From: an uncultured Methylococcales bacterium
GTDB taxonomy: Bacteria > Pseudomonadota > Gammaproteobacteria > Methylococcales > Methylomonadaceae
DNA length: 55,210 bases
Direction of reading: 5' to 3'
Assembly: GCA_913019935.1 (NCBI GenBank)
Contig: CAJVZC010000006.1
Coordinates: 1 to 55,210 of the forward strand
The notes beneath the pieces are model-generated. The model was not told the DNA's origin. It saw only the letters and a program-made list of their open reading frames with translations, and did no database searches. Positions 1 through 55,210 of this stretch are shown piece after piece. The translations under genes and the position numbers were made by a program. Position 1 is the first letter of the stretch; every line of letters starts with the position of its first letter.

Positions 1-1053
1 CTTTTAGACGATGGCCGTGTTGTTATGGACGTTGTCAACGTCGTCAATATGCGTGTTAATTGTACCGTTATTGTAGGAGGAGACTTATCCAACAATAAAG
101 GGATTAATTTACAAGGTGGTGGTTTATCTGCAGCAGCACTAACCGATAAAGATAAAGCTGACATCTTAACTGCAGCAAAAATTGATGCTGATTACGTTGC
201 CGTATCTTTCCCACGTACTGCTGACGATATTCATGAGGCAAGAATGCTTCTAAATCGTGCTGGCTCTAACGCGGGTATTGTCGCAAAAATTGAACGCGCT
301 GAAGCACTAGACGTCATTGATGAAATCATCATAGCCTCTGATGCCATTATGGTAGCCCGCGGAGACTTAGGTGTTGAAATTGGCGATGCTAACTTACCAC
401 CGGTTCAAAAGGACCTCATTAAAAGAGCACGCGCATTAGATAAAGTTGCAATCACTGCAACACAAATGATGGAATCGATGATTACCAACCCGATCCCAAC
501 ACGTGCCGAGGTTTTTGATGTTGCAAATGCTGTTGTCGATGGCACCGATGTTATTATGCTTTCAGCAGAAACCGCTGCAGGAAAATACCCTGTTAAAGCT
601 ATTCAAGCGATGGACCGTGTTTGTCTTGAAACTGAAAAGCAAGCTAACGTAAGACTCTCGAACCACCGGGTTGAATCACAATTTGATCGATCTGATGAAG
701 CCATTGCTATGTCTGCTATGTATCTAGCCAACCATGCTAACTGCAAAGCGATTGTCTCACTGACCTGTACCGGATCAACACCTTTATGGATGTCTCGAAT
801 TAGTTCTGGGATACCTATTTTCGCCTTTACCCACGACGCTAAAACTGCAAGTAAAGTAACCTTATATCGAGGTGTTTTCCCTTTTCTATTTGAAGACAAT
901 TCACCGGATCAAGAAACACGTTACCAAGCAATTTTTAAAATTTTGAAAAGTCGTCACCAAGCGGAGACTGGAGACAATATTATTATTACCCATGGGGACT
1001 TCCATCGCGTAGAAGGCGGTACCAATACCCTTCAGATTGTTAACGTTAAATAA
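1..1053 (+). CDS. pyk: Pyruvate kinase, 3' part (5' end lies outside the window)
   Basis: Pyruvate kinase converts phosphoenolpyruvate and ADP to pyruvate and ATP, the last step of glycolysis. The frame is open from base 1 (LLDDGRVV), so the start lies upstream and about 350 residues are visible. Family signatures seen are LSNNKGINLQGGG, the KIERAEALD and ARGDLGVE stretches of the active site (Lys/Glu and metal ligands), the TQMMESM segment, and a C-terminal domain ending ...TLQIVNVK. It converges with dnaQ, with an inverted repeat between them. In methanotrophs using the RuMP/EMP route this enzyme would feed pyruvate formation; that is context, not something the sequence shows. The identity is secure; the isozyme class (PykF or PykA) is not settled. 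Confidence 0.96.
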   Translation, partial: LLDDGRVVMDVVNVVNMRVNCTVIVGGDLSNNKGINLQGGGLSAAALTDKDKADILTAAKIDADYVAVSFPRTADDIHEARMLLNRAGSNAGIVAKIERAEALDVIDEIIIASDAIMVARGDLGVEIGDANLPPVQKDLIKRARALDKVAITATQMMESMITNPIPTRAEVFDVANAVVDGTDVIMLSAETAAGKYPVKAIQAMDRVCLETEKQANVRLSNHRVESQFDRSDEAIAMSAMYLANHANCKAIVSLTCTGSTPLWMSRISSGIPIFAFTHDAKTASKVTLYRGVFPFLFEDNSPDQETRYQAIFKILKSRHQAETGDNIIITHGDFHRVEGGTNTLQIVNVK

Positions 1054-1054
1054 C

Positions 1055-1100
1055 ACTAAGAACACTTACTCCTTGCATCAGCACGGAGTAAGTTTAGTGC
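1055..1100. terminator. Possible bidirectional stem-loop between pyk and dnaQ
   Basis: ACTTACTCC (1064-1072) pairs with GGAGTAAGT (1085-1093) around a 12-nt loop, and outer CTAA/TTAG bases can extend the stem. It sits exactly between the two convergent stop codons. There is no good T-run on either side, so a role as an intrinsic terminator is only probable. Confidence 0.45.
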
Positions 1101-1807
1101 CTCTTCTCCTGTAACCATAAGCAAACCTCATCACTCTCAGCCGCAATCGCTTTTAAGCGCGCTTCATGCAAGACTTGCTCTTCCGCAGTACAAAAAACAA
1201 CGGGCAATGGCTTTCTATCTTTCAAAACCTGACTGACTGGCGAACCAACAGCGCTCTCTTCTCCCCCGTCCTCACCCCATAAGGAAGACTGCCCACCCGT
1301 CATCAACAAAAAAACTTCTGCTAAAATTTCCGCATCTAACAAAGCCCCATGAAGCGTACGATGACTGTTATTAATCGCATACCGCTTACAAAGAGCATCC
1401 AAGCTATTACGCTGCCCAGGATGTTTTTTTCTGGCATAGACTAGGGTGTCCAATACCGTACAGTGCGTTTCTAAAGCACCTGAAGCATAATCCATGCGGG
1501 CTAATTCTGCTTCAATAAAACCGGTATCAAAAGGCGCATTATGAATAATTAATTCGGCTCCCCGAACAAAATCGATAAACTCATCGGCAATATCTTCGAA
1601 CCGCTGTTTATCTTGAAGAAATTCATTTGTTAGACCGTGTACTTCTATAGCCCCCTGGTCAATCAATCGATCGGGATTCAAATAGACTTGATACTGGCGA
1701 CCTGTAACTCGCCGGTCAAGCAACTCAATACAACCAATCTCAATGATCCTATGACCCTCAGCGACTGAAATACCTGTGGTTTCTGTATCTAAAACGACCT
1801 GCCTCAT
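1094..1807 (-). CDS. dnaQ: DNA polymerase III epsilon subunit (3'-5' proofreading exonuclease)
   Basis: The proofreading exonuclease of the replicative polymerase core; it removes mispaired 3' ends. All three DEDDh exonuclease motifs are visible: Exo I VLDTETTG near the N-terminus (Asp and Glu metal ligands), Exo II HNAPFDTGF at about residue 90, and Exo III HGALLDAEILAE at about residue 155 with the catalytic His and Asp. The 237-residue length matches the family, including a C-terminal tail for alpha-subunit binding. It follows rnhA by only 7 bp and is probably co-transcribed with it. In Escherichia coli rnhA and dnaQ are divergent; the same-strand arrangement here is the one I recall from Pseudomonas. 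Confidence 0.96.
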   Translation of the reverse strand: MRQVVLDTETTGISVAEGHRIIEIGCIELLDRRVTGRQYQVYLNPDRLIDQGAIEVHGLTNEFLQDKQRFEDIADEFIDFVRGAELIIHNAPFDTGFIEAELARMDYASGALETHCTVLDTLVYARKKHPGQRNSLDALCKRYAINNSHRTLHGALLDAEILAEVFLLMTGGQSSLWGEDGGEESAVGSPVSQVLKDRKPLPVVFCTAEEQVLHEARLKAIAAESDEVCLWLQEKRH

Positions 1808-1814
1808 AAAATAA

Positions 1815-2264
1815 TCACGCTAATGAATCTACGCCGTCATTAGCTAATCGGTCCGCATGCTCATTACCTGGATTACCAGAATGACCTTTCACCCAAATCC
1901 AATTGATATCATGTCCGCTCATAGCTTGATCCAGTCGACGCCATAAATCTACATTTTTAACCGGTTTTCTTGCCGCGGTCAGCCAGTTCCGTTTTTTCCA
2001 GTTAACAATCCACTCGGTAATACCTTTTAAAACATATTTCGAATCAATATTTAAATTAACTTTACAGGAATGCTTTAGACTTTCTAAAGCCATAATAGCC
2101 CCCATTAACTCCATACGGTTATTAGTGGTCTCAATCTCTCCCCCGAACAACTCCTTGGTATGCCCCTCATATTGCATGACAACACCCCAACCACCTGGCC
2201 CCGGATTTCCACGGCAGGCCCCGTCTGTATAGATTTCAACCACGGTTACCTTTTTTTCATTCAT
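1815..2264 (-). CDS. rnhA: Ribonuclease HI
   Basis: Endonuclease that cuts RNA in RNA-DNA hybrids, removing R-loops and primers. At 149 residues it has the usual bacterial RNase HI length. The four catalytic acidic residues sit in their normal settings: Asp in [16 protein letters not shown], Glu in NNRMELMGA, Asp in NIDSKYV, and Asp in [10 protein letters not shown]; the HSGNPGNE loop carries the conserved His. It lies between the YafS-like methyltransferase gene and dnaQ, an arrangement conserved in gammaproteobacteria, and is probably co-transcribed with dnaQ. Confidence 0.97.
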
Positions 2265-2304
2265 TAAAAAAAACTCTTCACATAATAATTAACACAACGA
2301 ACTG

Positions 2305-2988
2305 TTAAATAGGTTTAACAACAGGAATGCCTAGATATCGATCTAAAGCGTCTAATTTGATAATGTTATCACAACGTTTAATCCCTCTCAGAGCATAAGC
2401 GGTTACAAAATAAGACTCTGCGCTTCGCCGGTATTCTTGAGGAACCTGATAGTATTTCCGACAACCAAAACCTGCGACTGTTTCTACTTCATAATCAAGC
2501 GATAAGAGCTGATGACTAAATTGTGCTCGACTTAGCGCATGATTTGGTGATGATATTTTATTAAGTGTTTTGGCCAGAGAATAATCAGATGCAAACCAAC
2601 TCCAAGGATTAAAACCAATAATAATAACCTCTCCTTCAGGCTTTAGCACCCTGTCAACCTCATCCAGAATAGTTGAAAAATCGTCTGCAAACTCTAAAAA
2701 ATGAGGCAGGATAACAAAATCAATCGATTCGGTTTCAAAAGGCAACAAATAGGGCTGCCCCACAAGATATGAACAAGGCACCAGATAATGCAAAGAGGAA
2801 TCTAGAATAACAGTACTCTGAGCACAATAACCATTCAAAAAATCTCTTTCCCAACCTAAAAAACCGATTTGCAATAAACATTGCATACTCGTTACTGAAA
2901 TATTTCGCCGCAAGAACAAAGACTCATTATGTCGTAACACTCTGCCTTGAGGCGTCTTAAACCACTTGTAAAGAAGATCCCTAATCAC
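2305..2988 (-). CDS. YafS-like class I SAM-dependent methyltransferase-fold protein
   Basis: The central part (DFVILPHFLEFADD, then a VDRVLKPEGEVIIIGFNPWSWF-type segment, given here in pieces: VDRVLKPEGE and GFNPWSWF) is typical of Methyltransf_11 proteins encoded next to rnhA, such as YafS of E. coli. The glycine-rich SAM-binding motif I expected near residue 60 is not recognisable; that region reads VILDSSLHYLVP. Activity is therefore uncertain and no substrate is known to me for this family. The gene is divergent from mltD with about 60-90 bp between. In Pseudomonas a glyoxalase II gene stands between the equivalent genes; it is absent here. The ATG at 2988 is the natural start, since the following residues fit the family's N-terminus. 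Confidence 0.75.
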   Translation of the reverse strand: MIRDLLYKWFKTPQGRVLRHNESLFLRRNISVTSMQCLLQIGFLGWERDFLNGYCAQSTVILDSSLHYLVPCSYLVGQPYLLPFETESIDFVILPHFLEFADDFSTILDEVDRVLKPEGEVIIIGFNPWSWFASDYSLAKTLNKISSPNHALSRAQFSHQLLSLDYEVETVAGFGCRKYYQVPQEYRRSAESYFVTAYALRGIKRCDNIIKLDALDRYLGIPVVKPI

Positions 2989-3074
2989 AATATTATTAAA
3001 TAAAAAATCAATTAATAAATGAGTTAAAATACTCCAATTCTTTAGTGCATTATATTGCCTTATTGTCCGAATTA

Positions 3075-4604
3075 ATGAAATATTTCCTTATCCTTGTAAA
3101 TATTCTTCTTAGTGGCTGCGCGATGCAAAATCAGCGCGCCGTTCTTCCCAATGATCTACTGCCCCCTCAAGACAGTGTTTCACAAAGCCTTACAGAAAAA
3201 TTAGCCCCCTCAACGCCTAAAACTCAAACAAACATTTGGCAACGAATCTTCGATAACTATCGACTTCAAGATATTAACCACCCCAAAGTTACCCAAGAAA
3301 TTGAGCGCTACCTGAAGAACCCTAAATTTTTAGACATTATTCAAAAACGCGCTGAACCCTATCTCTATCTTATTTCCGAAGCAACAGAGCGACAAAACCT
3401 TCCCGGTGAACTTGCATTATTACCTATCATAGAAAGCGGCTTCCAACCTAACGCCTACTCTTCTGGAAAGGCATCCGGTCTTTGGCAATTTATTCCATCA
3501 ACGGGGCGAATGTTTGGCCTAAAACAGAATTGGTGGTACGACGGTCGCAGAGATGTCTATGCCTCAACGCAAGCTGCCACACGTTACCTCAAACAACTCA
3601 ATGAAGAATTCAATGGCGACTGGCTGTTAACACTCGCCTCGTATAATGCTGGGAAAGGCACGGTCCGCAAAGCCATTAAAAGAAATAAAAAGAAACACCG
3701 ATCAACAACATTCTGGGCACTGCCACTACCCCAAGAAACCCGCACGTACGTTCCAAGATTATTGGCTATCGCCCGAATTTTAGCGCATACCAAAGACTAC
3801 CATCTACCTCAACCGACTGCTGCAAACAAACCCTACCTCGAACTGGTTGACATCAAAACACAACTAGATCTTAAAAAGGCAGCCGAAATCGCACAAATAC
3901 CCTTGCAAGAGCTCCTTCAACTGAATGCTGGCCTAAACCGATGGTGTACACCACCCAATGGACCACACTACCTGTTAATACCCAAAGTAAAAAAGGCACG
4001 CTTTGAAGAAGAACTAGCTAAAGTTCCTCTAAATGAACGCCTAACTTGGCGCCGCCATAAAATAACCGCTGGTGAAAATCTAGGCCTCATCGCATTAAAA
4101 TATCACACCAGTGTCAAAGCAATTCGTGAAGTCAACCGACTTACAGGCTCCCTCATTAGAACGGGTAAATTTTTACTCATCCCCACTGGCTCAAATAGTA
4201 AATACAATAGCTATGCTGCCACAGCACGCCCTTTTAAAAACCATAACACGGTTAAGAAAACAATCGTCTATACCGTTAAAAAGAATGATAACTTATGGTT
4301 AATTGCCCAAAAATTCTCAACACAGTCCAGTAAAATTGTTCAACTCAACCACCTCAAGAAAACCACTTATATCCAACCAGGACAAAAACTACGCATCCCT
4401 CAAAAGAAAAAGAACGCCCCCAGCAAACGACTATCTTTAGGGAGAGCACTACAAAAAATTTATTACACTATCCGCCAAGGTGATTCATTATCGCGCATCT
4501 CTAAGAAATTCAACGTCACAATTGGCAACCTCCGGAAATGGAATAAAATCGGCCGCTATATTCAACCCGGTCAAAAACTAAAACTGCTGATTAACACCCC
4601 ATAG
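3075..4604 (+). CDS. mltD: Membrane-bound lytic murein transglycosylase D (lipoprotein, SLT plus LysM domains)
   Basis: Cleaves peptidoglycan glycan strands to 1,6-anhydro products at the outer membrane. With the ATG at 3075 the protein has 509 residues and starts with a short lipoprotein signal ending LLSGC. An in-frame GTG at 3045 would add ten residues before the signal and is less likely. The SLT domain shows the catalytic Glu in PIIESGFQPNA (about residue 120), then SGLWQFIPSTGR and LASYNAGKG. Three LysM-type peptidoglycan-binding repeats follow, at about 325-370, 400-445 and 460-505, the last two being clear (VKKNDNLWLIA, IRQGDSLSRIS, each ending in a PGQKL motif). It converges with the ABC transporter operon with only 10 bp between stop codons. 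Confidence 0.94.
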   Translation: MKYFLILVNILLSGCAMQNQRAVLPNDLLPPQDSVSQSLTEKLAPSTPKTQTNIWQRIFDNYRLQDINHPKVTQEIERYLKNPKFLDIIQKRAEPYLYLISEATERQNLPGELALLPIIESGFQPNAYSSGKASGLWQFIPSTGRMFGLKQNWWYDGRRDVYASTQAATRYLKQLNEEFNGDWLLTLASYNAGKGTVRKAIKRNKKKHRSTTFWALPLPQETRTYVPRLLAIARILAHTKDYHLPQPTAANKPYLELVDIKTQLDLKKAAEIAQIPLQELLQLNAGLNRWCTPPNGPHYLLIPKVKKARFEEELAKVPLNERLTWRRHKITAGENLGLIALKYHTSVKAIREVNRLTGSLIRTGKFLLIPTGSNSKYNSYAATARPFKNHNTVKKTIVYTVKKNDNLWLIAQKFSTQSSKIVQLNHLKKTTYIQPGQKLRIPQKKKNAPSKRLSLGRALQKIYYTIRQGDSLSRISKKFNVTIGNLRKWNKIGRYIQPGQKLKLLINTP

Positions 4605-4614
4605 TTTTATTCGG

Positions 4615-6228
4615 CTAATCCACACTGATCTTAGGAACCGCCTTCAATAATTGCTGGGTGTATGGTTGCCTTGGATCATTCAAGAGCTGATAAACGGGTC
4701 CATATTCGACTATCTTTCCCTCATACATAACAGCAAGTTCATCTGCTATTTCTGAAACAACAGCTAAGTCATGGGTAATAAATAAATAACTCATTCCATA
4801 CTGCTGCTGCAATGATTTTAATAGAAGAATAATCTTCTCTTGAACTGAAACATCAAGTGCACTGGTCGGCTCATCACAAATAATAAGTTTAGGCCGAACA
4901 GCCAACGCTCTCGCAATACAGATTCTTTGCCTTTGTCCTCCTGAAAACTCATGGGGATATCGCATCGCACATTCTGCGGGTAAACCAACCTGTTGCAATA
5001 ATGTGGCTACCTCAACTTTACGCTGCTGAGAAGAAATTTCCGGATGTAATGATCGCAAACCCTCTCCAATGATCTGTCCTACTAACATACGAGGATTCAT
5101 AGAAGAAAAAGGGTCTTGGAAAATAATTTGTATGTTTGACCGCATCTGGCGCAAAGGCTCGCCCTGCAAACCATTAATATTTTGACCTGCCCATATAATT
5201 TGACCGTCAACATTTTCAATCAAATTCAACAACCCTTTTGCCAACGTTGTTTTACCACAACCCGACTCACCGACAAGAGCCAATGTTTTCCCTGCATGTA
5301 TTGTTAAATTAACACCATCAACTGCTTGATGATGACTGACTATGCGATTAAAAAATCCTTTTCTGACCGGATACGAAATACTCATGCTCTTCAGCTCAAG
5401 TAAAATATCCCCCGTTACATTCGCTTCTGCACGGCAACTATCAATAGAAGGTAACGCGGCTAATAACTTTTGCGTATAAGCGTGCTCTGGGTAGTTAAAT
5501 AACTGCCGAGTTTCAGCTACTTCGACAATACGCCCTTTTCTCATGACTGCCACGCGATCAACCATAGATGAAACTAATGCGAGATCGTGGCTAATTAACC
5601 ATAAACTCATACCAACCTGACGCTGAATAGACTTAAGCAATGTTAAAATCTGCGCCTGTATCGTTACATCCAATGCCGTTGTCGGTTCATCAGCAATTAA
5701 CAAATCAGGTTCTCCGGCTAGTGCCGCTGCAATCATAATGCGTTGTAATTGTCCTCCTGAAAATTGATGCGGGTAATCATCGATACGACTTTCTGGTGAT
5801 GGTATCTCTACCTGTCGTAACAGTGTCAAAACACGACTTTTAATCTCACTGGGTGATAATTCAAAATGGATCTTAATCACTTCAGAAATTTGATGACCAA
5901 TACTCTTAACGGGATTCAGTGCAATCATAGGATCTTGAAAAATCATTGCAATTCTACGCCCCCTAATTTGGCACATATTCATTTCGGGTAACGTTAATAA
6001 ATCCTGCTCCTTAAAAAAAACATGCTTTCCACTCATTTTTGCACTACGGGGTAATAGTCTTAGAATAGCCAATGCTGATACTGACTTACCCGACCCTGAT
6101 TCGCCCACTAAACCAAATGTCTCTGATTCAAGAATATCAAAACTAATATCATCAACCACCAAAACTTTTTCACTATCAGTCTGAAACTGAACCGATAAAC
6201 CCTGTACGGATAACACACGCTTAGTCAT
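4615..6228 (-). CDS. yejF: Dual ATPase subunit of a peptide ABC importer (YejF/NppD type)
   Basis: Drives import of peptides or peptide-like compounds from the periplasm. Two complete ABC domains are fused: Walker A GESGSGKS and GESGCGKT, signature motifs FSGGQLQR and FSGGQRQR, Walker B LLIADEP and LIICDEP, and the C-terminal oligopeptide/dipeptide-type extensions. The ATG at 6228 is chosen because it overlaps the stop of the upstream permease gene in the 8-bp sequence ATGACTAA; an in-frame start at 6255 would overlap by 35 bp. The length, about 537 residues, equals YejF. Last gene of a four-gene operon whose order (binding protein, permease B, permease E/C, ATPase) matches yejABEF and the npp cluster next to fabI in Pseudomonas. 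Confidence 0.93.
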   Translation of the reverse strand: MTKRVLSVQGLSVQFQTDSEKVLVVDDISFDILESETFGLVGESGSGKSVSALAILRLLPRSAKMSGKHVFFKEQDLLTLPEMNMCQIRGRRIAMIFQDPMIALNPVKSIGHQISEVIKIHFELSPSEIKSRVLTLLRQVEIPSPESRIDDYPHQFSGGQLQRIMIAAALAGEPDLLIADEPTTALDVTIQAQILTLLKSIQRQVGMSLWLISHDLALVSSMVDRVAVMRKGRIVEVAETRQLFNYPEHAYTQKLLAALPSIDSCRAEANVTGDILLELKSMSISYPVRKGFFNRIVSHHQAVDGVNLTIHAGKTLALVGESGCGKTTLAKGLLNLIENVDGQIIWAGQNINGLQGEPLRQMRSNIQIIFQDPFSSMNPRMLVGQIIGEGLRSLHPEISSQQRKVEVATLLQQVGLPAECAMRYPHEFSGGQRQRICIARALAVRPKLIICDEPTSALDVSVQEKIILLLKSLQQQYGMSYLFITHDLAVVSEIADELAVMYEGKIVEYGPVYQLLNDPRQPYTQQLLKAVPKISVD

Positions 6229-7570
6229 GTTGGTTACGCCTTGGATCAAAAGCATCCCTTACCGCATCCGCAAATAAATTTGCCGTTAATACCAAAATAA
6301 ACATAAATACAAAAGCGGCAATCAAGGGCCACCAAACCACCGGCTCTCTTGCCATTTCTAACCGCGCGCCATTAATCATATTGCCCCAACTATAAGTACT
6401 AGGATCAACGCCTACATTAATATAAGACAATACGGCCTCTGCTAAGACTAAAGCGCTAAAGTCCAAAACAACCGAAATCAAGATGATATGCATGACATTC
6501 GGCAGAATATGTTGAAATAAGATCCCTATAGGCCTGACCCCTAATACTTTAGCAGCCTGGACATAACCCATTTCACGCAACTTTAAAGTCTCTGCACGTA
6601 ACATTCGGCACAACCCTGTCCAACTGGTTACACCCAATATTAAACATAAAAATAATAGCCGTAAGTCTGCCCGACTCTCAAGATTAGTAAATAATTCCGG
6701 ATGATTCACCATATAAATCTGAACCATTAAAATTGATGCCGCAATCAATAACACACTGGGTATAGAATTTAATGTGGTATAGCAATATTGAATTAAATCA
6801 TCCACCCAACCACGATAAAAACCCGCCAAAATACCAAAAACAACAGCCAGTGGTAACATAATAAAGGTGGTTAAAGAACCAATAACCAAGCCCGTTCGGA
6901 TGCTTTTAATCGTTTGATAAAAAACATCTTCCCCCACCTTATCCGTGCCCAGAATATGGTAATACGTAGATAACTCAATAATGCCCGATAGCCCAACCAC
7001 GACAACGATGATGGTTGTCCCCACAAATCCAGGTCTAACGTGAAGCCTACTCTGCCCAGCCTTTTTAGCTACGTACAAAGCACGCAGACCGACCCATGAC
7101 AGGCAAAAAATAAATCCCTTACTTAGCCCGACGATTAATTTAATTAACACATCAGCTGTTTTTTCAGTCTCGGGATTTAGCAAATGGCTACCACCAAATT
7201 TTAAGCGTGGAAAACCCCACGACTGATACCCATCTGCTTGGGTGATATATGCCTTACTATAAAGATAAGCTGAAAAAGGAGCGGAATAGGTTTTTTCCGT
7301 TTGTTGCCACAACGGCTGAGTGCAGTAATCTAACACACTAATAACCCCAGAAGCACGTTGCCCTTCAGCCTTAAAATGAAGAGAATCTAAGAGCCCAATA
7401 GCGATAAAAAACACTAAAATTATCATTGATACCATTGCGCTTTTATTGGTCGCTATTTTATTCAATGGTCGCTTAAGCCCTTCATAGTTCCTTAAAAAAA
7501 ATCCGCTAACCATAGCCGTGGTTAACAGTAGATAAATAAGCGCATCCGTCCATAAAATTATCATCTGCAT
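6221..7570 (-). CDS. yejE: Peptide ABC transporter permease (YejE/NppC type) with a long N-terminal extension
   Basis: Inner-membrane permease of the importer. The C-terminal half (from LGTDKVGED at about residue 207) is a standard BPD_transp_1 permease, including a GILFQHILPN-like EAA loop for ATPase contact and the DAVRDAFDPR end typical of YejE. YejE is about 340 residues; this protein has 449. The extra N-terminal part holds hydrophobic stretches near 10-26, 45-61, 145-165 and 181-199 with a soluble segment (about 62-140) between. Its stop codon overlaps the ATPase start, and its ATG lies 5 bp after the YejB-like gene. The function of the extra helices is unknown. Confidence 0.88.
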   Translation of the reverse strand: MQMIILWTDALIYLLLTTAMVSGFFLRNYEGLKRPLNKIATNKSAMVSMIILVFFIAIGLLDSLHFKAEGQRASGVISVLDYCTQPLWQQTEKTYSAPFSAYLYSKAYITQADGYQSWGFPRLKFGGSHLLNPETEKTADVLIKLIVGLSKGFIFCLSWVGLRALYVAKKAGQSRLHVRPGFVGTTIIVVVVGLSGIIELSTYYHILGTDKVGEDVFYQTIKSIRTGLVIGSLTTFIMLPLAVVFGILAGFYRGWVDDLIQYCYTTLNSIPSVLLIAASILMVQIYMVNHPELFTNLESRADLRLLFLCLILGVTSWTGLCRMLRAETLKLREMGYVQAAKVLGVRPIGILFQHILPNVMHIILISVVLDFSALVLAEAVLSYINVGVDPSTYSWGNMINGARLEMAREPVVWWPLIAAFVFMFILVLTANLFADAVRDAFDPRRNQHD

Positions 7571-7575
7571 TAAAC

Positions 7576-8553
7576 CTATAACAATTTCACACGAGGATCG
7601 ACCAAGGTATAACAGATATCCGTCAATAATAAACCAAGGATATACAATACTGAGCCCAAAAAAACCATTGATCTGACTATTGCAAAATCCTGTCTATTAA
7701 TGGCATCAATGGTATAACTGCCTAAACCCGGTATACTAAAAAAAGACTCCATAATTAAACTACCCATAAACAACAACGGTAAAACCACAACAACTCCGGT
7801 TAAGATAGGAATCATCGCATTACCTAAAACATGCCGAAATAATACCTGTGTCTCTGACAATCCTTTTGCACGAGCGGTTACCACATAATCTTTTTCAACT
7901 TCTTCAATAAATAAAGCCCGATACCAACGCCCCCCTGAGCCCAATCCTGATACGACACTAATCACCACCGGTAAAATTAAAAACTTCAATGCATCAACAC
8001 CCGAACCAAAACCAGATATAGGTACTAATTTAAGCAATTTGCTAAACAAAAACTGCCCACCAATAATATAAAATAGTGCTGAGATAGACATGATCACGAC
8101 ACAAGCAACCAAGCCCCAAAACTCTAGATAACTCTGCCTAAAAAGTACCATCAACAATGCAGCCAGTATGTTAACCAATAACCCTATCAATAAAGAGGGT
8201 AATGCAACAGCCAAGCTTGGCCACATACGCTGCTTAATATCCGCACCAATATTCCTTCCACTATCAGAAATACCAAACTGAAAAACAAATAACTTTATCG
8301 ATTTTTGATAAAAAATCGTTTCGGTTATCTTGTTAAAAGAACCCTTCTCAGAATTAATAAATAACGGTAAATCATAGCCATGGTCTATTTTCCACTTACT
8401 CACTGCTTGCTCAGTGACATGCTTCTGCCCTAACTGCATTCTTGCCATATCATCTGGCGTATTAACCACAAAGAATAAAAAGAACGTTAAAATATTAACA
8501 CCCAGTAACAGAGGGATCGTATACATAAGCCGGCGGATAATATACTGAATCAT
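7576..8553 (-). CDS. yejB: Peptide ABC transporter permease (YejB/DppB type)
   Basis: First permease of the importer; 325 residues, in the family range. It begins with the usual MIQYIIRRLMYTIPLLLGVN first helix, followed by a periplasmic segment and the BPD_transp_1 core with the EAA loop around DYVVTARAKGLSETQ and HVLGNAMIPI. It ends YTLVDPRVKL, typical of DppB/OppB/YejB proteins. It is 39 bp downstream of the binding-protein gene and 5 bp upstream of the second permease, so it is clearly part of one operon. Confidence 0.92.
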   Translation of the reverse strand: MIQYIIRRLMYTIPLLLGVNILTFFLFFVVNTPDDMARMQLGQKHVTEQAVSKWKIDHGYDLPLFINSEKGSFNKITETIFYQKSIKLFVFQFGISDSGRNIGADIKQRMWPSLAVALPSLLIGLLVNILAALLMVLFRQSYLEFWGLVACVVIMSISALFYIIGGQFLFSKLLKLVPISGFGSGVDALKFLILPVVISVVSGLGSGGRWYRALFIEEVEKDYVVTARAKGLSETQVLFRHVLGNAMIPILTGVVVVLPLLFMGSLIMESFFSIPGLGSYTIDAINRQDFAIVRSMVFLGSVLYILGLLLTDICYTLVDPRVKLL

Positions 8554-8592
8554 CTGTTGTCCATGTCCGTTAAGAGAAAAACATAACTCACA

Positions 8593-10737
8593 TTAGCGCG
8601 CATTAATAACTGCCTTTTTACGTCTGCGATAGATCACCACCGCAGGCCAAAGTAGAATACTACCGACCCCAATCAAAAGCACCATAGGCCACCATAAAGG
8701 TCTATTCCATAGTTGACGTTGCCGAGCACGATAGTCACTATCAATACGCGTATATTTCAACTTATTATTAGCCATAAGATTTGGCTTAAGATTTTGATAC
8801 CATTTATGAATAAGCGAATAACTTTTAGGATAAAACCCTAAAACCCAAGGAGCATCATAGCGAATGATTTCCTGCAATTGATGAATTTTTTCTAATCGAG
8901 CCGGACCATTAGCCAAATTACGCATTTCTTCAAAGAGTCGGTCATACACAACATTTTGATAATTAGCTGCATTTTCACCCCCTGTTTTAATTTTTGAATG
9001 CGGTCCATATAACAGAAAGAAAAAGTTTTCTGGATCTGGATAATCCGCATTCCAACCCCATAAAAATAATTGCGCATTACCCGAACGAATTTTCTGTTGA
9101 AACCTATTATAGTCGGTTGCCCGAATGACTAATTGAAGACCTAATTTTGAGAATTGTTTCCGATACCAATTCAACCGCGCTCTATCATCAGGGCCACTCG
9201 CTGCCGTATCCAAATAAAGCACTAACGCCTCTTGAGTAGAGGGGTCAATGCCACCTTTAAAACCCGCCTCACTTAACAACCGCTTAGCGGTAGCCATTGA
9301 CTTACGATGATAACCGTCATGCCAATCATAAACATAGGGATTTAGCCCCTGTGCACCGGGCTCATAACCAAATATTCCCGGGGGCAATAAACCTTGCGCG
9401 GGCACACCTCGACCATTCATAAAAATGGCTATATATTCTTCGTAATCAATAATAATCGAAATCGCTTGTCTTAATTTTCTTGCCTGATCCGACCTGCCAC
9501 CGACAACGCTATCAATCATGTTAAACCCGAGATACGAAATCGAAGTCGTGACTGCCGTTTGTAATCGAATTTCTTTTTCCTGTAATGCTGGAGTTAGCGC
9601 AGCTTTCCCGTCACCCATAAACTGAATGGCTTGATCAAAACTATCCGATGCGACCCCCGAAGCGTCATAGTAGCCTTGCAAAAACTTATTCCAATAAGGA
9701 ATGGTTTCTTTCTCTAAAACATAAATCACCTTGTCAATGAAAGGTAATGATTTTCCTGCATCGGCCAACAACCCCGACTCAAAATCACCTGGCTCACCAG
9801 AATTCGGGTAGCGCTCCAAATGAAAATATGGGTTCTTCGATAAAACCATTTGTCGATTAGGGTTATTCTCCGACAACATATAAGCGCCTGAGCCTATTGG
9901 AAACCAATCTAATGAAATATTTTTGTCGGCTAAGCCATCTTGCCCATAAAAAACATCAGCCTCCCAAGGCATCGGTGAGAAAAAAGGCATCGATAACCAA
10001 AAAATAAATTGCGGATACTTACCATAAATACGAACCCGAAAGTGATACTTATCAATCACTTCCACACCAGAAATATTTTGCGCCCTAAATACAATCGGAT
10101 CTTGTATTTTTCCAATCTTAGAGAATTCTTTTAAACCAACAATATACTCCTTCATCAATTCTGCAATAGGCGAGTGTATTTTTGGATGAACTAAGCGCTT
10201 AATCTGATAAACGTAATCTTCTGCAACCACTTCTCGCGTTCCGCTGTGCTCAAAATCCGTAATGGTAGCAATATCAATGAGGTCTTCTACTTGTAGATTA
10301 TGATAAAAATAATCCTTACCTTTTGCTAAAGCCGGGTGTGGTTGAAAACGAATACCAGGCTTAATTTCAATCATATAATCTGTAAAACGGACTTTTTCAG
10401 GCTCCACATGGGTTTTTATCAATACACCCGATTGATCCTCAATGAGATAGGTTATTTCCGGCATTTTTGCCGCCGTCAAAGGGACTAATTGATACGGCCT
10501 TTTTAAATAATGATACTGAAGTAGCGGTTCATAAATTTGTCCAATAATTGCATACTCATTAGAGCTATAGGAAACCGCAGGATCCAAATGCTTGGGACGC
10601 TCCGAGAAAGAACTGTATAAAATGGACTGCTTATCTTCTTTTGCTGGATAAGGATTATTTAACATAGCGTCATTACAACTGCTAAGTAACAGGCAATGAA
10701 TTAATAGCAACCAACGCTTACAACTAACACTAAACAT
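8593..10737 (-). CDS. yejA: Peptide-type substrate-binding lipoprotein with an additional C-terminal membrane helix
   Basis: Family 5 extracellular solute-binding protein (oligopeptide/dipeptide-binding class; YejA/NppA type) that should present peptides to the YejBE-like permeases. The N-terminus is a lipoprotein signal with the acceptor Cys at residue 21 (LLLSSC). Family stretches include SYSSNEYAIIGQIYEPLL and the C-lobe LFLWGWNADYPDPENF and LYGPHS. At 714 residues it is longer than YejA (about 600). The last 36 residues contain a hydrophobic helix (about 683-704) followed by a basic YRRRKK tail, which looks like a C-terminal membrane anchor. A binding protein anchored at both ends is unusual. 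It is divergent from fabI. The substrate cannot be read from the sequence. Confidence 0.85.
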   Translation of the reverse strand: MFSVSCKRWLLLIHCLLLSSCNDAMLNNPYPAKEDKQSILYSSFSERPKHLDPAVSYSSNEYAIIGQIYEPLLQYHYLKRPYQLVPLTAAKMPEITYLIEDQSGVLIKTHVEPEKVRFTDYMIEIKPGIRFQPHPALAKGKDYFYHNLQVEDLIDIATITDFEHSGTREVVAEDYVYQIKRLVHPKIHSPIAELMKEYIVGLKEFSKIGKIQDPIVFRAQNISGVEVIDKYHFRVRIYGKYPQFIFWLSMPFFSPMPWEADVFYGQDGLADKNISLDWFPIGSGAYMLSENNPNRQMVLSKNPYFHLERYPNSGEPGDFESGLLADAGKSLPFIDKVIYVLEKETIPYWNKFLQGYYDASGVASDSFDQAIQFMGDGKAALTPALQEKEIRLQTAVTTSISYLGFNMIDSVVGGRSDQARKLRQAISIIIDYEEYIAIFMNGRGVPAQGLLPPGIFGYEPGAQGLNPYVYDWHDGYHRKSMATAKRLLSEAGFKGGIDPSTQEALVLYLDTAASGPDDRARLNWYRKQFSKLGLQLVIRATDYNRFQQKIRSGNAQLFLWGWNADYPDPENFFFLLYGPHSKIKTGGENAANYQNVVYDRLFEEMRNLANGPARLEKIHQLQEIIRYDAPWVLGFYPKSYSLIHKWYQNLKPNLMANNKLKYTRIDSDYRARQRQLWNRPLWWPMVLLIGVGSILLWPAVVIYRRRKKAVINAR

Positions 10738-10762
10738 TAAACAGTCATTTCCTTAAATTTAC

Positions 10763-10791
10763 TGGACAACGATAAACAGCTCATAGATACT
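10763..10791 (+). promoter_or_regulatory. Candidate sigma-70 promoter for fabI
   Basis: TGGACA (10763-10768), a 17-bp spacer and GATACT (10786-10791) lie upstream of the fabI start with room for a leader of about 30 nt. The match to consensus is 5/6 and 4/6. Read by eye only. Confidence 0.4.
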
Positions 10792-10828
10792 TAATATATT
10801 CTATCAATAATTTTAACAGGAGATGATA

Positions 10829-11617
10829 ATGGGTTTTTTGCAGGGCAAGCGCATTTTAATTGTTGGCCTAGCCAGCAACCGTTCAATCGCCTGGGGTATC
10901 GCTCAGGCAATGCACAGGGAAGGCGCTGATTTAGCGTTTACGTATCAAAATGAAAAATTAAAAGGTCGCGTAGAAAAAATGGCCGCTGAATGTGATTCAA
11001 CTATTACCACTGAATGTGATGTTAGTTCTGATGATCAAATTGATAACGTTTTTGATACTCTAGCACAACATTGGGATGGTTTAGATGGAATTGTTCATTC
11101 TGTTGCTTTTGCCCCTCGAGAAGCCTTAGAAGGCAGTTATGTTGATTCAGTTACACGCGAAAACTTCCGTATTGCTCATGACATTAGTGCCTACAGCTTT
11201 GCCGCACTGGCGAAAGCCGGTAAAGCTATGATGGAAGGCAGAAATGGTTCTTTACTCACATTAAGCTACTTAGGCTCACAAAGGGCGATTCCAAATTACA
11301 ATGTCATGGGTGTTGCAAAAGCCAGCCTAGATGCAAATGTGCGCTATATGGCGGCTTCTTTAGGCCCGGATGGAACACGTGTCAATGCTGTATCCGCCGG
11401 CCCAATTAGAACCCTTGCGGCAGCTGGAATTAATAACTTTAGATCTATGCTTAGTAAAGCTGCCGATACGGCTCCCATGAAGAAGAATGTTTCAATTGAG
11501 GAAGTTGGCAATGCCGCGGCTTTCTTATGCTCAGATCTGGCTTCTGGAATTACCGGAGAAATTCTCTTTGTAGACGCGGGTTATAATATTGCAGGATTAG
11601 CCGCATCCAGTGAATAA
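10829..11617 (+). CDS. fabI: Enoyl-[acyl-carrier-protein] reductase (NADH), FabI
   Basis: Reduces trans-2-enoyl-ACP in the last step of each fatty acid elongation cycle. The protein starts [17 protein letters not shown], nearly the same as E. coli FabI. The ATG at 10829 is preferred over 10823 because the AGGAG at 10818-10822 has the correct 6-nt spacing. The nucleotide-binding and catalytic regions are intact: [21 protein letters not shown] holds the two conserved Tyr residues and the catalytic Lys (Tyr156 and Lys163 in E. coli numbering). Its 262 residues match the family. It lies alone between the importer operon (divergent) and ppiD (convergent), a position conserved in Pseudomonas. Confidence 0.97.
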
Positions 11618-11637
11618 TTAGTTTTTTTAATCCGCAT

Positions 11638-11665
11638 AAAAAAGGGGCTTTAAAGCCCCTTTTTT
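11638..11665. terminator. Bidirectional intrinsic terminator, fabI/ppiD
   Basis: A perfect 28-bp palindrome: six A, GGGGC stem, TTTAAA centre, GCCCC, six T. It supplies a GC-rich hairpin followed by a T-run on either strand and lies between the convergent fabI and ppiD stops. Confidence 0.92.
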
Positions 11666-11687
11666 ACATCCTAAAATTTATCATCCA

Positions 11688-13535
11688 TTAAGGCTCTGAT
11701 ACATTAACTAATGCGTTCGCTTGTAAACTACTTAAAACAGCATCAAAGTCACCATCAGCCAACAACTTACTAATGTTAGTTCGAGCTATACCAAACTCCT
11801 TTTTATTTGCTTTGGCTAATTGTCCTTCCGTGACACTTAATAAATTCACCACGGCCTGTTCACCCGACTCTAAAGCCACTACCATAGTTGTCGGTCGATC
11901 ACTTTTGGGTTTTGCACCGATAAAAATAGCACTGTTAATTTCCCATGGAAAATCAGCGTTATTTCTTTGTATATCATCCGCAACTATAAAAGATAATCCT
12001 TTTTCCTTTGCTAATACGGCCAACGACTGCCCCGATTGAACCCGTGATTTTAATTCCTTAGCCACGGCTAAAGCCTGCTGCTTAGCAGCATCGTTTTTAA
12101 GTCGCTCTTTAATCAAGGAACTTACTTCCAACAAAGGCCTTACTTTTGCTACGCTATGGCTCAAAACCCTTAAAACCACTATCCGGTCTGAACCCAACTC
12201 TATAACTTCACTGTTATTTCCTGCCAACACATCTTCAGAAAAAGCTTTTTCTCGAACCAAGTCTTCTACTGAAATGTCATCATGACCTTGCGTACGAGTA
12301 AAACTCTCGGTCTCTCGAACAGAGACACCAATAGATTCTGCTGCCACTTCTAAATTATCAGGATTCTCAAAACTTATTTCAGCGAGCGTCTCACCTAACT
12401 CATAAAAAATATTTTCCGCTTCTACCTTTTTAAAACCCAGCTCAACAACTTCCTTAACTTCCTCATAGGGCTTAACGACACCGGGTGTTAATTCAGTCAC
12501 TTTAATAATATGATAACCAAATTCAGTTTTCACAGGTTCTGAGACTTCACCTTCTGCCAAACCTAGTGCGACTTCTTCAAAGGCCTCATCCATATCCCCG
12601 GCAACAATCAACCCTAAATCACCGCCTTTACTGGCCGATAATTTATCCGCTGAAAACTCACCGGCTAACGCTTCAAAACCACTGGTTTTTAAACGTGCTT
12701 TGATCTCGGCCGCTTGTACTAAAGCCGTGTCCATGTCTGCTAATAAAATATGACTTATTTTACGACGCTCATCCGTCCTAAAAGCATCTTGTTGCTCTTG
12801 ATAAAATAACTCTAATTGAGCCGGTGACGGATGAATATTTTTCGCTAAATCATCTAATGCTAACTCAATATATTCAATAGAAACTTTAGCCTCAGTACGA
12901 TAACTCTCAGCATTGTCCTGATAGTATTGCTGAATTTCTTCCTCCCCAACTGCTGTAATATCAGTCGGCAAAGGAACGATTACAAAACGTGCAGACCGCG
13001 ATTGATTCTGAATCTTAAAGAACTGCTCAACATCGTAATCGGTAGTAAACCCACTCTCTACAATAGTACGTTGGAATTGCTCCATAATCATTGCTTTCTT
13101 AATTCTTCTGACAAACTCATCAGAAGTCATTTTTTGCTGCGACAATAAATTCTGGTATCGTTCTTTATCAAACTTTCCGTCAGTTTGAAAATACTCAAGC
13201 GTAGCCACAAAATCACGAACTGACTTATCGGTTACTGCAAGCCCCTCATTTTCTACGTACTGTAGCAACACTTCATCTCGAATAAGCTTTTCTAATGCCA
13301 ATTTCTTCAATTGTGCTTCGTCAATATTCATACCCTTAAAACTCTGGCTATGTTGACTATAGGCTCGGTTCACATCACGTTGAAAGAATTCTTTATCGCC
13401 AATAGTTACAACTGGGCTTTCCTCACCTTCTCCCAAATAATTCTGAATGCCCCATAATCCAAATGGAACACAAATCATTAATAAAATCAGCCATGAAAAT
13501 ACACCCTGTGACTTCTCTCTTATTTTTAGCAACAT
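11688..13535 (-). CDS. ppiD: Periplasmic folding chaperone PpiD (SurA-N plus parvulin domain)
   Basis: Inner-membrane-anchored chaperone at the Sec translocon exit that helps newly exported proteins fold. It has 615 residues. One N-terminal anchor helix (about 14-34, FSWLILLMICVPFGLWGI), a SurA-like N-terminal chaperone region to about residue 190, then a parvulin segment (about 255-360) with KISHILLADMD and EFGYHIIKV, and a long C-terminal chaperone domain. Family PpiD parvulin domains are often catalytically weak, so isomerase activity should not be assumed. It is the last gene of the tig-clpP-clpX-lon-hupB-ppiD block but is separated from hupB by two tRNAs and a terminator, so it probably has its own promoter. 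Confidence 0.93.
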   Translation of the reverse strand: MLLKIREKSQGVFSWLILLMICVPFGLWGIQNYLGEGEESPVVTIGDKEFFQRDVNRAYSQHSQSFKGMNIDEAQLKKLALEKLIRDEVLLQYVENEGLAVTDKSVRDFVATLEYFQTDGKFDKERYQNLLSQQKMTSDEFVRRIKKAMIMEQFQRTIVESGFTTDYDVEQFFKIQNQSRSARFVIVPLPTDITAVGEEEIQQYYQDNAESYRTEAKVSIEYIELALDDLAKNIHPSPAQLELFYQEQQDAFRTDERRKISHILLADMDTALVQAAEIKARLKTSGFEALAGEFSADKLSASKGGDLGLIVAGDMDEAFEEVALGLAEGEVSEPVKTEFGYHIIKVTELTPGVVKPYEEVKEVVELGFKKVEAENIFYELGETLAEISFENPDNLEVAAESIGVSVRETESFTRTQGHDDISVEDLVREKAFSEDVLAGNNSEVIELGSDRIVVLRVLSHSVAKVRPLLEVSSLIKERLKNDAAKQQALAVAKELKSRVQSGQSLAVLAKEKGLSFIVADDIQRNNADFPWEINSAIFIGAKPKSDRPTTMVVALESGEQAVVNLLSVTEGQLAKANKKEFGIARTNISKLLADGDFDAVLSSLQANALVNVSEP

Positions 13536-13586
13536 AATGCTTTACCTTGCGCAAACAATTAAAAAAAAATTTATATCGTCAGATAC

Positions 13587-13619
13587 AAAAAAACCCCAGA
13601 CTCTTGAGTCATGGGGTTT
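13587..13619 (-). terminator. Intrinsic terminator after the hupB-tRNA-Val-tRNA-Asp transcript
   Basis: On the minus strand AAACCCCA, a GACTC/GAGTC inner stem and TGGGGTTT form a hairpin followed by a run of seven T. It is placed just after tRNA-Asp and before ppiD. Confidence 0.9.
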
Positions 13620-13628
13620 CCATATACT

Positions 13629-13705
13629 TGGCGGAGCGGACGGGACTCGAACCCGCGACCCCCGGCGTGACAGGCCGGTATTCTAACCAACTGAACTACC
13701 GCTCC
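13629..13705 (-). tRNA. tRNA-Asp (anticodon GTC)
   Basis: A 77-nt cloverleaf: GGAGCGG/CCGCTCC acceptor stem, anticodon loop CTGTCAC, TTCGAGT T-loop, and an encoded CCA end (reverse complement of 13629-13631). It lies 8 bp downstream of tRNA-Val, so the two are processed from one transcript. Confidence 0.98.
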
Positions 13706-13713
13706 AATTCTTT

Positions 13714-13789
13714 TGGTGGGTGCTGAGGGGATCGAACCCCCGACCCTCGCCTTGTAAGGGCGATGCTCTCCCAGCTGAGCTAAGCACCC
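13714..13789 (-). tRNA. tRNA-Val (anticodon TAC)
   Basis: A 76-nt cloverleaf: GGGTGCT/AGCACCC acceptor stem, anticodon loop CTTACAA, TTCGATC T-loop, and encoded CCA. Its 5' end is only 13 bp after the hupB stop codon, so it is almost certainly released from the hupB mRNA by RNase P. Confidence 0.98.
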
Positions 13790-13802
13790 AGAATCAAAGA
13801 AG

Positions 13803-14075
13803 CTATTTTACCGAATCCTTAAGAGATTTTCCAGCTTTAAATGAAGGAATATTTGCTGCTGAAATTGTAATCTCCGCTCCTGTTTGAGGATTACGCCCTT
13901 TTCTTTCTGCACGATGCTTTACCAAGAAAGTACCAAACCCAATAAGCGCTACTGAATCTTCATTCTTTAAAGTCTCAGTCACCACACTAGTGAATGCTTC
14001 TAAGGCTTTTGCTGTATCTGCTTTTGACAAGCCAGACGCATCAGCCATAGATTCAACTAATTCCGATTTATTCAT
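13803..14075 (-). CDS. hupB: DNA-binding protein HU-beta
   Basis: Small histone-like protein that bends and compacts DNA. It has 90 residues, the standard length. It starts [18 protein letters not shown] and shows the family core [21 protein letters not shown], quoted here in pieces as GFGTFLV and [10 protein letters not shown], the latter being the DNA-contacting arm. It is encoded directly downstream of lon, as in many gammaproteobacteria. It has its own promoter in the lon-hupB gap, and the transcript seems to continue into tRNA-Val and tRNA-Asp. Confidence 0.97.
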
Positions 14076-14112
14076 CTACTTTCCCCTTCATTGGAGTTTA
14101 AAATTCAATTTA

Positions 14113-14128
14113 GCTTTAGTGCTAAAGC
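14113..14128. repeat. 16-bp palindrome in the hupB leader
   Basis: GCTTTAG-TG-CTAAAGC, seven paired bases on each side, lies just downstream of the predicted hupB transcription start. It could be an operator half-site pair or an RNA hairpin at the 5' end of the mRNA. Confidence 0.5.
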
Positions 14129-14139
14129 CACTCATGTAG

Positions 14140-14167
14140 TTTATATTGTGGATACTAAAACTGTCTA
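14140..14167 (-). promoter_or_regulatory. Sigma-70-type promoter of hupB
   Basis: On the minus strand TAGACA (14162-14167, 5/6), a 16-bp spacer and TATAAA (14140-14145, 5/6). Predicted start near 14133, giving a leader of about 58 nt before the hupB ATG. Confidence 0.6.
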
Positions 14168-14228
14168 TGTTTTTTCGCTATTTTTTAAGATTCATCTCAA
14201 GCCATACAACATGCCATCAATGCCACAG

Positions 14229-16691
14229 TTAATGAGATGACAACCGACTTGATGACGCTGTCGTTGTTTCCGATTTCTCCGTCGCTTCAGAGTCCTCATC
14301 TAAAAGAGCTGTTGGCTGATATTGTAAGGCACTTTCAAGCACTTCTTCTATCCACCGTACCGGGCGAATCTCTAATTTCTCTAAAACAGCTTCGGGTATT
14401 TCTTTCAAGTCCTTTTCATTTTCCCAAGGAATTAAAATCGTAGTTATCCCACCTCTATGCGCTGCTAATAATTTTTCTTTTAATCCACCAATGGGTAAAA
14501 CTTCACCTCTCAACGTAATTTCACCGGTCATAGCAACATCCGATTTCACAGGTATATTAGTCAATGCGGAGACAATAGCCGTACACATTGCAATACCTGC
14601 ACTTGGGCCATCTTTGGGGGTTGCTCCTTCTGGAACATGAATATGAACATCATGTTTCTGACTGGATTTTTCATCTATCCCTAACAATTTTAACCGGCTC
14701 TGAACAACCGTGCTTGCCACTCGAATAGACTCTTTCATAACCTTCTCAAGGTTACCTGTTGGATCTTTAAAATTCCCTTTACCATTCACTAAGGCCGCTT
14801 CAATGGTCAATAATTCACCACCCACCTCAGTCCAAGCCAAGCCCGTAACCTGTCCAATCCTATTTTCCGCTTCGGCTTGTCCGTAGCGAAATCGCTGAAC
14901 ACCCAGATAAATCTCCAGACTGTCTTTATCTAAGATAATTTTCTTATCATCGTGACACAACAATAATTGCTTGACCACTTTGCGACAAATTTTTGAAATC
15001 TCACGCTCCAACCCTCGCACCCCGGCTTCACGCGTATAAAATCGAATAATATCTCTAACAACTTCTTCAGAAATCTCAATCTCACCTTTATTTAAGCCAT
15101 TATTTTCAATCTGCTTTGGAATCAAATAACGTTTCGCAATATTAGCTTTTTCATCTTCCGTATAACCCGCTAAACGAATAACCTCCATTCTATCTAGCAA
15201 TGCAGATGGAATATTTAAGGTATTTGCTGTCGCCACAAACATGACATCAGACAAATCAAAATCAACCTCGAGATAATGATCAGAAAAAGTATGATTCTGC
15301 TCAGGATCCAAAACCTCCAACATTGCAGAAGCAGGGTCGCCTCTAAAATCCGTAGCCATTTTATCAATTTCATCTAGCAAAAACATCGGATTACGCGTTT
15401 TTACTTTAGATAAATTTTGTAAAATCTTTCCCGGTAAGGAACCAATATACGTTCTCCGATGCCCTCGAATTTCAGCCTCATCTCGAACCCCCCCTAAAGC
15501 CATACGAACATATTTTCTATTCGTGGCTCGTGCTATAGACTGACCCAAAGATGTTTTACCAACACCTGGAGGTCCAACTAAGCATAAAATTGGCCCTTTC
15601 AGTTTTCTTACCCGCTGCTGAACCGCCAAATATTCTAAAATGCGCTCTTTGACCTTTTCTAAGCCAAAATGGTCAGTTTCAAGAACTTCTTCAGCAACCT
15701 TTAAATCATGACGAACTTTGGTTTTCTTTTTCCAAGGAACATTAATCATCCACTCAATATAGTTGCGGACAACGGTTGCCTCTGCGGACATGGGTGACAT
15801 CAATTTTAACTTATTGAGTTCTGACTCAGCTTTAGTCTTGGCTTCTTTAGACATCCCTGACTTTTTAATATTAGCAGCCATCTCTTCTAGCTCATTAGGC
15901 ACATCATCCATCTCGCCTAACTCTTGCTGAATGGCTTTCATTTGCTCATTCAGATAATACTCGCGCTGATTCTTTTCCATCTGCTGCTTAACACGACCGC
16001 GAATCTTTTTTTCCATTTCCAAAAGACCCATTTCACCTTCCATAAGGGTCATCAGATTTTCTAACCGGTCAGCAACTTCAGTAGTTTCTAATATAATTTG
16101 TTTTTCATCTATCTTTAACGCCATATGGGCAGCGATGGTATCACCCAGACGACTGGCATCATCAATACCTGCTAATGAACTTAAAACTTCGGGAGGAATT
16201 TTATTATTCAATTTAACGTACTGATCAAATGAATTTATAACCGCCCGAACTAAAACATCGGCTTCCTCTTCCCTTAAATCAAATGAATCCTCTAGCGTTT
16301 CAACATCGGCAGAATAAAAACTCCCCGTTTCTTTAATTTCTAAAACTCGGCAACGCTCACAACCTTCAACCAGTACTTTCACCGTACCATCCGGTAATTT
16401 AAGCAATTGTAAAATATTTGCTAAGGTCCCAATTTCGTATAAATCTTCTACTAAGGGGTCATCAATTTCCGCTTCTTTCTGTGCAATTAATAAGACTTGT
16501 TTATCTTCTTTCATCGCTACATCAAGCGCATCAATCGATTTTTCTCTCCCCACAAATAAAGGAATAACCATATGCGGATAAACCACAACATCTCGTAATG
16601 GTAATACCGGCACTAAAGCATTCATGGGTAATAAACTCGTTTCATCTGTTTCCATAGTGGAGCCTTCTAATAATTCAGTGACATTACTCAT
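14229..16691 (-). CDS. lon: ATP-dependent protease Lon
   Basis: Soluble hexameric AAA+ serine protease that degrades misfolded and regulatory proteins. The LonN substrate-binding domain covers roughly residues 25-220, followed by a coiled-coil segment. The AAA+ module has Walker A GPPGVGKT (about 373-380) and Walker B FLLDEIDKM. The protease domain has the catalytic Ser in KDGPSAGIAM and the catalytic Lys in PIGGLKEKLLAAHRGG. The ATG at 16691 is chosen because an AGGTG stands 8 nt upstream; an in-frame GTG at 16700 is possible. It lies between clpX and hupB, each on the minus strand, with 150 bp before hupB. Length about 820 residues, slightly longer than E. coli Lon owing to the C-terminal Ser/Thr-rich tail. 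Confidence 0.97.
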   Translation of the reverse strand: MSNVTELLEGSTMETDETSLLPMNALVPVLPLRDVVVYPHMVIPLFVGREKSIDALDVAMKEDKQVLLIAQKEAEIDDPLVEDLYEIGTLANILQLLKLPDGTVKVLVEGCERCRVLEIKETGSFYSADVETLEDSFDLREEEADVLVRAVINSFDQYVKLNNKIPPEVLSSLAGIDDASRLGDTIAAHMALKIDEKQIILETTEVADRLENLMTLMEGEMGLLEMEKKIRGRVKQQMEKNQREYYLNEQMKAIQQELGEMDDVPNELEEMAANIKKSGMSKEAKTKAESELNKLKLMSPMSAEATVVRNYIEWMINVPWKKKTKVRHDLKVAEEVLETDHFGLEKVKERILEYLAVQQRVRKLKGPILCLVGPPGVGKTSLGQSIARATNRKYVRMALGGVRDEAEIRGHRRTYIGSLPGKILQNLSKVKTRNPMFLLDEIDKMATDFRGDPASAMLEVLDPEQNHTFSDHYLEVDFDLSDVMFVATANTLNIPSALLDRMEVIRLAGYTEDEKANIAKRYLIPKQIENNGLNKGEIEISEEVVRDIIRFYTREAGVRGLEREISKICRKVVKQLLLCHDDKKIILDKDSLEIYLGVQRFRYGQAEAENRIGQVTGLAWTEVGGELLTIEAALVNGKGNFKDPTGNLEKVMKESIRVASTVVQSRLKLLGIDEKSSQKHDVHIHVPEGATPKDGPSAGIAMCTAIVSALTNIPVKSDVAMTGEITLRGEVLPIGGLKEKLLAAHRGGITTILIPWENEKDLKEIPEAVLEKLEIRPVRWIEEVLESALQYQPTALLDEDSEATEKSETTTASSSRLSSH

Positions 16692-16776
16692 GCAATGCAC
16701 ACCTACTATGGTGTTAACCTTTAAAATAACAAGTATTGTATAACGTTCTTTTCTAGTACGTTATCAATATAACAAC

Positions 16777-18051
16777 TTATGAGTCTGTGCCAGATGCCAC
16801 TATAGAGTCATTTTCATAAACTAAATATGGCGAGGTTTCCCCCTCAATCACTGAACCATCAACCACAACCTTAGTCACCCCTTCAGATGAGGGTATTTCA
16901 TACATCGTATCCAAAAGAACTGATTCCACAATAGTTCTTAATCCGCGCGCACCGGTTTTTCTTTGTGTGGATTTTTTGGCAATTGCCGATAAAGAATCAT
17001 CCCTAAACTCTAATTCAACACCTTCCATATCGAAAAGTAATTGATATTGTTTCACCAAAGAATTCTTTGGCTCGGTAAGAATTTGAATTAATGCGCTCTC
17101 ATCTAATTCCTCTAATGAAGCCACAATGGGTAATCGACCAATAAATTCTGGAATCAACCCATACTTAATCAAATCTTCAGACTCAACTTTTGCAAAAATC
17201 TCACCGACATTACCACGGTCTTCTTTGCTTTTCACATCGACGGAGAAACCAATCCCGCTTTTCTCAGTACGATCTTGAATCACTTTATCAAGACCTGCAA
17301 AAGCACCGCCCACAATAAACAACATATTACGGGTGTCTACTTGCAAGAATTCTTGTTGAGGATGCTTCCTTCCCCCTTGCGGTGGCACAGAAGCAACAGT
17401 GCCTTCAATTAGTTTTAACAAGGCTTGTTGCACCCCTTCGCCTGAAACATCACGCGTCAATGAAGGATTATCAGATTTTCGAGATATTTTATCTATCTCA
17501 TCAATATAGACAATTCCGGTCCCTGCCTTTTCTACATCATAATCACAATTTTGTAATACCTTTTGAATGATATTTTCGACATCTTCACCTACATAGCCTG
17601 CTTCTGTTAACGTTGTGGCATCTGCGATAGTAAAAGGAACATCCAATAATTTGGCTAACGTTTCAGCCAACAGCGTCTTACCTGACCCTGTTGGACCAAT
17701 CAATAAGATATTACTTTTTGCTAATTCCACATCGCCTTCCTGTGGCTTATTTTTAAGGCGCTTGTAATGATTATAGACAGCAACAGCCAGAATTTTCTTC
17801 GCGCTATTTTGGCCAATCACATACTCATCAAGAACTTGATTGATTTCTTTTGGCGTTGGAAGGTCAGTTCTCTCCGTACCTGCTTCCTCTTGCAACTCTT
17901 CACGAATAATATCATTACAAAGCGCTACACATTCATCACATACGTATACAGACGGGCCTGCTATCAACTTCTTTACTTCATGCTGGCTTTTACCGCAAAA
18001 CGAACAATACAGTAATTTTTCATCCTCTATACTGCGTTTATCATCACTCAT
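16777..18051 (-). CDS. clpX: ATP-dependent Clp protease ATP-binding subunit ClpX
   Basis: Hexameric AAA+ unfoldase that feeds proteins into ClpP. The N-terminal zinc domain is present (CSFCGKSQ ... VCDECVALC, four Cys). Walker A GPTGSGKT, Walker [10 protein letters not shown], the [13 protein letters not shown] region, and the ClpP-docking loop KSGIGF are all visible. The 424-residue length is standard. The start [12 protein letters not shown] is preceded by AGAGG six bases upstream. It lies 79 bp downstream of clpP, probably in one transcript with tig and clpP. Confidence 0.97.
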
Positions 18052-18130
18052 TGAAAACCTCTGAAACCTAATTTATCCGCTTAATCTTGCACTAAATGTT
18101 GATAGACTCAATACAACTTTAAAATACCTA

Positions 18131-18766
18131 TCAATCAGAACCCGTCACCCGGCTCGCCAAAACTTGATCAATCAACCCAAACTTAACCGCATCAGGCCCA
18201 CTCAAAAAATTATCTCTATCCGTGTCTTTCTGAATTTTCTTCATCGATTGCCCCGTATGATCCGCCATAATCCGGTTAAGTCGCTCTCGAACCAAAATAA
18301 TTTCTTTCGCATGAATATCAATATCTGAAGCCTGTCCCTGAAAGCCACCTAAGGGCTGGTGTATCATCATCCTTGAGTTCGGCAAACAATAACGTTTGCC
18401 TTTTGCGCCACCCGTGAGCAACAAAGCCCCCATACTCGCCGCTTGCCCAATACACATCGTCGAGACATCCGGCTTAATAAACTGCATGGTGTCATAAATA
18501 GCCAATCCAGCAGATACAGAGCCACCCGGAGAATTTATATATAAGTGTATATCTTTATCTGGATTCTCTGATTCCAAAAAAAGCAACTGAGCAACAATCA
18601 AATTGGCCATATGATCTTCAACTTGCCCAACCATGAAAATAACACGCTCTTTTAAAAGCCGTGAATAAATATCATAAGAACGTTCACCTCGAGCCGTTTG
18701 CTCGATAACCATAGGTACCAAACCACTACTCGTTAATTCAGCAACGCTTTCTTTAAAATCAGCCAT
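18131..18766 (-). CDS. clpP: ATP-dependent Clp protease proteolytic subunit ClpP
   Basis: Self-compartmentalised serine protease that works with ClpX. The catalytic Ser is in [11 protein letters not shown], the His in MMIHQPLGG, and the Asp of the triad follows in the [16 protein letters not shown] region. [10 protein letters not shown] forms the oxyanion/strand region. Its 211 residues match the family. The ATG overlaps the trigger factor stop in the 8-bp sequence ATGGCTGA, suggesting translational coupling with tig. Confidence 0.97.
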
Positions 18767-20084
18767 TTACAACCCCTGAATTCTGTGGCGTCATTAATTC
18801 ATCAAATGCAACATTCTCTTCAACCACGGTATTATGCGTAACGATCCAATCAATCACCTGCTCTTCAAGAATCATTCTCTCGACATCAGCCAAGCGTTTT
18901 TTATCTGCATAATACCAATTTACCACATCCTCTGGTTTCTCATAAGTATTAGCCATCACTTCAATTTCTTGCCGCACTCTTGCGGCATCCACTTGAATTT
19001 CATTTTTTTGGATAATCTCAGATAACAGCAATCCTAATGCAACCCGGCGCTTCGCTTGTTCTTCAAACATCTCACGCGGCAAGTCGCTATCTGAAATAGC
19101 CTGTTTTTGACGCTTAGCATTTTCTTTATAAGGCTGTTTAAGTGCCTCTATCTCCTGATCCACCAAGACATCAGGAAGCGTCATAGGGAATTTATCAAAC
19201 AATGAATCCATAACCTGATTCTTAAGATGTCGTTTAATTGCCTGGCCTAATTCAATTTCTAAATTAGCCTTCACCTCACCCTTAAATGAATCAACATCAC
19301 CGGCCGTACTGCCAAAAGACTTGATGAATTCTTCATTAACTACCGGTAAGCTCACTTCTTCAACCAACACAACTTCAACGTCAAATGTGGCTGTTTTACC
19401 GGCTAAATCAGCATTCCCATACTCTTCAGGAAAGGCACTATCAAACACCTTCTGTTCACCCGCACTAAGGCCGAGCAACTCATCTTCAAACCCTGGAATC
19501 ATTTGATTCGACCCCAATTCCAATTGATAATTCTCTACCTTGCCATCAGTGAAATTTTTATCATCACAAACACCCGAAAAATGAAAGGTTAAACGATCCG
19601 TCTCTTGACCACTACGCTCTACGGCATTCCATTCTTTCTTGTTGAGCTGTAACGTTTCAATGGTTTTTTCAATATTCTCTTCCTGCACACTACAAACAGG
19701 CTGTTTAACTTCAATTTGATCGATACCGGCTAAGTCGACTTCCGGTAAGACTTCAAAATTTGCAACATACTCAAACCCATCATCATTGCCTTGATCCTCA
19801 CTCGGCACAATATGGGGTGCACCTGCTGGTTTCAAGCCTTCACTTTGCAATGCTTCATAATAAGAAGATTCAATTAACGCACTAATCACTTCGCCTCTGG
19901 CACGCTCACCAAACATTTTCTTAACGACATGAAAGGGTACCTTACCAGGTCTGAAACCATCTAACTTAACGTCTTTAGCCAATGTCTTCAGTCGAGTCTC
20001 AGCCTTTTCTTGGATGCTTTCTTCCAAAACACGAACAGTCATTTTTCTGCTCAAATCAGAAACTTTCTCAACAGAAACTTGCAT
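18759..20084 (-). CDS. tig: Trigger factor (ribosome-associated chaperone)
   Basis: Binds ribosomal protein L23 at the exit tunnel and shields nascent chains. The ribosome-binding signature [18 protein letters not shown] lies near residue 45, followed by the FKBP-type PPIase domain (about 150-245) and the helical C-terminal chaperone arms. It has 441 residues, the usual size. The start at 20084 is supported by GAGGT with correct spacing. First protein gene of the tig-clpP-clpX block and preceded by tRNA-Leu. Confidence 0.96.
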
Positions 20085-20157
20085 TTATTTACCTCAATAA
20101 ATTTGTGGGGATATAGAATATGAAATGTGGAATAGGTCTGGTAGTGTTATGCTAGCG

Positions 20158-20186
20158 CCCTCTAGTAACTGATCTAGTTATAGAGG
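20158..20186 (-). other. Stem-loop between tRNA-Leu and tig
   Basis: CCTCTA ... TAGAGG (outer six pairs) with inner AACT/AGTT pairing forms an imperfect hairpin in the 133-bp gap. There is no T-run after it, so it may be an RNA-processing or stability element rather than a terminator. Confidence 0.4.
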
Positions 20187-20217
20187 AGTCAAACCAACAT
20201 CCATTAGAATAAAATTA

Positions 20218-20301
20218 TGGTGCGAATGGAGAGACTCGAACTCTCACATCAAAGATACTGGTACCTAAAACCAGCGCGTCTACCAATTCCGCCACATTCG
20301 C
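20218..20301 (-). tRNA. tRNA-Leu (anticodon TAG)
   Basis: An 84-nt class II tRNA with a long variable arm: GCGAATG acceptor start, anticodon loop TTTTAGG, TTCGAGT T-loop, encoded CCA (reverse complement of 20218-20220). It precedes tig, a placement I recall from other gammaproteobacteria. Confidence 0.97.
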
Positions 20302-20369
20302 ATTTGAATTATCGGGGTATTATAACTTAATATTCACAAACCTAACAATAAAAAATATTTGTTCCCTTT

Positions 20370-21269
20370 ATGAAAACATTGCTTTCTGCGCTAACTCCAC
20401 TCGCCATACTAACCCTAGCAATTATTATCGCGGGTGTCTTAGGGTATTTTATATTTCTCGCTATTGACGGGGCAGTTCCTTTGCGCAAACTCATCAGTAA
20501 AACAGCCTTGGTACTACTTCTACTCAGCATATTCCCTTTAATGCATTTTCTTAAACTATCTAAGGTCGACTTAGGTATTGCACCCAAAAAAAAATTTGCA
20601 CGCCAAATAATAGCCGGGCTAGTCCTCGGTATCGTAATCCTAGCGCCTCTCTTTCTTACTTTTTACTCTCTTGATATTTGGGTTATTGATCACAACTTTC
20701 AGTTCACAGCAACCATAATACTGGCTAAACTATTTAAAATACTGCTCATTTCATTCCTTATTTCCATCCCAGAAGAGATGCTTTTCCGAGGCATTCTTTT
20801 GACTAGCCTAACGCGTGCCAAAGGGGTGCTATTTGCCATTTCCCTCAGCGCTTTTTATTACGCAGGCCTCCATTTCCTTAAAAGTAAAACAGAAATCCCT
20901 CCTGACGAAGCCAGTCTATCCAGTAGCTATTACTTAATAGCCGACGCTTTAACTCAACTGACCAACCCTGGAAACCTACCTGCCTTTATTGCTCTCATGT
21001 CTGTAGGTATCTTTCTTGCCACCATACGAACAAAATCACCCATGAGCCTTGGGGTATGTATTGGGATCCATGCCGGCTGGGTCTTTCTAATCAAAACAAA
21101 TTCAGCATTTCTAAATCGAAATCCTAGTTCTGATTGGTATTTCTTGGTCAGTAATTATGACGGCGTTATCGGTCCTTTAGTCACCGTTTGGCTAACACTC
21201 ATTACCGCGACATTTATAACCTATACCTACCTACGAGACAAATCGACTAATAGCTCACTTGAACCTTAA
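20370..21269 (+). CDS. CPBP-family intramembrane metalloprotease
   Basis: A multi-pass inner-membrane protein of the Rce1/CPBP (Abi) family. The three family motifs are visible: EEMLFR (EExxxR) at about residue 132, FYYAGLHF with a conserved His at about 167, and GIHAGW with the second conserved His near 232. These would bind the catalytic metal. It has about eight hydrophobic segments in 299 residues. No Shine-Dalgarno is evident. Its 3' end overlaps the radical SAM gene by 23 bp tail to tail. Members process prenylated proteins or bacteriocins or have no known substrate; nothing here identifies one. Confidence 0.82.
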   Translation: MKTLLSALTPLAILTLAIIIAGVLGYFIFLAIDGAVPLRKLISKTALVLLLLSIFPLMHFLKLSKVDLGIAPKKKFARQIIAGLVLGIVILAPLFLTFYSLDIWVIDHNFQFTATIILAKLFKILLISFLISIPEEMLFRGILLTSLTRAKGVLFAISLSAFYYAGLHFLKSKTEIPPDEASLSSSYYLIADALTQLTNPGNLPAFIALMSVGIFLATIRTKSPMSLGVCIGIHAGWVFLIKTNSAFLNRNPSSDWYFLVSNYDGVIGPLVTVWLTLITATFITYTYLRDKSTNSSLEP

Positions 21270-22089
21270 AGCCGATCCTTCTGATACTATCTGCCGCCCG
21301 GTCCAATAGGTAGCCTGGCACAGGGGCAATAACCCGCGCTTCCGGCTGCAAAGATGGTCGCGCTAAAGTATATAAATAAACGCCTTGGATCTTTGCTTGG
21401 GTCCGAATCTGCTGCAAAAACAATTGGTATGCCCTAACTTCACCATCAAAACTTATCTTTCCTGGATAATCAAATAAACAGGTTTGCAGCCAAAGTTCAC
21501 ACACCTCGCTCGTCACTTTAATATTTTCCATAATGCGTTCTATCGGCATCATCGTACTATTGATTAACTCCCGCCCAGTGGCCGTTGCACTATCTAACTT
21601 AAACCATACTTGCCCACCCAATGCTCCCCATAGCGCCAAACCACGCCTAACGGAATCTCGATGCAATAAGCTACCATTAGTAATTAACACTAACTTGATC
21701 TGGCCCAACTTAGACCTACGCTCCAAAACCTCCTTAATCACCTCAATAGCCTCACTAAAACTGGCTAAGCTCGTCGGCTCACCATTCCCGGAGATAGAAA
21801 TATCCTTAATATCTCGACAATTAGGATCAACAGAAAAGTCACTGTAAAAACGTCCTGAATCAATATACGCCAGAAAAAAATACAGCTCTTCTCGTAATTT
21901 CAACAAATCAATATCCGGTGCACTGCCAACAGACAACTCAGGCACTTGGCAATAAACACAACGCCAATTACAGGCATTATTAACATTAAAATTAATCCCT
22001 ACAGAAATCCCGCCTGCTCGCCTCGACAAAACGGGATAAATATAAGTCAATCCTGCCACATCACGGCTGTGATCTTGAGTCGTTAACAT
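21247..22089 (-). CDS. Radical SAM protein of unknown function
   Basis: The [4Fe-4S] cluster motif CxxxCxxC is present as CNWRCVYC near residue 40, followed by SISGNGEPTS-type glycine-rich SAM-binding sequence (DISISGNGEPTS) and LVLITNGSLL. The fold region resembles the wyosine-type/COG0731 branch of radical SAM enzymes, but the reaction is unknown. The ATG at 22089 (MLTTQDHSRD) is preferred from my memory of homologues; starts at 22098 and 22113 are also in frame. It is divergent from the Fae-like gene and next to the fhc cluster, which suggests, without proof, a role in C1 or cofactor metabolism such as methanofuran/pterin modification. Confidence 0.8.
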   Translation of the reverse strand: MLTTQDHSRDVAGLTYIYPVLSRRAGGISVGINFNVNNACNWRCVYCQVPELSVGSAPDIDLLKLREELYFFLAYIDSGRFYSDFSVDPNCRDIKDISISGNGEPTSLASFSEAIEVIKEVLERRSKLGQIKLVLITNGSLLHRDSVRRGLALWGALGGQVWFKLDSATATGRELINSTMMPIERIMENIKVTSEVCELWLQTCLFDYPGKISFDGEVRAYQLFLQQIRTQAKIQGVYLYTLARPSLQPEARVIAPVPGYLLDRAADSIRRIGFKVQVSY

Positions 22090-22193
22090 TGCTGCCATAA
22101 AGCAAATAAACATAACCTACAAATATGCTATTCTAGTCGCTTACACTACTAATCATAAGTATTTTTTTAACCACCTTCTTTTGGAGAAACACC

Positions 22194-22748
22194 ATGAGTG
22201 AAAGAATTGTAATGCGGACCGGTGAATCCTTAGTCGCTGGCGGTCCTCCCGGAACAGCAGCAGAACCCGAAATAATTATTGGTGAACTAGACGGTCCTGT
22301 TGGCACTGCTCTAGCAACCTTAACGGGCGACCAAGTCAAAGGCCACTCACGCGTTTTTGCTATTTTAAATACCGACATACAAGTTCGCCCTGTCACCTTA
22401 ATGGTGAGCAAAGTCACTGTTAAAGATAATCGCTATACTAATATTTTAATGGGCACGGTCCAAGCCGCTATTGCAAATGGTGTTTTGGATGCTGTTAGAG
22501 CCGGTGACATTCCTAAGGAAAAAGCAAACGATCTAGGTATTATCGTTTCTGTATGGCTTAACCCTAGCGTTGCCACAGATGAGAATCTCGACCACCAAAT
22601 TCTTTTCGATATTCATCGTAAAGCAACAGCCCAAGCCATTCATAAAGCCATGAACCACCAACCGAGTATTGACTGGCTTTTGGAGAATCAAGAAAATATC
22701 ACCCACAAATATTTTCAAATGGGGCTAGACGGTAAAATCAAACCTTAA
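22194..22748 (+). CDS. Formaldehyde-activating enzyme (Fae) family protein lacking the catalytic histidine
   Basis: True Fae condenses formaldehyde with tetrahydromethanopterin. This 184-residue protein aligns along the whole family: a GESLV opening, EIIIG strand, the RPVTLMVSKVTVKD segment matching the KPNTLMFNKVTIND type of Methylobacterium Fae, and a DAVRAGDIP helix. At the position of the catalytic His (His17 of M. extorquens Fae, from memory) this protein has Glu24 (TAAEPEIIIG). It also has a longer Gly/Pro-rich loop before that. It is therefore a paralogue (Fae2/Fae3-like) and probably not a standard Fae. GGAG lies 8 nt before the ATG. It may bind the pterin or act as a sensor; this is speculation. 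Confidence 0.85.
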   Translation: MSERIVMRTGESLVAGGPPGTAAEPEIIIGELDGPVGTALATLTGDQVKGHSRVFAILNTDIQVRPVTLMVSKVTVKDNRYTNILMGTVQAAIANGVLDAVRAGDIPKEKANDLGIIVSVWLNPSVATDENLDHQILFDIHRKATAQAIHKAMNHQPSIDWLLENQENITHKYFQMGLDGKIKP

Positions 22749-22760
22749 TAGCTAACACAA

Positions 22761-22833
22761 AGACCTAAGGTCTACAGAGACTGTTAATTCTGGTAGCCCT
22801 TAGGCGCTTTACTTCTTGACCTAAAACGGTCAA
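22761..22833. repeat. Two short GACC/GGTC inverted repeats in the leader of the PurN-like gene
   Basis: AGACC-TAA-GGTCT (22761-22773) and TTGACC-TAAAAC-GGTCAA (22816-22833) share a GACC...GGTC core and lie in the 149-bp gap before the PurN-like start. They could be protein-binding sites or RNA hairpins. Support is by eye only. Confidence 0.35.
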
Positions 22834-22897
22834 ACAATACCGGCTTCCAACACGCCAACCAACACCGCTTCCATTAATTGACTCAGACAACACGATA

Positions 22898-23494
22898 ATG
22901 GTGAACCGAAAACCCACGCTTAGCTTTCTTGCTTCTCACGGCGGCTCTGCTGCAAAAGCAATTATTCACGCGATAAAAAACCATCAACTCAATGCTAACA
23001 TTGGGGTTGTTATTACCAATAATGAGAATTCTGCCATTTCTCAGTGGTGCCTAGAAAACACGATAAAAATAATTCACATCAGCGCATTAACCCATCCAAA
23101 TAGCGACCAAGAGGATAAAGCCATTAAAGACGCCCTCTCTGTCGCCGGAACAGATTACGTGATTTTATCTGGCTACATGAAGCATATAAAACAACAAACA
23201 TTAGCTAAGTTCTCAAACAAGATATTGAATGTCCACCCGGCGTTACTGCCAAAACACGGCGGCCAAGGCATGTATGGTGACCGCGTACATCAAGCGGTTC
23301 TTAATGCCAAAGAAACAATTAGTGGCGCCAGTATTCACTTTATCAATGAGGTCTATGATGACGGCCCCGTCATTGCCCAACAAGAAGTCCCCGTGTATCC
23401 CAATGATACTGTCGACACGCTACGCCAACGTGTACAAGCTATCGAGCCATTGCTTTATATTAAATCAATCGCCAAAATACTAGACACCCACTAA
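22898..23494 (+). CDS. PurN-like formyltransferase (phosphoribosylglycinamide formyltransferase family)
   Basis: Formyl_trans_N fold, 198 residues. The catalytic triad of 10-formyl-THF-dependent formyltransferases is present: Asn111 and His113 in LNVHPALLPKHGG, and Asp154 in YDDGPVI. The KHGGQGMYG loop is typical of a PurN branch common in Bacteroidetes rather than the E. coli form. The phosphate loop is SHGGSAAKA, where E. coli PurN has GNGSNL, so an Asn that contacts the substrate is Ala here. It may be the organism's PurN or a relative with another formyl acceptor. It converges with fhcC, with 6 bp between stops, and follows the Fae-like gene on the same strand. Confidence 0.75.
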   Translation: MVNRKPTLSFLASHGGSAAKAIIHAIKNHQLNANIGVVITNNENSAISQWCLENTIKIIHISALTHPNSDQEDKAIKDALSVAGTDYVILSGYMKHIKQQTLAKFSNKILNVHPALLPKHGGQGMYGDRVHQAVLNAKETISGASIHFINEVYDDGPVIAQQEVPVYPNDTVDTLRQRVQAIEPLLYIKSIAKILDTH

Positions 23495-23500
23495 AATGAT

Positions 23501-24322
23501 CTAGGCATTACCCACCCGAACCAGAATCTCGCCCCGACCAATCCCTGCTATATCGCCACCATATCTATGCACACGATTAAAGTGTTGAGAGGAATCTGAA
23601 AACTTAGAATCAAATTGCGCCATTGCCTTAAACAACATCGGTAAGAATGAAAATGTATGGGTTCCACAATCACCAAATGTAACCGGAACCTTAGGTTGCT
23701 GCCACAACAACAATGTGCCACGACGCATACCATAGCCAATATTTCGTCCCGTCTCACCCATAACCGCGATAGTTCCCGCCGTCATTCTAGCGCCACAATA
23801 ATCGCCAGTACCGCCTTCAATCAAAATCATCCCGCGTCGCATATGATCTCCCACACGATCACCTGCACTCCCTTTAATAAGGACGGTACCACCCTGGATA
23901 CCTTTTTTATTACCCGGTAAAGCAGCGCCGAGGAAGTCATCGACATCACCCATAACCTGTAAAAATCCATTTTTCATTTGGCAAGCCGCATATATCCCAA
24001 CATTACCCGATACCGTTATTTCCCCCGCTCGCATATCCATTGCTAAATAAGCACCCACATCACCGGTTACCCGAATACTGCCACCGTCTAATCCATGACC
24101 GATATAATCTAATTTAGAAAAACTATTATTAATGTGTATCTTCTCAACATCTGACCCTGAAATTGAAAACAACTCATCAACACGCAATTTTCTTTTACCA
24201 TTCTGCAACTCAATAGCCGCAATTTCAGCCAACTCTAATCCTGCCAACTTATCACAGGTTATAGGCGACATATCAACACGCTGATTAGGCCTATACTTCA
24301 TTGTCAACGTCAAATCAGTCAT
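23501..24322 (-). CDS. fhcC: Formyltransferase/hydrolase complex subunit C (FhcC)
   Basis: Structural subunit homologous to FwdC/FmdC of archaeal formylmethanofuran dehydrogenase and to the C-terminal domain of glutamate synthase. The protein is a right-handed beta-helix of repeated G-x-x-G-x-x-x-G turns, visible from about residue 75 to 215 (for example GDVGAYLAMDMRAG, GSAGDRVGDHMRRG, GETGRNIGYGMRRG). It has 273 residues, as expected for FhcC. The start overlaps the fhcD stop by 8 bp (ATGACTGA), so translation is coupled. Last gene of fhcBADC. Confidence 0.94.
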   Translation of the reverse strand: MTDLTLTMKYRPNQRVDMSPITCDKLAGLELAEIAAIELQNGKRKLRVDELFSISGSDVEKIHINNSFSKLDYIGHGLDGGSIRVTGDVGAYLAMDMRAGEITVSGNVGIYAACQMKNGFLQVMGDVDDFLGAALPGNKKGIQGGTVLIKGSAGDRVGDHMRRGMILIEGGTGDYCGARMTAGTIAVMGETGRNIGYGMRRGTLLLWQQPKVPVTFGDCGTHTFSFLPMLFKAMAQFDSKFSDSSQHFNRVHRYGGDIAGIGRGEILVRVGNA

Positions 24323-25214
24323 TCATAATCTCCTGTAAATGAAAATGATAGGGCCCTAATTTCCCGCCATAATTACCGGCACTGATGCGTTTAACACCAT
24401 TATAAGCACCAATCGAACAAAAGGTCTCCATGCCTATTTTCATCGCCTTTTTTATATCAGTCTCGGTCAAACCATCAATAACAATCTCCATGACCGATTC
24501 AATTTCTGGAGACAATTCAGATTTCGTAATCCCTTTTAACGTTGGACAAAAAGCGTCATTAGTCGAGGCGGTCAAAGCCGGATACTTTGACCCAACTTTA
24601 GAACCCGAACGCACCACCCCCCCTGGGAAAGGCAAGATAACATTAGGTACTTTGCGCATTTCAAGAACAGCCTTTTCACATGCCTCTAATGCATCTACTT
24701 CAGACTCCGCCAGAATAAGTAAATTACCGCCGCCAATAGCATTCACCTGCCCCGTTGTTTCTTCAACTAAAAACTCACCATCCATCACAGGAATTCGCCA
24801 ATAACGATTATCATTAATCACTTTGGAGGTCTGAAAACCATCACCAAAATAACGCAAATTCTTGCCTAAGGGAATTCGGATACCGCCATCGATACCTGAA
24901 AACAAAGCAGAGGTCGGAGAGGTTAAAACACTTTGCCCCGCCCTCGTTTCAAGCTGTTTTACTAATGATTTAGCACCCATAGTAAACAACATGGCAGAAA
25001 CGCCTGGACGCCCATCCGGTGTCTCTGAAGGCTTCAAGTAACGCTCAATATCTGCCTCACACCCACAGCCAATGACTGACGTCGCAAACCCTGTCATTGA
25101 TTTAGCCGCATTAAAAGCCCACTGCTCCGTTTGTGCCGTAATAATGACACGTGTAGCCTTCATCGGAAATGCTTCTGCGAAAGTATGATCGATCAAGACA
25201 CCATTAATGATCAT
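24315..25214 (-). CDS. fhcD: Formylmethanofuran:tetrahydromethanopterin formyltransferase (FhcD/Ftr)
   Basis: Moves the formyl group between H4MPT and the methanofuran-type carrier. It has 299 residues, matching archaeal Ftr. The N-terminal MIINGVLIDHTFAEAFPMK and the internal segments GCGCEADIE, DGGIRIPLGKNLRYFGDGFQ (quoted as DGGIRIPLG and RYFGDGFQ) and GGNLLILAE are characteristic. The ATG overlaps the fhcA stop by 4 bp (ATGA). With FhcA, B and C it forms a complex that yields formate in the H4MPT-linked formaldehyde oxidation route of methylotrophs. Confidence 0.95.
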   Translation of the reverse strand: MIINGVLIDHTFAEAFPMKATRVIITAQTEQWAFNAAKSMTGFATSVIGCGCEADIERYLKPSETPDGRPGVSAMLFTMGAKSLVKQLETRAGQSVLTSPTSALFSGIDGGIRIPLGKNLRYFGDGFQTSKVINDNRYWRIPVMDGEFLVEETTGQVNAIGGGNLLILAESEVDALEACEKAVLEMRKVPNVILPFPGGVVRSGSKVGSKYPALTASTNDAFCPTLKGITKSELSPEIESVMEIVIDGLTETDIKKAMKIGMETFCSIGAYNGVKRISAGNYGGKLGPYHFHLQEIMND

Positions 25215-26875
25215 AAAACACCTCTCTGGGTTGGCTGAACAGTCAATGTGTTTCGCCCGTCTTCAGTTATTTCATCGTTACTGATTTTGAAGTTCCCCAT
25301 CTTCATGGTCATATGGCGACTAAAATATTTCGCCAAATCCTTTTCAATACCGCGATCAAATTCAGGCGTAACAATATGTGTTGTACCCCATTTAATATGA
25401 ACAATTTCACCGTCTCTTACTACTAATTCACCATCTTTAAACACATAATCAGGCTTTTCGAACATCTTTTCTCGGTTATCATCCGGTGTATATACCGTAA
25501 TATCAGCCCAAGCCCCTACACCCAAATGTCCTCGGTTTTCCAAACCCACTAACTTTGCCGCCCCTGCGCGCGTCATAATTGCAATCTCTTGCAATGAATA
25601 CTCTCTGTCAATAGTATCTAACGTTGTCATTTTCTGCGCTTCAGGATGAATCGTTTTCAACATATCGTTGCGAAAACTTCTATCCATCAGTAACCGGATC
25701 AAATGCGGGTAAGAGGTAAAAGGAGCCCCATTAGGATGATCTGTTGTCAAAAAGATGCGCCAAGGATCTTCAACCAAAAGAAAGGTTTCTAAACCAATCG
25801 CCCACTGTAAGGCATTAACAAAATTCTGATCCCGATACTTGAAAGGAACCAAGCCACAACCTGCATCACATTCTATATCCATACAAACCCACTTATTAGG
25901 ACTTGCATGTTTATGGTTAGCATGTTGTTTCATGCTATCCCCAGATGCCGTAACCGTTTGCCCGAACATCACCTGCCCCACATCAACGGTAATATTCTTA
26001 TTCTTATTAATTGCTTCGGCAATTTCAGCGGCGCCCGAAGAAAATTTGAAATCACCTTCAACCCCATAACTGTGAAACTGTATATGGGTTAAATGCATCG
26101 GCAAGCCACCAATACCCTCTATGGTTGACAGCGTGGTATCTTTATTGCCTGGCACGCCCAGGTTACACCCATGAACATGCAATGGATGTGAAATACCCAG
26201 CTCTTTAACTGCTGTCGCCAAAACACTAAGAATATCTCTAGGGGTCACATTGTAAAACTGATTATTTTCATCCAGATCAAGTTGACGTTGATTAAATTTG
26301 AAGGCATTAATACCGCCTGGATTAACAACTTTTACACCAATACCTTTTGTCGCATTAAGCGTCCATGCCACATAATCGTTGATTGCTTGCTGATCCTTTT
26401 TAGCCGTCATCATTTGCAAGAAATAATCATCGCTTCCCATTAAGACATAGCCGCCTTTATCTAAAATAGGAATATCACCCATTTCCATATGTGCTTGACG
26501 AGCATTAACCGGCAATACTGCCGGTTCAAAAACTGAGGTATACCCCATTTCAGCATATCGATAACCGGTCACATAAGAAGAAGGTAAAGCACGCCCCGTT
26601 CCTGATCGCGTTAATTCTGTAGCTGCAACCGGATCAGAACGATGATCTTCTGGTAACAAAATTCTAGCAATATTATTTTTTCCGCCACCGACATGGGTAT
26701 GCATATCTATAGCACCCGCCATCACTATTTTGCCTCGCAGATCAATTTCCTGATCAACCTGAGTTACTTCTTGCTTAGATACAATACGGTCATTTTTAAT
26801 GTAAATATCTAGCGCTTTGCCATTAACATTATTGGCAGGGTCGTAAACCACCCCACCGGTAAGTTTTATTATCAT
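25211..26875 (-). CDS. fhcA: Formyltransferase/hydrolase complex subunit A (FhcA), metal-dependent amidohydrolase
   Basis: Homologue of FwdA/FmdA; an amidohydrolase-superfamily enzyme that hydrolyses N-formylmethanofuran to formate. It has 554 residues. The first metal ligands are in DMHTHVGGGKN (HxH), the carbamylated-Lys region in VKVVNPGGINAFKF, and further His residues in HPLHVHGCNLG and LTHIQFHSYG; an Asp ligand sits in FLTTDHPNGAPF. It lies 3 bp downstream of fhcB and overlaps fhcD by 4 bp. In bacterial Fhc this is the only catalytic step besides the FhcD transfer, since subunit B has lost its redox site. Confidence 0.95.
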   Translation of the reverse strand: MIIKLTGGVVYDPANNVNGKALDIYIKNDRIVSKQEVTQVDQEIDLRGKIVMAGAIDMHTHVGGGKNNIARILLPEDHRSDPVAATELTRSGTGRALPSSYVTGYRYAEMGYTSVFEPAVLPVNARQAHMEMGDIPILDKGGYVLMGSDDYFLQMMTAKKDQQAINDYVAWTLNATKGIGVKVVNPGGINAFKFNQRQLDLDENNQFYNVTPRDILSVLATAVKELGISHPLHVHGCNLGVPGNKDTTLSTIEGIGGLPMHLTHIQFHSYGVEGDFKFSSGAAEIAEAINKNKNITVDVGQVMFGQTVTASGDSMKQHANHKHASPNKWVCMDIECDAGCGLVPFKYRDQNFVNALQWAIGLETFLLVEDPWRIFLTTDHPNGAPFTSYPHLIRLLMDRSFRNDMLKTIHPEAQKMTTLDTIDREYSLQEIAIMTRAGAAKLVGLENRGHLGVGAWADITVYTPDDNREKMFEKPDYVFKDGELVVRDGEIVHIKWGTTHIVTPEFDRGIEKDLAKYFSRHMTMKMGNFKISNDEITEDGRNTLTVQPTQRGVL

Positions 26876-26878
26876 TTT

Positions 26879-28135
26879 TTACTGTGCCTGATCAATTAAC
26901 GTCAATACTTGTGCTGTTGAAGGCAGCCCTGACTCCCTTAACTTTTGCAATCGAATAGCAACAACACCATCCATTCGGAAGGCATGGCCACAATGATCGA
27001 TTCCCGGTGTACCCACTGGAATGAATACCGCTGGTTCTTTTTCAAAACGCATCCCAGAACGACCAATCACAATCGTTGGAACAACACCCTCGGGGGGTAA
27101 TGCTTTACTATTAAAGTCATGCACCCATAACAATGCATCAACCTCTTTATTCTCCAACAATAACTGCCCATCATAAAGATAAGGATCGTACTCTGGGAAA
27201 CCTCTTGCAAAAGACAATCGAGCTGGATAACCGGTCAACCAAGCCGTTACTTGATTCGCGGTTTGATCACCATCACTGCCCCCTAGCGGCAAGCCAGAGC
27301 AGCGCGTTTTTTCATTAAGATCTTTCACCAATTCACAAATAACCTGCACCGTCAATTCTGCATGTGGGAAATCCAATGAACCTGCTGACCAAGTCACTAC
27401 ACCATAAGCGGCTTCTTTTAACTGCTCAGCCAACGCCTGTAAGTCAGTTAATGCTAAACCGTCCACTTCATAGTGGGAAATATTATTACCTTTTACTAAA
27501 GCCCTTAAAACGGCCACTACTTCTGGCAAATCCTCATCCGCACAAGGCAATACTTGAGGCCTAACACCCACCGGTGACACCGCAGATTGGCCGGAAGGTT
27601 CTTTACCCAAATAAACCACTTGGCATTGCGTACTCGCCTCTAAAAACATGGGCGATTCATTCCAGATGAAATGCTCAAAAAAACGCGGTGAAACTTTTTC
27701 TATATCAGTACCAATAACCACCAACAGATCACAACGATTTTTAACCTCAGCCAGCGTTGTCGTCATCCAACCCGAATCTTGTAAGGCCAAAATATTACGG
27801 CGTGTTGTATTAAATGCCACATTATCGACAACTGCACCGTTATGATCCGCCAGAGCAACCAAGGCGCGCATACCATTTACGTCCGTTGCACAACCCCCGA
27901 TTAAAGTCTGATCCGAAGCCTTAAGAATATCTGCTGCTTGTGCGACAGCGACCTCAAGTGCAACCTCTTCCCCGTTGACCCTAGGAACCATATCTCCAAT
28001 GGCCTGCTCAAATGCCGGTGTATTAATAGCACAACCATTGGCCAGCACATTAATAGACTTTCCATCTACATTAAGCACTAGGTCATCTGTTCCGATACCG
28101 CAAAAAGGGCTAGGAACCTCAGTTTTTGTCGTCAT
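26879..28135 (-). CDS. fhcB: Formyltransferase/hydrolase complex subunit B (FhcB), redox-inactive FwdB homologue
   Basis: Homologue of the molybdenum/tungsten subunit of archaeal formylmethanofuran dehydrogenase; 418 residues. In the archaeal protein a CxxCxxxC cluster binds [4Fe-4S]. Here the same place reads SPFCGIGT (Ser9, Cys12, Thr16), so two of three Cys are gone. The Cys that ligates W/Mo (in a DNTATVC-type sequence) is replaced: DNVAFNT, Thr110. This fits the known bacterial Fhc enzyme, which transfers and hydrolyses but does not oxidise. First gene of the operon; AGGA precedes the ATG. A separate formate dehydrogenase must therefore oxidise formate. Confidence 0.93.
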   Translation of the reverse strand: MTTKTEVPSPFCGIGTDDLVLNVDGKSINVLANGCAINTPAFEQAIGDMVPRVNGEEVALEVAVAQAADILKASDQTLIGGCATDVNGMRALVALADHNGAVVDNVAFNTTRRNILALQDSGWMTTTLAEVKNRCDLLVVIGTDIEKVSPRFFEHFIWNESPMFLEASTQCQVVYLGKEPSGQSAVSPVGVRPQVLPCADEDLPEVVAVLRALVKGNNISHYEVDGLALTDLQALAEQLKEAAYGVVTWSAGSLDFPHAELTVQVICELVKDLNEKTRCSGLPLGGSDGDQTANQVTAWLTGYPARLSFARGFPEYDPYLYDGQLLLENKEVDALLWVHDFNSKALPPEGVVPTIVIGRSGMRFEKEPAVFIPVGTPGIDHCGHAFRMDGVVAIRLQKLRESGLPSTAQVLTLIDQAQ

Positions 28136-28172
28136 CTATTGTCCTATACATGAATTTATAAAAAAAATTATC

Positions 28173-28209
28173 AAAAAAAAAGGTCGTAGTCATTAAAAAC
28201 TACAACCTT
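28173..28209 (-). terminator. Intrinsic terminator of rplM-rpsI
   Basis: On the minus strand AAGGTTGTAGT, loop, ACTACGACCTT, then nine T. It ends about 37 bp before fhcB, so fhc needs a promoter in a very short space or readthrough past the hairpin. Confidence 0.88.
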
Positions 28210-28292
28210 CCTTTCTTCCTTTTTTTGTTCAAGTTCTAATCTCAATAATTGAAAATACCTTTAATGAAATTAAAAATAACAAAAATAGAAAA

Positions 28293-28685
28293 TTAACGTT
28301 TCGAGTACTGTGGACGCTTTCTCGCTTTATGAAGACCCACTTTCTTACGCTCAACTTTCCGTGAATCACGGGTAACAAACCCTGCTGAACGCAAAGAAGG
28401 CCGTAACGTCTCATCAAATTCCATCAATGCACGTGCAAGACCATGACGAATAGCACCGGCTTGCCCCGAAGGACCACTGCCTTTAACATATACATCAAGA
28501 TCAAAATCAGATGTCATTTCAAGATGCTCTAAAGGTTGACGCACAATCATCTGATCTGTCTTACGCCCAAAGTAAGCATCAATACTTTTACTATTGATAG
28601 TGATTTGACCAGAACCTTTTTTTGCATAAACTCGTGCTACTGCACTTTTACGTCGTCCTGTTCCATAATACTGAACTTCTGCCAT
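28293..28685 (-). CDS. rpsI: 30S ribosomal protein S9 (uS9)
   Basis: A 130-residue small-subunit protein whose basic C-terminal tail reaches the P-site tRNA. It starts [19 protein letters not shown], includes [14 protein letters not shown] and ends [11 protein letters not shown], all universal S9 features. It is 20 bp downstream of rplM, the usual two-gene operon. Confidence 0.98.
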
Positions 28686-28705
28686 AGTTTTTTCCTACTA
28701 ATTCT

Positions 28706-29134
28706 CTAGATTTCCAAAACCTTAGGCTCTTGCGCCTGATGATCATGGTTAGGGCCTGCATATACTTTCAGCTTGCGAAACATCGCTCTGCCCAATGGGT
28801 TCTTAGGTAACATTCCCTTGACTGCCGTACTTATAATTCGGTCAGGAAATGTTCTTCTTAATTTGTTGAGATTAACCGATTTAAGGTTACCGACATAGCC
28901 TGTATGGTGATAGTAGACTTTATCTTTTTCCTTATTACCTGTCACATGAATTTTTTCCGCATTGATTACAATAATGTAATCTCCGGTATCCACATGCGGG
29001 GTATATACTGGTTTGTGTTTTCCGCGTAAACGTTTTGCAATTTCGCTTGAAAGTCGACCTAACGTCTTTCCTTCGGCATCAACAACATACCAATCACGTT
29101 TCACTTCGGCTGGTTTTGCGCTAAATGTTTTCAT
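28706..29134 (-). CDS. rplM: 50S ribosomal protein L13 (uL13)
   Basis: A 142-residue early-assembly protein of the large subunit. The family sequence is intact: [18 protein letters not shown], the [12 protein letters not shown] strand, [12 protein letters not shown] and the [14 protein letters not shown] end. Transcribed from the strong promoter just upstream; followed by rpsI. Confidence 0.98.
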
Positions 29135-29173
29135 CAGTGCTTCGTATTTGATTGAGACAATATAAAACCGGTA

Positions 29174-29202
29174 ATTATAATGAATAAAGCATTACTCATC
29201 AA
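29174..29202 (-). promoter_or_regulatory. Strong sigma-70 promoter for rplM-rpsI
   Basis: On the minus strand TTGATG (29197-29202), an exact 17-bp spacer and a perfect TATAAT (29174-29179). The leader would be about 30 nt. Confidence 0.75.
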
Positions 29203-29233
29203 GTTTTTTTACACCTACAGTCCAACATTATGT

Positions 29234-30589
29234 CTATAACTTGATCTTTAAGGCGTGCAACTTCCGATACAAATGAGTCCTTTCCATACCAATTGCCTTC
29301 GAAAGTTTGGCCACACTACCACCCGTACGCTCAAAATGATACTGAATATAAGACTTTTCGAACTGCTCTCGCGCCTCTTTTAACGATAAATTAAAGAACT
29401 CAGGCATTGTAGAAACCTCAGAAACCACCGACCCCAAGGCTTTTTTTACTTCATCAATCCCAATTTCTTCACCAACGCCTAAAATAAGCAATCGTTGCAC
29501 CAAGTTCTTCAACTCCCGCACATTACCAGGCCAACCGTAATTCCGTAAAAAATTCTGCGCCGCTATAGAAAACTTCCGAAATAATAATTTTTCATCTTTG
29601 ACAAAAAAATCAACATAAAAACTTAATAAAACCGGAATGTTCTCACTGTGCTCCCTTAACGGTGGAATTTCAAAACTCACCACGTTTAACAAATAAAATA
29701 AATCCTGACGAAACCGACCTGCATTCACCTCTGCTTCTAAAGAAACACGCGTAGACGCAATAACTCTAACATCGACAGAAACCGGTGCGCTTCCCCCGAC
29801 TCGAAGAAAAGAGCTTGAATCCATCGCACTCACTAAACGTAACTGCGTTTCCAAATCCATATCAGCCACTTCACCTAAAAAAAGTACGCCGCCATGAGCT
29901 CTTTCTAACAATCCAGGGTAAATCTTACCGACTTCATCTTCTGTTCCAAAAAACTCTGTTGCTGCATTCTCAGACGCGATACTCCCTACGGATACATCAA
30001 CAAAAGGACCTGAACGCCGCGGACTATGTCGATGCAAAAACCGAGCAAATAATTCTTTCCCTGCGCCCCCTTCTCCTAAAAACAGCACCCGCGCATCATG
30101 TTGCGCTAACCGTTTCAACTTATCTTTCAATTGCTCAATTTGAGCACCGCTCCCAACAGGGTCAACCAATCTATTTAACTGTAATTTTAAACCCGTATTC
30201 TCACTTTGCAGTAACCCAGCCTCCAGCCCCCGCTCAACGACTAATAATAATTTCGCTAAAGACAGTGGTTTCTCAAGAAAATCATAAGCCCCTAACCGTG
30301 TTGCTTCTACGGCTGTTTCAATGGTTCCATGCCCAGACATCATGACTATAGGTATATTCACAACACCCTCCAAAACCCATTCTTTTAAAAGCGTAATACC
30401 ATCAGTATCGGGCATCCAAATATCCAACAATATTAAATCGGGCTGCTCGCTTTTCTTAAGCTCTCTAGCTACCTGTGCATTTTCTGCCATAGCAACCTGA
30501 TAACCCTCATCCTTAAGGATGTCATGAACCAATTGACGAATATCTGGCTCGTCATCCACAACCAGTACTTTCGTATTATGCTTTGACAT
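29234..30589 (-). CDS. ntrX: NtrX-type response regulator with a degenerate AAA+ domain
   Basis: Partner of the NtrY kinase. The receiver domain (1-125) has DDEPD, the phosphoacceptor Asp56 (LLDIW) and Lys at EKPLS. The AAA+ domain (about 145-375) has a changed Walker A (GEGGAGKE, 172-179) and a Walker B reading VLFLGE, with Gly239 where Asp is expected (codon GGT instead of GAT). No GAFTGA sigma-54 contact loop is seen, as is usual for NtrX. A Fis-type helix-turn-helix is at the C-terminus (AKLSKAIGMERTHLYRKLHAL). It should bind DNA but is unlikely to be an ATP-driven sigma-54 activator. It lies 28 bp after ntrY. Confidence 0.9.
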   Translation of the reverse strand: MSKHNTKVLVVDDEPDIRQLVHDILKDEGYQVAMAENAQVARELKKSEQPDLILLDIWMPDTDGITLLKEWVLEGVVNIPIVMMSGHGTIETAVEATRLGAYDFLEKPLSLAKLLLVVERGLEAGLLQSENTGLKLQLNRLVDPVGSGAQIEQLKDKLKRLAQHDARVLFLGEGGAGKELFARFLHRHSPRRSGPFVDVSVGSIASENAATEFFGTEDEVGKIYPGLLERAHGGVLFLGEVADMDLETQLRLVSAMDSSSFLRVGGSAPVSVDVRVIASTRVSLEAEVNAGRFRQDLFYLLNVVSFEIPPLREHSENIPVLLSFYVDFFVKDEKLLFRKFSIAAQNFLRNYGWPGNVRELKNLVQRLLILGVGEEIGIDEVKKALGSVVSEVSTMPEFFNLSLKEAREQFEKSYIQYHFERTGGSVAKLSKAIGMERTHLYRKLHALKIKL

Positions 30590-30617
30590 AGTTAAACTGT
30601 TCCTAATGATTATTTAA

Positions 30618-32741
30618 TTACACAAGAGGCAGTTGAAACACAAAACCCGCTCCTTCGTGATACTCCGTATCCAACCAAATGCTCCCTCGATGCTCTTCAA
30701 TTATTTTTTTCACAATCGCCAAACCCAAACCGGTCCCTTTTTCTTTATGCGTAATATAGGGTTCAAAAATATTATCCATTCGTTCTGCCATAATACCCGG
30801 GCCATTATCATAAATACCCACCTCAACCATTTGCGCATTTTTTTTATCTAAAAACTGGACCGATACCGTTATACACCCTTCATAAACTAATGCCTCTAAC
30901 GCATTCTTTATTAAATTATGCAACACCTGCCTCATTTGAATCGGGTCAGCATGTACATTCGGAACTGTAGCCGCTAACTGTACCTTAAATTCAACCTTCG
31001 GTTGCAGGGAGTATAACGCGACCACCTGCTGAATCAAATCAGGTAAAGAAATACTTTCCGGATTCTTTTTAGAGGGTTTAGCATACTCAGCAAATTCATC
31101 CACCATTTTTTTCATAACCTCAACCTGCTGAATAATGGTTTTAGTTGAGCGATTCAGCATAGCTGCCGATGAATCCTCCAGCAACCCAGAAAGTTTTAAC
31201 TGTAATCGCTCTGCTGACAACTGTATGGGTGTTAGTGGGTTTTTTATTTCATGCGCCAACCGCCTGGCAACTTCGCCCCACGCGGCATTTTTTTGCGCCT
31301 GAATTAAATCTGAAATATCGTCAAAAACAATAACTGCCCCAATCCGTACCTGATTTTGAGAAAACAATGGCGCACCCCTACAAAGAATTTCTTGTCGCCC
31401 CTTCGGCCCTAACAAACTAACATGCTGCTGCCAGGTAAAGTTTGCATATTCCATTTTGACATGAATCATTTTCACCAAGTGCTGCAAATCTGATCGCCCC
31501 TGAGTAAATGCTAGCAATGGTTGACCGGAAAATTGATTAATTGCACAGTGAAAAATTGCATCTGCAGCTTGATTAGCTGTCCGAATATTAAATTCACCAT
31601 CTAAACTAATCACTCCAGACGTTAAACTGGATAAAATCGTTTGTAAATAAGCCCGTTGATCTTCAATTTCAATACTTGATAATCGCGCCTCATCTCTAGC
31701 CAAGCCGACGCGTTTACTCATTTTATTAAAAGACTCGACCAAAAACCCCATGTCATCATGCACCAAAACAGGCAACTGCTGAGAATAATCGCCATCTGCA
31801 ACAGCCTGCGTACCTTTTACTAACTGCTTAACCGGTGCAATAATGTTTCGAATACTAATAAAGGCTACCCAAATAGCCGCCAATAAACTTAGTAGTAATA
31901 CCAACCCCAGCACCAAAGAAAAACTCACTTTTAATGAATTTCTCAAATAAGTCATCTCTTGATATCGCACAAATGCAAACTCAACAGAATCGGCCAGGTC
32001 GGCAATACGCTGAGAAACAGGAAACAACGCGTGTAAGAATTGTGGGTTTTCCGTGTTAATCCTGACAATAACGCGAACACTTAGCCCCCCATCTTTCACC
32101 GAATCTAACCCCGCATAACTATCACTACGCCCTAAAGTAAGCAAGGTGTTTCCCACATCCGGCAACTCCAGCGTTGATGACAAACTACTAAAAGCTTTAA
32201 TATGCCCCTGACTGGAAAGTAACGTTAATTCATCTGCCGAAATACTATCGCGCAATACTTCAATATCAACCCGTTCACCAGCCACTATATGTTCAGCCAA
32301 CTTTTTCATTTTCTTTAAATGATCACGCTCTTTCTGCTCTAAAGAAACCTGACTAATTTCCAAGGCATCATCCATAGCCCGATCAATTTCAACATTAAAC
32401 CAGCTATCGATACTCTGGTCTAAAAACTGCACTGAATAAAAGAACACAATCCCTGCGGGGGCCAATGAGAGAAAAACGAAAAGCAACACCATTTTTATCG
32501 TTAACTGCGAGCCGGCCTCACGCTTTCTAATTTGTCTAAATAATGAATAGACATTAAAGCCTACTAACAACAACAGAATGACCGATCCAATGGCATTAAT
32601 GAGTACCAATGAAGAATATAACTGACTTAACTCTGATGACTCCTGCATTGTTGAACTCATTAAATGAAGAGACAACAAGACCAAACTCAGCAATAAAAAC
32701 GCTAAGACACTGATAGGAAGTTTTATTTTTGAAAAAACCAT
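30618..32741 (-). CDS. ntrY: NtrY-type sensor histidine kinase
   Basis: Membrane histidine kinase of the NtrYX pair, linked in other bacteria to nitrogen, redox or envelope control. Hydrophobic helices lie near 10-30, 48-70 and 85-110, followed by a periplasmic or extracytoplasmic segment, a fourth helix (about 275-300), HAMP, PAS, then HisKA with the phosphoacceptor His in RRLAHEIKNPLTPIQLSAER (quoted: HEIKNPLTP). The ATPase has N-box NLIKNALEAL, G1 DNGPGI and G2 GTGLGLAI. The ATG at 32741 is preferred over an in-frame GTG at 32750. It overlaps the DUF4390 gene. Confidence 0.92.
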   Translation of the reverse strand: MVFSKIKLPISVLAFLLLSLVLLSLHLMSSTMQESSELSQLYSSLVLINAIGSVILLLLVGFNVYSLFRQIRKREAGSQLTIKMVLLFVFLSLAPAGIVFFYSVQFLDQSIDSWFNVEIDRAMDDALEISQVSLEQKERDHLKKMKKLAEHIVAGERVDIEVLRDSISADELTLLSSQGHIKAFSSLSSTLELPDVGNTLLTLGRSDSYAGLDSVKDGGLSVRVIVRINTENPQFLHALFPVSQRIADLADSVEFAFVRYQEMTYLRNSLKVSFSLVLGLVLLLSLLAAIWVAFISIRNIIAPVKQLVKGTQAVADGDYSQQLPVLVHDDMGFLVESFNKMSKRVGLARDEARLSSIEIEDQRAYLQTILSSLTSGVISLDGEFNIRTANQAADAIFHCAINQFSGQPLLAFTQGRSDLQHLVKMIHVKMEYANFTWQQHVSLLGPKGRQEILCRGAPLFSQNQVRIGAVIVFDDISDLIQAQKNAAWGEVARRLAHEIKNPLTPIQLSAERLQLKLSGLLEDSSAAMLNRSTKTIIQQVEVMKKMVDEFAEYAKPSKKNPESISLPDLIQQVVALYSLQPKVEFKVQLAATVPNVHADPIQMRQVLHNLIKNALEALVYEGCITVSVQFLDKKNAQMVEVGIYDNGPGIMAERMDNIFEPYITHKEKGTGLGLAIVKKIIEEHRGSIWLDTEYHEGAGFVFQLPLV

Positions 32742-33316
32742 ATATTCCACTGACTAGTCAGCGCCCACCCTGGGTCATAATAAGCAACCAGGCGTAAGGG
32801 TACCGGCAACCGTTCCTTATCTAATGAAAATAACAAACCTATACTATATAGGTTCTTCTTAGAAATAGACCTGTCCGCTGTAATTAAAATATTTTTTAAG
32901 CTTCCGATCTCATTTAACGCCAGCTGCAAACTGGTAAATGTGTTCTCGGCGCCACTCTGCTCATCTTTTACCCGATAGATATCCATCAAGGCGTGATAAC
33001 TAATTTGATAACGGTAAACAACCTCTGCTATCTTTTCATCCCATATAATCTCACGCGACTGCCATAGCCGAGCAGTAACTGCCCACACCAAAGGAACTCC
33101 ATTTTTTAGTGCTTTTTCAGCCTCCGCACCTAACTGCACGCCCACGTTCGCATCCAAAACAACACCCTGTTCACTTACGCTGGCCGTTTTTTTCAAGATC
33201 TGGATATTTTTTTGCTCATCCCCTACAGAACATGACAGACACAATAAAGCACCCAGTAAAACAACCCCTCTACTGCTTAACAATGACTGCATAAAAAAAA
33301 CCATCCATTCCATCAT
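32723..33316 (-). CDS. DUF4390 family exported protein
   Basis: A conserved protein of unknown function found between rsmB and ntrYX in many proteobacteria. It has up to 197 residues. The N-terminus has a hydrophobic signal (VVLLGALLCLSCS) that may be a Sec or imperfect lipoprotein signal. AGGAG touches the first ATG at 33316, so ATGs at 33313, 33304 or 33292 may be the real start. The first half overlaps rsmB and the end overlaps ntrY, which indicates tight co-translation. A role in NtrY signalling can be guessed only from position. Confidence 0.72.
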   Translation of the reverse strand: MMEWMVFFMQSLLSSRGVVLLGALLCLSCSVGDEQKNIQILKKTASVSEQGVVLDANVGVQLGAEAEKALKNGVPLVWAVTARLWQSREIIWDEKIAEVVYRYQISYHALMDIYRVKDEQSGAENTFTSLQLALNEIGSLKNILITADRSISKKNLYSIGLLFSLDKERLPVPLRLVAYYDPGWALTSQWNIWFFQK

Positions 33317-34559
33317 CTCCTGTTAAGATCTGACGCCCACACGGACGCGCCTGGCCCCAAGCCGCATCAATGGCAACAGAATCAGCATCTTCCTGAGATG
33401 CTAAAAACTGCATAACCTGTTTCTCATTCTCCTGCTGCAAAACAGAACAAGTCGCATAGACAAGACGCCCACCCGGCTTCAATAATGCCCAGATCGCACA
33501 CATAATCTTCTGCTGTAACTCTACAATAACCGCTATATCTTCTGGCTGCCTCAACCATTTTATGTCCGGGTGTCGCCGCACCACACCGGTTGCAGAACAA
33601 GGTGCATCCAATAAAATACGATCAAACAACACACCGTCCCACCAGTCTTCTGGCCGAGAAGCATCACCCAGCACTAACTCAGCATCTAACGCTAAACGCT
33701 CCAAATTCTCTTTAACACGCGATAAGCGATGGGCATCAATATCTAAAGCCACAACAGTTGCTAATGCCGGTTCTGTTTCTAAGATATGGGTTGTCTTCCC
33801 TCCAGGAGCAGCACAAACATCTAGCACTCGCTGACCCGGCTGCAAATCCAACACTGTAGCGGCTAATTGTGCCGCACTGTCTTGCACAAAAGAATGCCCC
33901 TCTGAAAAACCGGGCAACTGCTCCACAGCAATAGGTTTTTCTAAGACTAAAGCAGAAGAACCATGCGACACCATTGTGGAATTTATAGCCTGACTCGCTA
34001 AAATAGCCTGGTATTGTGTTTGGGTATAATATTTGGGATTAACGCGAATAGCCATAGGAGGCTGCTGATTATTTGCCGTTAAAATAGCGCACGCCTGATC
34101 AGGCCATTGTTCGACTAACATCTCAACCATCCAAACAGGATGTGCTTCTCGAATCGGTAAGTCTAGCGCATTAATTTGTTGATCAAGCGCCTCTTGCTCT
34201 CTGAGGTATCTTCTCAAAAGCGCATTCAGTAAAGGCCGTGCCCAACTCTTTTTTCGAACCGCTGAAACAGTTTCAGAAACGGCTGCATGAGGCTTAACCC
34301 GCATAAACTTAATCTGATATAACCCGATCAAAGCGAGAATCTTAATATCCAGATCTTTAATGGGCTTACGCGTTAAGACTCCTAATAACGCCTCTAAATA
34401 AAAATACCAGCGCATCACACCAAAGCACAATGCTTGGATAAAGGCACTATCTTTTTTTGATTCAACTCCCCCCAACAATTCATCCAAAGCTAACGTTAAA
34501 GATACATTATCTTTAAGAACCTTATACAAGACCTTGGCCGCAATATGCCTAGAATTCAC
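33270..34559 (-). CDS. rsmB: 16S rRNA (cytosine-967-C5)-methyltransferase RsmB
   Basis: Forms m5C967 in 16S rRNA. The N-terminal NusB-like RNA-binding domain (about 1-140) is followed by the methyltransferase domain: SAM motif VLDVCAAPGGKTTHI, LLDAPCSATGVVRRHPD with one Cys, and VYATCSVLQQENE with the catalytic Cys. The 429-residue length is typical. It is 61 bp after fmt and is followed by overlapping DUF4390, in the def-fmt-rsmB arrangement conserved across gammaproteobacteria. Confidence 0.96.
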   Translation of the reverse strand: MNSRHIAAKVLYKVLKDNVSLTLALDELLGGVESKKDSAFIQALCFGVMRWYFYLEALLGVLTRKPIKDLDIKILALIGLYQIKFMRVKPHAAVSETVSAVRKKSWARPLLNALLRRYLREQEALDQQINALDLPIREAHPVWMVEMLVEQWPDQACAILTANNQQPPMAIRVNPKYYTQTQYQAILASQAINSTMVSHGSSALVLEKPIAVEQLPGFSEGHSFVQDSAAQLAATVLDLQPGQRVLDVCAAPGGKTTHILETEPALATVVALDIDAHRLSRVKENLERLALDAELVLGDASRPEDWWDGVLFDRILLDAPCSATGVVRRHPDIKWLRQPEDIAVIVELQQKIMCAIWALLKPGGRLVYATCSVLQQENEKQVMQFLASQEDADSVAIDAAWGQARPCGRQILTGDDGMDGFFYAVIVKQ

Positions 34560-34620
34560 AATGATTCACAAAAAACCTTCCACTTTAAGATTAATAAATA
34601 ACGACTGTTCCCTCATAATG

Positions 34621-35547
34621 CTAGCCAAACGTGACACCTGCAACATCATGTGCATTTAAAAAAGCTTCACTCGGCATGCGTTTTCCACCCGGAAGTTGCA
34701 CTTCCAATAATCGCAAAACCCCTTGACCAGTCACCACTTCTAAAACGCGCTCTTTACTCTCACGGACAGCACCAGGCACCCCCTCGACACCCGACTCATA
34801 CGCACAAGCACGCCAAATCCTTAAAACCTGACCATGGTATAAAGTCTGAGCAACAGGCCAAGAATTGAAACCTAGGACTTGTCTTGCCAGCATTACAGCT
34901 GATTTATTCCAATCGATGAGCGCTTCACCTTTCTGCAATTTTTTGGCGTAACACACCTCACTTTCATCCTGTTCAACCCGAATGACATCACCACGCTCAA
35001 GCAAAGGCAAAACCTTCTTAAGCCCAACTGCGCCCAAAACGGCTAATCTGTCATGAAGTTCACTCGCACTTTCTTCAGGCACAATCCGATAGACTTCCTT
35101 ATGTAACATAACGCCCGCATCAAGCTTCAGGGCCATCTCCATAATGGTAACGCCCGTTTCAACATCACCTGAAATAATTGCTCTTTGTATTGGCGCCGCA
35201 CCACGCCAACGCGGCAACAATGAGGCATGAACATTAATACACCCTAATCTTGGGGCATCCAAAATAACTTGAGGCAACAATAAACCATAAGCCACAACCA
35301 CCATTAAATCAGCATCCAAACCGACTATTTCTGCCAATGCCTCGGGAGATTTTAAAGACTCCGGTTGAAAAACAGGTATTTGAGCAGATAAGGCTAACGC
35401 CTTAACAGGGCTCATCTTCATTTTACGCCCTCTACCCGAGGGTCGATCAGGCTGTGTATACACCGCACAAACCTCATGCTCTGAATTTAAAATCATTTGC
35501 AATGTCGGCACTGCAAAGTCAGGTGTTCCTGCAAAAATCACTTTCAT
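34621..35547 (-). CDS. fmt: Methionyl-tRNA formyltransferase
   Basis: Formylates initiator Met-tRNA using 10-formyl-THF. It starts MKVIFAGTPDFAVPTL; the catalytic Asn and His are in CINVHASLLPRWRGAAPIQ and the Asp in LKLDAGVML; a C-terminal OB-fold domain starts near residue 205. Its 308 residues match the family. It follows def by 30 bp in the same operon. Confidence 0.97.
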   Translation of the reverse strand: MKVIFAGTPDFAVPTLQMILNSEHEVCAVYTQPDRPSGRGRKMKMSPVKALALSAQIPVFQPESLKSPEALAEIVGLDADLMVVVAYGLLLPQVILDAPRLGCINVHASLLPRWRGAAPIQRAIISGDVETGVTIMEMALKLDAGVMLHKEVYRIVPEESASELHDRLAVLGAVGLKKVLPLLERGDVIRVEQDESEVCYAKKLQKGEALIDWNKSAVMLARQVLGFNSWPVAQTLYHGQVLRIWRACAYESGVEGVPGAVRESKERVLEVVTGQGVLRLLEVQLPGGKRMPSEAFLNAHDVAGVTFG

Positions 35548-35577
35548 AACTGGGCAACTCTCAACTTAATACACCCC

Positions 35578-36093
35578 TTATTTATTACCGGATCGGTAGG
35601 TTTTATGAATTTTCTCCATTTTTTTCTTAATCCGTTGCCGCTTAAGAGGCGATAAATAATCCACAAATAATTTACCACTTAAATGATCCATTTCATGCTG
35701 AATACAAATAGCTAACATGCCCTCAGCAGATAACTCAAACACATCACCATCCCGATTAAGCGCAGAAATAACCACCTTCTCTGCACGCTCAACCTTCTCA
35801 AAAAAACCCGGAACGGACAGGCACCCCTCTTCAGAAACCTCCGCACCTTCTTGCCCAATAACTTCAGGATTGACCAAACAAAGCGGCGCATCTTTTTCTT
35901 CACTAACATCCATCACAATAATCCGCTCATGAAAATCAATCTGTGTAGCCGCCAGACCGATCCCATTGGACTCATACATAGTTTCAAACATATCGTCAAT
36001 CAACGTGCTACGCATCGAATCAATCGCTTCGACTGGTGTAGCGATCTTGCGCAAACGTTCATCAGGAAATTCAAGAATCGTCAAAATACTCAC
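35578..36093 (-). CDS. def: Peptide deformylase
   Basis: Removes the formyl group from new proteins. The three metal-site motifs are intact: [19 protein letters not shown] (Cys ligand) and [12 protein letters not shown] (two His ligands and the catalytic Glu). At 171 residues it is a standard type I enzyme. It is divergent from dprA and is the first gene of def-fmt-rsmB-DUF4390-ntrY-ntrX. Confidence 0.97.
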
Positions 36094-36236
36094 AACTGTC
36101 TTCTTACCTTATTCTAAAAAAAATATCATTTTATCTGATTTAACCTAAACTTTGAACGAACCGACCTAAAAACGCAATTGATTACCCTTATAGATTAACC
36201 GTTCCTCACAAAACGCCTAGACCACACCTCATTATC

Positions 36237-37328
36237 ATGACCTCCAATCACAACATTAAATTCTGGTGCGCGCTCCTACGCACCCCTAAAATTGGCTGTC
36301 ATACCTTCAACAAATTACTTTTAAAAACCACGCCCGAAGAATTATTTAACCATTCATCGAAAGACTTACGACGCTGGGGGCTCCATCCTTTAAGCATCCA
36401 AGCACTTCAAAATCCTAACTGGACTGATGTTCAAAAAGACTTGGACTGGTTAAATCAAGACGACCAGCACCACTTAATAACCCTCAAAGACCCACAATAT
36501 CCGCCACTACTTAAAGAAATCACTACTCCGCCGCCATTACTCTTTATTCATGGCAACCCTAAATCACTATGCCCCCCTCAATTGGCCATTGTCGGCAGTC
36601 GTAACCCATCGATTACCGGTTTAGAAACGGCACATCAATTTTCAAACTCACTGGCACGACTAGGATTCACCATAACCAGCGGACTAGCTCTCGGCATCGA
36701 CGGTGCTTGCCACGAAGGTGCACTCAGCGCTCAAAAAGAAACCATCGCGGTTATGGGAACAGGACTGGATCGTATTTACCCCGCACGACACCATGCTCTT
36801 GCTAAGAAAATAACAAAACTAGGCGCACTGGTCTCTGAATTTCCTATTGGCACACCAGCCAAGGCCCACAACTTCCCGCAAAGAAATCGCATCATTAGTG
36901 GTTTATGTTCAGGACTTCTAGTTATTGAAGCAACAAAACGCAGTGGTTCACTAATAACCGCTAAAATGGCTCTTGAACAAAATCGAGAAGTTTTTGCCAT
37001 TCCTGGTGCAATTAACAACCCATTAGCACAAGGTTGTAACGCACTCATTCAAGAAGGCGCTAAGTTAACGACCCACTACCAAGATATTCTAGAAGAATTT
37101 AATATCCTTCCAGATTCTACCCAAAACACTTCCCCTCAACCCGCCTTCGACACGCTTTCTATCAGTCAAAAAAATATTTTAGACGCCGTACAATTTAATC
37201 CCACTGCGATTGATAATATTGTCGAACACACCCAACACCCGACCCATTTAATTCTATCAACTTTATTACAATTGGAAATATTAGGCTTCATTTCATCAGA
37301 GAATGGATTCTATACCCGTCTAAAATAA
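36237..37328 (+). CDS. dprA: DNA-processing protein DprA/Smf
   Basis: Binds incoming single-stranded DNA and loads RecA in natural transformation. The Rossmann-like core shows VGSRNPSITG, SGLALGIDGACHEGAL, VMGTGLDRIYP, SEFPIGTPAKAHNFPQRNR (quoted in pieces of the signature) and ITAKMALEQNREVFAIPG. A winged-helix domain is at the C-terminus (about 300-360). It has 363 residues. Its presence alone does not show competence, since dprA is widespread. It is 38 bp before smg, in the usual dprA-smg-topA order. Confidence 0.95.
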   Translation: MTSNHNIKFWCALLRTPKIGCHTFNKLLLKTTPEELFNHSSKDLRRWGLHPLSIQALQNPNWTDVQKDLDWLNQDDQHHLITLKDPQYPPLLKEITTPPPLLFIHGNPKSLCPPQLAIVGSRNPSITGLETAHQFSNSLARLGFTITSGLALGIDGACHEGALSAQKETIAVMGTGLDRIYPARHHALAKKITKLGALVSEFPIGTPAKAHNFPQRNRIISGLCSGLLVIEATKRSGSLITAKMALEQNREVFAIPGAINNPLAQGCNALIQEGAKLTTHYQDILEEFNILPDSTQNTSPQPAFDTLSISQKNILDAVQFNPTAIDNIVEHTQHPTHLILSTLLQLEILGFISSENGFYTRLK

Positions 37329-37366
37329 CTGGAACGTACTAACAAAAACCGTGTCATAATGCAGCC

Positions 37367-37834
37367 ATGAAAGAAAATATCTTTGAAGTTTTAATGTATT
37401 TATTTGAGAACTATCTAGAAGAAGTCGACGACGCTTTAACCAATTCAAACAAAATAAGAGATGAATTGCTTACCGCGGGCTTCGAACAAAAAGAGGTAGA
37501 CAAAGCCTTTGAATGGCTAGAATCTCTGTGCGCAGAAAATACAGTTCATTGCCCAACAAGCTCTTCTTTTCGAGTCTTTAGCACACAAGAAGTCGCCCGT
37601 TTAGACACTGAGTGTCGTAATTTTATTATTTTTCTAGAACATTCTGGGATTCTGTCTTCAACTAACCGTGAATTAGTAATAGATCGATTAATCGCACTTG
37701 ATAATGAAGACATTTCATTAAAAAAATTACAATGGGTCGCGCTCATGGTCTTGCTGAGTCAACCCGATGAAGAAGCCGCCTTTACCCGGATGGAAAACAT
37801 AATTTACGAAGATAGCTCTCCCTATTTGCACTAA
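37367..37834 (+). CDS. smg: Smg/DUF494 family protein
   Basis: A small acidic cytosolic protein of unknown biochemical function, kept between dprA and topA in gammaproteobacteria. It has 155 residues and begins KENIFEVLMYLFENYLE; the central ...FEWLESLC and C-terminal LQWVALMVLLSQPDEE segments are family features. It is followed by a hairpin before topA. Confidence 0.92.
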   Translation: MKENIFEVLMYLFENYLEEVDDALTNSNKIRDELLTAGFEQKEVDKAFEWLESLCAENTVHCPTSSSFRVFSTQEVARLDTECRNFIIFLEHSGILSSTNRELVIDRLIALDNEDISLKKLQWVALMVLLSQPDEEAAFTRMENIIYEDSSPYLH

Positions 37835-37845
37835 AAGCTTGGTGG

Positions 37846-37873
37846 GGAACCACACAAAAACTTTTGTGTTTCC
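37846..37873. other. Hairpin between smg and topA
   Basis: ACACAAAA-AC-TTTTGTGT (37852-37869) is a perfect inverted repeat that is extended by flanking GGAA/TTCC. It lacks a T-run, so it is a weak terminator candidate or a regulatory hairpin in the topA leader. Confidence 0.4.
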
Positions 37874-37950
37874 TCAAAAGTCACTGGACTTTACCCCTTT
37901 GAGTTCTTTATTATTCAAAAAACAAACAACGGTCCATACAGATTATACCC

Positions 37951-40260
37951 ATGAGCAATAATCTCGTCATCGTAGAGTCACCGGCAAAAGCCAAAACAAT
38001 AGAAAAATATTTAGGTAAGGATTTTCATGTCCTCGCCTCCTATGGGCATCTTCGTGACCTCATTCCTAAAGAAGGTGCTGTTGATACTCAAAATGACTTT
38101 GCAATGAAATATGAGGTCATAGAAAGAAATCAACGACACGCCCAAGAAATATCTAAAGCTGCCCGCAAAGCAGATGCACTCTACCTGGCCACTGACCCCG
38201 ATCGCGAAGGCGAGGCCATTGCTTGGCACCTGCTAGAACTGCTACAAAATAAAAAAATCATCAAAGAAAAGCCCGTCCACCGCATAATTTTTCATGAAAT
38301 AACCAAAAAAGCAGTCACTGAGGCGGTAGCAACGCCTCAAAAATTATCAATAAACATGGTTAATGCGCAACAAGCACGACGCGCCCTAGATTATTTAGTG
38401 GGTTTCAACCTATCTCCGTTGTTGTGGAAAAAAATCCGCCGTGGGCTGTCTGCTGGACGCGTACAAAGTCCAGCGTTACGCATGATTGTTGAACGAGAAC
38501 TAGATATTGAAAAGTTTGTAAGCCGAGAATACTGGTCTGCAAATGCGGCTATAACCAGCGACACACAAGCATTTAAGGCCAAGCTTACCCGCTTCAACGA
38601 TAACAAAATCACTCAATTTAGCATCGAAAACGAAGCACAAGCTCAAGATATTCAAACAACCATCCTCCAAGAGGCCAACGGCCAATTATTAATTGACACC
38701 GTTGAAAAGAAAAAACGCAAACGTAACCCAGCGCCACCCTTCATCACCTCAACACTGCAACAAGAAGCCGCACGAAAGCTAGGTTTCACCACCAAAAGAA
38801 CCATGATGATTGCCCAACAATTGTATGAAGGTGTTTCTCTACAGGGTGAATCTATTGGTTTAATCAGCTATATGCGAACAGACTCTGTTAATTTAGCCAC
38901 AGAGGCTGTGACTGAGATTCGTGAATTAATTAGCAACAAGTATGGCCCGAGTTTCGTGCCTAAACAACCGCGTCAATTTAAAACTAAATCTAAGAATGCT
39001 CAGGAGGCTCACGAAGCTATTAGACCCACTGAGTCGTCAAGAACACCCGACGCCATTAAAAACCACCTAACACCGGATCAAACCAAACTTTATTCCCTAA
39101 TCTGGAAACGGACTGTTGCTTCGCAAATGATCCATGCCACAATCGACAGTGTCTACGCTGACTTATCTTGTGGTACGCAACACACCTTTCGAGCAAACGG
39201 CTCCACCATTGCGAACCCTGGATTCATGTCGGTCTATTTAGAAGGCACCGATGACACTAAAAAAGGCGACGACCAGGAATCATTCTTACCCCCCTTAACT
39301 GAAGGTGAATTTGTTCAATTAGACGGGATTATTCTCGGACAGCATTTTACTGAACCCCCGCCTCGGTTTGGTGAAGCCAGCTTGGTTAAAACGCTAGAAG
39401 AATATGGCATTGGACGTCCGTCCACCTATGCGTCTATTATTTCTACGTTACAAAACCGCGAATATGTCACCTTAGAAAAAAAGCGTTTCTACCCAACTGA
39501 TGTTGGACGTATCGTTAATAAGTTTTTAACTGAACACTTCACCCAATATGTCGATTACCAGTTTACCGCTAACCTAGAAGACAATCTTGATGCCGTTGCT
39601 CGAGGTGAAAAAGAATGGATTCCGCTGATGCGAGAATTCTGGCAACCGTTCACCGACCTCATTCAAGATAAAGAAGAAAGCGTACAACGTAAAGACGTCA
39701 CACAAGAAAGCCTAGACGAAAACTGCCCTGAATGTAATAAGCAATTATCTATTCGACTAGGTCGAAACGGTCGCTTTATCGGTTGTACTAATTACCCCGA
39801 GTGTTCTTATACCCGTAATTTAAATGATGATGCTCAATCAGCTGAACCGCAAATTATTGAAGGTCGTTCTTGCCCTAAATGTAAGCAAAACCTGATTATT
39901 AAAACCGGTCGATATGGAAAATTTATTGGCTGTAGCAGCTATCCTGACTGCAAACATATTGAACCCCTCGAAAAACCATTAGATACCAAAGTTCACTGCC
40001 CTAAATGCGAAAAAGGTAACATCCTTAAACGTAAATCAAGAAATGGTAAAGTTTTTTATTCCTGTGAAAAATACCCTAAATGTGACTACGCGATCTGGAA
40101 TGCACCGGTCCAAGAAAACTGTCCAGAATGCAATTGGCCCGTACTCGCCTTAAAAACAACGAAAAGACGTGGCACAGAAAAAGTATGTCCCCAAAAAGAA
40201 TGTAAATTTGCAACCCCTTATGAGGGAGACCCAGAAGATGCAGAAGGCCCTAAGAGTTAA
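37951..40260 (+). CDS. topA: DNA topoisomerase I
   Basis: Type IA topoisomerase that relaxes negative supercoils. The TOPRIM domain begins at VIVESPAKAKTIEKYLG and has YLATDPDREGEAIAWHL; the active-site Tyr is in ISYMRTDSVNL (about residue 308); GIGRPSTYASII is the family signature. Four C-terminal zinc-ribbon-like modules follow (about 590-760), starting CPECNKQ, CPKCKQN, CPKCEKG and CPECNWP; the fourth also ends in a Cys pair (VCPQKEC). It has 769 residues, shorter than E. coli TopA (865). Confidence 0.97.
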   Translation: MSNNLVIVESPAKAKTIEKYLGKDFHVLASYGHLRDLIPKEGAVDTQNDFAMKYEVIERNQRHAQEISKAARKADALYLATDPDREGEAIAWHLLELLQNKKIIKEKPVHRIIFHEITKKAVTEAVATPQKLSINMVNAQQARRALDYLVGFNLSPLLWKKIRRGLSAGRVQSPALRMIVERELDIEKFVSREYWSANAAITSDTQAFKAKLTRFNDNKITQFSIENEAQAQDIQTTILQEANGQLLIDTVEKKKRKRNPAPPFITSTLQQEAARKLGFTTKRTMMIAQQLYEGVSLQGESIGLISYMRTDSVNLATEAVTEIRELISNKYGPSFVPKQPRQFKTKSKNAQEAHEAIRPTESSRTPDAIKNHLTPDQTKLYSLIWKRTVASQMIHATIDSVYADLSCGTQHTFRANGSTIANPGFMSVYLEGTDDTKKGDDQESFLPPLTEGEFVQLDGIILGQHFTEPPPRFGEASLVKTLEEYGIGRPSTYASIISTLQNREYVTLEKKRFYPTDVGRIVNKFLTEHFTQYVDYQFTANLEDNLDAVARGEKEWIPLMREFWQPFTDLIQDKEESVQRKDVTQESLDENCPECNKQLSIRLGRNGRFIGCTNYPECSYTRNLNDDAQSAEPQIIEGRSCPKCKQNLIIKTGRYGKFIGCSSYPDCKHIEPLEKPLDTKVHCPKCEKGNILKRKSRNGKVFYSCEKYPKCDYAIWNAPVQENCPECNWPVLALKTTKRRGTEKVCPQKECKFATPYEGDPEDAEGPKS

Positions 40261-40320
40261 GAGCTAATCTTATTTTTCAATCACTTAATGTCTAATTCTC
40301 TGTATAATTAGCTCTTTTTT
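40259..40320 (+). terminator. Possible long-loop terminator after topA, overlapping the purE promoter region
   Basis: AAGAGCTAAT starting at the topA stop pairs with ATTAGCTCTT at 40307-40316, and the downstream arm runs into six T (40315-40320). The loop is about 38 nt. A perfect TATAAT (40303-40308) overlaps the downstream arm, without a clear -35 box. It could be a terminator, or an element that controls purE. Confidence 0.45.
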
Positions 40321-40338
40321 ATCATCGGGAGGTCTTGA

Positions 40339-40836
40339 ATGACCGTGTTAATTGGAATTATCATGGGTTCAACATCGGACTGGGAGACCATGCAACATGC
40401 TGTGCAAATACTTGAGAAATTTAATATCCCTCATGACGTAGAGGTCGTATCGGCCCACAGAACCCCCGACAAACTTTTTGATTATGCTGAAACAGCTGAA
40501 TCAAAAGGTATTGAAGTCATCATCGCAGGTGCAGGTGGTGCGGCTCATTTACCGGGAATGACGGCTGCAAAAACACATCTCCCCGTTCTCGGCGTCCCGA
40601 TTCAATCCAAGGCATTAAATGGAATGGATTCTCTGCTATCGATTGCCCAAATGCCAGCAGGCATTCCTGTTGGAACGTTAGCTATTGGTAAAGCCGGAGC
40701 CATTAATGCCGCACTCTTAGCAACAGCAATACTTGCAAACAAATACCCTGATTACCGTACTGCTCTAAAAGCATACCGAACAGAACAAAGTCATACTGTC
40801 TTACAATCACCGGATCCTCGACGAGTACAATCATGA
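40339..40836 (+). CDS. purE: N5-carboxyaminoimidazole ribonucleotide mutase PurE (class I)
   Basis: Converts N5-CAIR to CAIR in purine synthesis. It starts [16 protein letters not shown] and contains [15 protein letters not shown] and [14 protein letters not shown], the nucleotide- and phosphate-binding signatures of class I PurE. It has 165 residues. GGGAGG precedes the ATG. The stop codon overlaps the purK start (ATGA), so the two are co-translated. Confidence 0.97.
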
Positions 40837-41936
40837 AAGTAGGTATTTTAGGGGGCGGACAATTAGCTCGGATGATAGCGCTAGCTGGCTACCCACTCGG
40901 ACTTGACTTCGTTATCATTGACCCCAGTAATGTTGCAGGAGCTATTGGCTTAGCAGACCATCTACACGGCGCCTACGATGACAAAGTCCTGCTACAAGAA
41001 TTAGCACGCCAAACCGATATTGTGACCTACGAATTTGAAAATGTACCCGCCAACATTGCTCAATTCTTAGCACATCACACTCAAATTGCACCTTGTGATC
41101 GGGCGCTTGCAATTGCACAAGACCGCTTAATAGAAAAAAAGTTTTTTAATGACCTCAATATACCCACGACAAACTTTGCCGCAGTCAATTCGCTCAATGA
41201 CCTTGAACAAGCCAGCAAAACCATTGGACTTCCCGCTATCCTAAAAAGTTGTCGAATGGGTTATGACGGTAAAGGTCAAGTACCACTACAAGGGTCTGAC
41301 GACTTAGCCAACGCCTGGAATTCAATGCGCAACACTCCCTCTATCATTGAAGGGTTTGTCCCCTATACACGGGAAGTATCCATTATTGCCGCTCGTCGCC
41401 CTTCAGGCGAAACCGTCTATTATCCACTCTCAGAAAACAGTCATAGCCAGGGTATTTTAAGAGTATCACGTTGTTGTATCAATGATCCTAAGCAACAAGA
41501 AGCGGAACAATATCTTTCTCGTATTTTGGAAGAACTTGATTATGTTGGCGTCATCGCTTTAGAGCTTTTCGACGTTCAAGGACAACTGTTGGCCAATGAA
41601 TTTGCTCCCCGTGTCCATAACTCTGGCCACTGGACTATAGAAGGCTCCGAAACCAGTCAATTTGAAAACCATCTACGAGCAATATTAGACTGGCCATTAG
41701 GCTCTACTCAATCAATCGGCTATTCCGGTATGGTGAATTTTATTGGCGGTCTGCCCCCAGCAGAACAAGTGTTAGCCATTAAAAATACACATCAGCATCT
41801 CTATGCTAAACAACCTCGCCCTGGCCGAAAAGTAGGTCATGCAACGGTTAGAACTAACGATCAGACCTTATTTGAATCATCTTTAAACAAGCTCATACAA
41901 TTAGCAGAACAACACAGGCACTCAATTGGCGAATAA
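40833..41936 (+). CDS. purK: N5-carboxyaminoimidazole ribonucleotide synthase PurK
   Basis: ATP-grasp enzyme that makes N5-CAIR from AIR, ATP and bicarbonate. The N-terminal [21 protein letters not shown] (quoted: [13 protein letters not shown]), [19 protein letters not shown] and the C-terminal [17 protein letters not shown] are signatures. It has 367 residues. It overlaps purE by 4 bp. The region before tsaC (60 bp) shows nothing definite. Confidence 0.97.
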
Positions 41937-41996
41937 AGAAAATCAATAAAGGTTATTCAACCACGGACTTTTTTCACGTTCTAAGTATTAATTACT

Positions 41997-42554
41997 ATGC
42001 CCTATATTTCATCCTTTAAAACACATCTCTTTACACAACACCTGCTCCAAGGTCAGGTAATTGCCTACCCAACCGAAGCTGTGTACGGTCTCGGTTGCGA
42101 CCCGCTTAATGGTGAAGCCGTCACCCAATTGCTAACCCTTAAGCAACGCCCTATGGCAAAAGGACTTATCTTGATCGCCTCATCATTTGATCAACTCATC
42201 CCCTACCTTACGCTTGATGACAATGATCGCATTCAACAGATGTTATCGACTTGGCCCGGTCCAACCACCTGGGTTGTACCAGCACAGCCTTGGGTCCCAC
42301 CCTGGCTTCGCGGCGAACATTCCAGCTTAGCTGTCCGTGTTACAAACCATCCTATAGCCGCCGCATTATGTAAAGCATTTAATGGCCCTATCGTTTCAAC
42401 CAGCGCCAATATCAGCGACAAGCCCGCTGCAAAAACGCCCGTAGCCGTCAAAAAACAATTAGGCCTTTCTGTTCCTATTTTCACCGGTGACCTCAGCAAA
42501 CTACAACAAGTCACCCCTATCTACGACCTGATAACTGGACAACAATTTCGTTAA
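41997..42554 (+). CDS. tsaC: Threonylcarbamoyl-AMP synthase (TsaC/YrdC)
   Basis: Makes threonylcarbamoyl-AMP for the universal t6A37 tRNA modification. It has 185 residues, the short TsaC form without the Sua5 C-terminal domain. Motifs: YPTEAVYGLGCDP, LKQRPMAKGLILIA (KRxxxKG-type), PGPTTWVVPA, and SLAVRVTNHP with STSANISDKPAA. No clear Shine-Dalgarno. It converges with the phosphopantetheinyl transferase gene. Confidence 0.94.
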   Translation: MPYISSFKTHLFTQHLLQGQVIAYPTEAVYGLGCDPLNGEAVTQLLTLKQRPMAKGLILIASSFDQLIPYLTLDDNDRIQQMLSTWPGPTTWVVPAQPWVPPWLRGEHSSLAVRVTNHPIAAALCKAFNGPIVSTSANISDKPAAKTPVAVKKQLGLSVPIFTGDLSKLQQVTPIYDLITGQQFR

Positions 42555-42592
42555 ACAATCGACCATTGAGAGCCTCTTTCACAGCTAAAACA

Positions 42593-43276
42593 TCACTCCC
42601 AATAACGATAAGTCAATTCACACTCAGGCCCATCTGTTGTCATCGCCGCACTTAACCCTAAAGGAACATTCAGATCAGTCACTCGCCAGTCCGAGGGTTG
42701 ACCACAATTATTAGGAACACTCAACACCTTAACAGGTGCCTGAATTGACATCTCACACAACTTAAGCCCTAAAGAAATACCCCGCCCCACGGCCTTTACA
42801 AAAGACTCCTTACGAGTCCAAATACGATAAAACATGACCTTTTTATCCTCAGAATCTAATTGTTGCCACTGCGTTAATTCTGAGTTAGAAAAACATTTTT
42901 CAGCCAAAGCGCCTAAATTATTCCGTTCACGACAAACCTCTATATCTACACCAATTTGGCGCTGACACCCTAAAGCAATTACCAAGTGATCACCGGTATG
43001 TGATAAATTAAATGCAACAGGGTCACCCTTTCTTTGCCGTACATAGGGCTTACCAAAAGGGCCTTGGAACAATTCAACAGCCGCACAATTAACGGCCATA
43101 TAGTCCGCCAGCACTTGTCTTAAGATAGCTCTCGAAATAACAAACCGTTGCCGAACCTTAATCACCTTAAGACTTTCTGCCCGACACCTCTCACCCGGTG
43201 ACAACAAGGCCCAACTTTTCGAATAATCACCCTGAGTCAAATCTGCAAACCATAGTTGAATAATTGATTTTTCCAT
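42593..43276 (-). CDS. 4'-phosphopantetheinyl transferase (Sfp type)
   Basis: Attaches phosphopantetheine from CoA to carrier proteins. The family motifs are visible: FNLSHTGDHLVIAL, GVDIEVCRER (metal-binding Asp and Glu) and FYRIWTRKESFVKAVGRG (Glu and Lys of motif 3). Its 227 residues fit the Sfp/AcpT-like class rather than the 120-residue AcpS. The partner carrier protein is unknown; no polyketide or peptide synthetase is in the window. It starts 5 bp after ggt and is probably co-transcribed with it. Confidence 0.92.
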   Translation of the reverse strand: MEKSIIQLWFADLTQGDYSKSWALLSPGERCRAESLKVIKVRQRFVISRAILRQVLADYMAVNCAAVELFQGPFGKPYVRQRKGDPVAFNLSHTGDHLVIALGCQRQIGVDIEVCRERNNLGALAEKCFSNSELTQWQQLDSEDKKVMFYRIWTRKESFVKAVGRGISLGLKLCEMSIQAPVKVLSVPNNCGQPSDWRVTDLNVPLGLSAAMTTDGPECELTYRYWE

Positions 43277-43281
43277 ACCGT

Positions 43282-44985
43282 TTATTTCACCAAAGCTAAA
43301 CCTTCACCACGAGAATCACTCGCCGCTGTCATAACCTGTTTATCCTTCTGCCATGACACCGCCTGCATATCACCATAATGCTTACTGGTTTCTTCCAAAC
43401 GGTGCCCACGTAGCTGCAGTGCTTTAATCTCAGCTAACGTCAGCGCACCGGGTTCATACTGCACCTGATCAGGTAAATATTGATGATGAAAACGCGGCGC
43501 ATCAACCATTGCCTGAACGTCAGCGCCTTGAGTCAGTTCTAAAATGGCCACGACAAGCATCGAAATAATACGACTCCCTCCGGGCGTACCTAAAGCGACA
43601 ATACGCTGCTCATCCTCAACAAATGTCGGCGTCATACTCGATAACATTCGTTTACCTGCACCAATTGAGTTTGCTTCTCCACCGGTTAAGCCATAGCCAT
43701 TAACAGCCCCTATACGGCTCACAAAATCATCCATCTCATTATTTAATACCACACCCGTTCCCGGCGCCACAAATCCAGAACCAAATGGAAAATTTATACT
43801 TAATGTTGCTGCGACGCGGTTACCGTCATGATCCATAATTGAAAAATGCGTTGTATCTTCCCCACCGGCTTGACCTGCTAACGGTCCATTTAAAAAAACA
43901 CTCGGTAGTGCTTGGTCAAATTGTATCGATACTCTCAATCCAGCTGCATAATCAATACTTAATAATTGCTCGACTGGAATCTGAACAAAATCAGGATCAC
44001 CCAAATAAACAGCCCGATCTCTGTAAGCTCTTCGCATCGCCTCAATAATTAAATGTTTTCGTAGATCAGATGTCATTATTTCTAATGGATAGCCGGATAA
44101 AATATTGAGCACTTCAAGCAAAACAATTCCACCAGAAGACGGCGGTGCTGCACTGATTATTTTAACGCCTCGATAGCGTCCAACTACCGGCTTACGCTCA
44201 ACAACGTGATAGGCGTCTAAATCAGCTTGAGTCCAAATTCCCCCGCCCGCCTGAACACCATTGACCAGTAAGCTTGCTACTTCACCTTGATAAAATCCAG
44301 CCCAGCCAAAAGTCGACAACAACCGCAGGGTTCGCGCCAAATCCTTTTGCCGTAACAAAAAACCAGCTGCCGGTATTTGTCCTTGATCTTGGAAAATAGT
44401 CTGCAATGCGTTATTAACTGTCATCTGCCTGATTCGAAACTGCAATAGACGACGAAACCGTGGGCTAACCCTAAAACCTTTTTCCGCTAAATTAATTGCT
44501 GGCTGAAGTGTTACTGATAATGGTAAGCGCCCATAGTGCTCAGATAAATAAACCAATCCCGCAGGTAAACCCGGCACGCCAGCCGATAGCGGTCCCTGCG
44601 TTGAGGCACCCTTGATCACTTCGCCTTGTTCATTTTGGAACATCCTCTGATAAGCCGCTAGCGGTGCCTTTTCTCGGGCATCTATCATTACATCAACATT
44701 ATCATCTGCCCGATGCAATAAAAAGAAACCACCTCCGCCCAACCCTGATCCTTGTGGTTCAACTACAGATAAAACCGAAGCAACCGTAATCGCCGCATCA
44801 AAAGCATTTCCTCCTGCATCTAAAATTGCCAGCCCTGCATGGGTAGCTAATGGATGTGCCGATGCTATCGCCATTGGCTTTGACTGGGCACAACTTATAG
44901 AATTGATTACGCCATAAATAACTAAAAGGACAGGAAGAATTACTGTCATAGATGATTTAAGTTGCCTAACAATTGAAGTAGCCAT
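43282..44985 (-). CDS. ggt: Gamma-glutamyltranspeptidase / glutathione hydrolase
   Basis: Periplasmic Ntn hydrolase that cleaves glutathione and other gamma-glutamyl compounds. An N-terminal signal (about 14-33) is followed by AIASAHPLATHAGLAILDAGG. Autoprocessing should occur at the first Thr of DTTHFSIMDHDGN (about residue 378), which becomes the nucleophile of the small subunit. NNEMDDF, LSSMTPTFV and LGTPGGSRI are substrate-site features. It is 567 residues from the ATG at 44985; a GTG codon directly before it is possible. The gene is divergent from glxR. Confidence 0.95.
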   Translation of the reverse strand: MATSIVRQLKSSMTVILPVLLVIYGVINSISCAQSKPMAIASAHPLATHAGLAILDAGGNAFDAAITVASVLSVVEPQGSGLGGGGFFLLHRADDNVDVMIDAREKAPLAAYQRMFQNEQGEVIKGASTQGPLSAGVPGLPAGLVYLSEHYGRLPLSVTLQPAINLAEKGFRVSPRFRRLLQFRIRQMTVNNALQTIFQDQGQIPAAGFLLRQKDLARTLRLLSTFGWAGFYQGEVASLLVNGVQAGGGIWTQADLDAYHVVERKPVVGRYRGVKIISAAPPSSGGIVLLEVLNILSGYPLEIMTSDLRKHLIIEAMRRAYRDRAVYLGDPDFVQIPVEQLLSIDYAAGLRVSIQFDQALPSVFLNGPLAGQAGGEDTTHFSIMDHDGNRVAATLSINFPFGSGFVAPGTGVVLNNEMDDFVSRIGAVNGYGLTGGEANSIGAGKRMLSSMTPTFVEDEQRIVALGTPGGSRIISMLVVAILELTQGADVQAMVDAPRFHHQYLPDQVQYEPGALTLAEIKALQLRGHRLEETSKHYGDMQAVSWQKDKQVMTAASDSRGEGLALVK

Positions 44986-45045
44986 CACGCGTTAAATGCT
45001 ATGTTAAAGTATCATTATTCTAACACCTTGAGTATCAACACAGAT

Positions 45046-45930
45046 ATGCCAAAAAAGAAACCCACTCTCGGCTTAATCGGTATTGGCTTAATGGGACACC
45101 CCATGGCTGTTAATTTTTTAGCTGCTGGTTACACCCTAAACGTTTGGAACCGAACAACCGATAAATGCCACTCTCTTGTAGCCGCTGGCGCCCATTTTCA
45201 AGCCACGGTTGGTCAACTCACTGAAGCCTCGGATATTATTTTATTATGTTTATCCGATACTGATGCTGTTAAATCTATCCTATGGGACAACAGCGGCATC
45301 CTCTCGCACGGTAATCACACTAAACAACTGATTGACTTATCCAGTATAGACCCAGAAGTAACCGTACAATTAGCCGATATGCTTAAAGAAAAAACCGGCA
45401 TGAGTTGGGTCGATGCTCCTGTCTCAGGTGGTGTCAGTGGTGCTCAACAAGGGACATTAGCCATCATGGCCGGTGGAACACCTGCGGCCATAAAAACCGC
45501 ACAAACTATTTTAAAACCCCTCTATTCACAATTCACCCACATGGGAGAAACAGGTTGCGGGCAAATAACCAAAATTTGTAACCAAATGATTGTGAGCTGT
45601 AATGTTCTAGTGATTGCTGAAATGATAGCACTCGCACAAAATGCGGGCGTTAATGCTGAGAAAATCCCAACTGCTCTGACGGGAGGCTTTGCCGACTCAA
45701 AACCCCTACAAATCGTTGGCCCTGAAATGGCTCAGCAATCCTTTGAACCGGTTAAGTGGCGCGTCAAAACACTCTTAAAAGACTTACGTTTGGCCAACAA
45801 ACTGGCCAACCATTACAACAATGCTATACCGATGTCCAAACTTGCAGAAACACTGCTGGCACAACATGGAGAGCAAGGGTATCTTGAGCACGACCCCAGT
45901 ACACTTATAAAACTATACCGTGATGATTAA
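45046..45930 (+). CDS. glxR: 2-hydroxy-3-oxopropionate (tartronate semialdehyde) reductase
   Basis: Reduces tartronate semialdehyde to D-glycerate; beta-hydroxyacid dehydrogenase family. The NAD(P)-binding loop is GLIGIGLMGHPMA at the N-terminus; substrate motif DAPVSGGVSGAQQGTLAIM; catalytic Lys in GETGCGQITKICNQM. The ATG at 45046 (MPKKKPTLGLIG) fits the family start; an in-frame ATG at 45001 would add 15 residues and run into the space needed for promoters. The hydroxypyruvate isomerase gene follows by 2 bp, supporting this substrate over 3-hydroxyisobutyrate. Confidence 0.9.
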   Translation: MPKKKPTLGLIGIGLMGHPMAVNFLAAGYTLNVWNRTTDKCHSLVAAGAHFQATVGQLTEASDIILLCLSDTDAVKSILWDNSGILSHGNHTKQLIDLSSIDPEVTVQLADMLKEKTGMSWVDAPVSGGVSGAQQGTLAIMAGGTPAAIKTAQTILKPLYSQFTHMGETGCGQITKICNQMIVSCNVLVIAEMIALAQNAGVNAEKIPTALTGGFADSKPLQIVGPEMAQQSFEPVKWRVKTLLKDLRLANKLANHYNNAIPMSKLAETLLAQHGEQGYLEHDPSTLIKLYRDD

Positions 45931-45932
45931 CC

Positions 45933-47442
<1,510 letters not shown>

Positions 47443-47512
47443 TAAATACACTCAAAATCAAAAACAGAGCGACAATTTTAGCCTATAAGTAATCAAAAAC
47501 GTAGTAAAACCA

Positions 47513-48067
47513 TTATGGCTGAAACTGGAACAATTGATAATGCACATCACCGGCTTGCTTATCTTTCAATAACTGCCAATTATCGGGGATATCGGTCAGA
47601 TCCCAAGACCGTTCTGTTTCAATATAAATCTTAGCCTGATCTTTTAACCATGCCCCTGCCGCCAGTTTCTGACACGTTACTTCGGCAAGACCTTGCCCAA
47701 AAGGGGGGTCTAAAAAAACTAAATCAAACACCCCGTGTTCTCTTTGTAAATACTGCTGAACGTCCATCTCAATAATTTCCAATTCCTGTGCAGCTAATTG
47801 CACTTTATTAGCCCTCAAACTCTGACAAGCACCGGCATCCTTCTCTATCTGAATAACCTTTCTCGCCCCCCGTGATAATGCTTCAATACCCAAGGCTCCA
47901 CTACCCGCAAATAAATCCAAGCAACAACTACCGATAATGTCATGCTGCAACCAATTAAACAGGGTTTCCCGAATACGGACTGGCGTAGGCCGCAAACCCG
48001 GTGTATCAGAAAATGTTAATAGTCGACTGCGCCACTGACCTCCAATCACTCTGACCTTATTCGACAT
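47513..48067 (-). CDS. rsmD: 16S rRNA (guanine-966-N2)-methyltransferase RsmD
   Basis: Forms m2G966 in 16S rRNA. VRVIGGQWRSRLL, RPTPVRIRETLFNWL, the SAM motif LDLFAGSGALGIEALSRGA and the catalytic VFLDPPFG are all present. It has 184 residues. The start overlaps the second M16 gene by 11 bp. Confidence 0.96.
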   Translation of the reverse strand: MSNKVRVIGGQWRSRLLTFSDTPGLRPTPVRIRETLFNWLQHDIIGSCCLDLFAGSGALGIEALSRGARKVIQIEKDAGACQSLRANKVQLAAQELEIIEMDVQQYLQREHGVFDLVFLDPPFGQGLAEVTCQKLAAGAWLKDQAKIYIETERSWDLTDIPDNWQLLKDKQAGDVHYQLFQFQP

Positions 48068-49379
48068 CTGTTAATCGCTTATCACCTACGGTAACTGTCG
48101 TGAGCGATTCAAGAACTATACGTCGCTCAAAGGCTTCCTTAATCTGCGCCGTTGTAACCGCTAAAACTTTTTCAGAATATAAGGTTAAATAATTGACTGG
48201 CAAATGATGAAAAGCAATCATTGAGATATATTTCAATAATTTCTTATTGGTATCAAATCGCATGGGAAAACCACCCGTTATATTTTTCTTTGCTGCTGTT
48301 AATTGAGCGTTCGAAGGCCCCTGCAACACAAAATCAGCCACTGTTTTATGCATCACGGATAGAGTCTCATCAAGTTGATCGTTACGGGTCTGGGCCCCCA
48401 TAATAAAAGGTCCTTGTCGCGCCATCGGTGAGAAATAGCTGTAGGCACTGTAAGCCAGCCCTCTTTTTTCACGTACTTCTTCAAATAAAATGGAAACCAA
48501 ACTTGCTCCACCCAAAATATGATTACCAACCACCAGCGGAAAATAATCCGCATCATTTCGATCAATTCCAAGCAACCCAGACAATACATGGGTCTGCTTA
48601 GAAGGATAATTAACATGAATATTCTGTCCGACCTGTGGACTGACTGCTGGCAATGCCGGTGCTTTTCTACCGCGATTTATCTTAGCGATTAATTGTTCCG
48701 ATATTTTCCGCGCACGATCTTGAGTTAGATCACCCACAATCACAATGGTTGCATTCTCCGAGACATACCATTGGTTATGAAAAGCTTTAACATCATCAAC
48801 ATGCATTTTAGAAACCGCTGCTATTTCACCTAAAGTCGGATGTGCATAAGGGTGCTGTCCATATAATGCTTTGTAAAAGGCGTATTTAGCCAAAGCACCC
48901 GGAGACTCCTCACGCTGTTTTAAAGCGGTTAACACCCTATTCTTTTCACGATCAAAATCACGGCTAGTAAAGGTCGGTTGCGTTAACAACAATTCCAACG
49001 CGCCTAAGGCCGGATTTAATAACTCAGGGGTTGTTAATGAGCGTAAATCCAACCATGCCATATCAACGGAAATACCGGTACTCACAACCGCGCCCACACG
49101 TTCAAATTCTCCGGCTATCTCATCCGCATTAAATTCGCCTGCACCGGTTTCTAACAGTTGCGCCGTTAATGAAGCCAGTCCTGATTGTTCTGCCCCTGAA
49201 TCGCGGGCGCTGCCGGCATCAAACATAACCCTAATATCAACGAGCGGTAATCCTTGAGTCTTGACAAAAAAAACCGGGGTATGGGTAGTGGTCTGCCATT
49301 GTTCAATCACCACCCCAGCCTGTAATGAGGCGCATGAAATCATCCCTAAAACTAATACTACAGATTGCCTAATGGTCAT
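48057..49379 (-). CDS. M16 family peptidase-like protein without the zinc motif
   Basis: A 440-residue exported M16/pitrilysin-fold protein with a signal peptide (about 1-21, ending SLQAG). The place of the HxxEH motif reads LASLTAQLLETGA, so no zinc site is present. The M16 C-terminal domain is intact (for example EEVREKRGLAYSAYSYFSP). It probably pairs with the upstream active M16 protein, as alpha/beta pairs do in this family. It overlaps both neighbours by 11 bp. Confidence 0.9.
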   Translation of the reverse strand: MTIRQSVVLVLGMISCASLQAGVVIEQWQTTTHTPVFFVKTQGLPLVDIRVMFDAGSARDSGAEQSGLASLTAQLLETGAGEFNADEIAGEFERVGAVVSTGISVDMAWLDLRSLTTPELLNPALGALELLLTQPTFTSRDFDREKNRVLTALKQREESPGALAKYAFYKALYGQHPYAHPTLGEIAAVSKMHVDDVKAFHNQWYVSENATIVIVGDLTQDRARKISEQLIAKINRGRKAPALPAVSPQVGQNIHVNYPSKQTHVLSGLLGIDRNDADYFPLVVGNHILGGASLVSILFEEVREKRGLAYSAYSYFSPMARQGPFIMGAQTRNDQLDETLSVMHKTVADFVLQGPSNAQLTAAKKNITGGFPMRFDTNKKLLKYISMIAFHHLPVNYLTLYSEKVLAVTTAQIKEAFERRIVLESLTTVTVGDKRLTDVE

Positions 49380-50802
49380 GACTACCTCCTACCAACGCCT
49401 GCGCGCCAACTTCTGTACCCAATAATTGCGGTTCCAGAATAGCTACATTCAAATGTTCCGCAATAAGATATTTTTTAGCCACCGCCTGAATTTGTGCAGC
49501 TGTTATTTTATTAATCTGTTCAACATACTCATCAATTTTAGGCCACCCCAAACCCACCATCTCAAATATGCCTAATAACATTCCTTGATAAAACATCGAA
49601 TCACGCTCATAGACTGATTGTGCTAAAACCTGTGCTTTGACACGTGCCAACTCATCGGGCAACACTAATTCATTTTGCAACCGCACCACTTCTTCTTTCA
49701 ATGCTAGCTCCATAATACCGGCTGAAACACCTTCAACAGGCGTTGCTGACAACGTAAATAAACTGGCCAAGCGTGCTGACAAATCATAACTCGCACTGGC
49801 TGAAACGGCTATTTGTCGCCCCCGGACCAATTGCTTCGAGAACCGAGCACTGTTACCACCGTCCAAAATACCCGCTAAGACCTCCAGTGCGTAGGCTTCT
49901 TGTTCATCGTCAACCGTATTCAACACCGGTACTTTATAAGCCATTAAAATTGAAGGTAAATTAGCACGCAACTTAACAATCATCCTACGCTCACCTTTTT
50001 GAGCCATTTCAGTTCGCGGCTTCACCATTTCTAATACACTGGGCTTCAATGCACCAAAAAATTTCTTAGCTAGCTGAAACACATTGTCAGGATCAATATC
50101 ACCCACCACAACCAGCGTAGCATTATTAGGCGCATACCACCGTTCATACCATGCCTGTAAATCAGCAACCTTATAATTCTCAATATCTGCAGGCCAGCCA
50201 ATAACAGGGTTTTTATACGGGCTATTTGCATAGGTCATAGCCATCAAATATTCATACATTTTTGCTCGTGGGTTATCTTCTGTACGCATACGCCGTTCTT
50301 CAAGAACAACCTGCAATTCTTTTGTTAATTCTTCATCCAATAAGTGTAAATTCCGCATTCGATCAGCTTCCATTTCAAAACTAATCGCTAACCGTGATTT
50401 ATCTAAAGTCTGAAAATAAGCGGTATAATCCCGGTTAGTAAAGGCATTTTCATTACCCCCATTTGCAGCAATAATCCTGGAAAACTCACCAGGCGCATAC
50501 TGATCTGTCCCTTTGAACATCATATGCTCTAGCATATGAGAGACACCCGTTATACCACCGTGTTCATAACTGGAACCCACCTTATACCAAACTTGCGAAA
50601 CCACAACGGGCGACCGATGATCTTCCTTAACCAGTATTTTAAGACCATTAGCTAACTTGAATTCATGAACGGTCAATGCCTGGCCATAACTCGGTGTTGA
50701 AAAAATGACCGCTACTGGCACCATCCAAATAGCTATCCACCCCAGTGGCCGTTGGTGGTACAATCGGGATATATTCCTTATAATTTCTTTAAACTTAGGC
50801 AC
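49369..50802 (-). CDS. M16 family zinc peptidase (active subunit)
   Basis: A 477-residue exported pitrilysin-fold peptidase. The N-terminal signal or anchor helix (about 20-38) is followed by the inverted zinc motif HMLEH at residues 89-93 in GVSHMLEHMMFKGT. The GTG start at 50802 has AGGAG eight bases upstream. Followed by the inactive M16 gene; the pair with rsmD, coaD and ferredoxin is a conserved order. The substrate is unknown. Confidence 0.92.
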   Translation of the reverse strand: MPKFKEIIRNISRLYHQRPLGWIAIWMVPVAVIFSTPSYGQALTVHEFKLANGLKILVKEDHRSPVVVSQVWYKVGSSYEHGGITGVSHMLEHMMFKGTDQYAPGEFSRIIAANGGNENAFTNRDYTAYFQTLDKSRLAISFEMEADRMRNLHLLDEELTKELQVVLEERRMRTEDNPRAKMYEYLMAMTYANSPYKNPVIGWPADIENYKVADLQAWYERWYAPNNATLVVVGDIDPDNVFQLAKKFFGALKPSVLEMVKPRTEMAQKGERRMIVKLRANLPSILMAYKVPVLNTVDDEQEAYALEVLAGILDGGNSARFSKQLVRGRQIAVSASASYDLSARLASLFTLSATPVEGVSAGIMELALKEEVVRLQNELVLPDELARVKAQVLAQSVYERDSMFYQGMLLGIFEMVGLGWPKIDEYVEQINKITAAQIQAVAKKYLIAEHLNVAILEPQLLGTEVGAQALVGGSHDH

Positions 50803-50914
50803 TTACATATCTCCTAAAAACATAACATTCAATTAAAACCAACCCACATAAAAAAGACTACTTACACGCTCTATTTTATACGATACCTTTAAAATTGAAA
50901 CTCAACTTTAATTT

Positions 50915-51796
50915 ATGCCATCCACACTCATACTCTCCTCTTGGAAAAACTATCTAGCCCTTTGCAAACCTAAGGTCGTTGCACTGATTATCTTCACAGC
51001 AGTTGTTGGCATGCTCCTCGCTACTCCGGGGCTTCCGCCCTTGCAACCCCTCTTATTAGGTACTCTAGGTATTGGTTTAGCAGCCGCATCTGCAGCCGCT
51101 ATCAATCACTTTATTGATCAAAAAGCTGATTCCAAAATGGCCCGAACCCAAAATCGCCCACTCCCTAAAGGCGAAATCAGTGCTCAGAATGTCATTATCT
51201 TTGCACTTTCATTGGCCGCTATAGCCATGTTTATTCTCACTTTTGGCGTCAACCCCTTAACCGCTACACTCACCTTTCTTTCCCTCATCGGTTATGCCAT
51301 TATTTATACCGTCTTCCTGAAACACGCTACGCCACAAAACATCGTCATAGGCGGTGCAGCAGGAGCGGCACCACCCGTTCTTGGTTGGTGCGCCATAACC
51401 GGTTCGGTTCACCCGCATGCCCTACTTTTATTTCTAATCATCTTTATCTGGACACCACCGCACTTTTGGGCTTTAGCCATTGCGAAAAGGGAGGAATACG
51501 CTAAAGCATCAATTCCAATGCTGCCGGTTACTCATGGTGCTGAGTACACACGGCTACAAGTATTGCTATACACTATTTTATTACTTATTGTGACCTTATT
51601 ACCTTACTTAACGGGCATGAGTGGTTTAATCTATTTAGCCACGACTATTCCTTTAAACATTGGCTTTCTTTATTTCGCGATTCAAATGATCATCACTAAA
51701 GAAGACCGAATCGCTATGAAAACCTTTGGCTTCTCGATTATTTACCTCACCTGTATTTTTTCAACCCTATTAATTGATCATTACGTCCCACTGTAA
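50915..51796 (+). CDS. cyoE: Protoheme IX farnesyltransferase (heme O synthase)
   Basis: UbiA-family membrane enzyme that adds a farnesyl group to heme B for terminal oxidases. The prenyl-diphosphate site reads NHFIDQKADSKMARTQNRPLP (quoted: NHFIDQKADSKMARTQNRP), and the second motif is KREEYAKASIPMLPVTHG. It has 293 residues with about eight to nine hydrophobic helices. It stands alone here, without oxidase subunit genes, divergent from the M16 operon. Confidence 0.95.
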   Translation: MPSTLILSSWKNYLALCKPKVVALIIFTAVVGMLLATPGLPPLQPLLLGTLGIGLAAASAAAINHFIDQKADSKMARTQNRPLPKGEISAQNVIIFALSLAAIAMFILTFGVNPLTATLTFLSLIGYAIIYTVFLKHATPQNIVIGGAAGAAPPVLGWCAITGSVHPHALLLFLIIFIWTPPHFWALAIAKREEYAKASIPMLPVTHGAEYTRLQVLLYTILLLIVTLLPYLTGMSGLIYLATTIPLNIGFLYFAIQMIITKEDRIAMKTFGFSIIYLTCIFSTLLIDHYVPL

Positions 51797-51872
51797 ATAA
51801 TCTACAAGAATCCTATTTAAAATAGCGGTAAAATAGTCCTATTTCCTAGTCAACCATCATACATAATAAATT

Positions 51873-52352
51873 ATGAAAATAACCGATAACAGTGTTGTGT
51901 CAATACACTACAAACTCACCAATGATAACGGTACGACCCTTGATCAATCTCCAGAAGATAATCCACTAATCTACCTACACGGTAAAGGTAATATCGTGGC
52001 GGGTCTTGAAAAGACCTTAACCGATAAATCTATCGGCGATGCCTTTGAAGTCACCGTTTCACCTGAAGAAGGTTACGGTATCCGAGAAGAACATATGGTT
52101 GAAACTATCGACCGCAGTATGTTTGAAGGCCTTGATGACATCAGTATTGGTAAACAATTTCATGCCGAAGGAAATACCGGACCGGTTGTGGTCACTGTGA
52201 CCAAAATTGAAGGCGACAAAATTACCATCGACGGCAATCACCCCTTAGCCGGTGAAAACTTAAATTTTGCCATAGAGGTTATGGCTATAAGAGAAGCAAC
52301 AGCTGATGAATTAGAACATGGCCATATTCACGGGCCGGGTTGTCAACACTAA
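51873..52352 (+). CDS. slyD: SlyD-type FKBP peptidyl-prolyl isomerase
   Basis: Cytosolic FKBP with an inserted chaperone (IF) domain. It starts MKITDNSVVSIHYKLTNDNG, has IYLHGKGNIVAGLEKTL and SPEEGYGIREE, and ends in a short His/Cys tail (HGHIHGPGCQH) that could bind nickel or other metals. At 159 residues it is shorter than E. coli SlyD, which has a longer metal-binding tail. It may support metalloenzyme maturation. Confidence 0.92.
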   Translation: MKITDNSVVSIHYKLTNDNGTTLDQSPEDNPLIYLHGKGNIVAGLEKTLTDKSIGDAFEVTVSPEEGYGIREEHMVETIDRSMFEGLDDISIGKQFHAEGNTGPVVVTVTKIEGDKITIDGNHPLAGENLNFAIEVMAIREATADELEHGHIHGPGCQH

Positions 52353-52461
52353 CGCATTCATCTGTCATGACACAATACGCCCGTATGATTTAACTCAGCA
52401 TGCACACAACAATAAATTACTAAGATTAATTATATCGCCAAAATACAAAGGAATACGCCCT

Positions 52462-52776
52462 ATGACATCGTTTAATAACGTCACTATCATAAAAAAAGCC
52501 AATGTTTATTTTAACGGGCAAGTTTCTAGCCGAACCATCCAATTCAGTGACGGCTCAGAAAAAACACTTGGTTTCATGTTACCGGGAGAATATAAATTCA
52601 ATACCGACAACAAAGAACTGATGGAAATACTGGCCGGCAAATTATCACTGCTTCTCCCTGACACTGATAATTGGCAAACCATTCAAGCGGGGGATTCATT
52701 TGAAGTTCCCGCTAATTCACACTTTATTGTCAACGTTATTGAAAACTGCGACTACTGCTGTTCTTTTTTAACGTAA
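52462..52776 (+). CDS. ppnP: Pyrimidine/purine nucleoside phosphorylase PpnP (DUF1255)
   Basis: A small cupin that phosphorolyses several nucleosides. The ATG at 52462 gives 104 residues, matching the approximately 95-residue family. FMLPGEYKFNT, LSLLLPDTDNWQ and AGDSFEVPANSHF follow the E. coli PpnP pattern. AAGGA precedes the ATG. The frame is open further upstream, but those residues do not resemble the family. Confidence 0.88.
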   Translation: MTSFNNVTIIKKANVYFNGQVSSRTIQFSDGSEKTLGFMLPGEYKFNTDNKELMEILAGKLSLLLPDTDNWQTIQAGDSFEVPANSHFIVNVIENCDYCCSFLT

Positions 52777-52783
52777 ACCGATG

Positions 52784-52811
52784 AAAAGCATGGGCTTGCC
52801 CATGCTTTTTT
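52784..52811 (+). terminator. Intrinsic terminator after ppnP
   Basis: AAAAGCATGG, GCTTGC, CCATGCTTTTTT: a stable hairpin followed by six T. Confidence 0.9.
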
Positions 52812-52903
52812 CACAACGCCTAGCCCTTATACCCTTATTTCAATACCCACTCGACACCGTTATCTAGAGCACCCATAGCACACTGGTTTACCTGTCTGAT
52901 CTG

Positions 52904-52931
52904 TTGACTACTTAAGCCAAAGCACTATCCT
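52904..52931 (+). promoter_or_regulatory. Candidate sigma-70 promoter of the EAL gene
   Basis: TTGACT (5/6), a 16-bp spacer and TATCCT (4/6) lie 34 bp before the GTG start, just upstream of the AAAGGAT ribosome-binding site. Confidence 0.4.
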
Positions 52932-52964
52932 CAACCTATTGTTACTCTCAAAGGATAGGCTTCT

Positions 52965-54683
52965 GTGTCAAAACCGGCAAAACGATTAGTGGTTGCAATA
53001 TGCATCATTATTATAGCTGTTCTTTTCTTAACCAATTTAACGCGTTATTTTAGTGCCCAAAAAAATCTAGACTTATTAACCCTAGAAACCAGTCAACCAC
53101 CCAACAATCACCTTATTTTTTCTACTATTCAGGATATTTCCAACCTTTTAACCTATAACCTTATTTGCGCCACTGCAGCCATCTTTCTAATGATCATTCT
53201 GATCAATATGACTCGGCTAAGAAAAACCATTACCCAACGCAACGAGACATTAACCGAAGAAATACATCAAAAAGAAACCGCATTAATCGCATTAAAACAA
53301 AAATCACAAATTGATTCGATTACCCAGTTACTCAACCGTACCGGCTTGCAAACATTGTTAAGTCACCTTATTCATAACAATGACCAAGGAACACTGGCGG
53401 CGATCAACATCATAAATTATGAACAAATTCTTAATATTTATGGCTTTACCGTTAGTGAATCGGTCTTGGTAGAATTTGCCCAAAGAATTTCCAAAATAAT
53501 CCCCCAGGCCATCGGCATTACACGTTTAGATTGCGGCATATTCGCTTTATTTATCAAAAATATCTCAACCGACCAAGCGACCTCCCTGTTTACTCAAAAT
53601 AGCGTTAACTTTGAGGCCCTTATTGATACAGCCGCTGGCCCTATTCAAATCCAATCTGCTACCGGCCTCATTCATACCAACAACCTTTCTCAACCTTCAT
53701 ACTTTATTGAAGAATCACAAGAATATATTTCTCAATCGCCCTGTGCTGAGCACCGAGTAAACCAACAACACAGCAATAACTTCTTACACCACCTTATTCA
53801 TATTCTTCATCTCGCTCAAACCAAATCCTCTACCAAGATAGCTAATTACCAAAATTATTTAGAGGCCGATCATTTAAAAATCAGCACTCTTCGTACTGAA
53901 ATGATTGAAGCCCTTTTTCGCGATGAATTTTCATTACTTTACCAGCCCCAATTTAACCTTGATGGCTCAGCCATACTGGGTATAGAAACCTTAATACGCT
54001 GGAGTAAAAGCAGTAAACTTAGCATCACGACACAACAAGTCATCGATGAATTAGAACACAGTGGCAACATCATCCCCGTCGGTGCCTGGGTTCTTCTACA
54101 AGCTTGTCAACAAGCGGTAAAATGGCTTAAACAAGACCCACAATTAATTAAAACTATTTCTGTTAATGCTTCGGTTACACAACTCATTAATGGCGTACTG
54201 GTAAAACAAGTCGCCCAGGCCCTCAACGAAACGGGACTCCCTGCACATTTTCTTGAAATTGAAATTACCGAATCGCTATTGATCACAGACGACTATAATG
54301 CATTGAAAACACTCAGTGCCCTTAAAGAAATGGGCGTTAAGATTGCTTTAGACGATTTTGGGAAAGGTTATGCTTCCATTGATTACCTGAGAAAATTTCG
54401 CTTTGATACAGTAAAAATAGACAAAACATTTATCAACACTATTGACTCCAATTCCGATCATAGTGCTATTCTCTGCGCCGTCCTTGATTTCTTAGAGTCA
54501 TTACACTATAAAAACATTGTACTCGAAGGTGTAGACTCTGATTTTAAATTAAAAAAACTAAGGGCCTTAGGTTATGTAACGCTAATACAAGGCTATGTTT
54601 TCTCCAAACCCCTGATAGCCGATGAGTTCGAGCACCTGGCGCTCCGTCTAAAAGACTGTCAACACCTAGAAGAACTGCATTAA
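52965..54683 (+). CDS. Membrane EAL-domain cyclic-di-GMP phosphodiesterase with degenerate GGDEF domain
   Basis: A 572-residue protein: helix 1 (about 8-25), short extracytoplasmic loop, helix 2 (about 62-82), a coiled-coil (84-115), a GGDEF-fold domain (about 116-270) and an EAL domain (about 310-560). The GGDEF signature has become DCGIF (189-193), so no cyclase activity is expected. The EAL domain keeps Glu341 (ETL), Asn401, Glu436, Asp463-Asp464, Lys487 and Glu521; a later Glu of the EGVE motif is Asp524. It is probably an active phosphodiesterase, with the GGDEF remnant possibly binding GTP as a regulator. GTG start with AAAGGAT upstream. Confidence 0.9.
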   Translation: MSKPAKRLVVAICIIIIAVLFLTNLTRYFSAQKNLDLLTLETSQPPNNHLIFSTIQDISNLLTYNLICATAAIFLMIILINMTRLRKTITQRNETLTEEIHQKETALIALKQKSQIDSITQLLNRTGLQTLLSHLIHNNDQGTLAAINIINYEQILNIYGFTVSESVLVEFAQRISKIIPQAIGITRLDCGIFALFIKNISTDQATSLFTQNSVNFEALIDTAAGPIQIQSATGLIHTNNLSQPSYFIEESQEYISQSPCAEHRVNQQHSNNFLHHLIHILHLAQTKSSTKIANYQNYLEADHLKISTLRTEMIEALFRDEFSLLYQPQFNLDGSAILGIETLIRWSKSSKLSITTQQVIDELEHSGNIIPVGAWVLLQACQQAVKWLKQDPQLIKTISVNASVTQLINGVLVKQVAQALNETGLPAHFLEIEITESLLITDDYNALKTLSALKEMGVKIALDDFGKGYASIDYLRKFRFDTVKIDKTFINTIDSNSDHSAILCAVLDFLESLHYKNIVLEGVDSDFKLKKLRALGYVTLIQGYVFSKPLIADEFEHLALRLKDCQHLEELH

Positions 54684-54996
54684 TCTTCATTTAATTACAA
54701 TCCCCTACGAGAGCTTTTACGACACAATTAGTGGTGTTGTATTTATTGGTCAGTTTTTTGCCCTTGTTTCTGTTTAAAAAAAGCCTTACTCTAAAGTTGT
54801 CGAAGCTTTAAAAGGGGAACCCCTAGTTTTGAGTATCAAGGATTCTTTTTAAAGGAATATCCCTACTATTTTGCGATGGAATGCTACCTCAACACCTCTG
54901 CTATTCGACTTGCAGACTGTTGATAAAGAATCACAATGAACTACTCTGTCAATTAACTTATGAATTAAAGACCTTGAGGCAATAACAGGAACCGTC
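54684..54996. other. 313-bp intergenic region, little recognisable
   Basis: No convincing gene. A short AGGGG-AA-CCCCT inverted repeat lies at 54813-54824 and might form a weak hairpin. AGGAA before 54997 is the ribosome-binding site of the next gene. I see no clear promoter or terminator. Confidence 0.5.
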
Positions 54997-55210
54997 ATGA
55001 CCGAATGGATGAAATCCTTTTCTTCCTCATCTTTTATGCCACATGGACAATGTTTCTTGTGGCAAGAAGATTTATTAGCGCTGTACGTAATTAGCGACGG
55101 CCTAATTGTTCTTGCCTATGTCGTTATTCCCATTGCTATAGTGCGTTTTTTACGCGCCAGACATGATATCCCTGTTAATAAAGTAGTTGTGCTCTTTGCG
55201 GCATTTATTC
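54997..55210 (+). CDS. N-terminus of a multi-pass membrane sensor protein (partial, runs off the end)
   Basis: The first 71 codons read from the ATG at 54997: a short start, MPHGQCFLWQEDLL, then two hydrophobic stretches separated by RFLRARHDIPV. The PHGxCxLW motif and following helices match the N-terminal membrane domain often found in sensor histidine kinases and GGDEF/EAL proteins. The downstream output domain lies outside the window, so its type is unknown. Placement after an EAL protein suggests signalling, but this is inference. Confidence 0.75.
   Translation, partial: MTEWMKSFSSSSFMPHGQCFLWQEDLLALYVISDGLIVLAYVVIPIAIVRFLRARHDIPVNKVVVLFAAFI

Follow-up and report, generated by a model that had tools for sequence, protein, structure and literature searches.

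The window, by which we mean the whole analysed stretch of 55,210 nucleotides from an uncultured Methylococcales bacterium, carries a minus-strand gene for a predicted radical SAM enzyme next to a divergent gene for a Fae-like protein. A sequence-only reading had placed the radical SAM ORF at 21247-22089. The ORF list confirms a minus-strand ORF (21247-22113 when counted from the first ATG) and the gene is real, but its start is likelier to lie at 22098 than at 22089, because among the three in-frame ATGs (22113, 22098 and 22089) only 22098 is common to four aligned congeners, along with a TTG further upstream. In the residue numbering used below, the ATG at 22089 is residue 1. The features of the locus are as follows:

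18759..20084, minus strand: trigger factor gene, then clpP, clpX and lon (by eye); ORF list
20370..21269, plus strand: CPBP/Rce1-like membrane protease gene, convergent, sharing 23 bases with the 3' end of the radical SAM ORF
21247..22098, minus strand: radical SAM gene encoding 283 aa, stop codon included in the coordinates; further in-frame ATGs at 22089 and 22113
21478..21501, minus strand: C197 (113/113 members), Q202 (113/113) and C204 (111/113), with the extra conserved cysteines of the proteobacterial branch
21592..21606, minus strand: WFKLD, residues 162-166; W162, K164 and D166 in 113/113, putative active-site role
21772..21789, minus strand: GNGEPT, SAM-binding (GGE-like) motif, residues 101-106, from motif re-reading and conservation
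21949..21972, minus strand: CNWRCVYC, [4Fe-4S]/SAM cluster motif, residues 40-47, from motif re-reading and conservation
22018..22026, minus strand: SRR box, residues 22-24; in 113/113 members and in 4 of 6 aligned distant relatives
22099..22193, no strand: intergenic stretch of 95 bases between the divergent radical SAM and Fae-like genes
22194..22748, plus strand: Fae-like paralogue, divergent from the radical SAM gene; Pfam, NCBIfam
22898..23494, plus strand: PurN-like formyltransferase; Pfam, NCBIfam
23501..28135, minus strand: fhcC, fhcD, fhcA and fhcB, reading towards the radical SAM gene

With its 3' end overlapping a convergent ORF and its 5' end facing the divergent Fae-like gene, the radical SAM gene probably constitutes its own transcription unit in the window; the scan placed no promoter- or terminator-like site inside 22099..22193. 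The Fae-like gene encodes a true homologue of Fae, which scores 198 bits with Pfam and, with NCBIfam fae, 118.7 where the cut-off is 118.05; a glutamate stands at the position aligned with the AHID histidine of solved Fae. The fhc genes encode formylmethanofuran dehydrogenase subunits C, A and B and the formyltransferase.

A conserved family in the radical SAM superfamily

Radical_SAM is the single Pfam model that the window protein matches over its cut-off (33.7 against 29.5 bits), and 37/37 family members match it as well (E up to 0.01), Pfam offering for the family, too, this superfamily model alone. Across 113 sequences of the family, the three cluster cysteines, W42, Y46, Q48, G103 and E104 are identical in every member and N102 in 112; S22, R23, R24, N138, S140, W162, K164, D166, N177, C197, Q202, Y240 and R244 are likewise invariant. 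Since the key residues are identical across all these members, the motif match is no chance effect, and on re-reading, CNWRCVYC and GNGEPTS are both intact, as had been claimed. The AlphaFold2 model (pLDDT 90.1, pTM 0.88) is a radical SAM barrel in which K164 is the last residue of a predicted strand, and the titles of all 50 rows listed per structure search name radical SAM enzymes. Motifs and model together confirm an intact protein of the radical SAM superfamily. By their sequences, the relatives make up one conserved family of about 280 aa, distinguished by the SRR box near the N terminus and by two further cysteines that are conserved; a literature search, with most subscription papers outside its reach, found nothing on this radical SAM family.

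Earlier described as an orphan, the enzyme remains one as to function but not as to relatives. The gene is present in 53/61 genomes of the order, the window's own counted, and of the eight that lack it, five belong to family f7 and two to f8, the last being G036; outside f7 and f8, the gene is carried by 53 of the 54 genomes sampled in the order. A search across genome contigs returned at least 594 stretches, with at least 575 relatives among the matches listed, and the best 80 were kept. Among the matches listed, the nearest named relatives are from Methylococcales ETNP20_MAG_37, at 93% identity, and Methylococcaceae UWMA-0325, at 92%, and on this basis we take the order of the window to be Methylococcales. 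Orthologues at 47-52% identity, which is also the range of most other methanotroph genera against the window protein, were found among the best 80 of the at least 575 in Nitrosomonas europaea, N. oligotropha, N. mobilis, Thiobacillus, Sulfuriferula, Sulfurimicrobium and a Gallionellaceae genome. We take the host genera to be oxidisers of methane, ammonia, sulfur and iron.

In a draw of genomes from the window's class, 16/369 carried the gene (profile threshold E 1e-30), and in a draw from the phylum 74/398 did (threshold E 1e-10). Sixty-eight of the phylum-draw carriers lie outside the class, 64 in family f212, 3 in f232 and one, a fragment, in f245; f212 and f232 are presumably Zetaproteobacteria, which is a guess. 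On a tree of the 113 sequences, the 16 non-gamma rows stay in a single starred group, with the methanotroph rows falling almost together (four label changes, where shuffled labels average 38); the methanotroph group was set by hand at 58 rows, eight of them labelled only Gammaproteobacteria or proteobacterium. The stem branch of the window's genus is long (1.23) on this tree, for which the bootstrap had not settled. Presence in 53 of 54 genomes of the order outside f7 and f8, with a tree that follows broad groups, fits a housekeeping enzyme acting alone. One of the eight vaguely labelled rows, L068, falls with family f74 on the tree.

More distant kin were reached from the N. europaea protein, which matched five plasmid records (Phocaeicola, Collinsella, Bacteroides, Parabacteroides and Peptoclostridium; best E 2e-9) at 26-28% identity over 94-95% of its length; the window protein itself matched none of the plasmid records at E 0.001. 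Using as query an approximate COG0731-like consensus, we obtained ten plasmid records, including all five of those matched by N. europaea. The profile of 37 members, aligned by hhalign with four SRR-box proteins out of these ten (from Peptoclostridium, Collinsella, Parabacteroides and Fusobacterium), gave a probability of 99.7 and E 4.6e-26 over residues 14-280, and with two more distant rows added (L161 and L162, both without the SRR box) the profile comparison gave E 7e-27. From these alignments we take the window protein to represent a proteobacterial branch of a broad family of short SRR-box radical SAM proteins, for which we assume the label COG0731, a group that we believe also includes TYW1. 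In NCBIfam, the Peptoclostridium protein matches TYW1 best, at 55 bits and under the cut-off of 318.

The four SRR-box proteins have in common with the window family PVxSRRxGxSxG before the cluster, CxxxCxxC, GEPT, N138 and an arginine at the place of R244, and two of them, from Collinsella and Parabacteroides, also keep K164 and D166. They differ in having no W162/F163, C197, C204 or ARPSxQPE and in a shorter stretch before GxGEPT. W162, C197, C204 and ARPSxQPE are thereby the signature of the proteobacterial branch.

The Fae-like gene as a neighbour

The pairing with the Fae-like gene had been proposed as possibly functional. In gammaproteobacterial C1 bacteria, such a pairing could mean a role for the enzyme, with the Fae-like protein, in the tetrahydromethanopterin/methanofuran pathway through modification of a pterin or cofactor. 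The pair does recur: a divergent, adjacent Fae and radical SAM gene is found in 17/43 genomes of the order with both genes, spread over three families (counted by eye), and this much of the proposal stands. The record of Methylotuvimicrobium buryatense strain 5G (locus L055) likewise shows the pair. Among the 113 loci, Fae lies within 400 bases in 13, amounting to six label changes on the tree, and fhcC in 8, where it shares the strand of the radical SAM gene and lies 9-238 bases upstream of it. Against a pathway role, the two genes lie apart in all seven genomes of families f74, f127 and f141 that have Fae.

Co-inheritance gave an answer that depends on the depth of sampling. For the order, Fae was searched in 50 of the 60 other genomes; 43 have it, 42 of these also have the radical SAM gene, and the seven without Fae are without both. 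Scored for both genes, 51 genomes divide into 43 with both, 7 with neither and 1 with Fae alone, a concordance inflated by common ancestry. In the class draw, for which, as for the phylum draw, the Fae and radical SAM searches are taken to cover the same genomes (matching sizes and handle numbers), Fae was present in 10/16 carriers against 39/353 non-carriers, and 7 of the 10 lie outside the order. Shared ancestry also inflates this association, for which Fisher's p is 3e-6 by genome and about 0.002 by family with estimated family totals. The co-inheritance seen there, and counted in favour of a C1 role, breaks down in the phylum draw, where Fae was found in 1/74 carriers against 21/324 non-carriers and the sole genome with both is the window's own.

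The 73 of 74 phylum-draw carriers without Fae argue against a C1 or methanopterin role as the function of the family, and Fae-bearing genomes are frequently without the radical SAM gene (39/49 in the class draw, 21/22 in the phylum draw), which makes the radical SAM protein a poor candidate for pterin methylation. Of 40 further carriers, outside the order as far as their records tell, 31 have no Fae and nine do, two of the nine (G193 and G821) being evidently one genome; among these nine, Fae is never adjacent to the gene and lies on another contig or 64 kb or more away, as judged for one record from the length of its contig. All examined genomes of Nitrosomonas (11), Thiobacillus (2), Sulfuriferula (1), Sulfurimicrobium (1) and Gallionellaceae (1) have the gene and no Fae, and the orthologues of Nitrosomonas, Thiobacillus and Gallionellaceae keep the same invariant residues. 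Because there are carriers without Fae and Fae-bearing genomes without the gene, Fae is neither required by the radical SAM gene nor sufficient for it. Something in common, by descent or habit, correlates with both genes in the Gammaproteobacteria. A role in the tetrahydromethanopterin/methanofuran pathway together with the Fae-like protein strikes us as improbable. We think it quite probable that, within the methanotroph order, the Fae-like gene is a neighbour by position and no obligate partner. What lies in the window is a real, intact and conserved enzyme of a familiar radical SAM type, with the Fae neighbour a feature of the lineage, observed in relatives among the methanotrophs alone, and a C1 role should not be read from that neighbour.

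A methanopterin setting had also been invoked through radical SAM enzymes of that pathway. The precedent that we chose, MJ0619, is a radical SAM protein whose structure (7tom) reaches only Z 14.1 in the VIA-align list with our model, and it has since been reassigned: according to PMC9433317, the pterin-methylase proposal was not corroborated and the enzyme (GDGT-MAS) forms the biphytanyl chains of archaeal lipids. The proposed pterin methylation is thereby left without that enzyme. On the side of Fae, PMC6277846 reports that in Methylomicrobium alcaliphilum 20ZR the Fae homologue Fae2 rises 14-fold with lanthanum; radical SAM is not mentioned in its main text. Fae2 of 20ZR may or may not be the paralogue beside the radical SAM gene.

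Other neighbours across lineages

Neighbours were counted in the 113 loci within 400 bases, after shadow ORFs had been filtered out. The trigger factor gene lies downstream in 16/113 loci, 252-313 bases away; queD is divergent and adjacent in 13, all of Nitrosomonadaceae type and accounting for one change on the tree; bioA is beside the gene on the same strand in 7, all in the non-gamma families f212/f232. Aspartate kinase is found on the same strand, 45-626 bases away, in 5 loci, and the most frequent gene family among all neighbours in the stretches is found in 25/113. The neighbours form no single pathway, and no neighbour family is common to all lineages.

Two of these arrangements bear on the alternative that the enzyme acts on a small molecule, such as a cofactor, a vitamin or a pterin- or deazapurine-type precursor, in a pathway common to the host bacteria. 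The queD-type genomes searched have a single PTPS-family gene (8/8), and the ORFs of bioA and the radical SAM gene overlap in 5 of the 7 loci; the neutral pI of the family (below) points the same way. Each of these neighbours, however, is limited to one lineage, and the enzyme does not fill the place of QueE or QueG. QueE (7-carboxy-7-deazaguanine synthase) is also a radical SAM enzyme, and the queD loci suggested a replacement of it, which we rejected: canonical QueE is a separate gene and scores over the cut-off in 36/40 genomes, the exceptions being G000 (incomplete), G002 (fragment), G012 and G044. The window protein has no QueE model among its NCBIfam matches up to E 1. Replacement of QueG was rejected likewise, with QueG over the cut-off in 35/38 genomes and N. 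europaea (G070), G064 and G305 as exceptions. The QueE and QueG sets include 5 and 10 genomes, respectively, without the radical SAM gene, and the QueE set counts one genome twice. Since both enzymes are found in most of the genomes examined, the gene replaces neither. A small-molecule substrate strikes us as possible, although on balance unlikely.

Known enzymes and a candidate substrate

The sequence-only reading had called the reaction unknown. That holds: no NCBIfam model reaches its cut-off with the window protein, nor with the family, the window protein's weak matches (viperin, MoaA and a tungsten-cofactor maturase among them) all falling far under, and no characterised radical SAM subfamily, whether or not remote from C1 metabolism, fits. 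MoaA was rejected at 20.2 against a cut-off of 284 bits. Sequence searches of solved structures with the window protein, A1 or A2 gave none under E 0.001.

Structure comparison placed several enzymes close together. With VIA-align 2, the PFL-activating enzyme (Z 18.5, rmsd 3.1, 225 aligned) and RlmN (Z 18.1, rmsd 3.5, 248 aligned over model residues 1-280) tied at the top, with TYW1 (2yx0; Z 16.8, rmsd 3.6, 243 aligned) and NifB (Z 16.5) below them. Foldseek placed a radical SAM methyltransferase first, then lipoyl synthase and RlmN. In both searches the ranks are scattered across RNA-, protein-, lipoyl- and nucleotide-acting enzymes, and the comparison, made with a predicted model, settles the fold while leaving the reaction undecided.

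The wyosine connection raised earlier survives as distant kinship to the wyosine-synthase side, and it does not extend to identity. TYW1/Taw1 (tRNA 4-demethylwyosine synthase) has the fold of the window protein, and the TYW1 NCBIfam model gave sub-threshold matches in 7/37 members (best E 0.00028). For the window protein no match to this model was listed up to E 1, and its equivalog cut-off was not reached. TYW1 binds a second [4Fe-4S] cluster on three further cysteines (PMC5352715). In the window protein, residues 2-39 hold no cysteine, and only 6/113 members have one there; beyond the motif only C197 and C204 are conserved, so the family has no site for a second three-cysteine cluster. Membership in TYW1 fails because TYW1 needs three further cysteines and the family conserves two. 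PMC7761594 identifies K41 in the M. jannaschii TYW1 structure as the pyruvate-binding lysine; the window protein has no lysine within residues 2-39 (40/113 members do), and the invariant K164 may or may not be its counterpart. RlmN, the rRNA/tRNA adenine methyltransferase and the second protein in VIA-align, likewise has the fold in common, but the window protein has no RlmN match in NCBIfam.

The reading we prefer, at a probability of roughly 0.4, is that of a stand-alone radical SAM enzyme, most likely acting on a nucleotide or RNA base, with Fae a local neighbour. An RNA base or nucleotide fits best because the gene travels alone, is kept across the order and has a fold near those of TYW1 and RlmN. 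A nucleotide or RNA base as the substrate, with tRNA the leading candidate, is a tentative guess. Neither charge nor domains favour RNA, since the median pI is 6.6 (range 5.0-10.1 across members; 7.6 for the window protein) and no RNA-binding domain was found by Pfam in 37 members; the neutral pI and the scattered structural ranks speak against certainty on the substrate. If the enzyme follows the chemistry of its superfamily, the reduced cluster would cleave S-adenosylmethionine to yield a 5'-deoxyadenosyl radical, which would then abstract a hydrogen atom from the substrate. K164, D166 and C197/C204 would lie at or near the active site, where their roles are likely catalytic or structural.

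A more speculative extension of the stand-alone enzyme, which we regard as doubtful, would have the family perform a radical reaction not yet described, on an RNA base, a nucleotide or a cofactor, as a hallmark of proteobacteria that oxidise methane, ammonia, sulfur or iron; in gammaproteobacterial C1 bacteria its gene would have been drawn into the Fae/Fhc locus and co-regulated there. The substrate, once named, would give a chemistry common to several lithotrophic guilds.

Two further possibilities arise from the comparisons above. The top rank of the PFL-activating enzyme (Z 18.5) could indicate a protein-modifying enzyme, either an activase of a glycyl-radical enzyme or a peptide maturase. 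That rank is tied with RlmN, no recurrent peptide or target gene adjoins the gene across lineages (ORFs of at least 70 aa), and the named hosts mostly respire oxygen, which we count against this proposal; we think it improbable. An antiviral enzyme of viperin type is more improbable still and can almost be set aside. Among the weak NCBIfam matches the one to prokaryotic viperin recurs most often (36/37 members) and PADLOC gave a match of 26.7 bits, but the NCBIfam score is 26.2 against a cut-off of 180 bits and the distant relatives match viperin equally weakly or somewhat better. Presence throughout the order and housekeeping neighbours are also unlike those of a defence gene.

Substitution in the Fae-like paralogue

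22194-22748, + strand: Fae-like paralogue gene, with Glu in place of the AHID histidine

The AHID histidine, a catalytic residue of Fae, is present in both the solved Fae (PDB 1y5y) and the genome's second Fae (contig C21), whereas the paralogue beside the radical SAM gene carries the substitution. The motif GTAAEPE was found at this site in all 13 of the 13 Fae-like genes adjoining the radical SAM gene. The paralogue may bind or sense formaldehyde instead of carrying out the condensation.

Neighboring genes

20370-21269, + strand: CPBP/Rce1-like protease gene, separating the radical SAM gene from trigger factor in the window
22898-23494, + strand: PurN-like formyltransferase gene, flanked by the Fae-like gene and fhcC

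In 16 loci other than the window, trigger factor lies only 252-313 bases from the radical SAM gene. The PurN-like formyltransferase scored 144.9, slightly below the NCBIfam PurN cut-off of 150.1.

Fae and queuosine genes in other genomes

G319, a genome of family f141, has two Fae genes but at E 1e-30 gave no radical SAM match, whereas its congener G207 has both Fae and the radical SAM gene; the pair possibly represents a natural loss of the radical SAM gene, usable for comparison.

QueD and QueE are both present in Nitrosomonas europaea (G070, locus L101) and its close relative G064 (L079); neither has a QueG over the cut-off, unlike the remaining two Nitrosomonas genomes tested.

G012:C2:728707-729796: divergent QueD adjoining a QueE-like gene

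The QueE-like gene scored 98.5 bits, far below the gammaproteobacterial QueE cut-off of 300, and G012, one genome of the window's family, is the carrier of a different queDE pair.
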